Positions 1-64,000 of a stretch of DNA of 64,000 nucleotides are shown one piece after another. Both the position numbers and the translations under genes were made by a program. Location: positions 1,798,001 to 1,862,000 of the forward strand of contig NZ_JABTEX010000001.1 in NCBI RefSeq assembly GCF_015711645.1, given 5' to 3'. The notes beneath the pieces are model-generated. The model ran no database searches, was not told where the DNA came from, and worked only from the letters and a program-made list of their open reading frames with translations. Source of the stretch: Planomonospora sp. ID82291 (GTDB taxonomy: Bacteria; Actinomycetota; Actinomycetes; Streptosporangiales; Streptosporangiaceae). Numbering within the stretch: position 1 is the first letter of the stretch; every line of letters starts with the position of its first letter.

Positions 1-1
1 G

Positions 2-1324
2 GGCGACCTCGTCGGCCGCAGGACCATGTTCCTGTCCGGCACCGCGGTCTTCACCGCCGCGTCGCTGCTGGCGGGAGTCGCCACCGGGCCAGCCGTACTG
101 ATCGCCGCCCGCTTCGGCCAGGGCGTCGGCAGCGCCATGTCCTCCGCCGTCGTGCTGGGCATCCTGGTGACGCTGTTCACCGAACCCGCGGAGCGCGCCA
201 AGGCGTTCGGCGTCTTCAGCTTCACCGGCGCCGCCGGGGCCTCGATCGGCCAGGTCCTGGGCGGGGTCCTCACCGACGCGTTCAGCTGGAACTGGATCTT
301 CTTCATCAACCTGCCGATCGGGCTGGCCACGATCGCACTGGCGGTCCGGGTGCTGCCGGACGAGCGCGGGGCCGGGCTCGCCGCCGGCGCCGACGTCCTC
401 GGCGCGGTGCTGGTCACCGCCGGGCTGATGCTGGGCATCTACACCGTGGTCGGGATCGAGCGGTACGGCTGGCTGTCCGCGCGCACCCTGGGTCTCGGCG
501 CGGTGTCGCTCGTCCTGCTGGCCGCCTTCACCGTCCGCCAGGCGACCGCCGCGACCCCGCTGATGCCGCTGCGCGTCCTCCGCTCCCGCAACGTCACCGG
601 CGCCAACCTGGTGCAGATGCTCACCTTGTCGGCCATGTTCGCCTTCCAGATCATCGTCGCCCTCTACATGCAGCAGGTCCTCGGCTACGGCGCGCTCGCC
701 ACCGGCCTGGCGATGCTCCCCGCCGCGGTGTCCATCGGCGGCGTGTCCCTGTTCGTCTCCGCCCGGCTCAGCACCCGCTTCGGCGAGCGGGCCGTCCTGC
801 TGGCGGGCCTGCTGCTCCTGCTCGGCGCGATGGGCTGGCTGGCCCGCGTCCCGGTGGACGCGGACTACGTCACCGACCTGCTCCCGGTGATGCTGCTCGT
901 CGCAGGCAGCGGGCTGGTCCTCCCGGCGCTGACCGCGCTCGGCATGTCCGGCGCCCGCCCCGACGACGCGGGCCTGGCCTCCGGCTTGTTCAACACCACC
1001 CAGCAGATCGGCATGGCGACCGGCGTCGCGGTGCTGTCCACCCTGGCCGCCTCGCGCACCGCGGGGCTGCGGTCCGCGGGCGCCGGCGAGGCCGCCGCGC
1101 TCACCGGCGGCTACCACTTGGCCTTCGGAACCGCCGCCGCCCTGCTCGTGGCCGCCTTCGTCGTCGCGCTGGCCGTACTGCGGCGGCCCGCGCCGGACCC
1201 GGCCGCCGGGAACGGCGGCACCGCACCCGTGGCGGACCCCGCCGCCGGGAACGGCGGCACCGCACCCGCGCCGGACCCCGCCGCCGGGAACGGCGGCACC
1301 GCACCCGTGGCGCGTCCGGTCTGA
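2..1324 (+). CDS. MFS drug efflux transporter, DHA2 (EmrB/QacA) type, 5' end outside window
   Basis: The reading frame is open from the first bases of the window, so the true start lies upstream; the first in-frame ATG (26) falls inside the protein. The visible start has the GRRTMF loop typical of the region between membrane helices 2 and 3 of major facilitator proteins, followed by about eleven hydrophobic helices. The length and the helix pattern fit a 14-helix DHA2 proton/drug antiporter of the plasma membrane. The substrate cannot be read from the sequence. The C-terminus is odd: three 13-residue repeats (39-bp units at 1196-1312) rich in Pro, Ala and Gly stand just before the stop codon and probably form a disordered cytoplasmic tail. 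A strong hairpin follows the gene. Confidence 0.9.
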   Translation, partial: GDLVGRRTMFLSGTAVFTAASLLAGVATGPAVLIAARFGQGVGSAMSSAVVLGILVTLFTEPAERAKAFGVFSFTGAAGASIGQVLGGVLTDAFSWNWIFFINLPIGLATIALAVRVLPDERGAGLAAGADVLGAVLVTAGLMLGIYTVVGIERYGWLSARTLGLGAVSLVLLAAFTVRQATAATPLMPLRVLRSRNVTGANLVQMLTLSAMFAFQIIVALYMQQVLGYGALATGLAMLPAAVSIGGVSLFVSARLSTRFGERAVLLAGLLLLLGAMGWLARVPVDADYVTDLLPVMLLVAGSGLVLPALTALGMSGARPDDAGLASGLFNTTQQIGMATGVAVLSTLAASRTAGLRSAGAGEAAALTGGYHLAFGTAAALLVAAFVVALAVLRRPAPDPAAGNGGTAPVADPAAGNGGTAPAPDPAAGNGGTAPVARPV

Positions 1325-1357
1325 GCGTCCGCCGAGGCGTCCGCAGGGACCCACGGC

Positions 1358-1392
1358 GCAGCCCGGCGGCCGATGCGGTGCCGCCGGGCTGC
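1358..1392 (+). terminator. Hairpin terminator after the MFS gene
   Basis: A perfect 12-bp inverted repeat (GCAGCCCGGCGG at 1358-1369 against CCGCCGGGCTGC at 1381-1392) with an 11-base loop lies 34 bases after the MFS stop codon. There is no U-run, as is common for actinobacterial terminators. Confidence 0.6.
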
Positions 1393-1478
1393 ACGCTGCG
1401 CGCGGCGGACAAGAACGGGATGCGGTTCTAGCCGTTCGTGCACTGACAAGAACATGAGCAGGGCTCTATCGTCCGTTC

Positions 1479-3431
1479 ATGCGAGCAGCATCGTTCCGCA
1501 TGACACGACGGGCCGCCCCCGCTCTGGCCGCCGCCCTCGCACTCGCCTCGATGACCGGTCCCGGCCCCGCGTCCGCGACCACGGCCAAGACCGCCCCCGC
1601 CACCACGACCACGACCACGACCGGGGCCGCCCCCGGGGCCGCGGCCCCGGGCCCGCTGGTCGTCGCCGCCAAGCGGCAGAGCCTGGTCTTCCGCGACGGC
1701 GACGGCCGGGAGGTGACGCTGCGCGGGTTCAACGTGTCCGGCAGCACCAAGCTGTACGAGAATTCGCTGCTGCCGTTCCGCAGCACCGCCGACGCCGTGC
1801 GCTCGGCCCAGGCCATGCGCGACCTCACCGGCGCGAACGTGATCCGCTTCCTCATCAGCTGGGAGGGCGTGCAGCCGTCCCCCTCCACCATCGACCGCGC
1901 CTACCTCGACAGGGCGGTCGAGCAGATCCGCGCGTTCACCGGCAGGGGGATCCGCGTCCTGGTCGACTACCACCAGGACCTGTACTCCTCCCACCTGTTC
2001 CACGCAGACAGCTGGTACACCGGTGACGGCGCACCGGAATGGGTGGTGAAGGCCGGCGGCTACCCCAGGGAGTCCTGCGGCATCTGCCTGCTGTGGGGAC
2101 AGAACATGCAGACCAACGAGGCCGTCCGCCGGGCCGCCCGGGACTTCTGGCGGGACCGGCGGGTCAGCACGCCCGAGGGCGAGGTCGGCGTCCAGGAGGC
2201 CTTCCTGCGGCAGGCCACGGCCGCGATGACCCACATCAGGCAGCGGCTGCCGGAGCAGGACTTCGCCGCCGTCATCGGGTTCGACCCCTTCAACGAGCCC
2301 TACGACGGGGGCCTCGACGGCAAGAGCGGCCTGGAGTGGGAGAAGACCTACCTCATGCCCTTCTACCAGAGGTTCCGCGCCGCCATGGACGCCGCCGGGT
2401 GGGCGGACAAGCCCGCCTTCGTCGAACCCCTGGTCTTCTGGAACACCGGCTTCTTCGAGGAGGGCGGCCTCTCCACGGTCGGCGCCCTCGGTCCCCGGTA
2501 CGTCTTCAACAGCCACTTCTACGACGGCGCCCGCATGACGATCGACCCGTCACCGGCCTCCGACGGGGTGTACGGCGCGGCGATGAACGAGATCCGCGAC
2601 CGGGCCCGCACCCTGGCCACCGCCCCCTTCGTCTCGGAGTTCGGCCACAAGCTGTCGGGCAGCGGCAGCGACCGCACGCCGTGGATGGTCCGGGCCGCGT
2701 ACCAGGCCATGGACTCCGGGGTCCCCGGGAAGAACTGGTGGCGGACCCCCGCCGCCGGAGGGGACGTGCTCTCCTCGACCCAGTGGCACTGGGACCTCTA
2801 CAGCGGCCGGCACCGCGAGGTGATGAACCGCAACCCCGCCAAGGTGCGGACCGAGGGCGACGCCTGGAACGACGAGGACTTCTCCGTGGTCGCCGCGGAC
2901 GCGTCGGGCACCCTGGCGACCCGGCTGGACCGGGCGGTGCTGGACCGCCTCTACCCCTCGGCGGTCGCCGGCGACGTGCTGGCCTTCGCCTACGAGGACC
3001 TCGCCCGGTCCGGCTACGGCGGCGCCGGGCAGCAGCGGGCCTGGCTGGCCGTACCGTCCTCCCTGCCGAACGTCGCCGCGCTGGTGAAGGACCGGCGGTT
3101 CGGCGTCCTGGTCTGGCGCGAACCCGCCGCGGCGCCGAGTGCCCCGACCGAGCTGCACCTGCCGGCCTCCTTCACCGCCGCGACCACCGTCGTGGTCGGC
3201 GACGTGGCCACCCGCGCGGGTCTGCCCGCCTCCGGACCGGCGGCGGTCGCGACCGAGACCGGCTCGTCCACCGCCCACCGCCTGCTGCTGAGCCCGTCCG
3301 GCGCGGCACCGGGCACCGTGCACGCCGCCCTGGTGGTCGGCGCGGCCACCGGCCCCGCCGTCACCCCCGCCCAGCTGACGGCCGCCGCCGCCGAACTGGC
3401 CGCCTGGAAGGACCAGCGCTTCCCCTCCTAA
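1479..3431 (+). CDS. Secreted glycoside hydrolase family 5 (endoglycoceramidase-like)
   Basis: This 650-aa protein begins with a twin-Arg-like or Sec signal peptide (charged MTRRAAP followed by an Ala/Leu core) and a Thr/Ala/Pro-rich linker. A GH5 (beta/alpha)8 barrel fills the middle. The acid/base is Glu273 in the FNEPYDGG context, and the nucleophile is Glu387 in VSEFGHK. The early GFNVSG segment and the overall length resemble endoglycoceramidase-type GH5 enzymes, which release the glycan from glycosphingolipids. The C-terminal 200 residues look like a beta-rich accessory domain. The ATG at 1500 is an alternative start and would shorten the n-region by seven residues. It stands alone, between the efflux gene and an IS110 element. 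The sphingolipid substrate is inferred from the family. Confidence 0.8.
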   Translation: MRAASFRMTRRAAPALAAALALASMTGPGPASATTAKTAPATTTTTTTGAAPGAAAPGPLVVAAKRQSLVFRDGDGREVTLRGFNVSGSTKLYENSLLPFRSTADAVRSAQAMRDLTGANVIRFLISWEGVQPSPSTIDRAYLDRAVEQIRAFTGRGIRVLVDYHQDLYSSHLFHADSWYTGDGAPEWVVKAGGYPRESCGICLLWGQNMQTNEAVRRAARDFWRDRRVSTPEGEVGVQEAFLRQATAAMTHIRQRLPEQDFAAVIGFDPFNEPYDGGLDGKSGLEWEKTYLMPFYQRFRAAMDAAGWADKPAFVEPLVFWNTGFFEEGGLSTVGALGPRYVFNSHFYDGARMTIDPSPASDGVYGAAMNEIRDRARTLATAPFVSEFGHKLSGSGSDRTPWMVRAAYQAMDSGVPGKNWWRTPAAGGDVLSSTQWHWDLYSGRHREVMNRNPAKVRTEGDAWNDEDFSVVAADASGTLATRLDRAVLDRLYPSAVAGDVLAFAYEDLARSGYGGAGQQRAWLAVPSSLPNVAALVKDRRFGVLVWREPAAAPSAPTELHLPASFTAATTVVVGDVATRAGLPASGPAAVATETGSSTAHRLLLSPSGAAPGTVHAALVVGAATGPAVTPAQLTAAAAELAAWKDQRFPS

Positions 3432-3434
3432 TGG

Positions 3435-3669
3435 GAACTACCGGGTCCGCCTCACTGGCAGACTCGATGCCTGGTAGCCGCTGGTGAGTGAGCACTCTCG
3501 CCTCCTGGACCGTGAGTCCTAGGGTCAGATCGTGCCCTCGCCGGTGGTCAGGGGTCTTGATCGCTGATGGGATGTCGTGCCCCCCGCGGGTTGGGGTGAG
3601 CACTGGTCCATTAGGTCGCCGACCGGCTCCTGCGGGCTGCTGAAACCGGTGTCGATCACGGAGGTTCGA
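3435..3669 (+). ncRNA. Candidate IS110 bridge RNA region
   Basis: In the IS110 subgroup the non-coding left end, upstream of the transposase, is transcribed into a structured bridge RNA. That RNA has two loops, one pairing with the target and one with the element's own DNA. The 238-bp non-coding stretch here has the right place and size and holds short inverted segments, but I could not fold it or assign the loops. This is an inference from family knowledge only. Confidence 0.3.
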
Positions 3670-4960
3670 ATGCTGTTCGTCGGAGATGACTGGGCTGAGG
3701 ATCACCACGATGTGGAGGTCCAGGACGAGCAGGGCCGGGTGTTGAAGCGGGTCCGGTTGCCCGAGGGGATGGCCGGGATGTCCCGCTTCCACGAGCTGGT
3801 GGGCCGGTTCGTGCCGGAGGACGGCGAGCCGGCGCAGGTGCTGGTGTGCATCGAGGTCGATCGGGGCCCGTGGGTGCGGGCGCTGCGGGCGGCGGGATAC
3901 CGGGTGTTCGGGGTGGACCCCAAGCAGGCCGCCCGGCACCGGGAGATCCTCGGCTCGTCGGGGGCCAAGAGCGACAAGGGCGACGCGCACGCGCTGGCCG
4001 ACATGATCCGTACCCGCCGTAACCAGCTGCGGGAGGTCGCCGGCGACTCCGAGGTCGCCGAGGCGGTCAAGGTCGTCACCCGCGCCCATCAGACGCTGTT
4101 GTGGGAACGCACCCGCCACATGCTCCGGCTGCGGGTGGCGTTGCGGGACTACTTCCCCGCCGCTCTGGAGGCCTACAAGCCCCTCGGCCTGACCTCGGAT
4201 GCTGCGCTGAAACTCCTGGTCAAGGCCCCCACTCCGGCGACAGCGGCGAAGCTCACCGCCGTCCAGATCGCTGCCGCGCTGAAGGGGCGGCGGGATATCC
4301 CGGCCAAGGCCGAGACGATCAAGCAGGTGCTGCGGTCCGAGCAACTGGGCCAGGCCGATCTGGTCACCGCTGCCTACGCCTCGACCGTGCGGGCACTGGC
4401 CGCGGTCATCGCCACCCTCAACACGGAGATCAAGACCCTGGAAGACGAGGTCGAGGCGCATTTTGGCCGGCACCCGGACGCTGAGGTCATCCTCAGTCAG
4501 CCCGGCATCGGCGTCGTTCTCGGCGCCCGGGTGCTCGCCGAGTTCGGAGACGCTCCCGGGCGTTATGCCAGCGCGAAGGCACGCAAGAACTATGCCGGTA
4601 CCTCGCCGGTCACCCGGCAGTCCGGTAAGACGCGGACCGTTCACGCCCGGTTCGTCCACAACGATCGGCTCGTCGACGCCCTGCACCTGCAAGCCTCCTG
4701 CGCCCTCCTGCACGACGTGGACGCCCGCGCCTACTACGACCAGATCAGAGCCCGCGACGTCAGCCACAACGCCGCCCTGCGCCAGGTCGGCAACCGCCTC
4801 GTCGGCATCCTCCACGGCTGCCTCAAGAACCACACCCTCTACGACCGGGCGACCGCCTGGTCACACCGCAACCACGACCTCGCCGCTTGACATCCAAGCT
4901 CCAGGGATGTCTGACCCTCCGATCCTGACCCTCCGACGGGCAAGGACCGGCGCCTCCCCT
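3440..4960 (+). mobile_element. IS110-family insertion sequence (ends approximate)
   Basis: A single DEDD/Ser transposase gene has a long non-coding stretch before it (3432-3669, 238 bp) and a short one after it, with a reverse-strand gene beyond. That asymmetry is typical of the IS110 subgroup. No terminal inverted repeats are expected for this family and I see none, so the ends given are estimates. It sits in the gap between the GH5 gene and a convergent gene and does not break either. Confidence 0.65.
3670..4890 (+). CDS. IS110-family transposase (DEDD/serine recombinase)
   Basis: The 406-aa protein has the family layout. An N-terminal RuvC-like DEDD domain starts with VGDDWAED (Asp6/Asp7) and CIEVDRG near residue 60. 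A central helical region follows, and then the Transposase_20 domain with SQPGIG, NYAGTSP and QSGKTRT near residues 278-322, where the family's catalytic serine lies (probably Ser318). I chose ATG 3670 because VGDDW then sits at the N-terminus as in relatives. An upstream in-frame ATG at 3577 would add 31 residues that do not look like the family. It has no frameshift and appears intact, so the element may be active. Confidence 0.92.
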   Translation: MLFVGDDWAEDHHDVEVQDEQGRVLKRVRLPEGMAGMSRFHELVGRFVPEDGEPAQVLVCIEVDRGPWVRALRAAGYRVFGVDPKQAARHREILGSSGAKSDKGDAHALADMIRTRRNQLREVAGDSEVAEAVKVVTRAHQTLLWERTRHMLRLRVALRDYFPAALEAYKPLGLTSDAALKLLVKAPTPATAAKLTAVQIAAALKGRRDIPAKAETIKQVLRSEQLGQADLVTAAYASTVRALAAVIATLNTEIKTLEDEVEAHFGRHPDAEVILSQPGIGVVLGARVLAEFGDAPGRYASAKARKNYAGTSPVTRQSGKTRTVHARFVHNDRLVDALHLQASCALLHDVDARAYYDQIRARDVSHNAALRQVGNRLVGILHGCLKNHTLYDRATAWSHRNHDLAA

Positions 4961-5001
4961 CCGACCCTCCACCCCTCCGGCGGGTGCGGCGGGGAGGCGC
5001 C

Positions 5002-5646
5002 CTACAGCTCGGTGAGGAACGTGACGGCGGTGTCCGGAGGCAGGGCGAAGGCCCGGCGGGCCTCCTCTTCGAGCGCATCGTGCATGTCCGAACCGGTGGC
5101 CTCCAGTTCCAGTGCCCGCGGCGCCCCCTCCGGGGAGAACATCGCAAGCACCGACGGGCGGTTCAGGTCACCGTCCAGAGGCTCCTCCGCCCGCCGTACG
5201 GCGAAGCGCCCGCCGACCGGCTCGACGGTCAGGAGAAGCGAGGTCCGGTAACCGCTGCCGCCGATGAGCAAGGACCCGGAACGGGCGAGTTCCTCGCAGG
5301 CGGCCACGATCCCTAGCAGCAGCCGGGGGCCCTTCCGGCGCACCTCCACGAACTCCTCGTGGTAGAACACGCGTGGCGCCAGATCCGGCCTGTCGACGGC
5401 CAGGACGTAGCCTCCGACACGACCGGGATCCGTCTCCAGGAAGCGGTCAGCAGCCCCGAGGAGCGCCTCGCGCGTCGAGGCGTCGACCGGGACGACCTCC
5501 TCCCCGGCCTTTCCCTCGACGCCGGACCAGTACGGCCTCAGCACGACGGACCAGGCGACGGCCGCGATCACGAGCACCACCGCGGCTCCCGCCCATACGG
5601 CCGGCCGCCGGGAGGCTGCCGCTCGTCCCCCATGCGGTTTCGGCAT
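5002..5646 (-). CDS. Membrane-anchored protein of unknown function
   Basis: This 214-aa protein has a short basic N-terminus, one membrane helix (about residues 16-36, AVWAGAAVVLVIAAVAW) and an extracytoplasmic domain of about 175 residues. I do not recognise a family. ATG 5646 is preceded by GGGAG at good spacing. A longer frame open to 6213 has no such site and would overlap the receiver gene on the other strand. It is convergent with the IS110 transposase and divergent from the receiver gene, with about 145 bp between the two starts that probably holds both promoters. Confidence 0.6.
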   Translation of the reverse strand: MPKPHGGRAAASRRPAVWAGAAVVLVIAAVAWSVVLRPYWSGVEGKAGEEVVPVDASTREALLGAADRFLETDPGRVGGYVLAVDRPDLAPRVFYHEEFVEVRRKGPRLLLGIVAACEELARSGSLLIGGSGYRTSLLLTVEPVGGRFAVRRAEEPLDGDLNRPSVLAMFSPEGAPRALELEATGSDMHDALEEEARRAFALPPDTAVTFLTEL

Positions 5647-5790
5647 CACAGATCTCCCATCAGCGGTCTGAACGCATGGAAAAGGACAGAATATGGCCGC
5701 ACGGCCTCGGTCGGCACTCGCCGCACTTCTCTCATCTCCGCCTGGACGGTGCCGATAGGGCGGTGATGCGGATCGGAGAAGGGCGGCGGC

Positions 5791-6180
5791 GTGCTGGCGA
5801 TCGTGATCGATGATTCGAGTACCATGCGCCGGATCATTCGGCGGGTCCTGACGCGGCTGGGCTTCTCGGTGTACGAGGCCGCCCACGGCCAGGAGGCCCT
5901 CGACCTGCTGGACGAGATCCCGACGACGCCGGACGTGGCGCTGGTCGACTGGAACATGCCCGTGATGGACGGGCTGGAGTTCATCCGCCGGGTCCGCAAG
6001 ACGGACGGCATGCGCGAGATGTGCCTGATGATGGTGACCACGGAGAGCGAGCAGAGCAAGGTCGTGCGGGCGCTCGCCGCCGGCGCCCACGAGTACGTCA
6101 TCAAGCCCTTCACGCCGGAGACGATCCACGAGAAGCTCCTCTACATGGGCCTCGACTGCCATCCCGTCGGAGACGACTGA
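5791..6180 (+). CDS. Single-domain CheY-like response regulator
   Basis: The 129 residues form one receiver domain with no output domain. Asp7-Asp8 form the acidic pocket, Asp53 (in LVDWNMPVMDG) is the phosphorylation site, Thr-Thr near residue 83 and Lys in VIKPF near residue 110 complete the switch. It reads from a GTG start after GGAGAAGGG. No kinase is encoded next to it, so it probably acts by protein contact within a phosphorelay supplied from elsewhere. Some stand-alone receivers act on chemotaxis or diguanylate cyclase systems; nothing here selects between such roles. Confidence 0.85.
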   Translation: MLAIVIDDSSTMRRIIRRVLTRLGFSVYEAAHGQEALDLLDEIPTTPDVALVDWNMPVMDGLEFIRRVRKTDGMREMCLMMVTTESEQSKVVRALAAGAHEYVIKPFTPETIHEKLLYMGLDCHPVGDD

Positions 6181-6219
6181 GCCTGATACAGAGGGCGGCG
6201 GGCCGAGGCGCATCGCCTG

Positions 6220-6418
6220 TCAGCCGTCGTACCGCTCACGGACCACGTAGCGGGTGTGGGTCCCGTCCATCCACTCCCGGTCGATCTCCCTGCCCGTCAC
6301 CCTGCCGACGAGCGCCAGAGCCGACGTGAGACAGGTCGCCAGGGGCGGGCTGTACCCGCTGTGAGCGAGTCCGACGAAGTCCTGCCACTCGTCGGGGACG
6401 TCCTCCTCCCCAGTCCTC
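6220..6418 (-). pseudogene. C-terminal remnant of an unknown gene
   Basis: The reverse strand reads as a clean coding stretch with GC-rich third positions. It contains EEDVPDEWQDFVGLAHSG and ends EWMDGTHTRYVVRERYDG before the stop at 6220. No start codon or ribosome site is found. The better upstream frame (starting MRQPEHLPP) is out of phase, which suggests a frameshifted or 5'-truncated gene. I do not recognise the family. Confidence 0.35.
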
Positions 6419-6502
6419 CCTGCTCTCCAGGCGGGAGATGCTCCGGCTGCCGCATTCTTCTGGGCTCAGGGGAACGGGACCATCCGGCCCCGTCTCAACC
6501 GC

Positions 6503-6745
6503 TTACGGCTCTACGGGGTCGTTCGAGTGATCATCCCGGAGCCGGGCGCCCTCGCCGGAGGCTGGAATTTTCCGCTGTTGATAGACGGTCAGGGCCACGG
6601 CGGCAACGGCGAAGCCGACGCCGACGATGGCCAAAGCGACCAGCTGACCCGTGGCGAACGCCAGGAAGCCCGATGTGACCAAGGTGAGAAGTCCCAGGCC
6701 CAAGAGCGTTAGAAAACCGTAGGACACATTCTCCGGATCACTCAC
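6503..6745 (-). CDS. Small two-helix membrane protein
   Basis: An 80-aa protein from GTG 6745 has two hydrophobic helices (about residues 9-30 and 35-56, separated by ATGQL) and a charged tail ending SNDPVEP. The ribosome site is weak and the frame stays open further upstream without membrane or domain features, so the start is uncertain. No family is recognised. Confidence 0.5.
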   Translation of the reverse strand: MSDPENVSYGFLTLLGLGLLTLVTSGFLAFATGQLVALAIVGVGFAVAAVALTVYQQRKIPASGEGARLRDDHSNDPVEP

Positions 6746-6856
6746 CGAAGTGATCGTACGGGGTACCGCGGTGGGTCGTCTCCGCACTGACTCGAGAATC
6801 AGCCCGTCACCAGGCACGCGGCAGCGAACCCCGACCGGTGAACTCGGGGTCGGAAT

Positions 6857-6979
6857 GTGACGGACGAGGAGAAGCCAGACTGCTGGAACCACCGGAGCGA
6901 CCTCGGCGAGTACGATCTTCCGGCCGGTCAGCCGTTCGAGCTGCCGGACGAGGGCCCGCCCTCGTCGGTCGCGACCTGA
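6857..6979 (+). CDS. Possible small acidic protein or gene remnant
   Basis: A GTG start opens a 40-aa frame with strongly G/C-biased third positions (VTDEEKPDCWNHRSDLGEYD is its first half). That suggests real coding DNA, not chance. The same frame resumes after the TGA at 6977 and continues to 7117, ending in DEADGRNKKAV. The whole 6857-7117 stretch could be one small gene broken by a stop codon. There is no good ribosome site. The rest of the 6,746-7,106 interval shows nothing I can call. Confidence 0.3.
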   Translation: MTDEEKPDCWNHRSDLGEYDLPAGQPFELPDEGPPSSVAT

Positions 6980-7106
6980 TTCTCCGCCCGGCACGGGCGT
7001 CGCGGAAGGGACATCGGTGGCTACGAGGGGAAGCTCAACGCCGCGTTCGCTCCGCAGGATGTTGGCGAAACGTTGATTCCTGACGAGGCGGACGGCCGGA
7101 ACAAGA

Positions 7107-7142
7107 AAGCCGTCTGACCAGTTTTTCCTGGTCAGACGGCTT
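7107..7142 (-). terminator. Original tRNA-Arg terminator, displaced by the AICE
   Basis: A perfect 14-bp stem (7107-7120 against 7129-7142, AAGCCGTCTGACCA) with an 8-base loop lies immediately beyond the left copy of the tRNA 3' half. Read on the minus strand it is followed by a T-rich run. Before integration it would have stood just after the tRNA-Arg gene; it is now 18 kb away from the functional tRNA. Confidence 0.75.
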
Positions 7143-7147
7143 CTGCG

Positions 7148-7193
7148 TGGCGCGGCCGAGAGGACTCGAACCCCTAACCTTCTGATCCGTAGT
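7148..7193. repeat. attL: 46-bp direct repeat (tRNA-Arg 3' half)
   Basis: These 46 bases are identical to 25219-25264 and diverge at the next base on the element side. They cover the encoded CCA, acceptor strand, T-arm, variable loop and the 3' side of the anticodon arm. There is no 5' half here, so this copy is not a functional tRNA. Confidence 0.93.
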
Positions 7194-7455
7194 GGAAGCC
7201 CCACACGGCTGACCCACATGCTCTGACCAGCGGGGACGCCCCGACCGGCGCACCCGTGGTCCGGATTTCGGCACGTATTCGGCATGACCAAGCTCTGAGA
7301 GCCCTTCCGGCAAGAACATCGGCGCCCCTGGCGCCTTACCTTCCCGCACCCGAGAACGGCTCTCTACGGGGCACTCAGCACCCCTGTTTACGATCAGCGC
7401 CGTCATGCGGGAGCGGTGACCGTGCTTCCGCATCCCCCCGAGTCCCGGTGAGCCG

Positions 7456-7719
7456 CCGCAGAATCCGCAGAATCCGCAGAACCCCGATGGCACGACTGCT
7501 TCCGCTGGTCATCCCCATGTCACAGCTCAGCGGGGGAGCCGCCGCAGAATGCCGCGATATTCCGCAGAATCCAGCTCGACAGCCGCCGCGCGGGGCCGTC
7601 CCCGAGTTCTGCGGGTTTCTGCGGCATTCTGCGGCTGACGGACACCGACCCGGCTGTAACCCGGTGAACTGGGAAGACGTACGCCCGCAGGGGTTCTGCG
7701 GGTTCTGCGGATTCTGCGG
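7456..7719. repeat. Symmetric array of 11 perfect TTCTGCGG/CCGCAGAA octamers
   Basis: CCGCAGAA occurs at 7456, 7465, 7474 and then 7542 and 7562, with a degenerate copy at 7552. The reverse form TTCTGCGG occurs at 7607, 7617, 7627 and then 7694, 7703, 7712. The sites form four clusters of three. The left two clusters face one way and the right two the other, and the spacing within a cluster is 9 or 10 bp. The inter-cluster gaps are about 60 bp on each side and the centre is near 7588. It occupies the non-coding DNA between attL and the first element gene (7194-7820). Candidate roles are the clt transfer locus bound by TraB, a replication origin, or an operator for the neighbouring triple-wHTH regulator. 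Confidence 0.9.
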
Positions 7720-7820
7720 CGGCTCTCCAGGGGCGGGCAGGATGGCTCACCCGGACGGCAACGGGCACCAGCGCTTACCGTCGTAGCCTGGAGGGCAATG
7801 TTCCTCAGCGAGGGAGCACG

Positions 7821-8498
7821 ATGAGTCAGAGCAACGAGCAGCCCGCTTACCTCCGAATCGCGGATGACCTCCGCTCCCGGATTCAGGCCGGCGACCCGCC
7901 GCCGGGCGGCATGCTGGGTTCCGACGCCGTCCTTGTGCGGACGTATGGCGTTGCCAGGGGCACCGTTCGACAAGCGGTCGCCGAGCTGGAGCGTCTGGGC
8001 CTGGTAGTAAGCGAGATGGGCAGGGGACGGCGCGTCGTCGGTGGGACGTCCGGTGAGCCCCCTTCCCCCTCGACGCGGTACGAGACCGTAGCCGCGGCTC
8101 TGCGTCAGGACATCGCCAGTGGCAAGCTCTCACAGGGCAGTCAGCTCCCCCGAGAGGCAATGCTGGCTGAGCAGCACGGGGTGTCCAAGGGAACCGCACG
8201 CCAGGCGCTCCAGATGCTGGCCGCCGAAGGTCGGATCACAGCGGTTCACGGTAAGGGTTGGTTCGTTGGTGACGAGCAGGGCACGCTGACCCGGACTGAC
8301 GAGGTTGCGGAGTCCATCCGGAAAGCGATTCTTGCGGGAGACTTTCCGAGAGAATCGCGCATTCCCGGGGAATCCGTTCTTGCTGAGCAGTACGGCGTAG
8401 CACGAGTTACCGTAAGACGTGCCATAGCCCTGCTGGAAGCAGAGGGAATCGTAGAGAGCAGAAGAGGGGTCGGGCGAATCGTCACCCGCTCTCCTTAA
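7821..8498 (+). CDS. Regulator with three tandem GntR-type winged-helix domains
   Basis: Three GntR-type DNA-binding domains follow one another with no effector domain: about residues 8-70 (YGVARGTVRQAVAELERLGL), 86-149 (HGVSKGTARQALQMLAAEG) and 159-223 (YGVARVTVRRAIALLEAEG). Normal GntR proteins have one such domain plus a ligand-binding domain and dimerise. Here three DNA-reading heads are carried on one 225-aa chain. In AICEs and Streptomyces plasmids KorSA/TraR-type GntR proteins repress transfer and replication genes. A start at ATG 7821 is supported by a GGGAG site. The octamer array directly upstream comes in threes, so it may be the operator. This link is inferred. Confidence 0.88.
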   Translation: MSQSNEQPAYLRIADDLRSRIQAGDPPPGGMLGSDAVLVRTYGVARGTVRQAVAELERLGLVVSEMGRGRRVVGGTSGEPPSPSTRYETVAAALRQDIASGKLSQGSQLPREAMLAEQHGVSKGTARQALQMLAAEGRITAVHGKGWFVGDEQGTLTRTDEVAESIRKAILAGDFPRESRIPGESVLAEQYGVARVTVRRAIALLEAEGIVESRRGVGRIVTRSP

Positions 8499-8511
8499 TA
8501 AATGCTAGACC

Positions 8512-9450
8512 GTGGACCGCTCAACGAACAGGCAGGCTCCATTGAACGAGTCACAGACAACCATCCCGACCTTCACTGTCTCCGCAGCACGCGAAACTCT
8601 CGATGCAGCATGCCGGGAAGTCGGGCTCCACGCAGAAGACGCAATACTCCTCCGCCTAGGAGAGAACGCCATATTCCAGCTCTCAAGAGATAACGTGATC
8701 GTCAGAATTGCCCGTAGCGCCGAAGTCCTTCCCGATGCAAGGAAGGAAGTCGCCGTCGCCGAATGGCTGCGCGAGTCAGGCCTACCGGCGGCAGAGCCTG
8801 CGGACTATGAGCAGCCGCTAATGACCCGAGGTAGGCCGGTCACCTTCTGGCGCCTGATAGAAAATAACGGCGACAAGGCAAGCGTGAGAGACCTTGCCCG
8901 AATTCTCCGACGGCTCCACAGCCTTCCGGTCCCCCCGGAGATCCCTCTGCCCGAGTTCGACATCTTCGGCCGCGTTTCCGAGCGCATCGCTAACACAGAG
9001 GCACTCTCGGATCAGGACCATGAGTTCCTTACAGCCCGTCTCATCGAACTACGCGAGAAGTACGAGAGCCTCCGCTATCCACTGAGTCCGTGTGCGGTGC
9101 ATGGAGATGCCCATCAGCAGAATCTGATCGTTGCCCTCGACGGCAGGGTCTTGCTCATCGACTTCGAGCGGTTCGCCTTCGGTCCACCGGAAACGGATTT
9201 GGCAGTCACCGCGACAGAACGCCTCATCGGTTGGCACACTGCCGGAGAGTATGAGAGCTTCACCGACGCCTACGGCTTCGATATAATTTCCTGGGAAGGA
9301 TTCCCCATACTTCGCTCGATCAACGAGCTGAAAATGACCACTTGGCTCATGCAGAACGTCAATGAGAGCGAAAGGGTCGCCCAGGAGTTCAGGACGCGCT
9401 TCGCCTCCCTTCACGACGATGAGGCACCGCGCTCGTGGGCGCCGTTCTAG
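8512..9450 (+). CDS. Aminoglycoside phosphotransferase-like kinase
   Basis: The protein (up to 312 aa) has the APH/choline kinase fold signatures: an N-lobe lysine region, catalytic loop HGDAHQQNL with Asp199, and the metal-binding LIDFERF with Asp217. It could phosphorylate an antibiotic or another small hydroxylated metabolite; the substrate is unknown. The frame is open from GTG 8512, but TTG 8542 after AGGCAGG is an alternative start. It follows the triple-wHTH gene by 13 bases. The base composition is much poorer in GC than the chromosome, which points to a separate origin for this cargo. Its stop codon overlaps the stop of the convergent XRE/TPR gene in a shared CTAG. Confidence 0.8.
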   Translation: MDRSTNRQAPLNESQTTIPTFTVSAARETLDAACREVGLHAEDAILLRLGENAIFQLSRDNVIVRIARSAEVLPDARKEVAVAEWLRESGLPAAEPADYEQPLMTRGRPVTFWRLIENNGDKASVRDLARILRRLHSLPVPPEIPLPEFDIFGRVSERIANTEALSDQDHEFLTARLIELREKYESLRYPLSPCAVHGDAHQQNLIVALDGRVLLIDFERFAFGPPETDLAVTATERLIGWHTAGEYESFTDAYGFDIISWEGFPILRSINELKMTTWLMQNVNESERVAQEFRTRFASLHDDEAPRSWAPF

Positions 9451-10817
9451 GCGATTGACGGATACTTGCCGCTTACCAGTTCCCGAAAGCTCTCGACTTC
9501 GCGGTTTCCCCGGTATTCCTTCAGGTCGGCGCAGAGATCGGAGACGTATCGGAGGTAGCGCATCGACTTGAGAGAACCGGCAAGCTCAACAGCCTCGGCA
9601 GCCAAGGCAGCGGCTTGGCACGGCTCGCCCTGGTGGACGTACGTAGCAGCCTGCACCAGACGGATGAACGCGAGGGTGCGAGCGTAAACGGGATCGGTGA
9701 GTTCGAGGCAGCGGCCGACGAATTCTTGCGCGATAAGCGGTTTCCGTAGATCCCGGAAACAGTGCGCTCCCTCTCCCGCCAGTTCAGCGTCATCGAAGTA
9801 GCTGATCCACTCGGGATCGTCGGCAACGTTCCGGCTCTCGAAGAGCTTTTCAGCCTCGCGAAGTACTTGGGAGCATGCCGCATCGTCGCCGTTGCCCGCG
9901 TGGGCTCTCGCTTCCATGGCGAGAAAGCTCGCCATGGTGGTGCCGCTCGCAACTCCCTTCGAGCCCTCCTGCGCCGCCCTGGCAAGCTGTATCGCCTGCT
10001 GGAAGTTCCCCAGGTAGTTCGCCTGGTGGCTCATGTTGCCGAGTAGCCGTCCCCCGAGCATGCGATCACCCGCGGCTTGGGCGAGGCGGAGCGCCTGGAT
10101 CATGTAGCGCTGGGCAAGCCCGTGACGTCCCAGGTCGTAGGCCGTCCAGCCGAGAAGTTGAGCAACTTCGGCAGCAGCGGAGAACAGCTCTCGCCCAACG
10201 GATTCGGTGAACTTCCCTTCCAGGAGGGGGCTCACATCGCGGACGTAGTACTGCGCCAGGGCCGCGCGAGCATGTCCGCCGCCGAACTGGAAGTCCAGCT
10301 TCATGAAAAGCTGAGTGGTCATGCGAACGGCCCGGACATCGGACTCTCCCACATTGACCTGCATGCCGTTCCCCGCCGGCAGCGGTTCGGGTCTCGACAG
10401 CAGCCACGTCAGAAGTGGCTGCGTCCATGCAGAGGGCACCACGGCAGCCTCTACGGCAAGCGGATCGTCCACCAGATCCCTGCGGGTGAGCCCGAGTAGC
10501 CGGGAACCGACCTCGGGTACGGCATCGGCGTACTCAAGCCCCCGCTCCAGGGTCGTCGGTGTGAGCGTCCCGCCCATGCCGATGTCCTCCAGGGAGAACC
10601 TCACACCGGCTTTGCGGCTGAGCGCTTCCGCTATGAACTTCGCCGTCGCCGGCCGCGGCTGAACTCCGTCAAGCCAGCGCTTGACGTCCACGTGGGTACA
10701 CCGGAGGGTCACGCCCTCCTCTTGTGCAACGAGCTGGACCCTTGACGCGAGCCCCTTGTTCGAGCAGTCAGCCCGGCGCATGGCTTCGGCCAACACGAGG
10801 TTAGGCATCCGGGACAT
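9447..10817 (-). CDS. XRE-type regulator with TPR-like repeats
   Basis: A 456-aa protein has an N-terminal helix-turn-helix (about residues 5-70, ending in a WLDG segment). A long alpha-helical region with Ala/Leu/Arg-rich TPR-like hairpins fills the rest. This is the common actinobacterial layout of peptide- or signal-responding helix-turn-helix regulators. ATG 10817 follows GGAGG with five bases between; an ATG two codons earlier lacks this spacing. It is transcribed away from the large transfer operon, and the 325-bp gap before that operon carries inverted repeats that could be its operators. A role in keeping the element quiet is inferred from position. Confidence 0.78.
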   Translation of the reverse strand: MSRMPNLVLAEAMRRADCSNKGLASRVQLVAQEEGVTLRCTHVDVKRWLDGVQPRPATAKFIAEALSRKAGVRFSLEDIGMGGTLTPTTLERGLEYADAVPEVGSRLLGLTRRDLVDDPLAVEAAVVPSAWTQPLLTWLLSRPEPLPAGNGMQVNVGESDVRAVRMTTQLFMKLDFQFGGGHARAALAQYYVRDVSPLLEGKFTESVGRELFSAAAEVAQLLGWTAYDLGRHGLAQRYMIQALRLAQAAGDRMLGGRLLGNMSHQANYLGNFQQAIQLARAAQEGSKGVASGTTMASFLAMEARAHAGNGDDAACSQVLREAEKLFESRNVADDPEWISYFDDAELAGEGAHCFRDLRKPLIAQEFVGRCLELTDPVYARTLAFIRLVQAATYVHQGEPCQAAALAAEAVELAGSLKSMRYLRYVSDLCADLKEYRGNREVESFRELVSGKYPSIA

Positions 10818-10910
10818 TCTCACCTCCGATCATGCGGTCAAGGTCAGGATGACCCGCGTCAAGGCCGCTCGACCAGTTCTTCGCCGGAATCCATAGATCT
10901 TGTTCGTCCA

Positions 10911-11123
10911 GCTCAGGGGATAAATCACCCCCGAAAATCACCCCCTGAGCAACTGAGCACCCCCGCGATCACGCTGCCCTCAGCCCTTTGCCCTGCGGTT
11001 CTCTGGAGTCAGTCACAGAGACCAAGGCCCCGCACGGCGGAATCCCAAAGAAGCCAAGCCCCAAGCCTTGACTACCCGTGGCTATACATGTTCTATATCT
11101 CTTAGAACCTGTACAGCAGGTTC
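10911..11123. promoter_or_regulatory. Operator/promoter region of the AICE operon
   Basis: Within the 325-bp gap between the divergent XRE gene and the operon are two clear inverted repeats. One is GCTCAGGGG (10911-10919) with CCCCTGAGC (10942-10950), enclosing a repeated AAATCACCCC. The other is GAACCTG (11105-11111) with CAGGTTC (11117-11123). A -35-like TTGACT at 11068 is followed about 18 bases later by the AT-rich TCTATATC. The second repeat would overlap or follow the start of transcription, a usual place for a repressor. Confidence 0.5.
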
Positions 11124-11142
11124 CAGCCGAAAGGGCACTGCG

Positions 11143-11313
11143 ATGCTCCCCACCCCGAAGACCCGCCGTCTCGTCCCGTTCCTGCTCACGGTCTGCGCGC
11201 TGTTCTTCATCGTCCGCGACCCGGCCAAGGCCGCGGACGTCGCAACCACCGCTTTCAACGGCCTGATGACCGTGGCCGACGCCCTGGCCGCCTTCGCCGG
11301 CGCACTCGGCTGA
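11143..11313 (+). CDS. Small membrane protein opening the AICE operon
   Basis: The 56-aa product has a basic start (MLPTPKTRRL), one strong hydrophobic helix, and a second, Ala-rich weakly hydrophobic segment. A frame open from 11068 is in phase, but only ATG 11143 has a purine-rich site (AAAGG) before it. Such tiny proteins are common at the start of AICE operons and their function is unknown. Confidence 0.55.
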   Translation: MLPTPKTRRLVPFLLTVCALFFIVRDPAKAADVATTAFNGLMTVADALAAFAGALG

Positions 11314-11352
11314 CCCCCCTCACCCCAGCTCACCGACAAGGAGGAACCCGAG

Positions 11353-11523
11353 ATGGGCAAGAAGACCGACTTCGCCGTGTACACGACCAATCACAACGCC
11401 GCGTTCACGATGTCCTACACCTGCCACTGCGGACAGCAGGTCATCGGCTACGGCGACGACTCCCAGGGCCTTTTCACCGGCACCTGCGGCAAGGGGCACT
11501 CCACGACCGTGATGGCGAGCTGA
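11353..11523 (+). CDS. Small Cys/His protein of the AICE
   Basis: A 56-aa protein has a possible metal site: CHC near residue 24 and CGKGH near residue 46. It has an excellent ribosome site (GGAGG) before ATG 11353. No family is recognised. It resembles the short mobile-element transfer proteins often found in this position, but that is only by position and size. Confidence 0.6.
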   Translation: MGKKTDFAVYTTNHNAAFTMSYTCHCGQQVIGYGDDSQGLFTGTCGKGHSTTVMAS

Positions 11524-11636
11524 GGCCACGTCCGGAGCACCAGCTCCGAACTTCTCCGCCCAGCACCACCGGGACGGCCCCCTGAATCCGCCAAGACCCA
11601 GGACCGCCCCCTCGACTCCCGAAGGAGCCCACCCAC

Positions 11637-12011
11637 ATGACCCGCCCTCTGCGGACCCTCTCTCTTCTCCCCACCCCCAGCGGAAGCCCGGTCCGTCCCG
11701 AGCGCCACCACCTGGCCCGGCGCGGGACGGACGAGATCACCGACCTGTGCAACGACCTGATCGACGCCGCCCCCGCGTGCAAGACCACCGACGCGGACCT
11801 GTTCACCGGCCCCGACGCCTTCACCGACGAGCCCGAGCCCGCCCGGCTGGCCCGCGAGGAGCAGGCCAAGGCCATCTGCGCCGGCTGCCCGGCGCGTGCC
11901 GCGTGCCTGGCCTACGCCCTGGCCATCCGCCCCACCGACGGCGTGTGGGCCGGTTTCACCGCCACCGAGGTCCTGCACCTGGCCACCGACGCGGACCGCG
12001 AGGTGGCGTGA
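11637..12011 (+). CDS. WhiB-like iron-sulfur transcription factor
   Basis: The 124-aa protein has the WhiB cysteine pattern: Cys48, then Cys81, Cys84 and Cys90 (CAGCPARAAC), which bind a [4Fe-4S] cluster. The GVWAGF turn differs by one residue from the usual GVWGG. WhiB-like proteins act by binding region 4 of the main sigma factor and change promoter choice in response to redox or nitric oxide. Copies on mobile elements and phages can alter host or element expression. Its stop overlaps the start of the next gene. Confidence 0.88.
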   Translation: MTRPLRTLSLLPTPSGSPVRPERHHLARRGTDEITDLCNDLIDAAPACKTTDADLFTGPDAFTDEPEPARLAREEQAKAICAGCPARAACLAYALAIRPTDGVWAGFTATEVLHLATDADREVA

Positions 12012-12181
12012 TGGCCCGCTTCCGCTGCTTCGACTGCGGTTCCCGCTCGTGCAACGCCCTCGGCTGCCGCCGCTGCGGCACCACCACCGGCCGCACCGCG
12101 CAGAGCTGCCCGATCCACGGCGCCCGCTGCGTCCGCGCCTGCCGGACCTGCCGCCGCCTGGCCCGCTCCGTCTCCTGCTGA
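12011..12181 (+). CDS. Small Cys-rich protein, probably zinc-binding
   Basis: A 56-aa, very basic protein has ten cysteines in pairs (CFDC, CRRC, CRTC and others). It is coupled to the WhiB-like gene by a TGATG overlap. The cysteine pairs suggest two small zinc ribbons. Function unknown. Confidence 0.6.
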   Translation: MARFRCFDCGSRSCNALGCRRCGTTTGRTAQSCPIHGARCVRACRTCRRLARSVSC

Positions 12182-12197
12182 TCCCGAGGTGATCCCC

Positions 12198-12656
12198 ATG
12201 ACCCCGACCGCCGACCTGGCCGCGTTCGCCGCGGTCTTCGCGGCCCTGTTCGCCGCCCACTCCGTGGGCGACCACTGGATCCAGACCCACCACCAGGCGT
12301 GCGCCAAGGGCGCGCCCACCACCGCCGGACGGCTGGCCTGCCTGCGCCACGTCGCCACCCTCACCGCGACCAAGGCCGCCGCGCTGGCCGCCCTCGCCGC
12401 GGCCACCGGCCTGGCCTTCTCCCTACTGCCGCTGGCCTTCGGGCTCGCGGCGGACGCGCTCTCGCACTACTGGGCCGACCGGCGGACCACCCTCGCCGCC
12501 CTGGCCGAGCGAATCGGCAAGGGCGACTTTTACCGACTGGGCAGCCCGCGGCCCGGCTACGACGACGCGGTGCACCTGGGCACCGGCGCCTACGCCCTCG
12601 ACCAGTCCTTCCACCACCTGTTCCTGTTCGCCGCCGCCCTCATCATCACCGCCTGA
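12198..12656 (+). CDS. DUF3307-like membrane protein
   Basis: This 152-aa protein is hydrophobic, with three or four helices and the motif HSVGDHWIQT near residue 22. A second conserved stretch is LSHYWADRRTTL. This pattern fits the DUF3307 family, whose role is unknown. ATG 12198 follows GAGGTGA and is preferred to the in-frame GTG at 12189. It sits in the operon between regulators and transfer genes. Confidence 0.6.
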   Translation: MTPTADLAAFAAVFAALFAAHSVGDHWIQTHHQACAKGAPTTAGRLACLRHVATLTATKAAALAALAAATGLAFSLLPLAFGLAADALSHYWADRRTTLAALAERIGKGDFYRLGSPRPGYDDAVHLGTGAYALDQSFHHLFLFAAALIITA

Positions 12657-12677
12657 CCAGCAAGGAGACCCCCGACC

Positions 12678-13604
12678 ATGAGCACCGCCACCGAGCGGAC
12701 GCTGTCCGCTCCGAGCACCGGCCCCGTCGTCTTCGACCTGACCATGGCCTCCGGCCTGATCGACGTCACCGCCGACGACACCGACCGCGCCGAGATCACC
12801 CTGACCACCGACGCCCCCGCCGACAGCCCCGCCGGCCACGCCATCGCCGCCGCCACCCTGCACACCGACGCCCGCACGGTCACCGCCCGCGTCCCCGTCC
12901 CCGAGCACGACGGCGTGACCATCATCAGCGGCACCCGCGGCGGGCACACCGTCATCTCCGGCACCGTCAACACCGGGATCATCGTCACCGGAAGCGGCAC
13001 GATCCACGTCTCCGGCTCCGTCATCAGCGGCGACGGCATCGTCAACCTCTCCGGCGGCACCGCCACCCCCGGCGTGCGCGCCACGGTCCGGCTGCCGCGC
13101 GGCTCCGCGCTGCGGATCGACACCAAGACCGCCCGCGTCACCACCCGCGGCGACCTGGAGTCGATCGACTTCACCGCCGTCTCCGGCGACCTGGACGCCG
13201 CCGAGTGCGGCAAGCTCACCGCCTCCACCACCTCGGGGAACGTGCGCGCCGAGTTCGCCGACGGCGCGGCCGTGCGCACCGTCTCCGGCGACATCCACCT
13301 GGGCCGCACCGAGACCGCCGTCCTGTCCTCCACCTCCGGAGACCTCCACATCGGTGACTTCGGCGGATCGGCCCGGCTGACCACCGTCTCCGGCGACATC
13401 ACCGTCCACGCCACCGAGCCCGGCCACATCACCGCCTCGGCCACCTCCGGCGACATCACCGTCACCGCCCCCGCCGACCTGGCCGCCGGCACCGGCGAAG
13501 GCGCGCTGACCGTGGACGCCCGCTCGATCTCCGGGACCGTGCGTACCCCCCGCCCCCCGTCCACCCCGACCCGGCCGCGCCGCCCCCGCCGCGGCGACCG
13601 CTGA
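12678..13604 (+). CDS. DUF4097-type beta-helix protein
   Basis: The 308-aa protein is built of short repeated beta strands with Gly-Asp turns (VSGDLDA, TSGNVRA, VSGDIHL, TSGDLHI, VSGDITV, TSGDITV), the signature of DUF4097 adhesin-like right-handed beta helices. There is no signal peptide, so it is probably cytoplasmic. The tail is basic (RPRRPRRGDR). Relatives are common on actinobacterial chromosomes and plasmids; no biochemical role is established. Confidence 0.75.
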   Translation: MSTATERTLSAPSTGPVVFDLTMASGLIDVTADDTDRAEITLTTDAPADSPAGHAIAAATLHTDARTVTARVPVPEHDGVTIISGTRGGHTVISGTVNTGIIVTGSGTIHVSGSVISGDGIVNLSGGTATPGVRATVRLPRGSALRIDTKTARVTTRGDLESIDFTAVSGDLDAAECGKLTASTTSGNVRAEFADGAAVRTVSGDIHLGRTETAVLSSTSGDLHIGDFGGSARLTTVSGDITVHATEPGHITASATSGDITVTAPADLAAGTGEGALTVDARSISGTVRTPRPPSTPTRPRRPRRGDR

Positions 13605-13622
13605 AGCAAGCAGGAGCCTGCG

Positions 13623-14699
13623 ATGAACGAGACCCCCCGCACCTACACCCACCCCGACGTCCTGACCAGCGGCATCCGCGACGGCTGGGCCGACCCGACC
13701 ACCGACCCGGCCCGCATCGACTGGGCTCCCCGGCAGGCCGCCGCGCTCATCCCGTTCGCCGTGGTGGACGGCCGCCCGGTCAACCCGTGCGAGAAGACCG
13801 GCATCCGCTACGGCCGCAACGAGCTGGGCCACTGGGGCGAGCAGGTCTGCGCCGACGCCATCGTGACCGCCACCGACGAGCACGGCCACCGGTGGCTGCT
13901 CATGGTCGAGCGCGGCGACGGCCACGGCTGGGCGCTGCCCGGCGGCACAGTGGACCCCGGCGAGGACCCCGCCGACGCCGCGGCCCGCGAGCTGGGCGAG
14001 GAGACCGGCCTGCACTGGGGCGATGGCCGCAGCTTCCGCCCGCTGCCGGCCCGGTACGTGCCCGACCCCCGCGCCAGCGACGAGGCGTGGATGGTGACCG
14101 TGCCCGCCCGCTGCGACCTGGGGACCGTCGCCCGCGTCAACCTGCCCGCCGTACAGGGCGCCGACGACGCCAAGCGTGCCGCGTGGGTGCGCGCCGACAG
14201 CTACCCCACCCTGACCGGCTACCTGGCCACGATGTACGGCGGGCGCGTGTTCGCCGCCCACACCGGCCTGCTGCGCGAGGTTCTGACCGCCGCCACGCAC
14301 ACCACGCCCGAGGTCGTCGTCATCTCCTTCGGCTACGGCCACGCCGCCCCGCCGAGAGCCGATCACACCCTCGACGTGCGCAACGCGCTGCGCAACCCGC
14401 ATCACGACCCGGCCATGCGGTACCGCACCGGCCTGGACGAGATCGTGCGCGAGCACGTCCTGACCACCCCGGGCGCCGCTGACGTCCTGCGCCACCTGAC
14501 CGTCCTGGCGGTCAAGCTCCTGCCCCAGACGCCCACCGGCCAGCCCGTGCGCATCGCCATCGGGTGCGTGGGCGGACGGCACCGCTCGGTCGCACTGGCC
14601 GAAGCCCTGGCCACCGCGCTGGACCACCTCGACATCAACGTCGCCGCCGAGCACCGCGACATCACCAAGCCCCTCCTGCCGAAGGGAGTCCACCGATGA
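13623..14699 (+). CDS. NUDIX hydrolase fused to a RapZ C-terminal-like domain
   Basis: The 358-aa protein has two parts. Residues about 80-200 form a NUDIX domain with a complete box, GGTVDPGEDPADAAARELGE at 107-126, closed by Glu127-Thr-Gly. Residues about 230-350 match the C-terminal domain of RapZ/YvcJ, with ISFGYGHAAPPRADHTLDVR, then RYRTGLDEIV and IGCVGGRHRSVALAEALA. The RapZ C-terminal domain binds small RNA and signals in amino-sugar control; the RapZ kinase domain is absent here. In the AICE pSAM2, the transfer immunity factor Pif is a NUDIX protein, so an entry-exclusion role is a reasonable inference. It is coupled to the next gene by an ATGA overlap. Confidence 0.8.
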   Translation: MNETPRTYTHPDVLTSGIRDGWADPTTDPARIDWAPRQAAALIPFAVVDGRPVNPCEKTGIRYGRNELGHWGEQVCADAIVTATDEHGHRWLLMVERGDGHGWALPGGTVDPGEDPADAAARELGEETGLHWGDGRSFRPLPARYVPDPRASDEAWMVTVPARCDLGTVARVNLPAVQGADDAKRAAWVRADSYPTLTGYLATMYGGRVFAAHTGLLREVLTAATHTTPEVVVISFGYGHAAPPRADHTLDVRNALRNPHHDPAMRYRTGLDEIVREHVLTTPGAADVLRHLTVLAVKLLPQTPTGQPVRIAIGCVGGRHRSVALAEALATALDHLDINVAAEHRDITKPLLPKGVHR

Positions 14700-14848
14700 G
14701 CCGCATCATCCCCGCCAAGGCGTGCCCGCGCTGCCGCACCCGCCTGGACGGCGGCCCGGTGCTGTTCCACTGCATCACCTGCCGCCGCGCCGTCTACGCC
14801 GCCGACCTGCCCACCGAGACCACCGTCCCCGTGAGGAGGGCCGCGTGA
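14696..14848 (+). CDS. Small zinc-ribbon protein
   Basis: A 50-aa product has two Cys pairs (CPRC near residue 10 and CITC near residue 26) in the spacing of a zinc ribbon. It overlaps the gene before it and the gene after it by ATGA and TGATG, so it is certainly part of the operon. Function unknown. Confidence 0.6.
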   Translation: MSRIIPAKACPRCRTRLDGGPVLFHCITCRRAVYAADLPTETTVPVRRAA

Positions 14849-16017
14849 TGACCGCTGAATCCCCGTCCCTGACCGGCCCCCGTGCCCTGACCGAGGGCGA
14901 GCAGGCCGCCGTAGCGGTCACCACCGGCGCCGTGGGCGTGCTCGGACTGCTCGGCTTCGTCAACAGCTTCGACGGCGTCGCCGACGCCGCCGCCCCGACC
15001 TTCGGCGCCCTGGCCTGGACCGTCCCCCTCGGCATCGACCTGGGCATCGCGGTCTTCTCCGCCCTGGACATCGTGCTCGCCCGCCTCGACATGCGGGTGC
15101 GGTGGCTGCGGTTCATCCCCTGGGCGCTGACCGGCGCCACCATCTACCTCAACATCTCTCCCTACCTGGACACCCCGACCGGCGTGAACTGGTTCGGCAT
15201 CGTCTCTCACGCGCTGCTGCCCATGCTGTGGGTGGTGGCCGTGGAAGTCGGCGCGCACGTGCTGCGCAAGCGCGCCGGCCTGGCCAACCCCGAGCGCATG
15301 GAGCGCATCCGCGCCTCCCGCTGGCTGCTGGCCACCCCTTCGACGTTCGCCCTGTGGCGCCGCATGGTGCTGTGGGAGGTCCGCTCCTACCCGGTGGCGC
15401 TGGAGCGCGAGAAAGAGCGCGTGCTGGCCCGCACCGACCTTCAGGACCGGTACGGACGGCTGTGGCGCTTCAAGGCCACCCGCCGCGAGCGCGCCCTGTA
15501 CCGGCTCGGTGAGCTGGCCCCGGCCGACGCCCCGATCCACACCCCTGCTGACGCCGCCGCCCTTCACGTGGAGACCGTCCGCCTCGACCCGCCCGCCCCG
15601 GTATCCGCCGACGCCGACCGTCCGGCACTGCCGCCCGCCCCGCGCAAGCGGACCGCCGTCCCGGCTGCCTCGACCGGCCGCCGGACCGCCACCAAGCGGA
15701 CCGCGCCGCCGGACGTGGACGACCTCATGCCGATCGGCCGGACCGTGGCCGCCGACCTGACCGCCCAAGGGCTGACCGTCACCCGTGACCGGCTGATCGC
15801 CGCCATCCGAGCGAGCGGACAGTCCATCTCCACCGACCGCGCCGCCGCGCTGCTGGCCCGACTGCGCACCGACGACCCCGAGCACACCGACGAGACGCGG
15901 TCCGACCGCACATCGTCGCAGATCCGTCCCGTACGGGACGCGGCCCCCAGTCGCCAAACCGAAGCCGCGCCCCGCAACCCCGCACCCATCAACGGCAACG
16001 AGGTGACCTCATCATGA
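14848..16017 (+). CDS. DUF2637 membrane protein (Spd-like transfer protein)
   Basis: A 389-aa protein has four membrane helices in the first 150 residues, followed by a basic region and a disordered Pro/Arg/Thr-rich tail with a winged-helix-like segment near residues 300-350. DUF2637 proteins are found on most AICEs and Streptomyces conjugative plasmids beside TraB. They are thought to help intramycelial spread, the Spd function. The start overlaps the preceding stop, and the end overlaps traB by ATGA. Confidence 0.75.
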   Translation: MTAESPSLTGPRALTEGEQAAVAVTTGAVGVLGLLGFVNSFDGVADAAAPTFGALAWTVPLGIDLGIAVFSALDIVLARLDMRVRWLRFIPWALTGATIYLNISPYLDTPTGVNWFGIVSHALLPMLWVVAVEVGAHVLRKRAGLANPERMERIRASRWLLATPSTFALWRRMVLWEVRSYPVALEREKERVLARTDLQDRYGRLWRFKATRRERALYRLGELAPADAPIHTPADAAALHVETVRLDPPAPVSADADRPALPPAPRKRTAVPAASTGRRTATKRTAPPDVDDLMPIGRTVAADLTAQGLTVTRDRLIAAIRASGQSISTDRAAALLARLRTDDPEHTDETRSDRTSSQIRPVRDAAPSRQTEAAPRNPAPINGNEVTSS

Positions 16018-18296
16018 CCGACTTCCCGACCACGACCAACGGCCACCCCCCGACCGACCCGACCGCCCCCCTGGAGCTGACCGTGCTGCCGGTCCGTCCG
16101 CCGGTCGGACCGGACGGCGACGGCCCCGGCGCCGACGTGGTGCCCATCACCACCGCCCGCGACCGCCGCCACCCCTACCCGCCCACCATGACCACCCCGA
16201 CCGCCCTGACCGGTCCGGCGGACGGGCCGGTTCTGGAGGGCGACATCATCCGGGTGGACGCCCCCGGCGAGCCGGAGCGCGACTGGCTGGCCGATCTGGC
16301 GGAGAAGGCCAAGACCCGCCGCCGGATCGTGCCGCTGTGGCTGCGCTCGCGTAACGAGGCCATCGCCACCCTCAAATGGGTCTCCGCCCATTACGCCTAC
16401 GTGGCCAGCTACCAGATCACCCGCTCCCCGCTGTACGCCGGGCGCCTTCTGGCCCGCTCCCCGCGCGGTCTGGTCCGCCTAGTCGGCGGCATGGTCCGCT
16501 GGACCTTCGATCTGGAGGGCGAGCCCGTCCGCCGCGCCGCGGTGGAAAAGACCGACCCCGAGCAGTACCTGAAGCTGTCGCGCCAGCGCGACGCCCGCGT
16601 GCGGCTGCGGGTGTGGGTCTCCGGGATCGCGCTGGTCACGCTGCTGATCGCGTCCCTCCTGATGACCGCCGCGCCCACCGCGGCCCAGTGGGCGGCGCTC
16701 GCGCTGGCTCTGGCCGCCCTGGGCATCCTGGGCCGCCCGGCCGACAAGCCGCTGATCGACCGCGCGGTACTGCCCACGGTGCGCGAGAAGCTCACCAGCG
16801 ACATCGTGGTCCGGGCGCTGGGCGCGCTCGGCATCGCCGCCATCAACCAGGCCATCGCCAAGGACCCGCGCGACGGCATCAAGTTCGTCAACCCCATCCA
16901 CCGCGACGGCCCCGGCTGGCGCGCCGATATCGACCTGCCGTACGGCGTGACCGTCGCCGAGGTGATGGAAAAGCGCGACAAGCTCGCCTCCGGTCTGCGC
17001 CGCCCGCTGGGCTGCGTCTGGCCCGAGGTGGTGCCCGAGGAGCACACCGGCCGCATGCTGCTGTGGGTCGGTGACCAGGACATGAACAAGGCCAAGCAGC
17101 CCGCTTGGCCGCTGCTCAGGTCCGGGCAGGTGGACCTGTTCACGCCCACCGCGTTCGCCACCGACCAGCGGGGCCGCTGGAGCGCGCTGACGCTGATGTT
17201 CGTCTCGGTCGTCATCGGCTCCATCCCGCGCATGGGCAAGACGTTCCTGCTGCGCCTGCTGGCCCTGATCTTCGCGATGGACCCGCGCTCGGCGCTGTAC
17301 CTGTTCGACCTGAAGGGCACTGGCGACCTGTCGCCGCTGGAGTGCGTGGCCCATCGCTACCGCGCCGGCGAGGAAGACGAGGACATCACCTACGCCCTGG
17401 CCGCCATGCGCGGGCTTAAAGACGAGCTGCGCCGCCGGGCCAAGGTGATCCGGGACCTGCCCAAGGACATCTGCCCGGAGAACAAGGTCACCCCCGCCCT
17501 GGCTGGCAACAAGAGTCTGGGGCTGCACCCCATCGGCATCTTCGTGGACGAGTGCCAGGTGTGGTTCGAGCACCCCAAGCACGGCGAGGAGTTCGAGGCC
17601 ATCTGCACCGACCTGGTCAAGCGCGGCCCCGCGCTGGGGATGGTGCTGGTGGTGGCCACCCAGCGCCCGGACGCCAAGTCGCTGCCCACCGGGATCTCCG
17701 CCAACGCGGTGATCCGGCTGTGCCTAAAGGTCATGGGCCACACCGAAAACGACATGGTGCTCGGGACGTCCGCGCACAAGAACGGCATCCGGGCCACCAT
17801 GTTCTCCTTCACCGACAAGGGCATCTGCTACTTCGCCGGCGAGGGCGACAACCCCAAGATCGTGCGGTCGGTCTACATCGACGCCCCGACCGCCGAGAAG
17901 ATCGCACTGCGCGCCCGCGCCCTGCGTCAGCAGGCCGGCACCCTGTCCGGGCACGCCCTGGGCGAGGCCCCGTCCGTCGAGACCGGCCCGGCGTTCAACC
18001 TGCTGGCCGACATCGCCGCCGTGGTGCACGAGCCCAAGTGCTGGAGCGAGACCGTGGTGGCCCGCCTGGCCGAGCTGCGCCCGGAGGTCTACGGCCCCTG
18101 GATGGAGCTGGAGGGCGACGCCCGCGCCGGGCAGCTCACCACCGCTCTGAAGCCGTACGGCATCCGCACGGGCCAGGTGTGGGGCACCCCCGAGGGGGGC
18201 GGCAAGGGCGCCAACCGGCGCGGCATCGTCCGCGACGACATCACCACAGCCATCACCGAGCGTGACGGAAAGAAGGGGTCCGGGACCGGAGCCTGA
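16014..18296 (+). CDS. traB: TraB/FtsK-like conjugative DNA translocase
   Basis: This 760-aa protein has membrane helices near residues 200-245 and a RecA-like motor. Walker A is SIPRMGKTF with Lys409, and Walker B is GIFVDECQ with Asp512-Glu513. The QRPDAKSLPTGI segment follows. AICE TraB proteins form a hexameric pore at the hyphal tip and move double-stranded element DNA into the recipient. They read short repeated octamers at the clt locus through a C-terminal winged-helix domain. The last 100 residues here have the size for that domain. The octamer array at 7456-7719 is a candidate partner. Confidence 0.92.
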   Translation: MTDFPTTTNGHPPTDPTAPLELTVLPVRPPVGPDGDGPGADVVPITTARDRRHPYPPTMTTPTALTGPADGPVLEGDIIRVDAPGEPERDWLADLAEKAKTRRRIVPLWLRSRNEAIATLKWVSAHYAYVASYQITRSPLYAGRLLARSPRGLVRLVGGMVRWTFDLEGEPVRRAAVEKTDPEQYLKLSRQRDARVRLRVWVSGIALVTLLIASLLMTAAPTAAQWAALALALAALGILGRPADKPLIDRAVLPTVREKLTSDIVVRALGALGIAAINQAIAKDPRDGIKFVNPIHRDGPGWRADIDLPYGVTVAEVMEKRDKLASGLRRPLGCVWPEVVPEEHTGRMLLWVGDQDMNKAKQPAWPLLRSGQVDLFTPTAFATDQRGRWSALTLMFVSVVIGSIPRMGKTFLLRLLALIFAMDPRSALYLFDLKGTGDLSPLECVAHRYRAGEEDEDITYALAAMRGLKDELRRRAKVIRDLPKDICPENKVTPALAGNKSLGLHPIGIFVDECQVWFEHPKHGEEFEAICTDLVKRGPALGMVLVVATQRPDAKSLPTGISANAVIRLCLKVMGHTENDMVLGTSAHKNGIRATMFSFTDKGICYFAGEGDNPKIVRSVYIDAPTAEKIALRARALRQQAGTLSGHALGEAPSVETGPAFNLLADIAAVVHEPKCWSETVVARLAELRPEVYGPWMELEGDARAGQLTTALKPYGIRTGQVWGTPEGGGKGANRRGIVRDDITTAITERDGKKGSGTGA

Positions 18297-18309
18297 CCCG
18301 CCGAAGGGC

Positions 18310-18396
18310 GCTAGGTCTAGCAGGCGACCCCGCTAGACCTAGCACCCCCGCTAGCACCCCATTTCTGGATCTACCAGGGGCCTAGTGCGCTAGCGC
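18310..18396. promoter_or_regulatory. CTAG-rich inverted-repeat region
   Basis: The 140-bp gap after traB holds a perfect 12-bp inverted repeat (GCTAGGTCTAGC at 18310-18321 and GCTAGACCTAGC at 18332-18343). A further GCTAGC follows, then the palindrome GCGCTAGCGC at 18387-18396. CTAG occurs seven times here although it is rare in GC-rich DNA. It could be an operator, a terminator for the traB message, or an origin element for the Prim-Pol replication genes downstream. Confidence 0.6.
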
Positions 18397-18436
18397 CCTA
18401 CCTGCGACAACCTCGGAAACGGCCCTGGAGGCCCTC

Positions 18437-18655
18437 ATGGCATCCGCCATCATCCTGCTAGTCCTCTGCCTACTGATCGTCACACTCTGCTACATCGCCC
18501 GGTGCCTGATCTCCCCGTGGGGCATCTGCCGCCGGTGCGCCCCGGGCGGCAAGAACCGCACCTGCCGCGCCTGCTCCGGCACCGGGATGCGCCCCCGCAT
18601 CGGCTGGCAGCTCTACACCCACTTCCGCCGCCTCCACCGCGACGGCACCCGATGA
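18437..18655 (+). CDS. Small membrane protein with DnaJ-like Cys motif
   Basis: The 72-aa protein begins with one membrane helix (about residues 4-23). A compact cytoplasmic end contains CRRC and CRACSGTGM, the latter like one zinc-binding repeat of DnaJ. It is the first gene after the CTAG region and overlaps the next start by ATGA. Function unknown. Confidence 0.55.
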   Translation: MASAIILLVLCLLIVTLCYIARCLISPWGICRRCAPGGKNRTCRACSGTGMRPRIGWQLYTHFRRLHRDGTR

Positions 18656-19497
18656 CCGCCATGACCACGGCGCCCGCCGCTCCCACCGCATCCGGCGCCG
18701 CCCTGGAAACCTTCAGCTACGGCGGAGGCTGGCAGTCCACCGCCGCCCTCGTGCTCGCCGCCCGCGGAGAGCTGCCGTTCCGCATCTTCCTGTTCGCCAA
18801 CGTCGGCGACGACTCCGAACACCCCGCCACCCTGCGCTACATCGCCGAGCACGCCGCGCCGTTCGCCGCCGCCCACGGCATCGCCCTGCACCAGCTCGCC
18901 CGCACCCGCCGCGACGGCTCCACCGAAACCCTCTACGGTCGGCTGACCAAGCCCGGGTCCCGCTCCCTGCCGATCCCGGTCCGCATGTCCAATGGCGCCC
19001 CTGGCACCCGCTCTTGTACCGCGGACTTCAAGATCCGGGTCATCGGCCGATGGCTCAAGGCCCACGGCGCCACCGCAGACAACCCGGCCACGGTCGGTAT
19101 CGGCATCAGCGTGGACGAGATCGAACGCGCCAACAACCGGCGCTGCGAACCGCACGAGCGCATCGTCTACCCCCTGCTGGACCTGGGCATCCGGCGCGCC
19201 GACTGCCCGCGCATCATCCGCTCCGCCGACCTGCCCGTCCCGCCGAAGTCCTCGTGCTGGTTCTGCCCCTTCCACCGGCTGACCACCTGGGCGGAGATGC
19301 GCCGCAGCGAACCGGAGCTGTTCGAGCGCGCCTGCGCGCTGGAAGCCACGCTCAACGCCCGCCGGTCCGACCTCGGCAAGGACCCGGTGTGGCTCACCCG
19401 CCACGCGGCCCCGCTCGCCGACGTGGTGTCCACCGATGACGTGCTGCCGCTGGACTTCGGCGACGGCACCTGTGACTCCGGCTGGTGCTTCACATGA
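18652..19497 (+). CDS. PAPS-reductase-like (PP-loop) protein
   Basis: A 281-aa protein has a PP-loop variant near residue 24 (SYGGGWQSTAAL). A segment GTRSCTADFKIRVIGRWL near residue 120 recalls the substrate site of PAPS/adenylyl-sulfate reductases. A Cys pair CWFC near residue 203 may bind zinc. The family uses ATP or adenylyl-sulfur chemistry; members also act in DNA sulfur modification (DndC) and tRNA thiolation. There is no sulfate assimilation gene nearby. The gene stands directly before a DNA methyltransferase, which favours a role in nucleic-acid modification. That is inference. Confidence 0.7.
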   Translation: MTAMTTAPAAPTASGAALETFSYGGGWQSTAALVLAARGELPFRIFLFANVGDDSEHPATLRYIAEHAAPFAAAHGIALHQLARTRRDGSTETLYGRLTKPGSRSLPIPVRMSNGAPGTRSCTADFKIRVIGRWLKAHGATADNPATVGIGISVDEIERANNRRCEPHERIVYPLLDLGIRRADCPRIIRSADLPVPPKSSCWFCPFHRLTTWAEMRRSEPELFERACALEATLNARRSDLGKDPVWLTRHAAPLADVVSTDDVLPLDFGDGTCDSGWCFT

Positions 19498-19540
19498 CCG
19501 GCCGCCCCACTCCCGCCCCCGCTTCCCGACAGGAGACCTC

Positions 19541-21094
19541 GTGCTGACCGTCATGGACTGGTTCTGCGGAGCCGGAGGCTCGTCCCAGGGCGCGCACGCC
19601 GTGCCCGGTGTGACCGTGACCCGCGCCGCCAACCACTGGGAGATGGCCATCGCCTCCCACGCCGCCAACTTCCCCGCCACCGACCACTACCAGGGCGACA
19701 TCCGCACCGCCCCCGTGCACCGCTGGCCCGTCGCCGACCTCTTCTGGGCCTCCCCCGAGTGCCCGAAGTGGAGCCGCGCCCGCGGCAAGCGCCGCGACTT
19801 CCACAACACCCGCCAGGGCTCCCTGTTCGAGGTGCCCGGCACCGCCCGGTCCGCCGAGGACGAGCGCTCTCGCGCCCTCATGGAGGAGGTCCCGCTCTAC
19901 CTGGAGGGCGTGGCCGCGCGCGGCGGGCGGGTGCTGGCCGGCGTGGTCGAGAACGTCATCGACTGCCGCGCCTGGGACGCCTGGAACACCTGGATCGGCC
20001 GTATCCACGCCCTGGGCTACCGCACGCGGATCATCGCCCTGAACAGCATGCACGCCCGCCCGGTCCGCACCCCGGCCGCCCCGCAGTCCCGGGACCGGCT
20101 GTACGTCGCCTACTGGCACGAGTCGATCGGCAGGACCCCGGACTGGGACAAGTGGCTCCGCCCCAAGGCGTGGTGCCCGTCCTGCGGCCAGCGCATCGAC
20201 GCCGTCCAGGTGTTCAAGGACCCGCGCCGGGACATGGGCCGCTACCGCCAGCAGTACCTCTACCGCTGCCCGCACACCGCCTGCCGGGGCGCGGTGGTCG
20301 AACCCGAGGTGCTCCCGGCCGCCGCCGCGATCGACTGGAGTCTTCCCGGCACCCGGATCGGCGACCGGGACGAGCCGCTCGCCGACGCGACGATGGAGCG
20401 CATCCGCGCCGGGATCGCCCGCTACTGGGGGCCCATCCTGGCCCCGGCCGGCGGTACCTGGCGCGACCAGGCCAGCCCGATCAACGCGCCGATGCCCACC
20501 CGCACCACCCGCGAGAACGACGGTCTGGCCGTTCCGCCGCTGCTGGTCCCGGTCGAAGGCCGCGACGGCAAGACCGCAAGCCCGGCCGCGCTGCCGCTGC
20601 GCACCCAGACCACCCGCAATGAGACCGGTCTGGCCTTCCCCGACGCGGCGGGGGCGTTCATCGCGGAGTTGCGGGGCGGGGGTTCGGTGGCGCGGCCGGT
20701 GGCCGACGCGCTGGCCACGGTGACCGCCTCCGGCAACCACCACGGCCTGGTCACGGCGCCCGACGAGTCGGGCGCGCTGCTGGTGCCGTACTACGGCACC
20801 AGCACCGCCTGCCCCGCCGCTCAGCCGGTGGGCGCGCTGACCACCCGCGACCGCTACGGCCTGGCCCACCCCGGCGACGCGGAAGCGATCGACCTGGACG
20901 ACGTGCGGTTCCGGATGCTGGAACCCGCCGAGATCGGCCGCGCCATGGCCTTCGGCGACGGCTACCGGGTGCTGGGCAACAAGCGGCAGCGGGTGCGCCA
21001 GTACGGCAACGCCGTCACCCCGCCCGTGGCCGAGGTCCTCATCTCCGCCCTGGTCGAAGCCATCACCGGCACCGACCTGGAGGTGGCCGCATGA
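19541..21094 (+). CDS. C5-cytosine DNA methyltransferase with zinc-ribbon insert
   Basis: This 517-aa protein has the C5-methyltransferase motifs in order: I (FCGAGGSSQG), IV (SPECPKWS, with the catalytic Cys in place of the usual PCQ), VI (VENVIDC), VIII (QSRDRLYVAYW) and X (YGNAVTPPVAE). The target-recognition part contains a CPSC...CPHTAC zinc ribbon near residues 212-250. The GTG at 19541 follows AGGAGA and is chosen over upstream ATGs without a site. No restriction endonuclease is encoded beside it, so it probably protects or marks the element, perhaps against host restriction after transfer. Confidence 0.85.
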   Translation: MLTVMDWFCGAGGSSQGAHAVPGVTVTRAANHWEMAIASHAANFPATDHYQGDIRTAPVHRWPVADLFWASPECPKWSRARGKRRDFHNTRQGSLFEVPGTARSAEDERSRALMEEVPLYLEGVAARGGRVLAGVVENVIDCRAWDAWNTWIGRIHALGYRTRIIALNSMHARPVRTPAAPQSRDRLYVAYWHESIGRTPDWDKWLRPKAWCPSCGQRIDAVQVFKDPRRDMGRYRQQYLYRCPHTACRGAVVEPEVLPAAAAIDWSLPGTRIGDRDEPLADATMERIRAGIARYWGPILAPAGGTWRDQASPINAPMPTRTTRENDGLAVPPLLVPVEGRDGKTASPAALPLRTQTTRNETGLAFPDAAGAFIAELRGGGSVARPVADALATVTASGNHHGLVTAPDESGALLVPYYGTSTACPAAQPVGALTTRDRYGLAHPGDAEAIDLDDVRFRMLEPAEIGRAMAFGDGYRVLGNKRQRVRQYGNAVTPPVAEVLISALVEAITGTDLEVAA

Positions 21095-21987
21095 ACGCCC
21101 CCGAGCTGCTCCGCTACGCCCTGGCCTGCGCCGCCCGCGGCTGGCACGTCTTCCCCGTCGCTCCCGGCGACAAGCGGCCCGTCAAGGGCTTCACCGACTG
21201 GGAGCGCCACGCCACCGCCGACCCCGCCCTCATCCGGCGCGTCTGGTCGCACACGCCGTTCAACATCGGCGTCGCCTGCGGCCCGTCCCGCCTGGTCGTG
21301 ATCGACCTGGACATGCCCAAGCCCGACCAGACGCCCCCGCCCGTGTGGGACCTGCCCGGCATCGTGGACGGTTCGGCCGTCTTCACCCACCTGTGCGAGC
21401 AGGCACGGCAGCCCCGGCCCGACCGCACGTTCACCGTGCTGACCCGCCGCCGCGGCGCGCACCTGTACTTCACCGCCCCGGTAGGGGTGCGGCTGCGCAA
21501 CACCAGCGGCACCCTGGGATGGCTGATCGACACCCGCGCCTGCGGCGGCTACGTCGTCGGCCCCGGCAGCCACGTCACCCTGCCCGACGGCACCGGCGCC
21601 TACTGCGTGCTGGACGCCTCAGAGCCCGCGCCGCTGCCCGAATGGCTGGTCGCCCGACTCGCCGTTCCCGACCCGCCCCCGCCGTCCGCCGCGCCGGTGC
21701 CCCTGCCGTACGACGGGCAGCGGCCCACCCGCTACGCCCTGGCCGCCCTGCACGGCGAGACCGAGCGCGTCCGCACCGCCGCGCCCGGCTCCCGCAACCA
21801 CACCCTGAACGCCGCCGCGTTCGCCCTCGGCCAGCTCGTCGGCGCCGGACTCCTGCCCCGCCCGCTCGCCGAAGACGCCCTCACCAGCGCGGGTCACGCC
21901 GCCGGGCTCCCGCCGCGCGAGGTGGCTGCGACCATCCGATCCGGCCTGGACGCCGGCCAGCGCCGCCCCCGGCAGGGCGCCGCATGA
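21091..21987 (+). CDS. Prim-Pol (bifunctional primase/polymerase) of the AICE
   Basis: A 298-aa archaeo-eukaryotic primase-type protein has the catalytic acids IDLD at residues 71-74 (Asp72, Asp74). It also has the RRGAHLYF strand, the third acid in LIDTRACGGYVV and the conserved GPGSHV turn. Prim-Pol proteins start AICE replication after excision. It is coupled to the methyltransferase and to the next gene by ATGA overlaps. A short alpha-helical C-terminal domain (about residues 215-298) is typical. Confidence 0.88.
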   Translation: MNAPELLRYALACAARGWHVFPVAPGDKRPVKGFTDWERHATADPALIRRVWSHTPFNIGVACGPSRLVVIDLDMPKPDQTPPPVWDLPGIVDGSAVFTHLCEQARQPRPDRTFTVLTRRRGAHLYFTAPVGVRLRNTSGTLGWLIDTRACGGYVVGPGSHVTLPDGTGAYCVLDASEPAPLPEWLVARLAVPDPPPPSAAPVPLPYDGQRPTRYALAALHGETERVRTAAPGSRNHTLNAAAFALGQLVGAGLLPRPLAEDALTSAGHAAGLPPREVAATIRSGLDAGQRRPRQGAA

Positions 21988-23507
21988 GCACCGACAACGC
22001 CGCGCCCTGGCCCGACGAGCAGCCCGCCGCGCCGCGCACCTGGGAGACCCCGGTGCCGCTCGGTGCCCGGCCCGCGCTGCCCGTCTTCCCCGCCCACGTC
22101 TTCCCGAGCTGGCTCGCCGACTTCGTGAACGCGCTGGCGGAGGAGACCCAGACCCCGCCGGACCTGCCCGGCTGCACCGCCCTGGCCGCCATCTCCACGG
22201 CCGCCGGCGGGCGCGCCCTGGTCACCGTCCGGGGCACCTGGTCCGAGCCGGTCAACATCTACACCGTGGTGGCCATGCCGCCCGGCTCCCGCAAGTCCCC
22301 GGTGTTCCGCGCGATCGTCTCCCCGCTGCTGGCCGCCGAGAAGATCCTTCAGGAGCAGGTCAAACCGCAGATCACCGAAGCGCGCATCGCGCAGAAGGTC
22401 GCCCAGGAAGCCGCGGAGAAGGCCACCCACAAGGCCACCACCGCCCGCGGGGAGGCCATGCCCGCCGCGCTGGCCGAAGCCCAAAGCGCCGCCCTGGCCG
22501 TGGACTCCATCACGGTGCCGGTAGAGCCCCGGCTGGTCTCCGACGACGCCACCCCGGAGACCGCCACGACCCTGCTCACCGAGCAGGGCGGGCGGCTCGC
22601 CGTGCTCAGCGCCGAGGGCGGCATCTTCGCCACCCTGGCCGGCCGCTACTCCGGCACCCCGAACCTGGACCTGTTCCTCAAAGGCCACGCCGGAGACCTG
22701 CTGATTGTGGACCGGCGCGACCGCCGCGAACGCGTCGACAACCCCGCCCTGACGCTCGGACTCGCCGTCCAACCCGAGATCATCACCGAGATCGCCAAGT
22801 CCCCGGGGTTCCGCGGCAAAGGGCTGCTGGGCCGCATCCTCTACAGCCTGCCCGCCTCCAACGTCGGATTCCGCACCATCGAACCGGACCCGATCCCGGA
22901 GCTGGTGACCGCGACCTACGCCACGAACCTGGAACGGCTCGTGCTGACCATGCACGGCTGGACCGACCCCGCCCGCCTGGTCCTGTCGCCGGAGGCCGCC
23001 GAGCTGTTCGCCGAGCAGCGCCGCCACACCGAACCCCGGTTGCGCCCGCACACCGGCGACCTGGGCCACATCGCCGACTGGGCCGCCAAGTTCGACGGCG
23101 CGGTTGCCCGGCTCGCCGGACTGCTGCACCTGGCCGGCCACATCGAAGACGGCTGGCGCCACCCCATCGACGGCGCCACCATGGCCGCCGCGATGGAGCT
23201 CGGCGAGTACTTCACCGCCCACGCGCTGGCCGCCTTCGACGCCATGGGCGCCGACCCCGAGCAGGAAGCCGCCCGCACCCTCCACGAATGGCTCACCCGC
23301 ACCCGACCCGAGCGATTCACGGTCCGGGAGGCATTCACCGCGCTCCCGCGGAGCCGCTTTCGCAAGGTCGCCGATCTGGAACCGGCCCTCGAACTGCTGG
23401 AGCAACTCGGCTGGATTCAGCGCGAGCCCGAACCACCCCGCACCGGTCCCGGCCGCCGACCTTCACCCCGCTACGCCGTCCACCCCGACCTGCACCGCCC
23501 CGCCTGA
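21984..23507 (+). CDS. DUF3987 replication-associated protein
   Basis: The 507-aa protein contains a P-loop-like MPPGSRKSPVFRAI near residue 97, an alpha-helical coiled region (about 115-175) and SAEGGIFATLAGRY near residue 210. The last 70 residues look like a winged helix. DUF3987 proteins accompany Prim-Pol in AICEs and are thought to be the helicase-like partner in replication. The signature lysine of a true Walker A is followed by Ser, as in the family. Confidence 0.8.
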   Translation: MSTDNAAPWPDEQPAAPRTWETPVPLGARPALPVFPAHVFPSWLADFVNALAEETQTPPDLPGCTALAAISTAAGGRALVTVRGTWSEPVNIYTVVAMPPGSRKSPVFRAIVSPLLAAEKILQEQVKPQITEARIAQKVAQEAAEKATHKATTARGEAMPAALAEAQSAALAVDSITVPVEPRLVSDDATPETATTLLTEQGGRLAVLSAEGGIFATLAGRYSGTPNLDLFLKGHAGDLLIVDRRDRRERVDNPALTLGLAVQPEIITEIAKSPGFRGKGLLGRILYSLPASNVGFRTIEPDPIPELVTATYATNLERLVLTMHGWTDPARLVLSPEAAELFAEQRRHTEPRLRPHTGDLGHIADWAAKFDGAVARLAGLLHLAGHIEDGWRHPIDGATMAAAMELGEYFTAHALAAFDAMGADPEQEAARTLHEWLTRTRPERFTVREAFTALPRSRFRKVADLEPALELLEQLGWIQREPEPPRTGPGRRPSPRYAVHPDLHRPA

Positions 23508-23530
23508 CCGCCGAAGAGGAGACAGCCACC

Positions 23531-23725
23531 ATGGCCACGGCCAAGCCGAGAGGAACGCTCACCCTCGCCGAACTCTGCGAGGAGCTCCAGATCTCCCGGT
23601 CCACCTTCTACGACTGGCGCGCGAAAGGGCGTGCCCCGCGCTGCCTGAAGCTCCCCAATGGGGACCTCCGCATCCGCCGCGCCGACTTCGAGCGGTGGCT
23701 TAACGCTCTGGAGGACGCCGCCTGA
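23531..23725 (+). CDS. xis: Excisionase (AlpA/MerR-type HTH)
   Basis: The 64-aa basic protein is a single helix-turn-helix of the excisionase type (LAELCEELQISRSTFYDWRA). It ends in TGATG overlapping the integrase start. Xis bends DNA at the attachment sites and turns the integrase towards excision. Confidence 0.88.
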   Translation: MATAKPRGTLTLAELCEELQISRSTFYDWRAKGRAPRCLKLPNGDLRIRRADFERWLNALEDAA

Positions 23726-25167
23726 TGAAGGACATCACCTACAACGTCCGCGTCTACAAGACCGAGGTCTACAAGGGCGCCAAGGTCACCACCTACTACG
23801 TCCGGTGGAAGACGGACAGCAAGCCGTGGAAGAAGGCGTTCCGGAACCGCGCGCAGAGCGAGACCTACCGGAGCGGTCTCGTCACCGCCGCGCGCACTGG
23901 GGAGGCTTTCAGCCTGGACACCGGCGAGCCCGTCTCATGGGGCCGCACGAGTCAGGCGGAAATGAACTGGTACGACTTCGCCTGCGCCTACGTGGACATG
24001 AAGTGGAAGGACGCATCCGCCAAGCACCGCGCCGGTATCGCCTACGCGCTGGCGCTGGCCACGCCCGCGATGCTGAACGGCACGACGGGCCCCTACAACG
24101 CCAAGGAGATCCGGACCGCGCTCCGCCGGTGGGGATTCAACACCAAGGAACGCAAGGACTGCCCGGAGCGGACGGCCGACGTCCTGGCGTGGGTGACGCG
24201 CAACAGCCTGCCGGTTTCCGCGCTCATGGCGCCCGCCACCGCGCGAGCACTGCTCAACGCCGCCACGTCCCGGCTCGACGGCAAGCGGGTCGCCGCGAGC
24301 ACCTCCCGCAAGCACCGGACCATCCTGTCCAACGCAATGGCCTACGCCGTGGAGATGAAGCTCCTGAGCAGGAATCCCATCCCCGACCTGAAGTGGAAGG
24401 CGACCAAGACCACCTCACAAGTGGACCGGCGATCCGTCGTCAACCCCGACCAGGCTCGCGCCCTGCTGCAAGCCGTACGGGAGCAGAAGCCGAGCGGCCC
24501 CCTGCTCATGCCGTTCTTCGCCGTCATCTACTTCGCCGGCCTGCGTCCTGAGGAGGCCGTCAACCTCCGTGAGAAGAACCTGACCCTGCCGGACGCTCCG
24601 GGCGTCTGGGGTGAGCTGTACTTCAGCAGAGCCACCCCGGACGCGGGCAGGGAGTGGACCGACACCGGTGAGCAGCGCGACGACCGCGGCCTGAAGCACC
24701 GTCCCGAGGGTGAGAGCCGCCCGGTCCCGTGCGCCCCCGAACTCGTGACCATCCTGGGTGAGCACCTCAAGACCTTCGGCGCCGGTCCGGACGGACGGAT
24801 CTTCTACGGCGCGCACGGCGGCGTGCTGGCCACCAGCACCATCCAACGCGTCTGGGACAAGGCACGCCGCGCCGCCCTCAGCCCGGAGGAGTACACCTCA
24901 CCGCTGGCCAAGCGCGTCTACGACCTCCGGCATGCGTGCCTGTCCACCTGGCTCAACGCGGGCGTCTCACCGAAGCAGGTGGCCGAGTGGGCGGGCAACA
25001 GCGTGGAAGTGCTCTTGCGCACCTACGCCAAGTGCCTCGTCGGTCAGGATGAGGTCTCCATGCGCCGGATCAGCGAAGTTCTGAGGCAGGAACCTTCGGC
25101 ACGCATTCGGCACGATCAACCGGAGTCAACGGACGACGGCCGGACACAGCCGGACACCGGCAACTGA
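23725..25167 (+). CDS. int: Tyrosine-recombinase integrase of the AICE
   Basis: The 480-aa protein has an arm-binding domain, a SAM-like core-binding domain (about 70-220) and a catalytic domain. Catalytic Arg274 is in FAGLRPEEAV, Arg402 in VYDLRHACLS, and the nucleophile is Tyr434 in LRTYAKC. The usual His of HxLR is Tyr here (YDLR), a change seen in some actinobacterial integrases. It should cut and rejoin in the tRNA anticodon-loop region shared by attL and attR. It lies 52 bp from attR, the usual arrangement. Confidence 0.93.
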   Translation: MKDITYNVRVYKTEVYKGAKVTTYYVRWKTDSKPWKKAFRNRAQSETYRSGLVTAARTGEAFSLDTGEPVSWGRTSQAEMNWYDFACAYVDMKWKDASAKHRAGIAYALALATPAMLNGTTGPYNAKEIRTALRRWGFNTKERKDCPERTADVLAWVTRNSLPVSALMAPATARALLNAATSRLDGKRVAASTSRKHRTILSNAMAYAVEMKLLSRNPIPDLKWKATKTTSQVDRRSVVNPDQARALLQAVREQKPSGPLLMPFFAVIYFAGLRPEEAVNLREKNLTLPDAPGVWGELYFSRATPDAGREWTDTGEQRDDRGLKHRPEGESRPVPCAPELVTILGEHLKTFGAGPDGRIFYGAHGGVLATSTIQRVWDKARRAALSPEEYTSPLAKRVYDLRHACLSTWLNAGVSPKQVAEWAGNSVEVLLRTYAKCLVGQDEVSMRRISEVLRQEPSARIRHDQPESTDDGRTQPDTGN

Positions 25168-25180
25168 TCCAGAACGCAAG

Positions 25181-25214
25181 AAAGCCCAGGTCATCGACTG
25201 ATGATCTGGGCTTT
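25181..25214 (+). terminator. Terminator of the AICE operon
   Basis: A 14-bp stem (25181-25194 against 25201-25214, with one G-T pair) and a 6-base loop is followed by TCATTTG. It lies 13 bases after the integrase stop. Because it stands between int and the tRNA it may end transcripts from both sides. Confidence 0.75.
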
Positions 25215-25218
25215 CATT

Positions 25219-25264
25219 TGGCGCGGCCGAGAGGACTCGAACCCCTAACCTTCTGATCCGTAGT
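25219..25264. repeat. attR: 46-bp direct repeat within tRNA-Arg
   Basis: Identical to 7148-7193. This copy joins the native 5' half of the tRNA, so the gene remains whole after integration. Confidence 0.93.
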
Positions 25265-25294
25265 CAGATGCTCTATCCATTGAGCTACGGCCGC
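25219..25294 (-). tRNA. tRNA-Arg(ACG)
   Basis: Read on the minus strand, a 73-nt cloverleaf plus encoded CCA folds fully: acceptor GCGGCCG/CGGCCGC, D-arm GCTC/GAGC, anticodon stem TCTGA/TCAGA with loop CTACGGA (anticodon ACG), and T-arm AGGGG/CCTCT around TTCGAGT. The first anticodon base would be deaminated to inosine. It is the integration site of the AICE. Confidence 0.97.
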
Positions 25295-25439
25295 TTGCCT
25301 GTCCCGCCCACCCGAGGTGACCGGCGACAGAGAGAACTCTACCAGACCCCATGGAGGTGCTTGAGCCAATAATTGATCAGCACCGCGGGACGCGGCGCCC
25401 CGGACCACCGCCCCGTCCGGCCTCCGGCTCCGGGACGCA

Positions 25440-26036
25440 TCAGTCCGGCTTGCGCAGGGATTCGGCGATCTCCTGCCGGAGGGCGCGGTACCCCTCCAGC
25501 ATCCGCTGCTTCACCTCGTCGGGGAGGTCGGGGTCGTCCTCGAGCTCCCCGACCACGGGATCAGGGAGGCGGGCCGTACGGGCGAGGTCCAGAGGAGAGA
25601 CGTATCCTCCCTCGACGAGCATGTCCCCCAGGGTCCGGCCGGTGCGGAGGCCGGCCTCGCGCAGGGCGCCGAGCTGCGAACGGAGGATCCCGGCGTCGAC
25701 CTCCGCGCCGAGCGCTCCGAGCACCGTGTCGTCGGACGGGGAAGGCATGCGGGCCGCCGGAGGCGCGGCCGCGCGCACGGCCGTCTCCGCCTCCAGGGTG
25801 ACGGGGGATCCGCCTTCGAGGATCCGGTCCACGCTGCCTCGCGTCCACCGGAGCGCCGTCTCGATGCCGCGTTTGGTGGGAGGACGCATCGTGCCGACGC
25901 CGCCTCTGACCGACCTCAGCCCTTCCTTGGTGAGCCCCGCCCGCTCCGCGACGTCGTTCCAGTAGAGGCCGAGCTCGTCCCGCCGCTCGGTCATCAGGCG
26001 CGCCAGACGCCGCCGGGGCGTCTCGCGCTCATCCAT
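25440..26036 (-). CDS. Helix-turn-helix regulator, unknown target
   Basis: A 198-aa protein has an N-terminal helix-turn-helix (about residues 10-65, NDVAERAGLTKEGLRSVRGG) of the kind used by XRE-like regulators. Its C-terminal half is acidic and helical. ATG 26036 follows GAAGGAG at eight bases; the longer frame to 26117 adds residues without a site. It is divergent from the small coiled-coil gene; the AT-rich 133-bp gap between them probably holds both promoters. Confidence 0.65.
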   Translation of the reverse strand: MDERETPRRRLARLMTERRDELGLYWNDVAERAGLTKEGLRSVRGGVGTMRPPTKRGIETALRWTRGSVDRILEGGSPVTLEAETAVRAAAPPAARMPSPSDDTVLGALGAEVDAGILRSQLGALREAGLRTGRTLGDMLVEGGYVSPLDLARTARLPDPVVGELEDDPDLPDEVKQRMLEGYRALRQEIAESLRKPD

Positions 26037-26169
26037 GGATGGCACTCCTTCTTTATACAAGACAGGTAATGGCAGGTCAAAGGAAACAATACAGAGGAAA
26101 CCCGTAACAGGAGACAACTAACGGCAGATAATCCATTGTAACTGTCCCGTCCTGCCCCAAGGAGTGCCG

Positions 26170-26436
26170 ATGCGCGCCGATCACCTCGGTTCCATAATGA
26201 TCGGAGTTCGTGAGGTCTACGACGAGCTCAAGTCCCTCGGCGGGAAGGTCCACCGCCACACCGCCAAGATCGACCACGTCGACGCGAAAATGACGTCGGT
26301 CGCCGAGGACGTCAACGACCACGAGCTCCGCATCCGCGCGCTGGAGCGGGCCCGCTGGCCGCTCCCCTCGATCGCCGCGCTGATCTCCCTGGCCGGTCTG
26401 GTCTTCGCGATCCTGGCGTACGCGCGGGGGAACTGA
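26170..26436 (+). CDS. Small coiled-coil protein with C-terminal membrane anchor
   Basis: An 88-aa protein has a heptad-like helix (about residues 10-62, ELKSLGGKVHRHTAKIDHVD and following) and one membrane helix at the end (about 68-86). This resembles XhlA/DUF2746-like phage proteins by shape only. AAGGAG stands six bases before ATG 26170. Confidence 0.6.
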   Translation: MRADHLGSIMIGVREVYDELKSLGGKVHRHTAKIDHVDAKMTSVAEDVNDHELRIRALERARWPLPSIAALISLAGLVFAILAYARGN

Positions 26437-26695
26437 GCCGTGGGCGCCCGAACCCGAGCGCCCGGAAGGGCCGGGAGGCCGCGCACACGATGGAAACGGC
26501 GGAGCTCCGGGACACCGGGCCGGCCACGGCCCCGGACCCGCGACGGACGCGGGGCCCTGCCGGAGGCCGATCCCCTCACGGACCCCGGACCCACGATGGA
26601 GACCGGACCCGCTGCGGGCACGGGCTCCATCGCCGGTCCGGGGTCCATCGCCGGTCCGGCGGCCGCGGCGGGCGCGGGATACGGCGTCCCGGAGG

Positions 26696-27244
26696 TCACA
26701 CCCGGGAGCCGTCCGGGACCTTCTTCGGGAACAGCGTGTAGCTCAGCGGCCAGAGCAGGGCGATCAGCGGCACCCGCGAAGCCCCGATCATGAATTCACT
26801 CAGGGCGGCCGTCCGAGAGGGCTCGTCGACCATCCGGATCAGGCCGTACAGCACGGCGCAGGCGATGCCGTAGGCGATGACGATCCTGATCCACACGGCC
26901 CACTCGTAGCGCGCCCGGGCCATTCCGCCCGCCGGAGGCCGCTCCGGTTCCGGGCCTCCCCCGAAGCGGTGGGCGAACTTCGCGTCGGCCCACTTCAGGG
27001 TCCGGTGGCCGAAGACGACGGAGTAGGCGAGATAGGCCGCGGCCAGGCCGTGCTGCCAGCTCCCCTGCGCCCCGCCGCGCATGTCGATCACGGCGGTGAC
27101 CAGCAGGATCACGTCGAGCAGCGGCACGCACAGGAGCAGGACGGTGCTCAGCCGTCGCATGCCCCACAGGTAGCGGGAGGTCAGCCCCAGGGCCAGGAGA
27201 ACCCAGAAGCCGACCTCACACGCGATGATCACTGCCAGAACCAT
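26696..27244 (-). CDS. Integral membrane protein of unknown function
   Basis: A 182-aa protein has five or six hydrophobic helices and a short basic loop (RHTLKWADAKFAHRFGG-like) in the middle. Similar actinobacterial proteins have no assigned role. It is divergent from the histidine kinase gene, with a 122-bp gap. The region 26437-26695 before it holds only short GC-rich repeats and no gene I can support. Confidence 0.7.
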   Translation of the reverse strand: MVLAVIIACEVGFWVLLALGLTSRYLWGMRRLSTVLLLCVPLLDVILLVTAVIDMRGGAQGSWQHGLAAAYLAYSVVFGHRTLKWADAKFAHRFGGGPEPERPPAGGMARARYEWAVWIRIVIAYGIACAVLYGLIRMVDEPSRTAALSEFMIGASRVPLIALLWPLSYTLFPKKVPDGSRV

Positions 27245-27366
27245 GGTTCCAGCATCACCCGGCGGGGCCGCCCGGTCATCGTCACCGCCGACGAATCCGC
27301 CTACATCCTTGGATGTACGGCCGGTCCTGCCGGAGCCGGGCGGATCAGCCGCTCCGGGGTGATGGG

Positions 27367-28761
27367 ATGGAGCACATGAGACGGAACGACGCGCTGGGGG
27401 CCGTGCTGTGCCTCGCCGTCGGCCTCGTTCTGCTCGCCGCCGGATCCCGTGTGGACCACGGGACCCCGCTGCACTGGTTCGTCGGTCCGCTCCTGGTCGC
27501 CTGCCTCGGCGTCGCCGTACGGCGGACCCGGCCGCTGCTCTCGCTCGGGCTCGGGGTCGTGGCGTTCGTCGCGGACCTCCTCATGGGCCCCTCCCTGGGC
27601 ACCGTGCTGATCGTCACGGACAACCTCTACGCCGCGGTCCGGTACGGCCCGCGTCCGCTGGGCCGGTGGATGCTCGGCATCACCTCGGTCATCGCCGTCG
27701 TCGGCGGCGCGGTGGCCGGGTTCATCGCCCGGGACCTGGCGCTCTTCGCCGTCGCGCTGGTCCAGGCCGGCCTCGTCGGGGTCACCCCCGTCATCACCGC
27801 GGTGATCATCAGGCAGTTCGAGGAGCAGGCGGCGTCCGAGCGGATCAGGGCCGAGCAGGTCGCGCGCCTGGCCGAGCTGGACCGGAAGACCGCGGTGCAG
27901 GCCGAACGGGCCCGGATGGCGCGGGAACTGCACGACATGATCGCCAACCACTTCAGCGCGATCGCCATCCAGTCCACGGCCGTGCTCTCGCGCAGGGACC
28001 TGGACCCGGCGATCGTGCGGCAGGTGCTGGAGTCCGTGCGGGAGAACAGCGTCCAGGGGATGGCCGAGATGCGCTCCATGATCGGGCTGCTCCGGCAGGA
28101 GGGCGAGGAGGTCGAGACCGTCCGGCTCCGGGTGGCCGAGGCCGGCCGGCTGGCGGAGCGGGCACGCGAATCCGGGCTGGACGTACGGCTGCGCGTGGAG
28201 GGTGAGGTCCGTGAGCTGCCCGCCGCGGTGGACCTCGCCGGCTACCGGATCGTCCAGGAGGCGCTGACCAACGCGCTCAAGCACGGCGGCAGGACGGTCG
28301 AGACGGTGATCGCCTACCGGCCGGAGGAGGTCGTGCTGACCGTGGACAACCCCGTCGACGGAGTCAGGCCCGGCCTGCCCGGTGCGGGAGCGGGCCTCAT
28401 CGGCATGCGGGAACGCGCCGCACTCGTCGACGGCCTCGTGGACGCCGGACCGCACGACGGCGGCTGGCGGGTGCGGGCCGTGCTGCCCACGCTGGCCCTG
28501 CCCTCCCGGCCGGCCGCCCCGGAACCGCGGGCCGCCCCGAAGACCGTTCCGGGCCCGCAATCCGCCCCGCACCCGGAAACCGTTCCGGGCCCGCAATCCG
28601 CCCCGCACCCGGAAACCGTTCCGGGCCCGCAATCCGCCCCGCACCCGGAAACCGTTCCGGGCCCGCAGGCCGCCCCGCACTCGACGACCGTCCGTTCCGG
28701 CCCGGTCGTTCCCCCGCCCGTGGACACGGCCGCCGCCCCTTCCCGTGAGGAGAACCCGTGA
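27367..28761 (+). CDS. Sensor histidine kinase, NarL/DesK-type
   Basis: The 464-aa kinase has four or five N-terminal membrane helices (about residues 10-145). A HisKA_3 dimerisation domain follows with the phospho-acceptor His in ARELHDMIANHF (about residue 198). An HATPase domain has ALTNALKHGG and GAGLIGMRER. The C-terminus is unusual: three perfect 12-residue repeats (TVPGPQSAPHPE; 36-bp units at 28543-28650) plus degenerate ones form a Pro-rich tail right before the stop. ATG 27367 has GGGGTGAT before it; ATG 27376 is an alternative. It is coupled to the response regulator gene by GTGA. Confidence 0.88.
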   Translation: MEHMRRNDALGAVLCLAVGLVLLAAGSRVDHGTPLHWFVGPLLVACLGVAVRRTRPLLSLGLGVVAFVADLLMGPSLGTVLIVTDNLYAAVRYGPRPLGRWMLGITSVIAVVGGAVAGFIARDLALFAVALVQAGLVGVTPVITAVIIRQFEEQAASERIRAEQVARLAELDRKTAVQAERARMARELHDMIANHFSAIAIQSTAVLSRRDLDPAIVRQVLESVRENSVQGMAEMRSMIGLLRQEGEEVETVRLRVAEAGRLAERARESGLDVRLRVEGEVRELPAAVDLAGYRIVQEALTNALKHGGRTVETVIAYRPEEVVLTVDNPVDGVRPGLPGAGAGLIGMRERAALVDGLVDAGPHDGGWRVRAVLPTLALPSRPAAPEPRAAPKTVPGPQSAPHPETVPGPQSAPHPETVPGPQSAPHPETVPGPQAAPHSTTVRSGPVVPPPVDTAAAPSREENP

Positions 28762-29393
28762 CCATCCGTGTCCTGGTCGCCGACGATCATGCGGCGGTGC
28801 GCACCGGGATCGTCCTCATCCTCGGCGGCCACGACGACATCGAGGTCGTCGGCGAGGCCGCGGACGGCGAGCAGGCCGTGACGATGGCCACGGCGCTCAG
28901 ACCGGACGTCGTGCTGATGGACGTCCGGATGCCGAAGCTGGACGGCATCTCGGCCACCCGTGAACTGAGCGGGGTCGCCGACGTGCTGATCCTGACCACC
29001 TTCGACGTCGACGAGTACGTCTTCGGGGCGCTGCGCGCGGGAGCCGCCGGTTTCCTGCTCAAGAACACCGACGCCGACGCCCTGGTGGAGGCCGTCCGGG
29101 TGGTGGCCCGGGGCGACGGTCTCATCTCGCCCGCCGTCACCCGGCGGCTGATCTCGGAGTTCCGGTCGTCCGTCCCCCGGCGGGGACTCCAGGAGGTCGA
29201 GAGCCTGACCCCGCGCGAGCGCGAGGTGCTGGCGTGCATCGGGCGGGGGCTGTCGAACGCGGAGATCGCCCGCGAGCTGGACATGGCGGAGGCGACCACG
29301 AAGACCCACGTCAGCCGGGTGCTGAACAAGCTGGGCCTCCGCAGCCGCGTCCAGGCCGCGATCCTGGCCCAGGAGCTCGCGGAGGGGTCCTGA
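28758..29393 (+). CDS. NarL/LuxR-family response regulator
   Basis: This 211-aa protein has a receiver domain (acidic pair Asp9-Asp10, phospho-Asp54 in LMDVRMPKLDG, Lys near 104) and a LuxR-type helix-turn-helix (LTPREREVLACIGRGLSNAE). It starts with GTG overlapping the kinase stop, so the two are one two-component system. The target genes are not evident. Confidence 0.92.
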   Translation: MTIRVLVADDHAAVRTGIVLILGGHDDIEVVGEAADGEQAVTMATALRPDVVLMDVRMPKLDGISATRELSGVADVLILTTFDVDEYVFGALRAGAAGFLLKNTDADALVEAVRVVARGDGLISPAVTRRLISEFRSSVPRRGLQEVESLTPREREVLACIGRGLSNAEIARELDMAEATTKTHVSRVLNKLGLRSRVQAAILAQELAEGS

Positions 29394-29507
29394 AGCACCG
29401 GTCGGCCGCCCGAGACCCCGGACGGACGGCCGGCCGGGGGCCGGGGACCGGGCGGGCGCCGGACCACCGCCCGGAAGAATCCCGGGCGGGCGCCGGGTTC
29501 CTCCGTC

Positions 29508-29981
29508 TCAGGCGTCCCCGGGCGTCTCGGCGGGCACGTACAGGGAGAGCGTCTCGGCGATGCAGGCGGGCTTGGGCCGGTCCTCGACCTCGACCGTCAT
29601 CTTGATCTTCGACAGGTAGCCCGAAGGCGTGCCCTTGAGGTCGACGAGCTCCGCCCCGCACCGCACCCGCGCCCCCACCGGGACCGGTGAGGGGAAGCGG
29701 ACCCTGTCGAGACCGTAGTTGATGCCCATGGCCAGGCCGTCCACCCGGAACAGCTCCATCATGAACGACGGCAGCAGCGACAGGCTCAGGTAGCCGTGGG
29801 CGATGGTCCCGCCGAACGGGCCCCTGGCCGCGGCCTCGACGTCGACGTGGATCCACTGGTGGTCGCCGGTGGCGTCGGCGAACAGGTTCACCTGCTCCTG
29901 GGTCACCGTCCGCCACCCGGTGTGGCCGAGGTGCTCGCCGACGGCGGCCTTGAGTTCCTGGATGTTCGAGAAGATCCTCAT
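29508..29981 (-). CDS. MaoC-like (R)-specific enoyl-CoA hydratase
   Basis: The 157-aa hot-dog protein has the hydratase-2 motif: catalytic Asp and His in ADATGDHQWIHVD (about residues 36-48), and the GTIAHGYLSLSLLP strand. Members hydrate trans-2-enoyl-CoA thioesters in lipid or polyester metabolism. It is followed by the 3' end of the membrane beta-propeller gene but is probably transcribed separately. Confidence 0.85.
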   Translation of the reverse strand: MRIFSNIQELKAAVGEHLGHTGWRTVTQEQVNLFADATGDHQWIHVDVEAAARGPFGGTIAHGYLSLSLLPSFMMELFRVDGLAMGINYGLDRVRFPSPVPVGARVRCGAELVDLKGTPSGYLSKIKMTVEVEDRPKPACIAETLSLYVPAETPGDA

Positions 29982-29991
29982 GTCCGGAACT

Positions 29992-31536
29992 TTATTCGGT
30001 CTCCGGGACCGCGAGAAGGTTCAGGACCGTGAACGTCTTGCCGCCGCCCTTCCCGGTCGTCGTGCAGGACACCCCGGCCTCCGGATGGACCGACGCCTCC
30101 GCCGGACCCGACGCGTCCTCGGGCCGAGCCGTACGGCACGTCCGCACGTTCTTCCCGTCCTCGTCCCAGTAGACGATCGAGGGCGGCGAGGAGGAGGTCC
30201 CGGTCCCGAAGCCTCCGGCCCCGTCCTCGCTCATGGCGGAGATCCCGGCGAAGGCCCCGGAGACCGGATCGTGGACGGCGGCCACGGGAACGTACTCCGC
30301 CTCCCCCGGACGCACCGGGGCTTGGAGACGCCCGAACCGGTCACCGAGGAGCGGCCATCCGCCGTTGTCGACGTCCCCCCGCAGGACCTCGTGGCCGGAA
30401 CCGTCCGTCCGCTGCACGAAACTCCCCTCCTCCATCCGCCCGAAGCACCAGACCGGCCCGCAGCGCACGCCCCGTGCCCCTTCCGGGAGGGGAATCTCGA
30501 TCACCTCGCCGGTCTCCAGGTTGACCGTGCGGGTCTGGTTCCCGTCCCCGCCGCCGGCCTCCGCACCGGTCGCCAGGTCCACCGCCCACGGCCACGACAG
30601 CAGGTGGAGCCCGTCCGTCCCCGCGACCCGCTCCGGCGCCCCGCCGGCCAGCGGCAGGCGGTGGACTCCGCCGCTCCTGACCGACCAGACGACGGCGTCG
30701 GCGGTGACGCCGATCCGCTCCACCTCCGCCAGGTCACCGGTGACCTCGCCGACCCGCCGCGCCGGGCCGCCGGAGCGGGGCGCGACCCAGAAGTCGGCCC
30801 ACCGGTCCCGGTCGTTGGGCGTCTCGCCCCACCAGACGACGTACTCGGCTCCCGGCTCGACCGTCTGCGCGTAGTAGCCCTTCACCCCTGCGGGTCCGGG
30901 CATCTCCGTCAGGACGGTGCTGCGGCCCGCCGCGGTGTCGTAGACCTCCAACCGGCCCGCCTTCTCGAACGACGACTCGGCCGAGAGCAGCAGCTCGGTG
31001 GCGCTCAGCGCGGCGACCGGCCGGTACTTCCAGCCGTCCGCCGCCTTGGCCGGGATCTTCGACACCGCCGCCGGCCAGACCTCCGCCGCCGGCCGGATCT
31101 CCGGCCTCGGGGCCGCGGGGGAGGGTTCGGGCTCCCGGGCGGGGTCCTCCGTACCCTCCGGCGAGGCCGTCACCGTGACGTCGCCGAGGACCGGGCCCTC
31201 TCCGCCCCTGTGGGAGAAGACCTGCGCCGCCGCCGTTCCGCCGCCGACCACCGCGACCACCCCGGCGACCGCGAGAGCCGACCGCACACGCCTGTGCCTG
31301 CGCCTCTCCCGCCGCCGCCGGACCGCCTCCAGCAGGTCCGGTCCCGGCACGGGCGCGGCCTCCGCCACGCCGGCCAGGACCCGGACGAGCTCCGCCTCGC
31401 TCCTGTCGTCCATCGACCCCGTCCCATCCCCGGAACCGCGCACCGGCCCCGCCTCATCCCCCGAACCGCGCACCGGCCCCGCCTCGCCTCCGGAACCGCC
31501 CGCCATCGCCCCCTCCTCATCCCCGGAACCGTTCAT
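29992..31536 (-). CDS. Membrane-anchored beta-propeller-like protein coupled to sigma factor
   Basis: A 514-aa protein has a cytoplasmic acidic N-terminus made of tandem GPVRGSGDE-type repeats. A short helical segment, one membrane helix (about residues 85-107) and an extracytoplasmic domain with repeated WD/propeller-like strands follow. Its start overlaps the stop of the SigE-type sigma factor gene (ATGA). In this layout such proteins act as anti-sigma factors or sensors, although I see no classical zinc-binding HxxxCxxC motif. The start is set by the overlap. Confidence 0.7.
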   Translation of the reverse strand: MNGSGDEEGAMAGGSGGEAGPVRGSGDEAGPVRGSGDGTGSMDDRSEAELVRVLAGVAEAAPVPGPDLLEAVRRRRERRRHRRVRSALAVAGVVAVVGGGTAAAQVFSHRGGEGPVLGDVTVTASPEGTEDPAREPEPSPAAPRPEIRPAAEVWPAAVSKIPAKAADGWKYRPVAALSATELLLSAESSFEKAGRLEVYDTAAGRSTVLTEMPGPAGVKGYYAQTVEPGAEYVVWWGETPNDRDRWADFWVAPRSGGPARRVGEVTGDLAEVERIGVTADAVVWSVRSGGVHRLPLAGGAPERVAGTDGLHLLSWPWAVDLATGAEAGGGDGNQTRTVNLETGEVIEIPLPEGARGVRCGPVWCFGRMEEGSFVQRTDGSGHEVLRGDVDNGGWPLLGDRFGRLQAPVRPGEAEYVPVAAVHDPVSGAFAGISAMSEDGAGGFGTGTSSSPPSIVYWDEDGKNVRTCRTARPEDASGPAEASVHPEAGVSCTTTGKGGGKTFTVLNLLAVPETE

Positions 31537-32009
31537 CCGACCCGCCCCGGTTCGAGAGCCGCCACCCGCACTCTGAGCTTGTCGAGCGCGCGGGCGGCCT
31601 GGCTGCGCACCGTGCCCCGGGAGACGCCGAGCAGCGCGGCGATCTCCTGGTCCGGGAGGTCCTCGTAGTAGCGCAGGACCAGGACCGCCCGCTGCTTGGG
31701 CGGCAGGCCCTTCAGCTCGTTCCACAGGCCCGTGTCGTCGCCCGCGCCGTCGGTGTACGCCGCCTCGGGCACCTGCGGGACCAGCCGCTCCCGGCGCAGC
31801 CGCCGCCAGGCGCTGATGTGCAGGCGCGCCATGGTCGTGCGGGCGTACCCCTCCGGGTCGTCGCGTCTTCGCACCCGCGGCCAGGCGTCGCCCAGACGCA
31901 TCAGCGCCTCCTGCGTCAGGTCGGCCGCGTCCTCGGCGTTTCCGGTGAGCACGTAGCCGTACCGGTACAGCGCGCTTCCCCGCGCGGCGACGAAATCTGC
32001 GAACTCCAC
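31533..32009 (-). CDS. ECF sigma factor, SigE family
   Basis: The 158-aa protein has region 2 (GNAEDAADLTQEALMRLGDA) and region 4 (LPPKQRAVLVLRYYEDLPDQ, then SRGTVRSQAARAL). There is no region 1 or 3, as in extracytoplasmic-function sigma factors of the SigE family. The GTG start 32009 matches the family N-terminus (EFADFVAARG). The coupled membrane protein is the likely controller. The gene is divergent from the phytase-like gene. Confidence 0.9.
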   Translation of the reverse strand: MEFADFVAARGSALYRYGYVLTGNAEDAADLTQEALMRLGDAWPRVRRRDDPEGYARTTMARLHISAWRRLRRERLVPQVPEAAYTDGAGDDTGLWNELKGLPPKQRAVLVLRYYEDLPDQEIAALLGVSRGTVRSQAARALDKLRVRVAALEPGRVG

Positions 32010-32121
32010 AGCACCAGGGACGCGGCGGGGCCCCGTTCTGTTGCACGACATTCGGGTACGGCTCGCAAACGGACATCCGGTGTTGTCCGGCGCTTCATCC
32101 CCTACTCCTAGCGTTCCCGGC

Positions 32122-33381
32122 ATGAAACGACGTTTTGCCACCGCGGTCGGCGCAGCCGTACTCTCTCTCGCCCTCACCGCCCCGGCCTCAGCCGACCCCG
32201 GTGCCGGCCCCGACTCCGGTGCCGATTCCGGTGCCGGTGCCGACGCGGCGGCACGCGGGCACGGCGGTTCCGGCGGGTCCGGCGGGTTCGGCCGCGCCAC
32301 GCTGACCGGCTTCGCCGCGCTGCCCGCGCTGACGTTCGTGCCGGGCAGCGAGGCCTCCGGCGCCCGGCTCGGCACCGCCCCGGTCAACGGCGTCACCCCG
32401 CCGTTCACCGGGCAGCCGGTGCAGGGCTTCAGCGGCATCGTGCGGCGGCACGACGGCACCTTCGACGTGCTGTCCGACAACGGCTACGGCTCCAAGGCCA
32501 ACAGCGCAGACTTCCTGCTGCGCGTGCACCGGATCAAACCGGACTTCCGGCGGGGCGCGGTCCGGGTGCTGGGCGGGTTCGACCTGAGCGACCCGGACGG
32601 CCACGTGACCTGGCCGCTGACCCGGGCGGACCGGAAGCTGACCGGCGCCGACTTCGACGTGGAGTCGATCGTGCGGACCGCCGACGGCACCTACTGGATC
32701 GGTGACGAGTTCGGTCCCTTCCTGCTGCACGTCTCGCCCTCCGGCAGGCTCCTGGAGGCGCCGGTCCCGCTGCCGGACGTCAAGGCCCCGGAGAACCCGA
32801 CCCTGGAGGGCGCCGAGCCCACCCTGGGCCGGAGCAAGGGCTTCGAGGGCATGGCCCGCTCGGTCGACGGCCGCACGCTGTACCCCCTGCTGGAGGGCAC
32901 CGTGGCCGGCGACCCGGCCGGGACCCTGCGGATCAACGAGTTCGACCTGCGCAGGCAGGCCTACACCGGCAGGCGCTGGAACTACACGCTGGACGGCGCC
33001 GACCACGCGATCGGCGACATGATCGCGGTGGACCGGCACCGGTTCCTGGTCATCGAGCGGGACAACCTCCAGGGCGACGCGGCGAAAACGAAGAAGATCT
33101 ATCTGATCGACCTGCGGAGGCCGGACCTGGGCAAGACCCTCGTCGCGGACCTGCTCGACCTGGCGAACCCGCGCCGCCTGGGCGGCTTCGGGGAGACCTT
33201 CCGGTTCCCGTTCCAGACGATCGAGGACGTGGTGATCCTCGACGACCGGACCCTCGGCGTCCTGGACGACAACAACTTCCCGTTCTCCTCGGGCCGCACC
33301 CCGGGCGCGCCCGACGACAACGAGTTCATCACCGTACGGCTGGCGCGCCCCCTCGGCGCCGACCCGCGCGTCCACCGCTGA
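32122..33381 (+). CDS. Secreted esterase-like phytase-domain protein
   Basis: The 419-aa protein has a clear signal peptide (MKRRFATAVGAAVLSLALTA, cut after ASA). A Gly/Ser/Ala-rich linker precedes an esterase-like activity of phytase domain (FSGIVRRHDGTFDVLSDNGY, later GDEFGPFLLHVSP, SKGFEGMARS and VLDDNNFPFS). It should act outside the cell on phosphate esters, perhaps phytate; the true substrate is not known for this subgroup. The stop codon lies inside a 38-bp unit that is repeated just downstream. Confidence 0.82.
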   Translation: MKRRFATAVGAAVLSLALTAPASADPGAGPDSGADSGAGADAAARGHGGSGGSGGFGRATLTGFAALPALTFVPGSEASGARLGTAPVNGVTPPFTGQPVQGFSGIVRRHDGTFDVLSDNGYGSKANSADFLLRVHRIKPDFRRGAVRVLGGFDLSDPDGHVTWPLTRADRKLTGADFDVESIVRTADGTYWIGDEFGPFLLHVSPSGRLLEAPVPLPDVKAPENPTLEGAEPTLGRSKGFEGMARSVDGRTLYPLLEGTVAGDPAGTLRINEFDLRRQAYTGRRWNYTLDGADHAIGDMIAVDRHRFLVIERDNLQGDAAKTKKIYLIDLRRPDLGKTLVADLLDLANPRRLGGFGETFRFPFQTIEDVVILDDRTLGVLDDNNFPFSSGRTPGAPDDNEFITVRLARPLGADPRVHR

Positions 33382-33499
33382 GGCGTCCCCTCGGCGCCGA
33401 CCCGCGCGTCCACCGCCGAGGCGCCCCACCGGCGGATGCGGACCCCCGCCATCGGCGACCGGGTGGCGGATGCGGACCCCCGCCATCGGTGACCGGGTG
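33345..33499. repeat. Two tandem duplications at the phytase-like gene end
   Basis: A 38-bp unit (33345-33382) that includes the last codons and the TGA is repeated at 33383-33420, with the second copy changed so that it has no stop. A different 34-bp unit then occurs twice (33432-33465 and 33466-33499). Confidence 0.85.
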
Positions 33500-33617
33500 G
33501 CGGGGCACCGATCCGGAGGGCGAGACCTGTTATTCCCCTATCGGGACCGTCCTGAAGCCGGAGACGCTTATCCTTCGGAGGAAGCTCCGGAAACCGACAA
33601 AGGGAACGCTGACCTTC

Positions 33618-34679
33618 ATGTGGCCTCCATCATCCCCTCAGGACCCGCACGGCCAGCAGCCCTCTGCCGGGCACGGGCAACCCCCTCCCGCGGACCCCTG
33701 GCAGCAGCCCCGGCACGGCGGCCCCCAGGAGCCGCAGCCGCCGTACGGCCAGGGCGCGCAGCCGCCGTACGGCCAGGGCCAGCAGCCGCCGTACGCTCCC
33801 CAGGGCCAGCAGCCCCCCTACGGCCAGGCCCAGCAGCCGCCGTACGGCCAGGGCGCGCAGCCGCCGTACGGCCAGGGCCAGCAGCCGCCGTACGCTCCCC
33901 AGGGCCAGCAGCCCCCCTACGGCCAGGCCCCGCAGCCCCCCTACGGCCAGCCTCCCTACGGCGGGCAGCAGGCTCCCGGCGGCTGGTCCCAGCCGCCGGC
34001 GGGACCGCCCGGACGCAAGTCCCTCTGGCCCTGGACCCTGGGCGGGGCCGTCGTGGTCCTCGTCGCCCTGGCGGTGGTGTTCGCCCTGCTCCCCGACGAC
34101 CCGGCCTCCACCCGCACCGCCTCGGGCCCGACGCCCCGCGCCTCCTCGTCCGCGCCGGCCACACCGCAGGCGGACCCGACCGAGGAGCCCTCGCAGGCCC
34201 CCGCCTCGGACGAACCGACCGTTCCGGCCGCCGACGGCCGGCTCGTCAAGGCCGCCGACGGCAAGAGTTCGATCACCGTCCCGAGTGACTGGAAGAAGCT
34301 GGCCCTTCTGGACAGCGCCGGGATCCAGCAGGGCAACACGGTCAAAGAGCAGTACCTGATGGTGATCAGCGAGAACAAGTCCGGCTTCGACTTCGATCTG
34401 AGCGGTTACGCCGAGGCCATCACCGGCAAGATGCAGGAGAGCCTGACCGACCCCGTCCTCGGCGAGCAGCGGTCGCTCTTCGTCAACGGCGCCCCGGCCC
34501 GCCAGTACGAGCTGCGGGGCACGACCCAGGGCCTCGACCTCGTCTACTGGGTGACGTTCGTGGAGGGCGAGCAGAGCTTCCACCAGGTCGTCGCCTGGAC
34601 CCTGGCGAACCGGGGCGACGCCCACGGCCCGCTGCTCCGTCAGGTCTCGGAGACCTTCAAGGAACTCGGCGGCGCATAG
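33618..34679 (+). CDS. Pro/Gln-rich repeat protein with one membrane helix and extracellular domain
   Basis: This 353-aa protein has a disordered cytoplasmic N-terminus with many QPPYGQ repeats. One 99-bp (33-residue) block occurs twice, at 33735 and 33834. A single membrane helix (about residues 135-160) and a Ser/Thr/Pro linker follow. The outer domain (about 205-353) is of the kind found in actinobacterial envelope proteins of unknown function. ATG 33618 is the only credible start; AAGGGA lies 12 bases before it. Its role in the envelope is inferred from topology. Confidence 0.68.
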   Translation: MWPPSSPQDPHGQQPSAGHGQPPPADPWQQPRHGGPQEPQPPYGQGAQPPYGQGQQPPYAPQGQQPPYGQAQQPPYGQGAQPPYGQGQQPPYAPQGQQPPYGQAPQPPYGQPPYGGQQAPGGWSQPPAGPPGRKSLWPWTLGGAVVVLVALAVVFALLPDDPASTRTASGPTPRASSSAPATPQADPTEEPSQAPASDEPTVPAADGRLVKAADGKSSITVPSDWKKLALLDSAGIQQGNTVKEQYLMVISENKSGFDFDLSGYAEAITGKMQESLTDPVLGEQRSLFVNGAPARQYELRGTTQGLDLVYWVTFVEGEQSFHQVVAWTLANRGDAHGPLLRQVSETFKELGGA

Positions 34680-34689
34680 CCGGACAGTC

Positions 34690-34718
34690 TTGACGATCTT
34701 TAAATGCTTAACTAAATT
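34690..34718 (+). promoter_or_regulatory. Promoter of the marR gene with operator inside
   Basis: TTGACG (34690-34695) and TAAATT (34713-34718) are separated by exactly 17 bases, a strong housekeeping promoter. TGCTTAACT (34705-34713) overlaps the -10 element. The same nine bases occur in reverse before the SDR gene. Transcription should start near 34725, only about four bases before the ATG, so the message may be leaderless. Confidence 0.72.
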
Positions 34719-34728
34719 CAGGCGAGAC

Positions 34729-35136
34729 ATGGAGAACGGCTACTCCCTGCTGGACAGCACGATGTACGCGTTGATCGTGCGACTCGGCTCCCACAAGCGC
34801 CAGATCGCCGCAGGCCTGGAGAGACTGGGCCTGCGGCTGGGCCAGGAGGTCTACCTGGCCCAGCTCTGGCGCCGGGACGGGCTGTGCCAGGGCGAGCTGG
34901 CCGAGCGCACGAAGGTGACCGCGGCCAACATCACGCAGGTGCTGCGCGGCCTGGAGAAGCAGGGCCTGGTGGTGCGGCGCCGTGACGACGCGGACGCCCG
35001 GGTCCAGCGGGTCTGGCTGACCGACGCCGGGCGCGCGCTGGAGCGGCCGGTGACGGAGGTCTGGCACGACGCGGAGACCGCCTGGCTGGCGAGCCTGACC
35101 CCGACCCAGCGCAAGGCCGTCGCCCGGCTGCTCTGA
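34729..35136 (+). CDS. MarR-family regulator
   Basis: The 135-aa winged-helix protein has the MarR core (LAERTKVTAANITQVLRGLE then RRDDADARVQRVWLTDAG). It lacks a good ribosome site, as expected for a leaderless message. It is followed by an SDR gene preceded by the same operator motif, so it probably represses itself and the SDR gene and is released by a ligand. Confidence 0.88.
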   Translation: MENGYSLLDSTMYALIVRLGSHKRQIAAGLERLGLRLGQEVYLAQLWRRDGLCQGELAERTKVTAANITQVLRGLEKQGLVVRRRDDADARVQRVWLTDAGRALERPVTEVWHDAETAWLASLTPTQRKAVARLL

Positions 35137-35167
35137 CCCCTGCCCCTCCATGCCGGAGCACGCCCAT

Positions 35168-35182
35168 TAAGTTAAGCACTTA
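35168..35182 (+). promoter_or_regulatory. MarR operator before the SDR gene
   Basis: TAAGT (35168-35172) and ACTTA (35178-35182) form an inverted repeat around TAAGC. AGTTAAGCA (35170-35178) is the exact reverse complement of the motif in the marR promoter. It ends 10 bases before the SDR start and overlaps its ribosome site AAGGAG. Confidence 0.65.
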
Positions 35183-35192
35183 AGGAGTTTCG

Positions 35193-35942
35193 ATGGATCT
35201 GGGACTGAAGGACCGCACCGTCGTCGTGACCGGGGCCTCCGGCGGCATCGGGCGGGAGATCGCCCGCGGCTACGCGGCCGAAGGAGCCCGCGTGGTCCTC
35301 ACCTACCGGAACGCCCCCGAGGAGGCCGAGGTCCTCGCCCGGGAGCTCGGCGGACTCGCGCTGCCGTACGACCTCGGCGACCCCGGCTCGGCGGAGGCGC
35401 TGGTCGCCGAGGTGCGGGAGCGGACGGGCGGGATCGACGTGCTGGTCAACAACGCCGTGCGCTGGGGCGACCGCCCGCCGGGGCCGGACGGCTCCTTCGA
35501 GGACGTGCCCGACGCCGAGTGGACGGAGGTGCTCAGGCACAACGTCGAGGGAGCCCTGCGGCTCAGCCGCCTGGTCGCCCCCGGCATGCGGGAACGCGGC
35601 TTCGGCCGGTTCGTCCACGTCTCCTCGGGCGCCGTCGCCGAGGGCATGATCGGCGGCGAGTACTACGCGGCGGCCAAGGCCGCGCTGCACGGTTTCAGCC
35701 GTTCGGCCGCCTTCAGCCTCGGCCGTGACGGCGACATCCTGTCCAACGTCGTCATGCCGGGCTTCACCCGCACCGCCCGCAACGAGGCGATGGCCGAGGC
35801 CGTGGGCCACCATTACAGCACCCGTGCTCCGATCGGCCGCCTGCTGGACGCCGCCGAGGTCGCCAACGCCGTCGTCTACCTGGGCTCGGCCGCCAACACC
35901 GGCATCACCGGCCAGGTCATCGCGGTGACCGGCGGCGTGTGA
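35193..35942 (+). CDS. Short-chain dehydrogenase/reductase (FabG-like)
   Basis: The 249-aa protein has the Rossmann signature TGASGGIGREIA (residues 13-24), the NNA motif (VNNAVRWGD, about 88), the catalytic Ser (HVSSGAV, about 143) and YxxxK (Tyr-Ala-Ala-Ala-Lys, about 156-160). It is an NAD(P)H-dependent ketoreductase of unknown substrate, probably controlled by the MarR regulator 56 bases upstream. Its stop codon lies in the first of four tandem repeats. Confidence 0.9.
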   Translation: MDLGLKDRTVVVTGASGGIGREIARGYAAEGARVVLTYRNAPEEAEVLARELGGLALPYDLGDPGSAEALVAEVRERTGGIDVLVNNAVRWGDRPPGPDGSFEDVPDAEWTEVLRHNVEGALRLSRLVAPGMRERGFGRFVHVSSGAVAEGMIGGEYYAAAKAALHGFSRSAAFSLGRDGDILSNVVMPGFTRTARNEAMAEAVGHHYSTRAPIGRLLDAAEVANAVVYLGSAANTGITGQVIAVTGGV

Positions 35943-36040
35943 CCCGCACACCACCGAACGACGTGTGACCCGCACACCACCGAACGACGTGTGACCCGCA
36001 CACCACCAAACGGCGTGTGACCCGCACACCACCGGACGCC
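35937..36040. repeat. Four 26-bp tandem repeats over the SDR stop codon
   Basis: The unit starts GTGTGACCCGCACACCACCG and occurs at 35937, 35963, 35989 and 36015. The first copy contains the SDR stop codon. Each unit holds the small inverted repeat GTGTG-ACCCG-CACAC, so the array can fold into four hairpins and may serve as terminator. Confidence 0.9.
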
Positions 36041-36095
36041 CGCCGAGCCGCGAAAACGCTTTGCCTGGCCCGTGGAACGCTGCGAGGATGCGCGC

Positions 36096-36533
36096 GTGAT
36101 CCGCTACACCGACGCCGTCGGCGCCGTCCGCGCCGAGCAGTTGCAGGGCTTCTTCGTCGGCTGGCCCCGGGCCGCCTCCCCCGAGCAGCATCTGGCGGTC
36201 CTCCGCGGCAGCCACCGCGCCGTCGTCGCGATCGACGACGGCACGGACCGAGTCGTCGGATTCGTCAACATGATCAGCGACGGGGTCCTGACCGCCTACA
36301 TCCCCTGGCTGGAGGTCCTGCCCGCGTACCAGGGCCGGGGGATCGGCACGGAGCTGATGCGGCGGATCCTCGCGGCGGCCGACCACCTCTACTCGGTCGA
36401 CCTGCTCTGCGAGGCCTCGCTCCAGCCGTACTACGAGCGGTTCGGCATGCTCCCGGTCCCGGGGATGAGCCGCCTGCGCCGCTCCGCCCTGGACGGCCCG
36501 CCCGCCTCCGATGGCGGCTCCGCCCTCGGCTGA
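36096..36533 (+). CDS. GNAT-family N-acetyltransferase
   Basis: This 145-aa protein has the acetyl-CoA-binding loop of the GNAT fold (VLPAYQGRGIGTELMRRIL, about residues 72-90) and the end motif YYERFGML. GTG 36096 is preceded by GAGGA at eight bases; an upstream in-frame GTG (36072) lacks a site. The substrate is unknown. Confidence 0.85.
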   Translation: MIRYTDAVGAVRAEQLQGFFVGWPRAASPEQHLAVLRGSHRAVVAIDDGTDRVVGFVNMISDGVLTAYIPWLEVLPAYQGRGIGTELMRRILAAADHLYSVDLLCEASLQPYYERFGMLPVPGMSRLRRSALDGPPASDGGSALG

Positions 36534-36580
36534 CCGGTCTCCATTCGACCGGCCTCTTACGGAGCACGGCGTACGGAGCG

Positions 36581-37435
36581 TCATACGTCCGCCGATGCGA
36601 ACTGCCCCCCGCCGACGACGCGGAGCAGGTCGAGCCGGTCGGCGTCGGCGCTCCCCGGCGGCGGGGTGAAGACGACCAGACGCTGGTCCTCCTCCGGAGC
36701 GAGCAGGACTTCGCAGTCCAGTTCGACCGGCCCGACCAGCGGGTGGAGGAGCCGCACGCGGCTGCGGCGGCGGACGGCGACCTCGTGCAACCCCCAGAGC
36801 GCGCGGAACTCCTCGCTGGCCTCACCGAGCCGCCGGACCAGGCGGGCCGCCACGGGGTCGCCCGGCCTGCGGGCGACGGCTGCGCGCAGGTCCGCGACGT
36901 GCATCCGGCCGTAGTGCTCGTGCTCGTCCGCCGGGTACGGCGTGCGCGCCCCGGGATCGGTGAACCAGCGCCAGACCAGGTTGCGGCCGTGCTCCGAGAC
37001 CGTGCACACCCCGCCGAGCAGGGCCCGGGCCATCGCGTTCTGGGCGAGCACGTCTCCCAGGTCACCGACCACCTGCGCCGGGGTGTCGGTGAGCCGGTCG
37101 AGCAGGCGGAGGAGCCCCGGCCGGACGTGCTCACCCGCATGGCGGCCGGCCGGCGGGCGGTGCCCCGCCAGCAGGTAGAGATGATCCCCCTCGTCGGCGT
37201 CCAGCCGGAGCGCGCGGGCGAGCGCGGCCAGCGTCTGCACCGACGGCTGCGGGCTGCGGCTCTGCTCCATGCGGACGTAGTAGTCGACCGACATCCCGGC
37301 CAGCTGCGCCACCTCCTCGCGCCGCAGGCCGGGCGTGCGGCGCCTGGGGCCACGGGGCAGTCCGGCCTCCTCCGGCCGCAGCCTCTCGCGCGAGCGACGC
37401 AGGAACCCGGCGAGTTCCCGGCGGTTCATGGACAT
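36581..37435 (-). CDS. MmyB-like helix-turn-helix regulator
   Basis: The 284-aa protein has an N-terminal XRE-type helix-turn-helix (PGLRREEVAQLAGMSVDYYV, about residues 34-53). A PAS-like MmyB ligand-binding domain follows (about 105-270, LAQNAMARALLGG, NLVWRWFTDP). Such proteins usually control a divergent oxidoreductase or hydrolase gene. Here the divergent neighbour is an alpha/beta hydrolase. The start at 37435 or 37429 cannot be settled. Confidence 0.88.
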   Translation of the reverse strand: MSMNRRELAGFLRRSRERLRPEEAGLPRGPRRRTPGLRREEVAQLAGMSVDYYVRMEQSRSPQPSVQTLAALARALRLDADEGDHLYLLAGHRPPAGRHAGEHVRPGLLRLLDRLTDTPAQVVGDLGDVLAQNAMARALLGGVCTVSEHGRNLVWRWFTDPGARTPYPADEHEHYGRMHVADLRAAVARRPGDPVAARLVRRLGEASEEFRALWGLHEVAVRRRSRVRLLHPLVGPVELDCEVLLAPEEDQRLVVFTPPPGSADADRLDLLRVVGGGQFASADV

Positions 37436-37740
37436 GCAGCGATCATCCCAAATCGGACAGGCCTCAGCCAGGGACCGCCGATCCCCCGGAAAGACGGTCC
37501 TCTTCTCAACCCGCTCCGGCCGCGGCAGTGTCTGCGGCGTCCCCGGTGTTCCGGGTGCGGAGCCGCCTCTCGGCCGACCCTCGTCCGGGTCCTCGTCCGG
37601 GTCCCGTCCGGGTCCTCGACCGGTCCCGGCCGGGCCCCGGCCTGACCTCGGCCGGGCCCGGCCTGACCTCGGCCGGGCCCGCCGGTCCTCGGCCGCCTCC
37701 GCATCGGAACCCCCGAACCGCGCACAAGGAGTCGATCAGC
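37436..37740. other. Divergent intergenic region between MmyB-like regulator and hydrolase
   Basis: The 305-bp gap carries no gene I can support. Its middle (about 37580-37690) is made of short imperfect repeats (CTCGTCCGGGTC and CCGGCCTGACCTCGGCCGGG units). The regulator's operator is expected close to 37436-37470, but no clear palindrome is visible. Confidence 0.5.
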
Positions 37741-38568
37741 ATGCCCGTCGTCACCGTCGGAAACGCCCAGGTCCACTACACCCGTACCGGCACCGGCCCG
37801 ATCCTCGTCCTGGTGCACGGCACCGGGTCCGCAGGTGCCGAGCTGACGTGGGGCGGGATCGCCCACCGGTTCGCCGACCGGCACACGGTGATCACGCCCG
37901 ACCTGTCCGGAACCGACCGCACCTCCGACGACGGGGCGCCGCTCACCGTCGAGGGCCTGGCCGAGCAGGTCGCGGCCGTCATCGAGGACGCCGCGCACGC
38001 CCCGGACACCGCGCACGCCACGGGCACCGGAGCGGGCCCGGCGGCCGACGTCCTCGGCTTCTCGATGGGCGCGCCGGTGGCCGCCGCACTCGCCGCCTCC
38101 CGCCCCGACCTGGTGCGCCGGTTGATCCTGGTCGCCGGCTGGATCCGTACGGACGCCGACGAGTACCTGCGGAACCTGTTCACCCTGTGGCGGCGGCTGG
38201 GGGCCGTGGACGCCGAGGCGTTCGGCCGGAGCGTCACGATGACGGGCTTCAGCCGGGACTTCCTCAACGCACTCGGCAGGGACGAGGTCGAGAAGCTGGT
38301 GCCCAACCTGCCGCCGACACCCGGAACCCTGCGCCACGTCGACCTGGACGCACGCGTGGACATCCGCCGCCTGCTGCCCCTGGTCCAGGCGGAGACCCTG
38401 GTCGTGGGCTGCTCCCAGGACGCCACCGTCCCGGTGGGCAACAGCCGGGACCTGCACGCGGCGATCCCGGGCAGCGCCTACGCCGAGATCGACGCGGGGC
38501 ACGTCGTCTTCTTCGAGAAGCCGGACGAGTTCGTCGGACTCGTCCGGGACTTCGTCTCCGCGCCATGA
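37741..38568 (+). CDS. Alpha/beta hydrolase
   Basis: A 275-aa protein has the oxyanion segment LVHGTGSAG (about residue 22), the nucleophile elbow GFSMGAP (Ser about 105), the acid in DATVPVG, and His in AGHVVFFE. It is a single-domain hydrolase with no signal peptide. It is divergent from the MmyB-like regulator, which probably controls it. The stop codon lies at the start of a long tandem repeat. Confidence 0.88.
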   Translation: MPVVTVGNAQVHYTRTGTGPILVLVHGTGSAGAELTWGGIAHRFADRHTVITPDLSGTDRTSDDGAPLTVEGLAEQVAAVIEDAAHAPDTAHATGTGAGPAADVLGFSMGAPVAAALAASRPDLVRRLILVAGWIRTDADEYLRNLFTLWRRLGAVDAEAFGRSVTMTGFSRDFLNALGRDEVEKLVPNLPPTPGTLRHVDLDARVDIRRLLPLVQAETLVVGCSQDATVPVGNSRDLHAAIPGSAYAEIDAGHVVFFEKPDEFVGLVRDFVSAP

Positions 38569-38870
38569 CTCCGGCCCGGCCCCGCGACCTCCGTCCCCGC
38601 CCCGTGACCCCGACCCGGCCCCGTGACCTCCGTCCCCGCCCCGTGACCCCGACCCGGCCCCGTGACCTCCGTCCCCGCCCCGTGACCCCGACCCGGCCCC
38701 GTGACCTCCGTCCCCGCCCCGTGACCCCGACCCGGCCCCGTGACCTCCGTCCCCGCCCCGTGACCCCGACCCGGCCCCGTGACCTCCGTCCCCGCCCCGT
38801 GACCCCGACCCGGCCCCGTGACCTCCGTCCCCGCCCCGTGACCCCGTCCCGGCCGCCCCGCCCGCCGGAT
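38565..38870. repeat. 39-bp minisatellite starting at the hydrolase stop codon
   Basis: A 39-bp unit (GTGACCCCGACCCGGCCCCG and following) starts at 38604, 38643, 38682, 38721, 38760 and 38799. A partial unit follows at 38838, and a diverged first copy at 38565 includes the TGA. Six consecutive copies are nearly identical. Because 39 is a multiple of three, one frame is open throughout, but there is no sign that it is translated. Confidence 0.95.
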
Positions 38871-38887
38871 GTCCCTAGACTCCCGCC

Positions 38888-39226
38888 ATGGACTTGCGGC
38901 AGCTCACGGACGAGGTCGAGGCGGTCTCCGATGCCTACGCGCTCAGACACGGCATCACCCGGGACGCCACCTGGTTCCTGCTGAAGCTCCAGGAGGAGGT
39001 GGGCGAGCTGACGCAGGTCTTCCTCATGCGCGCCGGCCAGGCCCGGGACAAGGGGTACTCCCGGGAGGAACTGGAGTCCGGCTTCCGCTCCGAGCTCGCC
39101 GACGTCCTCGCCCACGTCCTGCTGCTGGCCCGGCACCACGGCGTCGAGCTGGAGGCCGAGGTCGCCCGCAAGTGGCTGTCCCGGCTCCCGGGCCGTCACT
39201 CCCCGCAGGACGGGAGCGGGGAGTGA
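38888..39226 (+). CDS. MazG-like nucleotide pyrophosphohydrolase
   Basis: A 112-aa all-alpha protein has the MazG metal motifs EEVGE (residues about 36-40, in LKLQEEVGELTQVF) and ExxD (ELADVLAHVLLLA). It probably hydrolyses non-canonical or excess NTPs to NMP and pyrophosphate. It begins just after the minisatellite. Confidence 0.8.
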   Translation: MDLRQLTDEVEAVSDAYALRHGITRDATWFLLKLQEEVGELTQVFLMRAGQARDKGYSREELESGFRSELADVLAHVLLLARHHGVELEAEVARKWLSRLPGRHSPQDGSGE

Positions 39227-39357
39227 CGGCTGGCCGTACGGCGTTCACGCTCCGAGCCGGCGTCCGCCACCCGCTTTCCGGCGAGGCCACCCGGCCGCCT
39301 CTCGGTGATCACTGAACCGGGAGGGCGCCGCCTCCCGGAGCGCGCCGGGCGCGATGG

Positions 39358-39918
39358 TCAGGCGACGGCGGCGCGGGTCACGTCGTACGGGTCCCAGTCG
39401 AGGTCCCAGAAGGCGTCGAGGCCGTTGTCCTGGATGAAGCGGCGCTCGCTGGAGTGGATGGGGTAGCAACCGGTGATGCTGACGGGCAGGTCGTCACCGA
39501 CGTCGATGCTGGCGAAGTCCTCCCGGTCGAGCCCGGGGGGAGTGAAGAGCAGGAAGGCGTCCATGTCGCTCTCCCGGGAGACGCGCTCCCCGAAACCGAG
39601 GGTGTCGCCGTAGGCGAAGTGGCAGTCGCCGCCGCGAAGCCGCTCGGCGAGGTAGGCGACCGCCCAGGCCCAGGCCTCGTCGGTGGAGCGCACGCTGATG
39701 CACAGCTCCGGTGTGCTGCGGGTCCAGGAGGGGTGGCCGGACAGCGACAACCCGTAGGTCAGGCCGGTGACGAACCCGGGTTCCGGAAGATCGCGGTAGA
39801 CGATCGCGGTGACGTCGCGCATTCCCGGCGTGGTCGAACGGAACGGGGTGAACTTCGGTTCCCGTCCTCCGGAGAGGCGGTCCAGATGCGCCAGGTAGCG
39901 CTCGACACGGGTCTGCAT
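39358..39918 (-). CDS. Suppressor-of-fused-like domain protein
   Basis: The 186-aa protein resembles bacterial SUFU-domain proteins, with IVYRDLPEPGFVTGLTYGLS early and FLLFTPPGLDREDF later. These act as immunity or accessory proteins in some polymorphic toxin systems, but many are of unknown role. ATG 39918 and an in-frame GTG (39942) are both possible starts. No toxin gene is seen near it. Confidence 0.6.
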   Translation of the reverse strand: MQTRVERYLAHLDRLSGGREPKFTPFRSTTPGMRDVTAIVYRDLPEPGFVTGLTYGLSLSGHPSWTRSTPELCISVRSTDEAWAWAVAYLAERLRGGDCHFAYGDTLGFGERVSRESDMDAFLLFTPPGLDREDFASIDVGDDLPVSITGCYPIHSSERRFIQDNGLDAFWDLDWDPYDVTRAAVA

Positions 39919-40049
39919 ATGCTGATTCTGCCGCGAGATCACCGTTCCGAATGATTCCGCACCCCTGTCGGGAACAGGTCCGGGAAAGGGGGGACGGAGC
40001 GGGGAGGCGCCGCCGGGACCGGCCCGGTACGGCGTGGGCCCTTGCCGGA

Positions 40050-40395
40050 TCACCGGTGCTCCTCCGGCCCGCGGTGAGGTCGTACGGCCGGCGACAGCGC
40101 GCCTTCATCGGAACCGGGAGTTCCGATCGGTTCAACCTGGACCAACGGGCGCGGCCGTCGCTCGTACCGGTCGGCATCCTCCTTGAGCCATGGCAGGCGT
40201 GCTGCCTCGACCAGCGGATCCCGGAACTCGGGCGGCTGCGGGTGAGCACCGCCGAGATCTCCGAAGAATCACCGTCTCCCAGCCGTCGTCCAGGCACTCC
40301 ATGACCTCGGCGGCCCTGGCAGCGACCTCCTCGGTGCGGGTGCCGGCGAGATAGAGGCGGGCGGCCTTGTGAAGCGGGGAGTCCTGGGGAGTCAC
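40050..40395 (-). pseudogene. Frameshifted small gene of unknown function
   Basis: From GTG 40395 a coding-like frame reads VTPQDSPLHKAARLYLAGTR and on to LDDGWETVI. It then loses sense, while the next frame continues GDLGGAHPQPPEFRDPLVEA and runs to a stop at 40050. Both halves have G/C-rich third positions. A single-base shift near 40272 joins them into a protein of about 114 residues. It could be true decay, a sequencing error, or less likely programmed frameshifting. Confidence 0.5.
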
Positions 40396-40537
40396 GGCCT
40401 GATTGTGGCAGCTCTCGAACCCGAAGCCACGGGTTGAAAGAGGAGGGCTTCCTATGCGGTGCCTGGTGCCGTGACCTGAAGTTTCGCACCGCATCGGACA
40501 TGGCGGGCCGGGATCGTTCCGCGCATGTTCCAGATCT

Positions 40538-41122
40538 TCATGAGCCGAGGGCGTCAGCGGCCATGAGGTAGATATGGTCGGTGGATCCGATCAGAGCCGG
40601 ACCGGTGAACCGGGCCGCAGACAGGCGGACGCCTGTGGCGCGTTCGGCAAGGGCCAGAGCGCTGGAGACGGGATCGTCGGAGAACCCGAGCTGGTCGCCG
40701 TCGATGTCCATGCCGAGGTCTTCGACATCCGCCTGGAGCCGGTCGGGATCGAAGCCCTTCCGCAGAGAATAGGCGTACAGGCTGAACGTGGTGATCCGGC
40801 GGCCATCGACGCAGTAGGTGAAGCCGTCGTTGTTGATGTTCACGTACACCGCTGCCGCGGTGGTGCCCGCTGACAGCAGATGGGCCTTGTCGTAGACGGT
40901 TCTCGGCGAGCCGTATTCGATCAGGACGGTTCCACCGCCGGCCGCGTAGGCCGCGACGCCCTGTCCCGACTCGCCCAGAGAGCCCGGGGTGACGTGGATC
41001 CGCCGCAGGGCTTCCCGAGGGGACAGGTCCCGCACGAAGCCGGCGCAGAGCCAGGTCTCATCGGCGCCGTCGGTGAACTCCGCGCAGAGCCACTCATAGG
41101 TCGCAGCCGTGGCGCTGCCCAT
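40538..41122 (-). CDS. DUF6461-like protein
   Basis: The 194-aa protein begins with a WLCAEFTDGADETWLCAGF segment and has later a VYVNINNDGFTYCVDGRRIT strand region. This matches the actinobacterial DUF6461 group. These are cytoplasmic proteins of unknown function, often found near toxin-immunity genes. No motif suggests an enzyme. Confidence 0.6.
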   Translation of the reverse strand: MGSATAATYEWLCAEFTDGADETWLCAGFVRDLSPREALRRIHVTPGSLGESGQGVAAYAAGGGTVLIEYGSPRTVYDKAHLLSAGTTAAAVYVNINNDGFTYCVDGRRITTFSLYAYSLRKGFDPDRLQADVEDLGMDIDGDQLGFSDDPVSSALALAERATGVRLSAARFTGPALIGSTDHIYLMAADALGS

Positions 41123-41348
41123 TCGCCTGCCTTCCTGGAAGCCGTATCGCGGTGATCATGGCAGAGAGGGCCGACAACTTCACTCGTTGTCTGTGCACTG
41201 TCAGATTGGGGACCATCTACTGATCTTGCCGTGCTGAGCCGGGAAAACGGGGTGCAGGCCAGAGCGGGTCGAACGATCGTGAGTATCCGTGACGGACCTC
41301 GGCCGACCGTCCGTTCTGACACGGATCCGCCACGTGGATCATGCTGTT

Positions 41349-41532
41349 TCAGCGAAGAGGGAGCGCGCGGACGCGGATACCTCCGGTGGCGAAAGCCACG
41401 ATTGCGCCTGTCTGCAGATGCTGTTCGAGAACCTCGAGATTAGCCACGATGGTGTTGACCAGGTCGGGTGGACGAAGCTCCACCAGCTCTCGTACGAGGA
41501 TTACGGAGGATTCGGTCGCGCGGGCGTGGGCC
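41349..41532 (-). pseudogene. C-terminal part of a DUF5615 PIN-like protein
   Basis: The minus strand encodes a clean tail, AHARATESSVILVRELVELR followed by DLVNTIVANLEVLEQHLQTG and ending IRVRALPLR. This is the usual end of DUF5615 PIN-like (toxin-type) nucleases. The expected upstream DFGTLL motif and the N-terminal half are missing: the sequence switches to an unrelated reading on the plus strand at about 41532. Confidence 0.6.
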
Positions 41533-41533
41533 G

Positions 41534-42190
41534 GCCCTCTGCGTCAAGCTCACCAGCCCGCTGATCGAGGTCCTCGCCGAGGGCATCAAGACCGTGGCGT
41601 CCATGCACGACTTCACCTGCGACCTGACGCACGCGGGCTCACCCTCGGCCACCGTCGTCATGCTGCGCCACAACGCCGACACCCTGGACTGGCTGATCCT
41701 CGCCGACTCCGCCCTCGTCCTGGACACGGCCGACACGACAGAACCCATGGTCATCTGCGACGACCGGGAAGCCCTCGTCGGCGCGGCCCACCGCACGACC
41801 ATGGACGCCCTGCCCTCCGGCAGCCCCGAACACGTCGCCGCCCACCGGGCGTACGTGGAGACCCTGCGCGGCCACCGCAACCGCGACGGCGGCTTCTGGG
41901 TCGCCTCCGCCGACCCCCTCGCCGCCGACCAGGCCCTCACCGGCACCGTCCCCGCCCACCAGGTCCGCGCCGCCGCCCTGCTCAGCGACGGCGCCTCCCG
42001 CCTGGTCGACCGCTTCGCCCTGACCACCTGGCGGCAGACCCTCGACCTCCTCGACCAGCACGGCCCCGCCGAACTGATCCGCCGGGTCCGCGAAGCCGAG
42101 CACTCCGACTCGCACGGCGAACGCTGGCCACGCGGCAAGGCCCTCGACGACGCCACAGCCGCCTACTGCCTCCTGCCTGCGACCTCCTGA
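41534..42190 (+). pseudogene. 5'-truncated protein phosphatase 2C-like gene
   Basis: The plus strand encodes about 218 residues with SDGASRLVDRF near the end and ILADSALVLDTAD in the middle. This resembles the C-terminal part of actinobacterial PP2C-like proteins. The N-terminal metal-binding DG motifs are absent because the gene is cut at the junction with the DUF5615 remnant. An ATG at 41468 lies in the remnant and probably gives no real start. Confidence 0.55.
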
Positions 42191-42282
42191 TCCACGCTCC
42201 CGCTTCACGTCCTGCCTCGAACCCGAGAGACGGGCGTCTTGGCGTACCGCCACGTCGTTCAGGAGGTCCCCGACCACCGAGG

Positions 42283-42375
42283 GTCACCACGACCGAGCGG
42301 TACACCCACGTGTCCACCCCCCTCATGCGCGACGCCGGCGAACGGCCCGCCTCGGCGCTGTGGGGAGACTCCTGG
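42283..42375 (+). pseudogene. C-terminal remnant of a tyrosine integrase
   Basis: The frame reads VTTTERYTHVSTPLMRDAGE and ends near ALWGDSW. This is the last part of a phage-type integrase, with the catalytic Tyr at 42301-42303. The rest of the gene is gone. It lies about 100 bp from the 3' end of tRNA-Ser, where such an integrase would have acted. Confidence 0.65.
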
Positions 42376-42436
42376 GTCCTCACCGGGTACCCGTTGCAAC
42401 GGGAACGGCGACCACGAGCCCTCCGAAGATCAGAAA

Positions 42437-42468
42437 AGGCCCTCTCCCCGAACTCGGGAGAGGGCCTC
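42437..42468 (-). terminator. tRNA-Ser terminator
   Basis: A perfect 12-bp stem (42437-42448 with 42457-42468, AGGCCCTCTCCC) is followed on the minus strand by TTTTCTG. It lies 8 bases after the tRNA 3' end. Confidence 0.8.
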
Positions 42469-42475
42469 TGACCTG

Positions 42476-42565
42476 CGGAGGCTCGGGGATTTGAACCCCG
42501 GATGGGCGGTAAACCCAAACCGCATTAGCAGTGCGGCGCCATAGACCTGACTAGGCGAAGCCTCC
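42476..42565 (-). tRNA. tRNA-Ser(GCT)
   Basis: A 90-nt class II tRNA on the minus strand has acceptor stem GGAGGCT/AGCCTCC, anticodon loop CTGCTAA with anticodon GCT, a long variable arm (GGGTTTACCGCCC) and a T-loop TTCAAAT. The 3' CCA is not encoded. Confidence 0.96.
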
Positions 42566-42656
42566 TGGTAGCCGTGTGGCTCAGCACAGAGTACCGGCGA
42601 TCGGGCAGGGCGGCAAAGCGATTGCCTGGCGCGTCGGCCAGTCCTCCCTGGGCCGG

Positions 42657-42743
42657 TTATCCACCTTATGTGGATAACTTCGTCCACGCCTGTGGACGGA
42701 GTCGTGAACGAGCAGATGAGATCCAGGACAAACCTGTGGATTC
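42657..42743. promoter_or_regulatory. Cluster of DnaA-box-like sites
   Basis: The 286-bp gap between tRNA-Ser and the yceI-like gene has no credible gene. It contains TTATCCACC (42657), a perfect TGTGGATAA (42669), TCGTCCACG (42680), TGTGGACGG (42691) and TGTGGATTC (42735). The first two form an inverted repeat (TTATCCAC/GTGGATAA). This may be a DnaA-binding locus or an operator. Confidence 0.5.
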
Positions 42744-42851
42744 TCTATATATGAGACAAGAAGTCTCGCCTGCCGAACATGCAGAGGGCTCCTCGCCGAC
42801 ACGGGAGGAGCCCTCCACGGATCACGGATCACAGAGATCGGATCACGGAGA

Positions 42852-43415
42852 TCAGGCGGCGGGGTTGGCCTCGCCCTCGATCTCGATCTTGATCTTCTTG
42901 CCGACGAGCACGCCGCCGGTCTCCAGCGCCTGGTTCCAGGTGAGGCCGAACTCCTCACGGTCGATCTCGGTCGTGATGGAGAAGCCCCAGACCTCCTGGC
43001 CCCACGGGTTGGTGCCGGCGCCGCCGTACTCGACGGTGAGCTCGACCGGCCGGGTGACGTCGCGGATCGTCAGGTCGCCGGAGAGGGTGAACTCGTCACC
43101 GGAGTGGCCGACGACGCGCGTGCTGCGGAAGGTCAGCTCGGGGAACTTCTCGACGGCGAGGAAGTCGTCGCTGCGCAGGTGGCCGTCGCGGTCGGCCACG
43201 CCGGTGCTGATGCTCGCGGTCTTGATCGTGAGCTCGGCGGAGGACTCCAGGGGGTTCTCCGCGATCGTCACGGTGCCGGCGAAGTCGCCGAAGCCGCCGC
43301 GGACCTTGCTCACCATCATGTGCTTGACGACGAAGCCGACGGTGGTGTGGGCGGTGTCGAGCGTGTAGGTGCCGGCGGCGGGGATCTGGAGGTTCTCCCA
43401 GGTGCGCGTGCTCAT
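42852..43415 (-). CDS. YceI-family lipocalin-like protein
   Basis: The 187-aa protein has the YceI pattern (YTLDTAHTTVGFVVKHMMVS, then GTVTIAENPLESSAELTI, GDLTIRDVTRPVELTVEYGG and WGFSITTEIDREEFGL). The family forms a beta barrel that binds polyprenoid-like lipids; this copy has no signal peptide. The second of two tandem ATGs (43415) has the right spacing to GGGAG. It is divergent from a MarR gene and shares a palindromic operator with it. Confidence 0.9.
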   Translation of the reverse strand: MSTRTWENLQIPAAGTYTLDTAHTTVGFVVKHMMVSKVRGGFGDFAGTVTIAENPLESSAELTIKTASISTGVADRDGHLRSDDFLAVEKFPELTFRSTRVVGHSGDEFTLSGDLTIRDVTRPVELTVEYGGAGTNPWGQEVWGFSITTEIDREEFGLTWNQALETGGVLVGKKIKIEIEGEANPAA

Positions 43416-43473
43416 CATGTTCTCCCGAGGGGGTGCTTGCTGCGTGGACGTTTGCGTAAACATATTTCTACAC

Positions 43474-43487
43474 GAGGAATATTCCTC
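43474..43487. promoter_or_regulatory. Palindromic operator between yceI-like and marR genes
   Basis: GAGGAATATTCCTC is a perfect 14-bp palindrome in the 102-bp divergent gap and lies in an AT-rich stretch where both promoters should be. It is the likely binding site of the MarR protein. Confidence 0.7.
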
Positions 43488-43517
43488 TCGTCAACTATCG
43501 TCGGATACAGTGGGAAC

Positions 43518-44111
43518 GTGCTTCCCCTAGACGACCCCCGGCTGACCGCGATGGGCCTCCTCGCCGAGGTCTCCACCGGACTGTCGGCCAAGACGCTCCC
43601 CACCCTCGCGGCGGCGGGGCTCTCCGAGATCGACTTCGAGACCCTGATCCGCCTGGCGCGCTCACCCGGGCAACGCCTGCGGATGAGCGACCTGGCCGCG
43701 CAGACCACCCTCTCCACCAGCGGCGTGACCAGGGTCGTGGACCGGCTGGAACGCGAGGGCCTGGTCGCGCGGGAGGCGTGCGCCACGGACCGCCGGACGT
43801 CGTACGCGGTGATCACCGAGACGGGCCTGGCGCGGCTCGGCGAGGTCCTGCCGCAGCACCTGGCGGACATCGAGACCTGGCTCACCGGCCTGCTCTCCTC
43901 CGAACGCCTCTCGGCCCTCCTCGACGCCCTCAGAACCGTCCGCGACGCCGTACGGCCCTGCGCCACGGCGGGCGCCCAGACCCGATCCCCCGGGGAACCG
44001 GGGTCCTGCGGGCGCCCTTCCCCACGGCCACCCTCCGAACAGGCGTCTCCTGACCGGCCGCCCTCCGCCCGGCCGCCCTCCCGACGCCCTCCCGACGGGT
44101 TCGGCCGATGA
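43518..44111 (+). CDS. MarR-family regulator with Pro/Arg-rich tail
   Basis: The 197-aa protein starts at GTG 43518 and has the winged-helix core LAAQTTLSTSGVTRVVDRLE, then ATDRRTSYAVITETGLARL. The last 50 residues are a low-complexity Pro/Arg/Ser tail not usual in the family. It is divergent from the yceI-like gene and probably represses it. Confidence 0.88.
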   Translation: MLPLDDPRLTAMGLLAEVSTGLSAKTLPTLAAAGLSEIDFETLIRLARSPGQRLRMSDLAAQTTLSTSGVTRVVDRLEREGLVAREACATDRRTSYAVITETGLARLGEVLPQHLADIETWLTGLLSSERLSALLDALRTVRDAVRPCATAGAQTRSPGEPGSCGRPSPRPPSEQASPDRPPSARPPSRRPPDGFGR

Positions 44112-44144
44112 CCCGGAACGCTCCAGGAGAGGCGCGGAGGACGG

Positions 44145-44675
44145 TCAGGGCTGGGGTTCGAGTCGCCGCTCCGGGGCCTCCAGGGCGCAGCGGAGCTTGG
44201 CCATCCCGCGGGAGACCGTGCTCTTGACCGTGCCGACGCTGACGCCCAGGGCCCGGGCGACCTCCGGCTCGGTCATGTCCTCGTAGTACCGCAGCACGAT
44301 CGCGGCCCGCATCCGGGCGGGCAGCCCGTCGAGCGCCTGCTCCACCCGCTCGGGGAGCTGCCGCCGGCCGCTGGGGACGATCGGCTCGGGAACCTGCTCC
44401 GACGGATACTCCTGCAGCTTGCGCCGCCGCCACCACGAGATGTTGATGTTGACCATCGTCCGGCGCACGTAGCCGTCCAGGGCCGCGCGGTCCTCGATGC
44501 GCTCCCAGGCCAGGTAGGTCCTGGCCAGCGCCGCCTGGAGCAGGTCCTCGGCGTCGTCCGGGTTCCCGGCGACCTGTCGGGCGGCGCGCAGCAGCGCCGG
44601 TCCGCGAGCAACGACGTACTCGCGGAACTCGTCGTGGGTCCCCCCGGTCACCGCGATCACCCGCCCTGTGGTCAA
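44145..44675 (-). CDS. ECF sigma factor, SigE family
   Basis: The 176-aa protein shows region 2 (GNPDDAEDLLQAALARTYLA, then YVRRTMVNINISWWRRRK) and region 4 (LPARMRAAIVLRYYEDMTEP, then SVGTVKSTVSRGM). No anti-sigma gene adjoins it. It is convergent with the marR gene. Divergent from it, after a 291-bp gap, stands the Cys-rich envelope protein gene. Confidence 0.9.
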   Translation of the reverse strand: MTTGRVIAVTGGTHDEFREYVVARGPALLRAARQVAGNPDDAEDLLQAALARTYLAWERIEDRAALDGYVRRTMVNINISWWRRRKLQEYPSEQVPEPIVPSGRRQLPERVEQALDGLPARMRAAIVLRYYEDMTEPEVARALGVSVGTVKSTVSRGMAKLRCALEAPERRLEPQP

Positions 44676-44924
44676 GGTGTCTCCCGTGGCCAGAATCGCA
44701 GCCGGAGCCCCTGATCCGGCTGAACCGCCATCCAGGTTTCATCCCGCCGGCCGTAAAGATCGTTCCAACCTCCCCGTCGGCTCCGGAAAGACCGTTAGGC
44801 GCTGTTTTGCCCAGTCATGGGGGAGAGGGGTTCCACTGGGGAGGGAAATCCTGATACCTGGTCGGATACCTGACGGGATTATCGGGGGAAGCCGAGCACG
44901 GGACGCCTCCGAGCATGTGACGCT

Positions 44925-44940
44925 GGCGGGACGTCCCGCC
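44925..44940. promoter_or_regulatory. 16-bp palindrome upstream of the Cys-rich protein gene
   Basis: GGCGGGACGTCCCGCC is a perfect palindrome 27 bases before ATG 44967, in the leader. It can form an operator or an mRNA hairpin close to the ribosome site AGGAGA. Further upstream GATACCTG occurs twice (about 44850 and 44864), a possible sigma-factor or activator motif. Confidence 0.55.
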
Positions 44941-44966
44941 GAGAAGCCGAGAACAGGAGAACCACG

Positions 44967-45977
44967 ATGCCCCAGCGGAGCATCGCCCGCCGCCGGGCGC
45001 TGGCCTCGGCCGCGCTCGGCCGTCCCCTCGCGGCCCCCGGTCCCGCTCCCGGGAACGGAACAGGGAACGGGCCCGGCGACGGATCCGGCGACGGATCCGG
45101 GGACGGGCCCGGCGGCGGTGAGCTCCTGCACGCCGTCACCGGCACGGTCATGGACGCCAGCCCGCACCTGCTCGTCATCGAGACCCCGGACGGCAGGGAG
45201 GAACGGCTCGTCATCGCCCCCTGGGCGACCGCCTGGCGCGGCGACGCCGTCGCCCCGGCGGACCTGCCGCCGGGCGCCAACGTGGTCGTCAGGGCATTGA
45301 GGGCCGGCCGGGTCGTCGACCGGATCTGGGCGGACACCACCCGGATCACCGGGGTGATCCAGGAGGTCGGCCCCGGCACCGGGGACCGCACGATCGAGCT
45401 CTACTGCGGACCGCACCGGGGCCGGCGGACGGTCGTCATCCCCTACGCGGTCTCGGGGCGGCTCCGGGTCCGGCACCCCAAGCTCGAACCCGGCTACCTG
45501 TTCGACGCCGTCGGCGTCGTCGAGGACGGCCTGGCCCACGTCCGGCTGCCCACGACCTCGCAGCCGCCCTACCGGTGGACGTCCGTGCCCGAGCCGCCCC
45601 TGGCCTACGGCGGCGCGCAGGCGCACGTCTCGGGGGCCGCGAGCTGGTCCGACGGCTTCGACTTCGGCGAGCGGGGAGCCGCCTATCCGATGCTGGAGTC
45701 CTCCGACGCCGAGTGCGACGAGGTGGGGAGATCGTGTGCGCGGCTGCCGTACCTCGCCCTGGGGTCGGTGCTCGACGTGCGCAACGTGTGCTCCGGCCGT
45801 ACCGCGGTCGTACCGGTCGTGACCTGCGGCTGCCTCGCCGGCCGGTTCTGCGACCGGTGCCTGGAGTGCGGCACCTCCCCGCGCGGCCGGATCGTGGAAC
45901 TGTCGCCGGCCTCTTTCGTGGAACTCGGCGGGGAGCTGACCAAGGGTTGCTTCAACGCCCGGATCGCTTTGGGATGA
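44967..45977 (+). CDS. Cys-rich protein with C-terminal RlpA-like double-psi barrel
   Basis: The 336-aa protein has a basic start (SIARRRALASA, not a convincing signal peptide) and a Gly/Asp/Pro-rich low-complexity linker. A beta-barrel-like region (about 55-190) follows. The C-terminal domain (about 225-336) reads GSVLDVRNVCSGRTAVVPVV and GRIVELSPASFVELGGELTK, the RlpA/double-psi barrel pattern. It contains about ten cysteines, including CGCLAGRFCDRC. The Cys-rich insertion is unusual for RlpA. The MauE-like gene downstream suggests disulfide or redox handling, but that is inference. Its stop codon lies in a duplicated 32-bp unit. Confidence 0.6.
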   Translation: MPQRSIARRRALASAALGRPLAAPGPAPGNGTGNGPGDGSGDGSGDGPGGGELLHAVTGTVMDASPHLLVIETPDGREERLVIAPWATAWRGDAVAPADLPPGANVVVRALRAGRVVDRIWADTTRITGVIQEVGPGTGDRTIELYCGPHRGRRTVVIPYAVSGRLRVRHPKLEPGYLFDAVGVVEDGLAHVRLPTTSQPPYRWTSVPEPPLAYGGAQAHVSGAASWSDGFDFGERGAAYPMLESSDAECDEVGRSCARLPYLALGSVLDVRNVCSGRTAVVPVVTCGCLAGRFCDRCLECGTSPRGRIVELSPASFVELGGELTKGCFNARIALG

Positions 45978-46030
45978 CACAGGTGACGACGCAGACGGCT
46001 TCGGGATGACACAGGTGACGACGCAGATGG
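45971..46030. repeat. 32-bp tandem duplication joining two genes
   Basis: GGGATGACACAGGTGACGAC occurs at 45971 and again at 46003. The first copy carries the stop of the Cys-rich gene and the second carries the start codon of the MauE-like gene. Confidence 0.88.
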
Positions 46031-46914
46031 CAGAGACGTTGAGGACGATCGCCGCCGCCCAGCTCCCGGTGCTGGGCGTGCTGCTGGCCCTCGGTACGGT
46101 GGCCAAGTTCCGGACCGCCCGAGGCGACAAAGGGCTGGACGGGATGAGCGGGCTGGGACCGGCCGTGCTGGTGCCCGAGCAGTGGCGCGCGCCGGTGATG
46201 CTCGGTTGCGCGGTCGGGGAGGCGATGCTGCTGGTCGGGCTGATGGCCACCGGTCATCCCGTCTTCCGGTGGGGGACGACCGCGTTCTTCGCGGTGGCCA
46301 CCTACGTCCTGTGGGAACTGCGCCGTCGCCGTCCCGACGTGGGCTGCGGCTGCTTCGGCGAGGCCAGCACGGTGCCGGTGGGCTTCCGCTCGTTCGCCCG
46401 CACCGTCGTCCTGACGGCCATGGCGGCCGGGACCGTGTGGGCCGGAACGGTACCGGGGTGGTCCGTGCTGTCCGGGATCTCCTGGACCGAGGCGCTGGCG
46501 GTGGCCGGAGGGCTGCTGCTGGTCGCCGCCTTCTCCCCCGAAATCGAGGAGACCGCCGCCCGGCTCCGGCACCGCGCACCGTGCGAGGAGCGTCCCGCGG
46601 ACGCGGCGACGGCCGCCGCCCGGCTCCGTTCCAGTACGGCCTGGCGGACCCACGCGGCGTCGCTGACGAGCACCGAGCCGGTCGACAGCTGGCGGGAGCT
46701 CTGCTGGCGGTTCTTCGTCCACGAGGGGCGGGGCCCGGACGGCGAGCCGGTGGACGTGGTCTTCGCCGTCTACCTGAGCGGTCGCAAGCCCGCGGTCCGG
46801 GTGGCGCTGGTCGGCCCGGACGGGCGGGCCGTCGGAGCCGTCCCGGTGCCGGAGCCCGTGGCGGTCCCGGACGGGGCCGGCGGCTCCCCCGCGCTCGCGA
46901 CGCGCGATCTCTGA
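46006..46914 (+). CDS. MauE/DoxX-like membrane protein with long C-terminal domain
   Basis: The 302-aa protein has four or five membrane helices in the first 190 residues with the MauE signature VGCGCFG (about residue 112). A soluble region of about 110 residues follows. MauE proteins are linked to disulfide formation in methylamine dehydrogenase maturation and to thiol redox in general. ATG 46027 is an alternative start beyond the duplicated segment. It shares a transcript direction with the Cys-rich protein, which could be its redox client. Confidence 0.72.
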   Translation: MTQVTTQMAETLRTIAAAQLPVLGVLLALGTVAKFRTARGDKGLDGMSGLGPAVLVPEQWRAPVMLGCAVGEAMLLVGLMATGHPVFRWGTTAFFAVATYVLWELRRRRPDVGCGCFGEASTVPVGFRSFARTVVLTAMAAGTVWAGTVPGWSVLSGISWTEALAVAGGLLLVAAFSPEIEETAARLRHRAPCEERPADAATAAARLRSSTAWRTHAASLTSTEPVDSWRELCWRFFVHEGRGPDGEPVDVVFAVYLSGRKPAVRVALVGPDGRAVGAVPVPEPVAVPDGAGGSPALATRDL

Positions 46915-47031
46915 TCTCCGTACGGCCGTCCAGGGCAGGCGCCGGAGAGCCCGGTAAAGGCCGGGACGGGGCCGGGCTCCGATGGACCGGACCCGGCCGC
47001 CGCCGCGGGACCTCTGCCCGCCGGATCCGCA

Positions 47032-47103
47032 CGCCCCGTCACGTGGACTCCACCAGGGGGAGCCGCGCGCCCCGTCACGTGGGCTCCACCAGGGGGAGCC
47101 GCG
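47032..47103. repeat. 36-bp tandem duplication at the radical SAM gene end
   Basis: CGCCCCGTCACGTGGACTCC begins a 36-bp unit at 47032 that is repeated at 47068 with one change. The stop codon of the reverse-strand gene lies in the right copy. Both copies code for the same GARLPLVE-type end. Confidence 0.88.
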
Positions 47104-48649
47104 CGCCCGGGTCGGCCGCCGCCACCGCGGAGAGCCGCTGACGGGAGAGGGCGGGCCAGGCCTGGACGGCGCAGAACGGGGCGCACTGGTCCTGGTCCGC
47201 ACGGGTGCCGACGTGCACGCAGCACTGGACCAGGCGCTCCTCCAGCATCGTCGCCATGTCCATGAACGGCTTCACGGTGATCCGGACCACGCGCTCGCCG
47301 AGCATCCGGCGGAGCCTCTCGCGCCGGCCGGGCAGCGCCGAGGAGGCCAGCGCCAGCAGGGTGGACACGCCCAGGTCGCAGTTCTCGCCGATGTTCCGCC
47401 ACAGGTCGCCGATCTGCGGGTGCGAGAGGGACGACTGCTCCGACAGCAGTCCGAGCAGCGACTCCTGTACGGCCCGGCGCAGCTCGCGGGGGATCTCCCG
47501 GTCGGCGATCCGGTTGGCCACCAGGCCGAGGTGCTCCTTGAGCCGGTCGTGGCCGATCAGGGCCGTCAGCGACCGCCACGCGCCGGAGTCGTCGCGGATC
47601 ATGTAACCGACCGAGCAGCAGTGCGGGTGCGAGCACGGCAGCGCCGTCAGGTCGCGCCAGGTGACGGTGCCGCCGGTCTGCGGTCCGAGGCGGGCGAGCA
47701 CCCCGGTGTGGGTCAGCCGGTCGAGCGGGTCGATCGCCGCCGACCGGCCGGAGCCGAACTGCGGCTGCAGGGAGACGCCGCCCACGTAGGGGGTGTCGAG
47801 CGCGAGCCGTACCACGTCGCCGATCTCGCCGTCGTTGACGCCGAGGGCCGCGGTCATGACCAGGGTCGTGAAGATCCCCCGCTCCGACAGCCGCCGTACG
47901 GCCTCCGCCTTGAGGGCGCGCAGGTCCCCGCCCCGGTGGTGGCGCGAGGCCGCGGCGGAGGTCCCGTCGTACTGCAGGTAGACCTCCACCCGCTCGCGGT
48001 GCGCGGTGAGCAGGTCGAGCAGCGCGTCGTCGCGGGCCACGGCGAGGCCGTTGGTGTTGACCAGGATCCGGGTGACCGGCCGGGCGGCGAGCCCGGCCAG
48101 GAGCGTCCCCAGCTCCGGGTGGAGGGTGGGCTCGCCGCCGCTCAGCATGAGCACGTCCAGGCGGCCGTTCTCCCTGGCCAGGCGCTGGTCGACGTTGGCC
48201 AGGACGTCGGCGACCGGGACCACCCCGCGCAGGTCGGGCGAGGAGCCGGCGAAGCAGGTCGGGCAGCGCAGGTTGCAGGTCTCGGCGATGTCCTCCAGCA
48301 GGATGCAGGTGTGCTGGGTCTGCGTCTCCGGGAGCCCCCGCAGGTACGCCGCGGGGACCGGGTCGAAGTTCCCGGGGGTGTCGGGGACGTGGGCCTTGGT
48401 GGGGGCGGTCCACTCCTCCAGGTAGGCGAGGATCTCGGGGTCCTCGTCGTAGAGGGTGCGCACCAGGCCGTGCACGCGGCAGCCGCGCTCCAGGAACACC
48501 CGGCCGTCGCGGGCGGCGAGGTAGCCGGTCAGGCGGGGTACGTCGTGCAGCGGGCGCTCGGGGTCCCCGTCGTGGCAGTGCGGGCAGAAGGCGTTGACGT
48601 AGCGGAGGATGCGGTCGCCCCGCAGCCCCATCCCGCCGGTCCCGGTCAC
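47075..48649 (-). CDS. Radical SAM protein, tetraether/membrane-spanning lipid synthase-like
   Basis: This 524-aa enzyme has an N-terminal zinc-binding-like part (CPHCHDG near residue 22, then LERGCRVHGLVRTLYDEDPE). The radical SAM cluster motif follows in ETCNLRCPTCFAGSS (about residue 115), with LMLSGGEPTLHPEL as the SAM-binding GGE. There is a Cys-rich C-terminal half (SHPHCC, CDLG, CCVHVG, CAPFC). This layout resembles archaeal Tes and the bacterial enzymes that join lipid tails. It starts with GTG overlapping the preceding stop (GTGA); ATG 48631 is an alternative. The upstream Lgt-like gene in the same operon supports a lipid role. Confidence 0.7.
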   Translation of the reverse strand: MTGTGGMGLRGDRILRYVNAFCPHCHDGDPERPLHDVPRLTGYLAARDGRVFLERGCRVHGLVRTLYDEDPEILAYLEEWTAPTKAHVPDTPGNFDPVPAAYLRGLPETQTQHTCILLEDIAETCNLRCPTCFAGSSPDLRGVVPVADVLANVDQRLARENGRLDVLMLSGGEPTLHPELGTLLAGLAARPVTRILVNTNGLAVARDDALLDLLTAHRERVEVYLQYDGTSAAASRHHRGGDLRALKAEAVRRLSERGIFTTLVMTAALGVNDGEIGDVVRLALDTPYVGGVSLQPQFGSGRSAAIDPLDRLTHTGVLARLGPQTGGTVTWRDLTALPCSHPHCCSVGYMIRDDSGAWRSLTALIGHDRLKEHLGLVANRIADREIPRELRRAVQESLLGLLSEQSSLSHPQIGDLWRNIGENCDLGVSTLLALASSALPGRRERLRRMLGERVVRITVKPFMDMATMLEERLVQCCVHVGTRADQDQCAPFCAVQAWPALSRQRLSAVAAADPGARLPLVEPT

Positions 48650-49122
48650 GGGTAGAGCCCGGGGTTGAGGCCGGTGCAGAACCCGGCGCTGAAGATCGAG
48701 ACCAGTGCCCAGCCGAGCATGAGGCCGATCCCCAGTCCTTTGGACCACGCCTCTCTCCTGCGGACCAGCGCGACCCCGGTGCCGAAGGTCCCCAGCGCCA
48801 GGATCACCGCCGCCACGCCGATGCCCACGGACGATTCGGTCGAGATCGCCAGGAGCCCGATCAGCACGTCGAGGGCGACGAAGGCGAGGATGCCGACGAA
48901 CGTCAGCCCCACGACCACTCCCGTGGAGCCGCCGGATGGGGGCCGCCCGCTCCACTGCGGCGGCGGACCCGGCGGACCGGACGGGGCGCCGTACGGTCCC
49001 CGGGGCGGTTCCCCCGGCGGACCCGGAGGCCCCGGCGGACCGGGCGGGCCGGGCGGTCCCTGGGGCGGTTCCCCCGGCGGACCCGGCGGGCCGGGCGGTC
49101 CCTGGGGCGGCGGCGTGGTCAT
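48646..49122 (-). CDS. Gly-Pro-Pro-rich protein with membrane helices
   Basis: The 158-aa protein starts with about 60 residues of collagen-like PPGPPG repeats. Three membrane helices follow (about residues 68-92, 98-118 and 130-150). It is locked between the lgt-like and the radical SAM gene by ATGA and GTGA overlaps. Its function is unknown, but its position suggests it supports the other two at the membrane. Confidence 0.7.
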   Translation of the reverse strand: MTTPPPQGPPGPPGPPGEPPQGPPGPPGPPGPPGPPGEPPRGPYGAPSGPPGPPPQWSGRPPSGGSTGVVVGLTFVGILAFVALDVLIGLLAISTESSVGIGVAAVILALGTFGTGVALVRRREAWSKGLGIGLMLGWALVSIFSAGFCTGLNPGLYP

Positions 49123-49904
49123 GCGCGGGCCTCCTGCCTGCGGACGAGCGCGTCGTAGAAGCCCCGGCGGTAGCCGTACCGGAGCCTGAGGGCGACCAGC
49201 AGCAGGCCCGGGACGAGGAACCACTGCGGGCGGGTGAGGTCCAGCCAGACCGTCTCGTTGGCCCGGGTGAACTCCACGAGGAACCGGAAGACGGCGTAGG
49301 CCGCGACGTAGAGGGTGAACAGCTCGCCCGGCCGGGTGATCCGGCTCCGCAGCCACCAGAGCGCACCGAAGGCCGCCAGCTGGAAGGCGGCCTCGTACAG
49401 GAACGACGGGTGCATGGCCTGCCCGGCCAGGCAGCCGGGGCAGGCGGGCGTGGCGGCGGGGGCGTGCACGCCCCACGGCAGGTCCGTGGGACGGCCGGGG
49501 GCCTCGGTGAGGTGGCAGCCGATCCGGCCGACCGCCATGCCGAGCGCGACCGCGGGCGCGAACAGGTCGCCGGTCCGCTCCCGGTACCCGATCAGCCGCT
49601 TGGCGAGGAGCACGCCCGCGTAGGCGCCGGTCAGCCCACCCAGGATGCTCCGGGAGCCGAACATCCAGGCTTCCAGCAGGCTCGGGTTGAGCGCCGGGTC
49701 GAGGTGCTCGGCCCAGCCGGACAGCCGCATGCCGACCGCCCCGCCGACCAGTGCCCCGGTGACCGCCACCAGCGACTGCTCGGCCGGCGCGCCCCGGCGG
49801 CGGGCCTCGGCGACGAAGACCGCCGCGGCGGCCAGCACCCCCAGGACGACGAAGAGGCCGTGCACCGGCACGGACCGCCCCCCGACCCCGATCACCGGCT
49901 CCAT
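49119..49904 (-). CDS. Lgt-like (prolipoprotein diacylglyceryl transferase family) protein
   Basis: The 261-aa membrane protein has seven helices and recognisable Lgt segments: GGLTGAYAG, the signature GRIGCHLTEAPGRPTDLPWG (about residues 130-149) and HPSFLYEA. It is more distant than housekeeping Lgt: the usual GNFIN is replaced by GCHLT. It may transfer a diacylglycerol or glycerophosphate-linked lipid to something other than a lipoprotein. ATG 49904 fits the family start. It heads a three-gene coupled operon with the radical SAM gene. Confidence 0.75.
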   Translation of the reverse strand: MEPVIGVGGRSVPVHGLFVVLGVLAAAAVFVAEARRRGAPAEQSLVAVTGALVGGAVGMRLSGWAEHLDPALNPSLLEAWMFGSRSILGGLTGAYAGVLLAKRLIGYRERTGDLFAPAVALGMAVGRIGCHLTEAPGRPTDLPWGVHAPAATPACPGCLAGQAMHPSFLYEAAFQLAAFGALWWLRSRITRPGELFTLYVAAYAVFRFLVEFTRANETVWLDLTRPQWFLVPGLLLVALRLRYGYRRGFYDALVRRQEARA

Positions 49905-50090
49905 CCCGCCACAGTAGATGCGGGAGCGCCTCCGGACCATCACCTCCGCCCGGCCGGAGACCGTTGCCGGGCACGGGCCCGGAAGGGACGCCCGCGAGGA
50001 CTGCCGCCACCCGGCGCGTCCGGTCGGCCACGCGGATGACGTACCGTGTCGGCCCGTTGTGAGACGGCTGCAGGTGGGAAGCTCCCTTCC

Positions 50091-50954
50091 ATGACACGCG
50101 TCCGGACCGTCCTCGCCATGACCGTCGTCTACCTCGCGGTGAGCGCCTGCGGCGGTTCCGAGCCCGTCACCGCACCCACGACACCGCCCGTGCCGCCCGG
50201 CCCGCGCTCCCCGTCCCCGTCCCCGTCCCCGTCTCCGACGGGCTCGCCGTCCGCGGTCCCGTCGGCCTCCCCGTTCCCCTCACCCGAGGGGACGGACGGG
50301 CCGGGCGAAACGGCCTCTCCGGAGGCCTCGCCGTCCGCCGAGGCCGCATCGCCCCTCCCGTCGCAGACGCGGCCCCCGGCCGCGCCTCCCGAGTTCGCCG
50401 CGAAGGTCTCCCGCGTCACCCGTGAGCGCCTGCCGTACTCCTGGCGCAGGGGCTGCCCCGTCCCGGTCCGGGACCTGCGGTTGATCACGATGACCTACTG
50501 GGGCTTCGACGACCGGCCGCACACCGGCGAACTGGTCGTGCACGAGGACGTCACCGACGACGTCGTCACGGTCTTCGGCCGACTGTACGACCGGCGCTGG
50601 CCGATCTACCGGATGGTGCTCGTCGACGTCTACAAGGGCGACGACTTCGACTCGATCGAGGCCGACAACACCTCGGCCTTCAACTGCCGCCCGGCGACCG
50701 GCTCCAGCAGCTGGTCCCGGCACGCGTACGGCAAGGCCATCGACATCAACCCCCGGGAGAACCCCTACGTCTCCGCGGACGGCTCGATCGCCCACAAGAA
50801 CGCCCGCAGGTTCGCCGAGCGCCCGGTGAAGGCCCCCGGCGTGATCAACCCCGGCGACAAGGTGGTCCGGGCCTTCGAGGCGCTCGGCTGGGAGTGGGGC
50901 GGATCGTGGTCCGGCGTCAAGGACTACCAGCACTTCAGCAAGGGCGGCGGCTGA
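50091..50954 (+). CDS. VanY-like D,D-peptidase lipoprotein (M15)
   Basis: A 287-aa lipoprotein has lipobox LAVSAC (about Cys20). A long Ser/Pro-rich linker (about 25-100) precedes an M15 peptidase domain with zinc ligands in SRHAYGKAID (about 220-229) and KDYQHFS near the end. It should trim peptidoglycan stem peptides or remodel the wall outside the membrane. Confidence 0.85.
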   Translation: MTRVRTVLAMTVVYLAVSACGGSEPVTAPTTPPVPPGPRSPSPSPSPSPTGSPSAVPSASPFPSPEGTDGPGETASPEASPSAEAASPLPSQTRPPAAPPEFAAKVSRVTRERLPYSWRRGCPVPVRDLRLITMTYWGFDDRPHTGELVVHEDVTDDVVTVFGRLYDRRWPIYRMVLVDVYKGDDFDSIEADNTSAFNCRPATGSSSWSRHAYGKAIDINPRENPYVSADGSIAHKNARRFAERPVKAPGVINPGDKVVRAFEALGWEWGGSWSGVKDYQHFSKGGG

Positions 50955-51134
50955 GACCTGGGCCGGTCATCGCGCCGATCCCGGGTGGGATCCGTGCCAG
51001 GGGCCTGACGCTGTCGTCAGCATCGTCGTCAGCCCGCACCGTGCGTGCAGGCGGCGCTCAAGCCGCCGGTAAGCGGCATGCCGTACCACTGAGGCACCGG
51101 CGATACGCCGGGTCCCGCCCTCCAGGAGGCCGTC

Positions 51135-51686
51135 ATGAGCCGTCGCACGATCCTCCCGGTCACCGCCGCCCTCGCCTCGGCCGCGGTCCTGTCCCTCACC
51201 GTCCTGCCCGCCCATGCCGTCACCACCGTCGCGAGCGGCTGCGCCATCCGGCCGTACGGCCTCATCGGCGCCCGCTGGGTCCAGCTCGGCGGCGCGGACG
51301 GCAAGCTGGGTTGCCCGACCACGACCGAGCGGGACGTCCACCAGAACGGCGTCGGCTGGGCCGGCCGCCGCCAGACGTTCGCCCGCGGCCAGATCGCCTG
51401 GTCCCCCAAGAACGGTTCCACGATGGTGGTGGCCGCCTGGTCGGAGAAGGGCCGCGCCTACTTCGACTGGCATCGGACCGAACGCGCCTTCGACACGTTC
51501 ATCGTCCTGCAGACCAGCGCCGCCGACCCGGGCGGTGACCAGGTGGACTTCCGCGGCGGTTTCCGAGGCCGCGCATACACCCCCATGCGCACCAACGGCG
51601 GCTACCGCTGGAACGTCAAGGGCTGCGACACCGGCGTCTTCGGCTCCCGCTGCCAGAAGACCTGGACCGTCTCCGTGACCGGCTGA
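51135..51686 (+). CDS. Secreted LGFP-repeat protein
   Basis: The 183-aa protein has a signal peptide (cut after AHA, about residue 28) and a single LGFP-type repeat (GGADGKLGCPTTTERDV, then GRRQTFARGQIAWSP). A small Cys-containing C-terminal domain follows. LGFP modules anchor or order proteins in the actinobacterial cell wall. An AGGAGG site stands seven bases before the ATG. Confidence 0.75.
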   Translation: MSRRTILPVTAALASAAVLSLTVLPAHAVTTVASGCAIRPYGLIGARWVQLGGADGKLGCPTTTERDVHQNGVGWAGRRQTFARGQIAWSPKNGSTMVVAAWSEKGRAYFDWHRTERAFDTFIVLQTSAADPGGDQVDFRGGFRGRAYTPMRTNGGYRWNVKGCDTGVFGSRCQKTWTVSVTG

Positions 51687-51839
51687 CCTTTGCGCGGACC
51701 GCGCAGCGGAGACGTTCCGTCTCGTCGCACCTGAGGCAATGCGTGTCTCTCACCTGCGACGCCTCGGATCGGACGAGACGGCGCCGAGCGAGAAACGCCC
51801 TTCGCCGCACCCGTACGGCCGCCGTGCTCCAGTGCCCGC

Positions 51840-52090
51840 CAGTGGATCTCCAGGGAAAAGCAAGTCGTCGAGGCCATCGTCTGTCCAGGGCCTTGAACTC
51901 CTCTCCGGCCTGAAGGCCGGAGATTCTCCCGTCACGTCGCGGTCAAGCGGCGCGCGGGGGTTGACGCTTCGCAGACCGGGTGACCCCTGAGTCTCCACGT
52001 CCTGCCACCACAGTTCCTGCGGCGGTTTCGATATTGATCGCGGCGTTGGTGTCGGCGTGACCGGTCCACCCGCATGCGTGGTCGGTGCAG
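51840..52090 (-). ncRNA. Candidate omega RNA of TnpB
   Basis: TnpB proteins use an RNA made from the 3' end of tnpB and the adjoining element end, with the guide reading into the flanking DNA. Here the tnpB 3' end (51943) runs into the terminal hairpin (51903-51922). The guide would be the 15-20 bases just to the left of the element end. Exact ends cannot be told from sequence alone. Confidence 0.35.
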
Positions 52091-53205
52091 GAGAACCTGA
52101 TCCCGTCGCGGGCGGCCGGGTCGCGGTGACGGCATCGGTGGCAGGTCTGCGACGTGCCTGCCGCCGGGACTTTCACCACCCGGCCGCCGCGATCAGCGGT
52201 CTTGTACTCCAGCATGGTGACGGTTCGGCCCCAGGCTTGGCCGCTGATCGCCCGGTTCAGCCCGGCTTTCTGCGCGACGTTACGGCCGGGCTGCTCGGTG
52301 GTGCCGCGTGCTGAGCGGATCATGTTGGTGATCTGCAGGTCTTCCACCCCGATCTCGCTGAACGCTTCGGCGAGTTCGGTGCTGGTCCGGTGCTGCCAGC
52401 AGACGGCCCGGCGCTTGGCTGTCGCGCGGAGCCTGCCGATCTGGCGGTAGGTGCGGGCCTGCCGGTTCGAGATCGGCCGGCCCTTGCGATGGGCGGCCCG
52501 CTGCCGGGCGGCCTTCTTCTCCAACCGGCGCAGCCGTTCCTTCTCCCCCTCGCTCAGCCACGGCCCGTGTTCACGGGTGGTGCCGTCCGACAGGGCCAGG
52601 GCGACGTTGATGCCCCGGTCGATACCGATCCTGCCACCCGGATGCGGTGGCGGGATCACGGCTGGGGTTTCGGTACGGAAGACGATCTGCCAGCCGTAGG
52701 CGTCCTTGACCAGCCGGGCCCCGGTGATCCGCCCGGCCGGCCCGCCTCGGGTGACGCCGGGCAGGTCTTTGGTCCACCGGAACCGGACCCGGCCGGCTTT
52801 GGGCAGGTTGACCGCTCCCCACCGCCGGTTGATCCTCCCGATGTGCAGGTCACGGGCTTGGGGGACGTCCACCGCCATCCGGGAGCGCCGGGACTTGAAC
52901 GTCGGACGCATCGCCGGATGGTCGGGGTTGAAGAAGTTCGCCCATGCTTGCCGGTAGGTCTTCAGCACCGCCTGGGCGGCCTGGGCGGGAAGCCGGGCCA
53001 TCCAGTCGATCTGGTGGCGGGCGGCCCGGATCGCCTCGTCGCACGCTTTCAGCGGAGCCAGGCGGCCCTGGCGGAACGTGGTGTACTCGTGCAGCAGGTT
53101 CCATAGCGCGCGGGCGGTGTGCGCCTGGCCGTCCAGCAGCGCGCTTTGCGCGGCGGTCAGGTCGAGACGCGCCACGTGCGCCCGGGCCCGCTTCTGCTGT
53201 TTCAC
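51943..53205 (-). CDS. tnpB: TnpB RNA-guided nuclease
   Basis: The 420-aa protein has the TnpB layout: helical N-terminus, wedge region, RuvC motif I in GIDRGINVAL (Asp about 196), and RuvC II in EIGVEDLQITNM. The zinc finger reads CHRC...CTDHACGW. RuvC III is in HADTNAAINI. All three acids of the nuclease site are present, so it is probably active. It would cut DNA at sites emptied by transposition and thereby retain the element. Confidence 0.93.
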   Translation of the reverse strand: MKQQKRARAHVARLDLTAAQSALLDGQAHTARALWNLLHEYTTFRQGRLAPLKACDEAIRAARHQIDWMARLPAQAAQAVLKTYRQAWANFFNPDHPAMRPTFKSRRSRMAVDVPQARDLHIGRINRRWGAVNLPKAGRVRFRWTKDLPGVTRGGPAGRITGARLVKDAYGWQIVFRTETPAVIPPPHPGGRIGIDRGINVALALSDGTTREHGPWLSEGEKERLRRLEKKAARQRAAHRKGRPISNRQARTYRQIGRLRATAKRRAVCWQHRTSTELAEAFSEIGVEDLQITNMIRSARGTTEQPGRNVAQKAGLNRAISGQAWGRTVTMLEYKTADRGGRVVKVPAAGTSQTCHRCRHRDPAARDGIRFSCTDHACGWTGHADTNAAINIETAAGTVVAGRGDSGVTRSAKRQPPRAA

Positions 53206-53228
53206 CCGCTGATCGTATCATTTGGTTT

Positions 53229-53657
53229 ATGTCACCGCGATGGGAACCGAATCCCGAGGTCCGTACCGGGCGCCATGTCGTCTACAGCCTTCACGCTCAT
53301 TTGGTGTTCGTCACAAAATACCGGCGTGGGGTGTTCACCGACGCGATGCTGACCCGCTGCGAGGAGATCATGCGGGAGGTGTGTGCGGACTTCGAGACCG
53401 AACTGCGCGAGTTCAACGGCGAACACGACCATGTCCACCTGCTCATCCACTACCCGCCCAAGGTGGCCCTCTCGAAACTGGTCAACAGCCTCAAAGGCGT
53501 CTCGGCGCGCCTGCTCCGCAAGGAATACGCCTGCCACGTCCGCCGATATCTGTGGGGCGGACATTTCTGGTCCGGCTCCTACTTCGCCGGGTCGGTGGGT
53601 GGAGCACCGCTGACGGTCCTGCGCCAGTACATCGAGCAGCAGCAACGACCACTCTGA
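53229..53657 (+). CDS. tnpA: TnpA Y1 transposase (IS200/IS605)
   Basis: A 142-aa HUH single-strand transposase has the metal-binding HDHVHLLIHYPP motif (about residue 61) and the nucleophile Tyr in RQYIEQQQ (about 134). It starts 23 bases from the tnpB start on the opposite strand. All key residues are present. Confidence 0.93.
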   Translation: MSPRWEPNPEVRTGRHVVYSLHAHLVFVTKYRRGVFTDAMLTRCEEIMREVCADFETELREFNGEHDHVHLLIHYPPKVALSKLVNSLKGVSARLLRKEYACHVRRYLWGGHFWSGSYFAGSVGGAPLTVLRQYIEQQQRPL

Positions 53658-53805
53658 GCAAGGCGGACGCCGGTTCGCCTGGCGGCGAATCGGCTGTTCC
53701 TGCCCCGCTATGCGGGGCGGTCGGCTTCACCCCGGCCTGAAGGCCGGAGCACTGCCGACGAACCCGGTAGATCGCGGTCCTGCACGACCAGAGGGGAGGA
53801 ATGCC

Positions 53806-53991
53806 ATGCGCGGCATTCTCACGATCGAAGATCTTCCTGCGGGCGTCTCCGAGCTCGCGGGCGAGGAACTGGAGACCGTCGCCGGCATCGACATCGTCCT
53901 GGACGACGGCACCGTGATCCAGGCGGGCATGAACCCCGGATCGGGCTACGTCTGCACCGCCAGCGCGGCAGGCGACTGCCGCCAGGCCTGA
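53806..53991 (+). CDS. RiPP precursor peptide
   Basis: This 61-aa peptide has a leader-like half that ends in SELAGEELETVAG. It recalls double-glycine-type leaders recognised by C39 peptidases, with Ala26-Gly27 at the expected cut. The putative core (residues 28-61) has four Asp, several Thr/Ser and two Cys (Cys50, Cys58), enough for the side-chain links made by ATP-grasp enzymes. It has an excellent GGGGAGGA site. It is followed by three hairpins and then by an ATP-grasp, a PpiC-related and a C39-ABC gene on the same strand. Nothing shows what the final product does. Confidence 0.75.
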   Translation: MRGILTIEDLPAGVSELAGEELETVAGIDIVLDDGTVIQAGMNPGSGYVCTASAAGDCRQA

Positions 53992-54002
53992 TCGCCGCGG
54001 TG

Positions 54003-54127
54003 ACCCGGCCGCGCTGACCGCGGCCGGGTTCCGGCGGTGGCCGGGGCCGGGCGTGGGGAAGCGTTGTGCCCGGCCCCGGTCGCGGAGCGGACAGCGGGGG
54101 GTCGGCGTCCGCGGGCGCCGACCCCCC
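54003..54127 (+). terminator. Stack of three strong hairpins between precursor and enzymes
   Basis: Three perfect inverted repeats follow the precursor: 11 bp (54003-54013 with 54019-54029), about 10 bp (GGGGCCGGGC near 54045 with GCCCGGCCCC near 54068), and 12 bp (54096-54107 with 54116-54127). Together they should stop most transcripts, giving much more precursor than enzyme mRNA. Confidence 0.75.
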
Positions 54128-54155
54128 GCGTATGACGGCGAAGGAGCACCTGACC

Positions 54156-55157
54156 GTGTTATTGATCATCAGCAGTGCCCGCGACGACTTGGTGCACGCC
54201 GTACTGCCGCGGTTGAGGGAGCGCGGCGTGCCGCTGCTGTGGTGGGACGAGGCCGACTACCCCGGGGCCTCCACCCTCACCACCGGCTTCGTCGACGGCC
54301 GCTGGCGCCAGACGCTGACCTGCCGGAGCGGGACATACGACCTGTCGGAGATCACCGCGGTCTGGCACCGCCGCCCCGACCGGCCGTCCGCCCCCGGGGT
54401 CCGCGAACCGTCGCAGCGGGAGTTCGCCGAACACGCGGCCCGGGCCGCGCTCACCGGAGCGTACGACCTGATGGCGGGGGCCCGGTGGATGCCGGCGACG
54501 CCGCAGCACGCCCTGGCGGTCGACAACAAGCTGCTGCACCTGTACCGGGCCACCGGGCTCGGCTTCACCGTGGCCGACACGGTCGTGACGAACGATCCCG
54601 GCGAGCTCGTCCCGGCCTGGAACCGCTCCGGCGGCCGGCTCATCACCAAGGCGCTCGGCTACCGCGCGTTCACCGTCGACGGCGAGGCCCGTCATCTCTT
54701 CACCGCGACGGTGCCCCGGCGGCGGCTGTCCGGCCGGCACCGGCTCCGGTACGGCCCGGCGATGCTGCAGCCCAATGTGCCCAAGGCGTACGAGCTGCGG
54801 GTGACGGTCGTCGGCGAGCGGGTGTTCGCCGCCCGCATCGACTCCCAGGCCTCCCGGCTGACCGCCGTCGACTGGCGGCACTACGAGGATCCCAAGGTGG
54901 GCTACACCCCCTACGACCTGCCGCGGGACGTCACCGAGCGGTGCGTGCGGCTGGTCGCGGGACTCGGCCTGAGTTACGGCGCGCTGGACTTCATCGTGAC
55001 GCCGGACGGCCGGTACGTCTTCCTGGAGCTCAACGTCGACGGCCAGTGGGCCTTCGTCGAGCTGCTGACCGGCATGCCCATCGGTGACGCGATCGCCGAC
55101 TGGCTCGCCGACGCCACCACCCGTTCCCACCCCGAGGGTCCCGTCGATGTCCGCTGA
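54156..55157 (+). CDS. ATP-grasp ligase (MvdD/graspetide maturase-like)
   Basis: The 333-aa protein has ATP-grasp features of the RiPP maturase group: VDNKLLHLYRATGLGF (about residue 115), a binding strand MLQPNVPKAYELRVTVVG and a metal site FLELNVDGQWAFVE (about 290). These enzymes activate Asp/Glu side chains with ATP and form ester or amide bonds to Thr/Ser/Lys in the core. GTG 54156 follows AAGGAG at nine bases; ATG 54132 is in frame but lies in the hairpin without a site. It overlaps the next gene by 11 bases. Confidence 0.82.
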   Translation: MLLIISSARDDLVHAVLPRLRERGVPLLWWDEADYPGASTLTTGFVDGRWRQTLTCRSGTYDLSEITAVWHRRPDRPSAPGVREPSQREFAEHAARAALTGAYDLMAGARWMPATPQHALAVDNKLLHLYRATGLGFTVADTVVTNDPGELVPAWNRSGGRLITKALGYRAFTVDGEARHLFTATVPRRRLSGRHRLRYGPAMLQPNVPKAYELRVTVVGERVFAARIDSQASRLTAVDWRHYEDPKVGYTPYDLPRDVTERCVRLVAGLGLSYGALDFIVTPDGRYVFLELNVDGQWAFVELLTGMPIGDAIADWLADATTRSHPEGPVDVR

Positions 55158-56355
55158 CCGGAGCACGCGTTCCGCCACCCCCGCCTCCACTCCCACCCGC
55201 ATCGCCGTACCCGCGCCCGTACCCGCGTCCGCACCCGCACCCGCACCCGCACCCGCACCCGCACCCGCGTCCGCCGCCTTCGCGGCGGACCTCGCCGACG
55301 CGGTCGCGCTCCTGCGCGACCTGCCCACCGCCCCAGGCGAGGTGGACCGGGCGCACCGGCGGGTGCGGGAGTGGAGCGAGCGGCGGCCGTGGCTGCGCGC
55401 CCAGCTCGCGGTCGACGAGCCGCCGGGCACGAACCGGGTCGGCTACGACCTGCTGCTGGACCATCCCGAGGGCGGGTCCGTCGCGCTGTCGGCCGAGACG
55501 GACGACGGCGTCCCCTGGCTGGTCGACCACTCCACCCACTGGGCCGCGGCGAACATCCTCAGCGTGGACGGGGTGGGACTGTCGATCGCGGCCGCGCTGT
55601 CGGCCATCCGGTCCCTCGGCGCCCGCGACCGGCGGTTGCACGAGCGGCTGATCGATTACCGCATCCTCCTCAGCGAGCTGTCGGACGCCATGCAGCCGCC
55701 GACGCCCGCGGAGATGCAGCGGGCCGCCGAGGAGTTCCGGCGCCGGCGCGGGCTCACCACCCGTGCGCAGACGCTGGACTGGCTGGCCGAGACCGGCACG
55801 TCCGAGGAGGCGTTCTGGGACCAGGTCAGGACCCGGGCGCGCATCGCCCGGATCCGCGAGCGCTTCGCCGGGGAGCCCGCCCGGCGCCACCTCGCCGAGC
55901 ACCCGGAGCAGTTCACCCTGCGCCGGGCCGCCTGGGTGACCGCGGCTCGGCCGGACGCCCTGCACACCCTGCTCGACGGACCGGCGGCGGAGTTCACCGA
56001 CCGGGTCACCGCGGCCCTGCTGCCCGGACGCGACGCCGACCGCGACGCCGACCGCCCGGCGGCGGCCGGGGAGAACGGGCAGAAGAGGGAGAACGGGGAG
56101 AAGGGGCGGGGACTGCGCCTGGAGGTCGCCGCGACGCTCACTCCCCGGCTGCCGGAGCCCCTGCGGACCGTGCCCGCGGGGACGGCCGTCGGACCGGTCC
56201 CCCACGACGGCGGCCATCTGGCCGGGGTCGTCTACGAGGTCGTCCCGCCCGACCCCGACGCGCCGCAGGTGCTCGACGCGGCCCGCGACGCGGCGTTCCA
56301 GGCGTGGCTGGACGAACGGCGGCGCACCTCGGAGATCCGGTGGTTCTGGCTGTGA
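55147..56355 (+). CDS. PpiC-related peptide maturation protein
   Basis: The 402-aa protein has a low-complexity Pro/Ala start (residues about 17-40, PAPAPAP). A domain of unknown fold follows (about 45-170), then a PpiC/SurA-like helical chaperone region with a degenerate parvulin domain at the end (AAFQAWLDERRRTSEIRWFW). It fits the peptide maturation protein group found beside ATP-grasp and C39 ABC genes (TIGR04500-like, from memory). It probably holds or presents the precursor. It overlaps the exporter start by GTGA. Confidence 0.7.
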   Translation: MSADRSTRSATPASTPTRIAVPAPVPASAPAPAPAPAPAPASAAFAADLADAVALLRDLPTAPGEVDRAHRRVREWSERRPWLRAQLAVDEPPGTNRVGYDLLLDHPEGGSVALSAETDDGVPWLVDHSTHWAAANILSVDGVGLSIAAALSAIRSLGARDRRLHERLIDYRILLSELSDAMQPPTPAEMQRAAEEFRRRRGLTTRAQTLDWLAETGTSEEAFWDQVRTRARIARIRERFAGEPARRHLAEHPEQFTLRRAAWVTAARPDALHTLLDGPAAEFTDRVTAALLPGRDADRDADRPAAAGENGQKRENGEKGRGLRLEVAATLTPRLPEPLRTVPAGTAVGPVPHDGGHLAGVVYEVVPPDPDAPQVLDAARDAAFQAWLDERRRTSEIRWFWL

Positions 56356-58481
56356 GACGGCGCGTTCCGCTGCGGATGCAGCTCACCCGCAGTGACTGCG
56401 GCGCCGCCTGCCTGGCCATGGTCCTCGGCGGGCTGGGCCGCCGCACCGGTCTCGGTGAGGTGCGCGAGCATCTCGCCGAGGGCGTCGACGGTGTGAGCCT
56501 GCGCGAGATGATCCGGGCCGGGGCCCGCTTCGGACTGCGGCTGCGCGCCTGCCGCGCCCCGATGAGCACCGTCGCCGAGCTCCCCACGCCGTTCGTCGCC
56601 CTGTGGGAGAACAACCACTTCGTGGTGGTCGAACGGGCCACTCCTCGCGCCGTCGCCGTCCTGGACCCGGCGCGGGGCCGGCGGCGGCTGTCGCAGCGGC
56701 GGTTCCGGGCCGGTTACTCCGGCACGGTGCTGCTCGCCGACGCCCCCACCGGGCTCGTCCCGCCGGTCAGGTCCCGGCCGTGGCGGGCGCTGCGGCCGCT
56801 GATCGCGCCCGTGCTGGCCAACCGCGGGCTGATCGCCGCGGTGCTGCTGGCCTCACTAGGCGTGCAGCTCCTCGGTCTGGCCGTCCCCCTGTTCACCAAG
56901 CTCGTGGTGGACCGGCCGGCGGCGGCGGACACGGCGGCGCTCGCGGCGGCGGCCGCCTGCGTGGTGCTCACCCAGGTGCTGGTGGTGTGGACCCGCGCCC
57001 GGGTGATGATCCGGTTGCAGACCTCGGTCGCGGCCGAGGTGATGCGCGGACTCGTCGGCCACACGCTGTCCCTGCCCTACCGGTTCTTCCAGCGCCGCTC
57101 CAGAGGCGACCTGCTGAGCCGGCTCAGCGGCGTGGCGATGCTGCGCGACCTGCTCACCGAGCAGTCGCTGTCCTTCCTGCTCGACCTGTTCACCGCGGTG
57201 TCGTATCTGGCCCTGCTGACGGCGGCCTCGCCCCGGCTGGCGCTGCTGACGCTCGCGGCCGCCGCCGTCCAGGCCGTCGTGGTGCTGGCCACGACCCGCC
57301 GGGGGATGCACCTGGCCCTGGCCGCGCTGCACACCGGCGCAGCCACCCAGTCCACCCTGGTGGACAGCCTCGCCGGCATCGAGGCGATCAAGGCCTCCGG
57401 CGGCGAGCAGGCCGCCGCCGCCCGCTGGCGTGCCCACCACGACGAGGAGCTGACCACCGGGGCGGCCCGCGACCGGCACGTGGCCGGGGTGCAGGCGGTG
57501 AGCAGCGCCCTGGGGACGGCGCTGCACCTCGGACTGCTCGTCACCGTGTTCGCCGCCGCCGACACGGGCGCGACGCTGGGCGACCGGCTCGCCCTGGTGT
57601 CACTGGCCGTCGCCGCGACCGCGCCGCTGACCTCCCTGCTCGGCATCGTCTACCAGTTGCAGCTCGCAGCCGCGCACGTCGGGAGGATCACCGACCTGAT
57701 GGGCGCGGAGCCGGAACGGCACGGCGGCCTCCGGCCGGCGGGCGGGCTGCGCGGCGGTATCACCGTCACCGGGCTCAGCACCGGCTACGACGCCCGCACC
57801 CCGGTGCTGCGCGACGTCTCCCTGCACATCCCGCCCGGCGCCCGGGTCGCGATCGTCGGCGCGTCCGGATCCGGCAAGACCACCCTCGGCCGCGCGCTGG
57901 TCGGGTTGGTCGAGCCGTCCACCGGGCGGATCCGCTTCGACGGCGTCCCGCTGGAGGAGTTCGACCGGCGGTGGCTGCGGCGGCAGGTCGGCGTCGTCAC
58001 CCAGCAGCCGCACCTGTTCTCCGGCACCGTCAGGGCCAACATCGCGGGTTTCTCCGAGCTGAGCGGGCAGGCGGTCGAGCACGCCGCCCGGGTGGCCGAG
58101 ATCCACGACGAGATCACGCGCCTGCCCCAGGGCTACGACACCGACGTCGGCGAGGGCGGCGGACGCCTGTCCGGCGGGCAGCGCCAGCGCCTGGCGCTGG
58201 CCCGCGCGCTGGCCCACCGTCCGCGGATCCTGCTGCTGGACGAGTCGACCGCCAGCCTGGACGCGGCCACCGAGGAGCGCATCCGCCGCAACCTGCTCGG
58301 GCTGGGGCAGACGCAGATCATCATCGCGCACCGGCTGTCGACCGTCCAGGACGCCGACCTGATCGTCGTGCTCGACCGGGGACGGGTCGTCGAGACCGGG
58401 ACGCACCACGAGCTGACGGCCCACGGCGGCCACTACGCCGACCTGGTCCGCCACCAGCACCGTGCGCTCACCCCGCCGTGA
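56352..58481 (+). CDS. C39-peptidase ABC exporter (PCAT)
   Basis: This 709-aa protein joins three parts. The N-terminal C39 peptidase has catalytic Cys in TRSDCGAACLAM (about residue 16), His in NNHFVVVE (about 90) and Asp in VLDPARG. A six-helix membrane domain spans about 150-420. The nucleotide-binding domain has Walker A GASGSGKTT, signature LSGGQRQRLA and Walker B ILLLDEST. It should cleave the leader after the Ala-Gly site and export the modified peptide. It is translationally coupled to the PpiC-related gene. Confidence 0.93.
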   Translation: MRRRVPLRMQLTRSDCGAACLAMVLGGLGRRTGLGEVREHLAEGVDGVSLREMIRAGARFGLRLRACRAPMSTVAELPTPFVALWENNHFVVVERATPRAVAVLDPARGRRRLSQRRFRAGYSGTVLLADAPTGLVPPVRSRPWRALRPLIAPVLANRGLIAAVLLASLGVQLLGLAVPLFTKLVVDRPAAADTAALAAAAACVVLTQVLVVWTRARVMIRLQTSVAAEVMRGLVGHTLSLPYRFFQRRSRGDLLSRLSGVAMLRDLLTEQSLSFLLDLFTAVSYLALLTAASPRLALLTLAAAAVQAVVVLATTRRGMHLALAALHTGAATQSTLVDSLAGIEAIKASGGEQAAAARWRAHHDEELTTGAARDRHVAGVQAVSSALGTALHLGLLVTVFAAADTGATLGDRLALVSLAVAATAPLTSLLGIVYQLQLAAAHVGRITDLMGAEPERHGGLRPAGGLRGGITVTGLSTGYDARTPVLRDVSLHIPPGARVAIVGASGSGKTTLGRALVGLVEPSTGRIRFDGVPLEEFDRRWLRRQVGVVTQQPHLFSGTVRANIAGFSELSGQAVEHAARVAEIHDEITRLPQGYDTDVGEGGGRLSGGQRQRLALARALAHRPRILLLDESTASLDAATEERIRRNLLGLGQTQIIIAHRLSTVQDADLIVVLDRGRVVETGTHHELTAHGGHYADLVRHQHRALTPP

Positions 58482-58491
58482 CTCCACCCAC

Positions 58492-58590
58492 CGTGACACG
58501 GACCCCGCCATGACGCCCACCCGGCCATGACACGGACCCCGCCATGACGCCCACCCGGCCATGACACGGACACCGCCGTGACGCCCGGCC
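58492..58590. repeat. 34-bp tandem repeats after the exporter gene
   Basis: Units start at 58492, 58526 and 58560 (TGACACGGACCCCGCCATGA core). The last is shortened and changed. A partial copy reaches back to the exporter stop codon. The remaining gap to 58706 holds an AT-rich stretch (58615-58675) that probably carries the promoter of the regulator gene. Confidence 0.88.
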
Positions 58591-58706
58591 ATCGGGCCGA
58601 GTGACGACGGATTCGCGGAAAATAACCCACATTCACCACGATTTCCGGCAAACTAGAGACAAGCTCATATTCGAGCGGAGGTGGACACGGGGGGAACGGG
58701 CCGCAC

Positions 58707-61586
58707 GTGAGCGCTGAACCGGCCGGGCTGCACTTCTCCGTCCTGGGCCCGCTGACGGTGACCCGCGGGACGGAGCGGATCGACCTCGCAGGAGCCCGTG
58801 CCAGGACCCTGGTGGCGACGCTCCTCATCGCGCAGGGCACGATGGTGACGACCGACCGCATCATCGACGCGATGTGGGGAAAGCGGCCTCCGAACAGCGG
58901 GACGGCCACCCTGTACTCGTACATCACCAAGGTCAGGAAGGTCCTGGAGCCGGACCGGCCTCCCCGCGCGGCCACGGGTCTCCTCGACCGCCAGGGACCG
59001 GGCTACGTCCTGCGCGTCCGACCGGAAGCGGTGGACTCCGAGCGCTTCACCGCTCTGGCGGAGCGCGGCGCGCGGCTGCTGCCCGACGATCCGGCGGCGG
59101 CGCTGGAGAGCCTCACGGCCGCGCTGGCGCTGTGGCGCGGCCCCGCCTACGCCGACCTCGGCGACACCGACGTGGCGGCCGTGGAGATCTCCCGCCTGGA
59201 GAACGCCCGGCTGACCGCCCGCCAGGATCACGCGGCGGCCCGCCTCGCGACGGGCGCGGCCGCCCAGGCGGTGGGGGAACTGGAGCCGCTGGTCCGCGAG
59301 CACCCCCTGACCGAGCGGTCCTGGGAACTCCTCGCGCTCGCCCTGTACCGGGCCGGGCGGCAGGGGGACGCCCTGGCCGCCCTCCGCACGGCGCGCGAGC
59401 GGCTGGCGGAGGAACTCGGCGTGGACCCCGGCCCCGCGCTGCGCGCCATGGAGGCCGCGGTGCTCCGGCAGGACCCCGCCCTGGACCGGTCGCCCGGGAA
59501 GGAGCCGGCGGCGGTCGCCCGGCCCGTCGAGCCGGGGGAACCCGCCCGCCCGCGGCTTCCGGTGCCGCTGACCCGCCTCATCGGACGCGACGCCGCCGTG
59601 GACGCGATCGAGGGTCTGCTCGCCGCGCACCGGCTGGTCACGATCACCGGTCCCGCCGGAGCGGGCAAGAGCCGCACGGCCCTGGAGATCGCTCGGAGGC
59701 GCCGGGACGGGGACGGCCCCTGGCTGGCGCTCCTGGCCGACGTGACGGACGCGGAGCTGCTGCCGACCGCGGTCGGCGCGGCGATGGGCACGGCCGTCAC
59801 GGCCGACGCCGACCACCTCGCCGCGTCGATCGGCGACCGGGAGACGCTGCTCGTCCTCGACAACTGCGAACACCTGGTCGACGAGGTCGCGCCGCTCGCG
59901 GAGGCGCTGCTGTCCCGCTGCCCCGGCCTGCGGCTGCTCGCCACGAGTCGCGAGCCGCTGGCCGTCGCGGGGGAGACGACCTGGGAACTGCTGCCGCTGG
60001 ATCCCGATGGGGCGGCCGTCGAGCTTTTCGTGGAACGATCCGTCGCCGTCCGCCCGGGTCTGCGCCCACGGCACGACGAACGGGAGCTGATCTCCCGGAT
60101 CTGCCGGGAACTGGACGGCCTCCCCCTGGCCATCGAACTCGCGGCGGCCCAGACCCGGGTCCTGTCCCTCGACCGGATCGCCGCCGGGCTCCACGACCGG
60201 TTCACCCTGCTGTCCTCCGGCCCCCGCACCGCCCCGGAACGCCATCGGAGCCTGGAGGCGGCGATCGCGTCGAGCGTGCGTCTGCTCACCCCTCCCGAGA
60301 GGGAGCTGCTCGGCGGCCTGAGCCTCTTCGAGGGCGGGTTCGACCTGGAGGCGGCCGAGCAGGTGGCGGGGTCTCCGGCGGTGACGCCCAGGCTGAGCGG
60401 TCTCGTCGCCAAGTCGCTGGTCACCGTGGACGGCGCCGCGACGCCCCGGCGCTACCGGATGCTGGAGACCATCCGGCAGTACGCCGTCCGCGACCTGCCC
60501 GCCGGCGAGCGGGACCGGTGGGCCGGCCGCCACCTCGCGTGGGCGGTGGAGCTGGCCGAGACGGCCGAACGGCGCCTGCGCACCTTCGACGGGGAACTCT
60601 GGCTGCGCAGGATCCGGCACGAGCAGGCGAACATGCGGGCCGCCCTCGGCCACGCCCTGGCCACGGGCGACGGGGACTCCGCGCTGCGCGTCGCCTCCGC
60701 GCTGTCATGGTTCTGGTACCGCGACGGCGACGTGCACGAGGGCATCGCGTGGCTGTCCGAGGCCCTCGGCCGTACGGGCGCCGACCATCCGGGGCGGGCA
60801 CGGGCGCTGGTCGGGCGGGCGCTGCTCCGCTATCTCCAGGGCGACCCGTCCGCCGGGAACGACGACATCGAGCTCGCGCTGCGGCAGGCCGCGGCCACCG
60901 GTGAGGTGGAGGTCATGGCCCGCGCCCTGCCGTACCGGGCGTACTTCCTCCAGCTCAGCGGGGACCCCGGGCGGGCGCGGATCGCGCTCGCCGAGGGCCG
61001 CGAGCACGTGCGGACCGCGGGACTGTCCTGGATCGAGGCCGAGACGATGATGGTTCGCGGGCAGATCACCCGGGCGGCGGGTGATCCGCTGCTCGCCGTC
61101 GAACAACTCGCGCGGGCCGCCGACATCGCCGAGGCCTGCGGCCATGACTGGGCGTACTGCTCCGCGGGCTGGATCGCGGCGAAGGTCGCCATGGACCTGG
61201 GCGAGGCCGACCGGGCGGTGCAGCAGATGGCCCGCATGGTCGTGCGCCTCGACCGCATGCAGGACGTGACCTCCTGGCTCGCCTGCGCCCACGTGCTCGC
61301 CGGAGCGCTCGGCATGACGGGTCGCGCGGTGGACGGCGCGGTGCTCCTCGGCGCGGTCTCGGCCATCGGTTCCCGGGTGGGCTACTCCCCCGAGCTCATG
61401 GATCCGCTGGACGGCCCCCGGAACGTCGCCGCCGTGCGGACCGCCCTGCCGCCGGAGGCGTACGACCAGGCGACGGCCATGGGATCGAGCCTCACGAAGG
61501 AGGACGCCACCGCGATGGCGCGCCGCCTCATCGTGACCGCCCCCGGCGACCACCGGCGGACGGCCCTGCGCCGCGACCGCTCCTGA
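58707..61586 (+). CDS. SARP/AfsR-like regulator with NB-ARC and TPR regions
   Basis: The 959-aa protein has an OmpR-like DNA-binding domain and bacterial transcriptional activator domain (about residues 1-245; FSVLGPLTVTRGTERIDLAG at the start). An NB-ARC ATPase (P-loop TGPAGAGKSRTALEIA about 312, DNCEHLVDE, SRICRELDGLPLAIELAAA) follows, then a TPR-like C-terminal half. SARPs activate biosynthesis clusters. It stands 225 bp after the exporter on the same strand, so it is a good candidate activator of the RiPP locus. Confidence 0.9.
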   Translation: MSAEPAGLHFSVLGPLTVTRGTERIDLAGARARTLVATLLIAQGTMVTTDRIIDAMWGKRPPNSGTATLYSYITKVRKVLEPDRPPRAATGLLDRQGPGYVLRVRPEAVDSERFTALAERGARLLPDDPAAALESLTAALALWRGPAYADLGDTDVAAVEISRLENARLTARQDHAAARLATGAAAQAVGELEPLVREHPLTERSWELLALALYRAGRQGDALAALRTARERLAEELGVDPGPALRAMEAAVLRQDPALDRSPGKEPAAVARPVEPGEPARPRLPVPLTRLIGRDAAVDAIEGLLAAHRLVTITGPAGAGKSRTALEIARRRRDGDGPWLALLADVTDAELLPTAVGAAMGTAVTADADHLAASIGDRETLLVLDNCEHLVDEVAPLAEALLSRCPGLRLLATSREPLAVAGETTWELLPLDPDGAAVELFVERSVAVRPGLRPRHDERELISRICRELDGLPLAIELAAAQTRVLSLDRIAAGLHDRFTLLSSGPRTAPERHRSLEAAIASSVRLLTPPERELLGGLSLFEGGFDLEAAEQVAGSPAVTPRLSGLVAKSLVTVDGAATPRRYRMLETIRQYAVRDLPAGERDRWAGRHLAWAVELAETAERRLRTFDGELWLRRIRHEQANMRAALGHALATGDGDSALRVASALSWFWYRDGDVHEGIAWLSEALGRTGADHPGRARALVGRALLRYLQGDPSAGNDDIELALRQAAATGEVEVMARALPYRAYFLQLSGDPGRARIALAEGREHVRTAGLSWIEAETMMVRGQITRAAGDPLLAVEQLARAADIAEACGHDWAYCSAGWIAAKVAMDLGEADRAVQQMARMVVRLDRMQDVTSWLACAHVLAGALGMTGRAVDGAVLLGAVSAIGSRVGYSPELMDPLDGPRNVAAVRTALPPEAYDQATAMGSSLTKEDATAMARRLIVTAPGDHRRTALRRDRS

Positions 61587-61610
61587 ATCCGGGACCGCTC
61601 CTGAATCCGG
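61575..61610. repeat. 18-bp duplication over the SARP stop codon
   Basis: GACCGCTCCTGAATCCGG occurs at 61575 and at 61593; the first copy contains the TGA. Confidence 0.88.
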
Positions 61611-61761
61611 GACCGACGGACTCCGGTTCGGTCCGAGGGCCGGCGAGGACCCCCGGCGACCCCGGTGAGGACACCCGTCGGGACGAGGTCCGAGGGTGCG
61701 GCGGGAAGCCTCCGGCGGAGGGGAGCCGAACGGATCGGCGTCGTACGGATCGACGTCGAGG

Positions 61762-62310
61762 TCACTTCCGCCGGATCTCCCAGACCACCTCGACGCCGCT
61801 CTCCCCGGGCGCCACCGGCTCCCGGGACACCCGCCCCACCTGGCGGTAGCCCAGGCGCCGCGGTACGGCGCCGCTCGCATGGTTCGTCGCGTCGTGCTTG
61901 ATCACGATTCGCTCGATCCCGGGCAGGGCGAGCCCTTCGCCGGTGAGCGCCTCGACCGCGGCCGTCATGTGTCCCCGGCCCGTGTGACCGCCGTGCAGCC
62001 AGTACCCGATCTCCAGTGCCCCGGGGCCGACGCGGGCCATCAGGCTGACGGATCCGACGACCGTGCCGTCGGCGGCGAGCCGGATGAGGTAACCGAACAC
62101 GGTGCCCCCGGCCCAGCCCTCCTCCGCGCGCCGGATCCAGTCGAGGGCGTCCTCGGTCGAGTGCCCGTCGTGGGCCCAGGGCATCCACGGCCGCAGATGC
62201 GCGATGGACTCACCGATCGCCGCCGCGACGCTCTCGGTGTCGGCCTCCCGCACCCGATGGAGCACGACGGGACCGGCGGTGATCTGCTCGGGAGGAGCGG
62301 CCTGTTCCAT
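61762..62310 (-). CDS. GNAT acetyltransferase, RimJ/RimL type
   Basis: The 182-aa protein has the RimJ/RimL pattern (LEIGYWLHGGHTGRGHMTAA for the acetyl-CoA loop, then IERIVIKHDATNHASGAVPR and LGYRQVG). It should acetylate an N-terminal amine or a small molecule. It is divergent from the NUDIX-NYN gene, with 89 bases between. Confidence 0.88.
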   Translation of the reverse strand: MEQAAPPEQITAGPVVLHRVREADTESVAAAIGESIAHLRPWMPWAHDGHSTEDALDWIRRAEEGWAGGTVFGYLIRLAADGTVVGSVSLMARVGPGALEIGYWLHGGHTGRGHMTAAVEALTGEGLALPGIERIVIKHDATNHASGAVPRRLGYRQVGRVSREPVAPGESGVEVVWEIRRK

Positions 62311-62399
62311 CGGGACATCCTGATGGAGGCGTCACCGCCGGCGCAATCGGTGATCCCGACCGGCTCGGCCCCCTGGAAAAAGATCCGAGGTGAGGCATC

Positions 62400-63272
62400 A
62401 TGGACGCCATGACGGTGGGGGACGGCGACGGCTGGGCCCGGTGCGCCCGGGGCCACCGGCACTGGGGCCTGTACGGCGCGTCCGGGTTGCTCGCCGTCCA
62501 CCACGACTCGGCGGGCGCCCCCCACGTCCTCATGCAGAAACGCTCCCCGTGGAGCCATCACGGCGGCACCTGGGGGCTGCCCGGCGGTGCCCGCGACAGC
62601 CACGAGGACGCGATCACCGGCGCCCTGCGCGAGGCCCGCGAGGAGGCGGCGCTGTACGGCGACGGCCTCCGCGTTCAGGGCGTCTACCTCGACGACCACG
62701 GGGGCTGGTCCTTCGAGACGGTGATCGCCGAGGCCGCGGAGCTGCTGCCCGCGGTCCCGGCCAACAGCGAGAGCACCGACCTGCGCTGGCTGCCCGTCGA
62801 GGAGATCACCGCCAGGCGGCTCCATCCGGGCTTCGCGGAGACCTGGCCCGCGATCAGGCCGGCCCTCGGCCCCCTGGTGCTCGTCCTCGACGCCGCCAAC
62901 ATCGTCGGCGCGCGCGCCGAGCACGGCTGGTGGAAGGACCGCGCCGGGGCGACCGCCAAGCTGCTCTCCGAGGTCGCGGCCCTCGCCGAGGGCGGTCTGC
63001 ACGCCGTACCCGGGCACGTGCCCGTCCTGGCCCGCTGGTTCCCGCGGATCGTCACGGTCGTCGAGGGCGCCGCCCGGGAGGTGTCCGCACCGCGCGGCGT
63101 CACCGTCCTGGCCGCGCCGGGCAGCGGGGACGACACGATCGTGCGGGCCGTCCGGGAGAGCGCCGACTGGGAGCGCGTCCTCGTCGTCACCGCCGACCGC
63201 GCCCTGCGCGGCCGCGTCGCCGAACTCGGCGCCGAGGTCACCGGTCCGAGGTGGCTGCTGTCGCAGTTGTGA
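62400..63272 (+). CDS. NUDIX hydrolase fused to a NYN/PIN-like domain
   Basis: The 290-aa protein has a NUDIX domain (about residues 25-150) with box GGARDSHEDAITGALREARE closing with EEA. The second domain (about 160-290) reads LVLVLDAANIVGARAEHGWW, then DDTIVRAVRES and VLVVTADRALRGRVAELGAE. That is the acidic pattern of YacP/NYN nucleases. It may be an RNA-processing or cap-removing enzyme acting on both nucleotide ends and RNA. The fusion is known in actinobacteria but not well studied. Confidence 0.78.
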   Translation: MDAMTVGDGDGWARCARGHRHWGLYGASGLLAVHHDSAGAPHVLMQKRSPWSHHGGTWGLPGGARDSHEDAITGALREAREEAALYGDGLRVQGVYLDDHGGWSFETVIAEAAELLPAVPANSESTDLRWLPVEEITARRLHPGFAETWPAIRPALGPLVLVLDAANIVGARAEHGWWKDRAGATAKLLSEVAALAEGGLHAVPGHVPVLARWFPRIVTVVEGAAREVSAPRGVTVLAAPGSGDDTIVRAVRESADWERVLVVTADRALRGRVAELGAEVTGPRWLLSQL

Positions 63273-63333
63273 GCGTTCTCCCGGCGGGGAGCCGTCCGCT
63301 CCGGCATGCGGCACGGCACGGCCCGGCGGGAGC

Positions 63334-63446
63334 ACGGGGTACGGGGTACGGGGTACGGGGTACGGGGGGAGCATGAGGTCCCGCCGGAGCATGAGGTCCC
63401 GCAGGAGCATGAGGTCCCGCAGGAGCATGAGGTCCCGCAGGAGCAT
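63334..63446. repeat. 7-bp and 18-bp tandem repeats before the permease gene
   Basis: ACGGGGT is repeated four times (63334-63361). GGAGCATGAGGTCCCGCA follows at 63368, 63386, 63404, 63422 and, partly, 63440. They fill most of the gap between the NUDIX-NYN gene and the permease gene. Confidence 0.9.
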
Positions 63447-63463
63447 CTGGCACGATGGGGGCC

Positions 63464-64000
63464 ATGTCTCATCTCCACACCGATCAGCGACGGGCGTGGA
63501 CGGATGAGGACGGACCGGTCCCCCCCGATTCCTGGGGCCGCGGCCTCTCCGCGGGGCGCGCCCTGCCCTGGGGCTTCATGCTCGTCATCGCCCTGCTCGT
63601 CGTGGGGCGGTTCGCCCTCGCCCCCCACCTGACCTCGGCGGCGCTGCGGACCTGGGCCACGATCTTCGTGGCCATCTGCGTGCAGGCCCTGCCGTTCCTG
63701 GTCTTCGGCGTCGCCCTGTCCGCCGCGATCACCGCGTTCGTCCCGGCCTCGTTCTGGACCCGGGCGCTGCCCGCGCGACCCTCGGCGGCCGTGCCCGTGG
63801 CCGGGATGGCGGGCGCGGTGCTCCCGGGCTGCGAGTGCGCGTCGGTCCCGGTCGCGTCGGGGCTGATGGCCCGGGGGGTGACCCCGGCCGCCGCGCTGGC
63901 CTTCCTGCTCGCCTCACCCGCGATCAACCCGATCGTGCTGGTCGCCACCGCCGTCGCCTTCCCCGGCCAGCCGCTCATGGTCGCCGCCAGGTTCGGCGCC
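63464..64000 (+). CDS. DUF318/SO_0444-type permease, 3' end outside window
   Basis: From ATG 63464 the first 179 residues are visible. A charged start is followed by membrane helices with the GCECASVPVASGLMARGV and SPAINPIVLVATAVAF motifs of the ArsP/SO_0444 permease family. Members export metals or organoarsenicals, or have unknown substrates. The gene runs off the window. A tandem repeat lies just before its start. Confidence 0.82.
   Translation, partial: MSHLHTDQRRAWTDEDGPVPPDSWGRGLSAGRALPWGFMLVIALLVVGRFALAPHLTSAALRTWATIFVAICVQALPFLVFGVALSAAITAFVPASFWTRALPARPSAAVPVAGMAGAVLPGCECASVPVASGLMARGVTPAAALAFLLASPAINPIVLVATAVAFPGQPLMVAARFGA

Follow-up and report, generated by a model that had tools for sequence, protein, structure and literature searches.

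A large mirror-symmetric array of repeated octamers lies just inside the left end of an AICE in the 64-kb stretch of DNA analysed here (the window), raising the questions of which protein of the element reads these repeats and what they do for it. As detailed below, comparison with related elements suggests that the array is likely to be the replication origin of the AICE, of the iteron type and read by the element's own DUF3987 protein.

The host element is 18.1 kb long and is bounded by a 46-bp direct repeat at tRNA-Arg. The left copy, attL (7148-7193), is the 3′ part of tRNA-Arg and exactly repeats attR (25219-25264), which lies inside tRNA-Arg(acg) (25219-25294). The genes between them encode a triple GntR-type wHTH protein of 225 aa (7821-8498, + strand), an APH-type kinase, an NsdA-family regulator, a DUF2637 protein, TraB, which is an FtsK/SpoIIIE-type DNA translocase of 760 aa (16014-18296, + strand; PF01580), a Prim-Pol primase/polymerase of 298 aa (21091-21987, + strand; PF09250, 5.3e-43), its partner, the DUF3987 replicase of 507 aa (21984-23507, + strand; PF13148, 9e-105), a small HTH protein of 64 aa (23531-23725, + strand) that is a probable excisionase by position and sequence, and a tyrosine integrase of 480 aa (23725-25167, + strand; PF00589, 9.9e-6, just below the curated cut-off) whose gene adjoins tRNA-Arg. 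All features by which an AICE is recognized are therefore present, namely att repeats at a tRNA with an integrase, an FtsK/SpoIIIE translocase, and a replication module (Prim-Pol and DUF3987), and they support the AICE context given in the preliminary description. The 225-aa protein consists of three tandem GntR-type winged helices with no effector domain and is 57-62% conserved in Nonomuraea AICEs. The element also carries, at 18502-21094, a gene classed by its sequence as PP-loop/PAPS-reductase-like, adjacent to a C-5 cytosine methyltransferase-like gene, and a PAPS-reductase domain protein is also found in the related element G312. An IS110-type transposase gene (3577-4887) lies just outside the AICE.

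The array spans 264 bp (7456-7719) and begins 263 bp inside attL, ahead of the triple-wHTH gene, which starts at 7821. No family-matched gene covers it, which agrees with the earlier remark that no coding feature explains it. It contains 11 perfect copies of TTCTGCGG, five on the - strand (starting at 7456, 7465, 7474, 7542, and 7562) and six on the + strand (starting at 7607, 7617, 7627, 7694, 7703, and 7712), and the twelfth copy is the degenerate TATCGCGG (7552-7559, - strand). The rest of the window holds one further TTCTGCGG, shuffled sequences have a mean of 1.97 per window, and the chance of at least 11 copies falling within 264 bp is ∼2.5e-31 by a Poisson estimate. The twelve octamers form four clusters of three, with a spacing of 9 bp in the outer and 10 bp in the inner clusters. 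The outer left (7456-7481, - strand), inner right (7607-7634, + strand), and outer right (7694-7719, + strand) clusters each comprise three perfect octamers, and the inner left cluster (7542-7569, - strand) has the degenerate copy between two perfect ones. These positions confirm the earlier count and clustering, as well as the opposite pointing of the left two and right two clusters. The nearly equal 60-bp gaps that had been claimed hold for the outer gaps, which measure 60 and 59 bp, but not for the central gap of 37 bp (7570-7606). The symmetry is near exact: the six site pairs are centred at 7587.5-7588.0, i.e., within 0.5 bp, and every copy faces away from the array centre. The array is thus a set of clustered, regularly spaced short repeats in non-coding DNA, as expected of an iteron origin, and its opposed sites with equal spacing resemble those of initiator-helicase double-hexamer origins.

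The 37 bp at the mirror centre are GC-rich, and neither there nor beside the repeats is there an AT-rich unwinding element (GC 0.57-0.73 across 7200-7820); because the host is GC-rich, this weakens the case for origin function without excluding it. No DnaA-like box (at most one mismatch) was found in the AICE, a promoter scan of 7194-7830 found none, and blastn of the array against plasmids returned no match.

The search of related AICEs for the octamer that had been set beforehand found arrays in Nonomuraea and in other genera. The comparison among Nonomuraea elements, a syntenic group reached through relatives of the triple-wHTH protein, amounts to a natural replicase swap. Four of these AICEs (L016, L020, L023, and L024) bear an array whose clusters are spaced and oriented as in the window, and their replicase is a DUF3987 protein 68-72% identical to that of the window (the L016 protein is encoded on a separate contig, L083, of its genome). 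In L020, L023, and L024, ∼1.2 kb containing a GntR gene and one other gene separates the two halves of the array, and for L016, only the right half was found, on its 6-kb contig. In four others (L017, L018, L019, and L021), the triple-wHTH protein (59-62%), TraB (57-59%), and integrase (42-44%) are as similar to those of the window as the array-bearing Nonomuraea proteins are, or more so. DUF3987 is replaced in these elements by DUF3631 (RepAM; 5e-67 for L018), and no array was found in any of them. A two-cluster position-weight score separates the two groups, at 27-86 for array loci and 0.7-11.9 for the DUF3631 elements, with controls at ≤10.3 in 29 unrelated loci and ≤13.5 in shuffles. At L069/L021 (G349:C82), two AICEs appear to be adjacent, with one of the DUF3631 type beside the end of one of the DUF3987 type.

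The array also accompanies DUF3987 where the rest of the element differs. G312, from another genus of the same family, has the same four-cluster mirror, with spacings of 86/64/86 (86/65/87 in the window) and mirror centres that agree within 1 bp, located 224 bp from its own att repeat. Its DUF3987 protein is 88.7% identical to that of the window. No Prim-Pol match below E = 0.3 was found in G312, the place of TraB is taken by an FtsK_gamma-type protein that shows no relation to TraB of the window, and its GntR content is a single domain at 38%. In searches that included two genus-wide ones, elements were found by DUF3987 and arrays were looked for only afterwards; the six intact elements with a close DUF3987 protein obtained in this way (L076, L104, L157, G255, G258, and G259) all have arrays, with TraB identities of 28-57%. 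L076 and L104 combine 72% identity in DUF3987 with 42-43% in TraB and gave no triple-wHTH match in the parts retrieved. The DUF3987 proteins of G255, G258, and G259, all from genus g55, are 61-64% identical (local alignments), and in G259, whose TraB is just 28% identical, a full mirror adjoins the 3′ end of a tRNA. The IMG/VR contig L157 (DUF3987 56%) carries a compact 3+3 mirror that directly follows the stop codon of DUF3987 and precedes xis and int.

Leaving out elements found through the array itself, the array is present in 10/10 intact elements with a close DUF3987 protein (G344/L016, L020, L023, and L024, reached via the regulator, and the six found via DUF3987) and in 0/9 with other replicases (the four DUF3631 elements, L149, G262, G232, G269, and G290). 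The Fisher p value with array-found elements included is 6.7e-5, and both this value and the counts ignore relatedness. Such co-occurrence of repeats with one replicase family across elements is a further property expected of iteron origins. Among more distant relatives, this octamer is absent from G262, G232, G269, and G290 (DUF3987 47-50%; three of the four have TraB at 52-54%) and from the plasmid L149 (DUF3987 53%), and the array is present in G248 (47%) and G130 (45%), suggesting that recognition drifts within the DUF3987 family. A de novo repeat search revealed no convincing alternative octamer array in the elements with 44-48% DUF3987 proteins. Two degenerate elements with a close DUF3987 protein lack the array (G345:C55, which has no TraB, and G285, which is frameshifted), L025 retains the array although DUF3987 was not found in its genome, and contig ends truncate G349, G272, and L022. 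The matches to a triple-octamer pattern in L119, and probably those in L121, fall within repetitive coding sequence and do not represent arrays; no element gene was found at five other pattern matches (L004, L005, L007, L008, and L010).

L076 (G346:C59; 14-103 and 12261 onward) and L104 (13858 onward), both of them Nonomuraea AICEs that belong to this DUF3987 clade, lie inside or beside CRISPR arrays. The repeat at both is the 29-bp GGGACCATCCCCGCGTGCGCGGGGAGCAC, with a period of 61, and occurs on both sides of L076. In the same contigs, other integrase genes also border CRISPR arrays (L077, 5750-6394; L105, 4935-6290), and a CRISPR repeat may serve as attB for one integrase lineage.

The preliminary description had named TraB, the triple-wHTH protein, and Prim-Pol as candidate readers, and the distribution of the array favors none of them; it follows the DUF3987 replicase, which was not on that list. 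If the array were a clt transfer locus, TraB would read it via its C-terminal wHTH, and the octamers are indeed repeated and directional, like the 8-bp motifs read by TraB of Streptomyces plasmids (PMC4170104, PMC3583192). However, the array is absent despite TraB identities of 57-59% in L017, L018, L019, L021, and L149, and it is present where TraB is only 28-43% identical (G259, L076, L104, and L157) or replaced by an unrelated FtsK (G312); mean TraB identity is 44% in array-bearing and 53% in array-less elements. By distribution, a clt function thus appears largely refuted, and we consider it very unlikely. An operator for the triple-wHTH regulator is a shade less probable still. The regulator gene begins 102 bp past the array, and three wHTH domains would fit clusters of three octamers, but L017, L018, L019, and L021 have the regulator (59-62%) and an extra GntR gene without the array, no triple-wHTH match was found in the retrieved parts of the array-bearing G312, G259, L076, L104, and L157, and the L016 array lies 1.4 kb from the regulator gene. 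Absence of the array from AICEs with close traB or regulator genes had been named beforehand as evidence against the original proposal, and its absence from these same four elements counts against TraB and the regulator alike. Prim-Pol is rejected as the octamer reader on account of G312, which bears the array without a Prim-Pol match below E = 0.3.

In the window, G312, G248, and G259, 200-350 bp separate the array from an att repeat or the 3′ end of a tRNA, and this position near attP could instead mark it as a set of accessory (arm-type) sites for integrase or excisionase. Arm sites arranged as a large exact mirror would be unusual, though, and integrase identity to that of the window does not distinguish array-less (42-44%) from array-bearing (39-45%) Nonomuraea elements; together with the location of the L157 array between DUF3987 and xis, this makes arm sites the least probable of the readings. 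Unlikely, but to be taken more seriously, is that the replicase binds the array as a control or partition site (a locus for copy-number handcuffing or incompatibility) rather than as a start site. Iterons often also control copy number, and both the GC-rich centre and the 1.2-kb separation of the halves in Nonomuraea would suit such a role. On the other hand, a replication module requires an origin, and a second candidate array was seen in none of the elements.

We therefore favor an iteron-type origin, and features of the DUF3987 protein are consistent with its being the reader. In an AlphaFold model, its C-terminal ∼80 residues (approximately 425-505) form a winged helix with a pLDDT of ∼80; the remainder of the protein is modelled weakly, at a mean of 59. 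Foldseek matches are to winged helices and, weakly, to MCM and ORC, all at E > 0.1 and with a poorly modelled helicase core. An FTxREAFTALPRxRFRK-like motif around the recognition helix is common to the DUF3987 proteins of array-bearing elements; this part is different in L149, which has no array, and in most relatives at 44-48% identity. The replicase of the array-bearing G130 (L203, 10794-12941) is a fusion protein that joins a DnaB N-terminal domain (2.4e-29) to DUF3987. Published work predicts that DUF3987 acts as a replicative helicase in mobile elements (PMC5862659), and AICEs require an origin in addition to the replication initiator that they encode (PMC3218068). In the excised circle, the array lies across attP, ∼2 kb downstream of the DUF3987 gene.

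The likeness to a bidirectional origin that had been remarked on earlier is supported, and the origin is probably bidirectional. The comparisons show the array, its symmetry, its conservation, and its association with the DUF3987 clade; from these we infer a mechanism in which DUF3987 protomers would bind the outward-pointing octamers via the C-terminal winged helix, with each half offering six sites (the inner three at 10 bp and the outer three at 9 bp) that could nucleate one helicase assembly. The mirror layout would orient two such assemblies oppositely, and Prim-Pol would prime both divergent forks. Six sites per side in opposed directions suggest that two helicase assemblies are loaded for bidirectional replication, similar to SV40 T antigen or papillomavirus E1; the GC-rich centre, together with the distance between the halves in Nonomuraea, indicates that the two sides need not be adjacent. 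It is conceivable, if rather doubtful, that the octamers, as two sets of six, load two back-to-back DUF3987 hexamers, in which case initiator and replicative helicase would be one protein and the DNA would encode both subunit number and direction.

Few origins of Prim-Pol-type AICEs have been charted, and DUF3987 still counts as a domain of unknown function for which a helicase role is predicted. Our search of the open-access literature found no published DUF3987-type AICE origin or AICE iterons. A compact, symmetric candidate origin that tracks DUF3987 across genera offers a direct assay for both origin and protein. The array also allows replication and transfer signals to be told apart in AICEs, in which clt sites have proved hard to find, and could serve replicating vectors for Nonomuraea and related antibiotic producers.

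Opposed short repeated sites are read by the helicase's own DNA-binding domain in SV40 T antigen, papillomavirus E1, and phage P4 alpha/crr. The array resembles these origins in its short repeats of opposite orientation and differs in the unrelated protein family and the missing AT-rich element. It shares clustered short repeats in a conjugative element with the clt/TRS sites of pSVH1, pIJ101, pJV1, and pWTY27, but unlike these sites of Streptomyces plasmids it follows the replicase rather than TraB, forms an exact mirror, and has a different sequence; no clt has been described for pSAM2 (PMC9513070). The replication module of SLP1-type AICEs consists of the Prim-Pol SCO4617 and SCO4618 (RepPP), and the likeness is one of module that does not imply kinship of SCO4618 with DUF3987; two SLP1 regions are reported as important for replication (PMC3218068). 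The closest experimental precedent is the iteron of the Streptomyces plasmid pWTY27, a palindromic 8-bp iteron bound by RepA (522 aa), which works with RepB, a predicted primase/polymerase similar to Prim-Pol, in bidirectional replication (PMC3583192). The pWTY27 octamer, GTGGGAAC, is different, its iteron lies next to repA, and its approximately five repeats per strand lack the 4 × 3 geometry; the likeness is one of layout and roles and does not imply kinship between RepA and DUF3987. What pWTY27 and the window have in common is an 8-bp repeat, placed on both strands in a long inverted layout.

Follow-up and report, generated by a model that had tools for sequence, protein, structure and literature searches.

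Two enzyme genes of Planomonospora sp. ID82291, encoding an Lgt-like membrane protein and a radical SAM protein of predicted Tes/GDGT-MAS fold, together with the gene of a membrane protein whose C-terminus carries a conserved cysteine and a short tail (the tail protein), form a solid genetic module from which a chemistry can be inferred. We tentatively read this module, with slightly more doubt than belief, as a protein lipidation system, in which the Lgt-like protein would lipidate the tail cysteine and the radical SAM protein would modify the lipid chains. The window (i.e., the whole 64,000-nucleotide stretch analysed) carries the following features:

49119..49904, minus strand: Lgt-like membrane enzyme P0002 (261 aa, ATG start), by PF01790 profile and the Lgt fold of its model
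49119..49122, minus strand: ATGA stop/start overlap from the Lgt-like to the tail protein gene, read on the coding strand
48646..49122, minus strand: tail protein P0001 (158 aa), the "Gly-Pro" membrane protein of the preliminary description
48676..48678, minus strand: codon of tail protein Cys149, candidate lipidation site (position computed from the translation)
48646..48649, minus strand: GTGA stop/start overlap from the tail protein to the radical SAM gene, read on the coding strand
47075..48649, minus strand: Tes/GDGT-MAS-fold radical SAM protein P0003 (524 aa, GTG start)
46915..47074, no strand: vacant fourth-gene place 3′ of the radical SAM gene, filled in most relatives and empty here

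The coupled three-gene operon claimed in the preliminary description was confirmed by these minus-strand ORFs and their ATGA and GTGA overlaps. A chance arrangement is excluded: of 80 related loci from Streptosporangiaceae, Mycobacteriaceae and Nocardiaceae, 79 retain the Lgt-like gene together with the radical SAM gene (L011, the exception, is truncated by a contig start), and the flanking genes differ between groups (nine loci inspected). Moreover, both genes occur in an identical set of 17 among 296 Actinomycetes genomes and are adjacent in 17/17 (p-value of 5.5e-28 for the identical sets, which ignores phylogeny and the non-independence of the genomes), and they are paired in 10/10 cases in a phylum sample of 396 genomes. 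The fourth gene, present in 62 loci including those of Planomonospora L004, L006 and L014, encodes a small two-helix protein (DPLRLC...SKCxLRDTRLVLAYL), for which the window and the whole genome gave no match at E <= 0.001.

A second form of the module lies on a Persicobacter (Bacteroidota) plasmid, where the genes for an Lgt-like protein (4265–5011), a radical SAM protein (5001–6395) and a 59-aa protein (6392–6571) ending in ...YFVIGTGICGSLLS all overlap. Viral contigs yielded only two distant Lgts of the ordinary type and no match for the Persicobacter radical SAM protein. In family f46 (L148–L150), no tail protein was found within the 13.6–18 kb scanned, although the Lgt-like and radical SAM genes overlap. 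No description of the module was found in the literature covered, and among the matches listed for co-mention of radical SAM and prolipoprotein diacylglyceryl transferase there was only a Haemophilus protein annotation.

The tail protein matched no Pfam or NCBIfam family. It has a Pro/Gly-rich N-terminus and three hydrophobic stretches, with the last helix closing in SAGFC-TGLNPGLYP. Across tail proteins the C-terminal 30 residues are conserved while the N-terminus and the Gly-Pro stretch vary, so that an arbitrary Gly-Pro protein was rejected as a reading of the middle gene; a membrane protein does belong to the operon, as had been claimed, but its defining trait is the C-terminus rather than Gly-Pro. 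This end consists of the last helix, G-x-Cys and a short tail predicted to lie outside, and its cysteine (Cys149 here) is invariant in 31 aligned tails. Upon re-audit, a helix-Cys tail protein was found in 79/80 loci (the exception, L022, is truncated by the contig start), 20 of the 80 having two tandem copies. An automated scan recovered it in 71/80 loci vs. 1/25 control loci, with 4 matches outside operons in 996 kb searched on both strands; misplaced gene starts (L010, L011, L013, L061, L075 and L080) partly account for its lower count. The tails of L098, L099, L102 and L133–L135, dissimilar to that of the window by BLAST, retain the helix-G-x-Cys-short tail arrangement.

P0001 lacks the lipobox [LVI][ASTVI][GAS]C of an N-terminal signal peptide and carries A-G-F-C near its C-terminus instead; the residue before the tail cysteine is mostly F, I, L, Y or W in place of the usual small one. 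The segment K-GLGIGLMLGWALVSIFSAGF-C presents lipoprotein-type geometry, with a positive n-region, a hydrophobic helix and the cysteine at the outer end, as far as the positive-inside rule can tell. Judged from its sequence, the tail protein shows a lipobox-like geometry at its C-terminal instead of its N-terminal end.

By sequence comparison, the tail protein also appears to degrade in relatives without the two enzymes, albeit in a pattern that is not clean. Of 36 genomes with the radical SAM gene, 34 had a strong tail match; the other two, G698 and G730, retain mere remnants of the Lgt-like gene, and their radical SAM genes, one of them interrupted by a frame break, are down to 66–69% identity. 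Among 14 orphan tail homologs (i.e., from family genomes without the radical SAM gene, at E 1e-4 or stronger), the cysteine is gone from 6, whereas the remaining 8, all from one genus, keep it but lack the final P-x-x-Y (cysteine in 79/79 vs. 8/14; p-value of 3.9e-6, which ignores phylogeny).

The Lgt-like assignment of P0002 was borne out by its PF01790 score (120.7 bits; cut-off 24.9) and by its AF2 model, which matches E. coli Lgt (5azb) with a Z of 18.0 over 237 residues (rmsd 3.5), while the equivalog TIGR00544 stayed below its cut-off (78.8 vs. 118.9 bits). R127, Y203, R207 and E211, corresponding to E. coli R143, Y235, R239 and E243, are invariant in 40 aligned rows, as are C130 and H15 at the positions of N146 and Y26; E. 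coli H103 is Leu in P0002. Of the residues essential in E. coli Lgt (R143, R239, Y26 and N146), P0002 hence keeps both arginines and has the other two replaced. In a tree, the module proteins, including that of Persicobacter, were split from 9 other Lgts by a 100/100 branch. The same genome also encodes two ordinary Lgts.

P0003 scored 66.1 bits on PF04055 and 33.0 bits on the PF23545 zinc ribbon, and GDGT-MAS is its best solved relative (7tol, E 5.6e-29), with predicted-fold matches of TM 0.72 to 7tom (Foldseek) and Z 41.3 to 7tol over 449 residues (22% identity in the structural alignment). The N-terminal C..C and GCxxHG parts noted previously correspond to C22/C25 and to GCRVHG with C57/H60, a rubredoxin motif (C-x2-C...C-x2-H) that is invariant in 49 aligned rows, as is the radical SAM motif C125-x3-C129-x2-C132. 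The many C-terminal cysteines likewise proved real (C339, C344, C424, C476, C477 and C493), and C476, C477 and C493, aligning with CC...PFC of 7tol, are putative ligands of a C-terminal auxiliary cluster. At the columns of the N-terminal auxiliary [4Fe-4S] cysteines C73/C77/C80, eight aligned module members have none. Lys460 and Val480 stand at the GDGT-MAS columns of Met439 and Tyr459, which are fully conserved in archaeal homologs; the M439A, Y459F and Y459L variants of GDGT-MAS are still active (PMC9433317).

Both curated models stayed below their cut-offs, i.e., Tes (NF045702; 132.6 vs. 450 bits) and the best-scoring TrsS (NF045646; 184.5 vs. 490 bits), and relabelling P0003 as either was rejected because of these scores and the lost cysteines. 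In the tree the module members form their own clade on a separate 100/100 branch, and since the N-terminal auxiliary cluster cysteines are also missing, P0003 is not filed as Tes. The earlier Tes/Mss-like label therefore stands for the fold and the nearest solved relative, but not for Tes itself; no grouping with unrelated radical SAM families was observed.

The modification of a lipid or lipid anchor claimed in the preliminary description fits an Lgt-like protein combined with a Tes-like radical SAM protein, and the conserved tail cysteine, absent from that description, narrows it to a concrete, testable substrate. The last helix of the tail protein would start at the cytoplasmic face, where the positive charges lie, and cross to the exterior, where the cysteine and short tail follow; this layout is that of a lipoprotein signal peptide with its lipobox cysteine, moved to the C-terminus. 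The Lgt-like enzyme would move a diacylglyceryl group from phosphatidylglycerol onto the tail thiol, and signal peptidase II should not cut the protein, because the cysteine is not preceded by the usual small residue, so that the helix would be retained. The radical SAM protein, with its SAM-cluster and C-terminal auxiliary-cluster cysteines intact, may take hydrogen from the far end of alkyl chains of either the donor or the attached lipid. In this presumed order of steps, the chains would be joined or otherwise modified into an unusual anchor, perhaps membrane-spanning or macrocyclic. Counting against this reading are the undetected tail protein of f46, the eight cysteine-keeping orphans, the replaced N146, Y26 and H103 of the Lgt-like protein, the low activity presumed for MSMEG_5408, a mycobacterial Lgt homolog with the N146 and Y26 changes, and, in the radical SAM protein, the higher score on TrsS than on Tes and the loss of one auxiliary cluster. 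Nor did the literature covered yield any report of membrane-spanning lipids from these organisms.

It is also conceivable, if doubtful, that free membrane-spanning phospholipids are the product of the module, with the radical SAM protein coupling fatty-acyl chains of phosphatidylglycerol like Mss/Tes while the Lgt-like and tail proteins place, flip or regulate the lipid, making protein lipidation unneeded. The predicted full-length GDGT-MAS fold and the f46 loci with both enzymes but no detectable tail protein would suit such a role. Moreover, Mss and Tes reportedly use phospholipids and are unselective between ester and ether bonds (PMC13274423), and Mss-type genes were counted in Actinobacteriota MAGs (PMC11868695). 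However, this leaves unexplained why the Lgt-like partner is obligate, when 26 of the 27 other loci inspected (Tes-like or weakly related) lack one, and why a duplicated protein with a conserved C-terminal cysteine decays once the enzymes are gone. The genome lacks PF09989, the marker domain of the Ger/PlsA partner that forms ether bonds, although spanning lipids with ester linkages could do without it.

The variable N-termini, conserved C-terminal motif and tandem copies of the tail protein resemble RiPP precursors, and DAG-RiPPs co-opt the lipoprotein pathway and have conserved C-terminal motifs (PMC12636315). The radical SAM protein might then act on the tail protein itself (e.g., introducing cross-links among its final residues), with the Lgt-like protein lipidating it to a lipopeptide-like product, yet we consider this quite improbable: MoaA and two peptide maturases, SuiB and SkfB, are among the fold matches following GDGT-MAS, but these are far weaker (Z 18–20 vs. 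41.3), GDGT-MAS has a hydrophobic lipid tunnel (PMC9433317), and the tail cysteine is predicted to face the exterior, whereas the enzyme is cytoplasmic. Improbable, too, is a TrsS-like radical SAM protein with a non-lipid substrate, for which the Lgt-like and tail proteins would be a membrane scaffold. TrsS is indeed the best curated profile, and in 20 of the 27 non-module loci distant radical SAM relatives have a methyltransferase neighbour instead, an arrangement also seen in haloarchaea. However, the score is far under the cut-off, the profile preference says little because TrsS and Tes give nearly equal scores for most of the distant relatives, and module members gave no methyltransferase match.

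Bacterial Lgt is known to lipidate proteins at N-terminal lipoboxes, and tetraether-type coupling of chains has been described for free membrane lipids. If true, lipidation of the tail cysteine would make the module a new route of anchoring proteins to lipids. The most specific version seems unlikely, namely that the tail cysteine is lipidated by a dedicated Lgt paralogue and that its acyl chains are linked by a tetraether-synthase paralogue, either with chains from the other leaflet or among themselves. The protein would thereby be covalently stapled to a lipid that spans the membrane or is macrocyclic, as would apply to aerobic actinomycetes and, with a second form of the module, to Bacteroidota. 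With a candidate substrate that can be mutated at a single residue, such stapling is directly testable in bacteria. The module also suggests a hypothetical function for divergent Lgt paralogues with N146C/Y26H, which are currently taken for weak Lgts in mycobacteria, nocardiae and antibiotic-producing actinomycetes. Metagenomic Tes/Mss-like genes, finally, are not proof of tetraether-lipid producers, and their operon partners need inspection.

Among known systems, P0003 shares with GDGT-MAS/Tes of M. jannaschii (7tol/7tom) the whole predicted fold, the rubredoxin-type motif, CX3CX2C and the C-terminal CC...C, whereas it lacks C73/C77/C80, has Lys and Val for the labile Met439 and Tyr459, and differs in having an Lgt-like operon partner. 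Mss is described with Ger, whose marker PF09989 the Planomonospora genome lacks. Likened by description, Mss, a bacterial chain-coupling enzyme (PMC13274423), resembles P0003 in its Tes-like architecture and in the acyl-chain substrates expected. TrsS, the best-scoring profile, showed no matching operon partners. DAG-RiPPs share the co-opted lipoprotein pathway and gene-encoded products with conserved C-terminal motifs, but they use an N-terminal signal peptide/lipobox and MNIO enzymes, and a dedicated Lgt paralogue goes unmentioned in the abstract of PMC12636315. E. coli Lgt (5azb) shares with P0002 the fold and the R143, Y235, R239 and E243 equivalents, and differs by N146C, Y26H, the Leu at H103 and the separate branch. 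The same Y26H and N146C replacements occur in the second Lgt homolog of M. smegmatis, MSMEG_5408, which PMC13251419 reports only as an Lgt presumed low in activity.

The preliminary description had put three coupled genes on this stretch, joined through ATGA and GTGA junctions, and this was borne out by the stop/start overlaps in the window, where the operon (hereafter the module) comprises:

49119–49904, minus strand: Lgt-like membrane protein, overlapping the tail protein gene
48646–49122, minus strand: tail protein (158-residue membrane protein), overlapping both neighbours
47075–48649, minus strand: radical SAM protein, overlapping the tail protein gene

The nearest named relative is P. 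parontospora (96% identity for the radical SAM protein). Elsewhere in the window, the following features were identified:

within 51943–53657, minus strand: TnpB-like protein of an IS200/IS605-type pair (Pfam PF07282, PF01385)
within 51943–53657, plus strand: Y1 transposase of an IS200/IS605-type pair (Pfam PF01797)
58707–61586: SARP-like BTAD/Trans_reg_C transcriptional activator

The product of a short ORF at 53710–53991 contains a leader-like segment (LTIEDLPAGVSELAGEELETVAG) and, close to its end, two cysteines; it had no Pfam match and may be a RiPP precursor.

Among the best 80 of 295 related places in the species collection, which were retained for locus comparison, the radical SAM gene was present in all 80, the Lgt-like gene lay upstream of it in 79 (the exception, L011, being clipped by the contig start) and the tail protein was present in 79 (the exception, L022, being clipped as well); the flanking genes varied between groups in nine representative loci. 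In a class sample of 296 genomes, the radical SAM subfamily occurred in 17 (66–100% identity) and the Lgt-like gene (E ≤ 1e-40) in exactly these 17, adjacent to the radical SAM gene each time, and in a phylum sample of 396 genomes the subfamily occurred in 10, all with the Lgt-like gene alongside. Of 27 further radical SAM loci, either Tes-like or weakly related (flanks of ~1.5 kb for most, some clipped by contig ends), 20 had a methyltransferase nearby and only one had an Lgt-like gene, i.e., plasmid pPP1 of Persicobacter psychrovividus (Bacteroidota). There, the Lgt-like gene shares an overlap with the gene of a Tes-like radical SAM protein that, unlike the aligned module proteins, retains the N-terminal cluster cysteines; the stop of this radical SAM gene is overlapped by the gene of a 59-residue tail-type protein. 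When searched against all plasmids (E ≤ 1e-8), this Persicobacter Lgt-like protein matched, besides itself, only three actinomycete module Lgts; plasmid-borne module copies were found in M. avium and M. branderi. A separate Tes-like radical SAM clade of actinomycete genomes (L084, L116 and L137–L145) has a methyltransferase directly downstream, and the same pair occurs in the haloarchaeal locus L118.

A fourth gene, encoding a two-helix protein of ~90 residues (DPLRLC...SKCxLRDTRLVLAYL), lies 3′ of the radical SAM gene in 62 loci. In the class sample, 12 of the 17 genomes with the module have it, and it was detected weakly in one other. It was not found in the window's genome and is present in three other Planomonospora loci. 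At the corresponding site in the window, where the radical SAM gene ends, there is a repeated unit (CGCCCCGTCACGTGG-CTCCACCAGGGGGAGCCGCGCG, 47033–47106).

Besides its radical SAM domain, the radical SAM protein has the HMPTM N-terminal zinc ribbon by Pfam (PF23545; 33.0 bits, cut-off 27), and its sole strong solved relative was the archaeal tetraether synthase GDGT-MAS (E 5.6e-29). Its AlphaFold model (mean pLDDT 83.6) matched 7tom and 7tol over the full length (TM 0.72 and 0.71), with a Z of 41.3 (449 residues, 3.3 Å) for this predicted model against GDGT-MAS and 19.9 for the next-best entry. Alignment with 7tol and relatives revealed that the rubredoxin-type C22, C25, C57 and H60, the SAM-cluster C125, C129 and C132, the GGEPT stretch, and the C-terminal C476, C477 and C493 are all retained. 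In a tree of 49 rows, module members formed one side of a 100/100 branch on a very long stem, the deeper order being unsure because of long branches elsewhere. With the NCBIfam models, the protein stayed below the cut-off for TrsS (184.5 of 490 bits) as well as for Tes (132.6 of 450 bits). The preference for TrsS was not accepted as a sign of kinship, since the majority of distant Tes-like proteins obtain almost equal scores from the two models.

The Lgt-like protein matched PF01790 at 120.7 bits (cut-off 24.9) and the Lgt equivalog model at 78.8 bits, under its cut-off of 118.9; two further Lgts in the window's genome both score better. Its predicted model (mean pLDDT 76.6) aligned with E. 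coli Lgt at a Z of 18.0 over 237 residues (next chain, 8.1). The equivalents of R143, Y235, R239 and E243 are retained as in E. coli Lgt, whereas N146 is replaced by Cys and Y26 by His (40/40 aligned rows). In published work, R143 and R239 are both essential, with a proposed role in placing the donor phosphate; E. coli Lgt also requires N146 and Y26, but N146C is present in distant Lgts. In a tree, a 100/100 branch parted the module and Persicobacter Lgts from nine other Lgts. M. smegmatis may offer a laboratory model for the module, because its MSMEG_5408 presumably lies near the enolase gene, which we also take to be the gene near the module in L075 (M. senegalense), and because it shares both Lgt changes with the module protein. 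These changes are reported as Y26H and N146C (PMC13251419).

The tail protein has a variable, often Pro/Gly-rich N-terminal part and a constant C-terminus, in which a positive loop and a hydrophobic helix are followed by SAG-x-C-TG-x-NP-x-x-Y (invariant G, W, C, T, G, N, P and Y columns in 31 aligned tails). The loci yielded 99 tails, with two tandem copies in 20 of the 80, and C-T-[GA]-x-[NS]-[PT] occurred in 95; the other four were second copies from one mycobacterial group. Tandem tails (L017, L019, L023, L030, L034 and others) differ in their N-termini and have the C-terminal motif in common. In six loci with no BLAST match for the middle protein (L098, L099, L102, L133, L134 and L135), an operon protein ends in a helix, G-x-C or similar, and 7–10 further residues. 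A scan for such helix-Cys tails gave four matches outside operons in 996 kb of loci and one, antisense, in 25 control loci; in family f46 it found no tail protein within 13.6–18 kb around the module. A lipoprotein signal peptide consists of a positive n-region, an h-region and a lipobox (PMC8689077); the tail protein has this plan at its C-terminus instead. The positive-inside rule predicts that the cysteine faces outward and, since the preceding residue is large in most cases, we infer that the site should be spared signal peptidase II cleavage.

The tail profile matched 15 of the 296 class genomes, i.e., 14 of the 17 module genomes (the remaining three having divergent tails) and G608, a genome syntenic with the window in which neither the Lgt-like nor the radical SAM gene was found at the thresholds used. 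Its orphan tail (L154, 6660–7250) reads SYGVGTGVYPGLY, with Gly for the conserved cysteine. Of 205 genomes sampled from the family, 36 have the radical SAM gene and 34 of these, and no others, also have a strong tail; 14 weaker tail homologs (G608 counted) came from genomes lacking the radical SAM gene. The cysteine is gone in six of these 14 (Gly, Leu or Phe instead); the other eight, all from one genus, have it and end before P-x-x-Y. An M15 peptidase gene, as beside the window's module, adjoins the orphan tails of G608 and of at least two of three others inspected. When three orphan-tail genomes were searched anew, nothing related to the radical SAM protein came up at E ≤ 1e-15, and there were at most Lgt matches of 33–34% identity. 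In G698 and G730, the radical SAM is at 66–69% identity, its reading frame being broken in one of the two, and only scraps of tail and Lgt-like gene are left; in G710 the radical SAM gene has a frame break, with the other two intact. In these patterns, the module parts tend to decay jointly, the main exception being the cysteine in genus g377.

Viewed jointly, the three parts read as an enzyme (Lgt-like), an acceptor (the tail cysteine) and a lipid-chain enzyme (radical SAM). As the most likely reading, we tentatively propose that the Lgt-like enzyme would place a lipid onto the tail cysteine and that the radical SAM protein would alter the chains of the attached lipid or of its donor. That the module instead yields free membrane-spanning lipids seems less probable to us. 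Since PF09989, which we take to be the marker of Ger/PlsA enzymes, was not found in the window's genome, the organism is unlikely to form ethers in their manner. The literature searched gave no description of the enzyme pairing, of the C-terminal cysteine partner or of its joint decay; both enzymes are themselves variants of known families.
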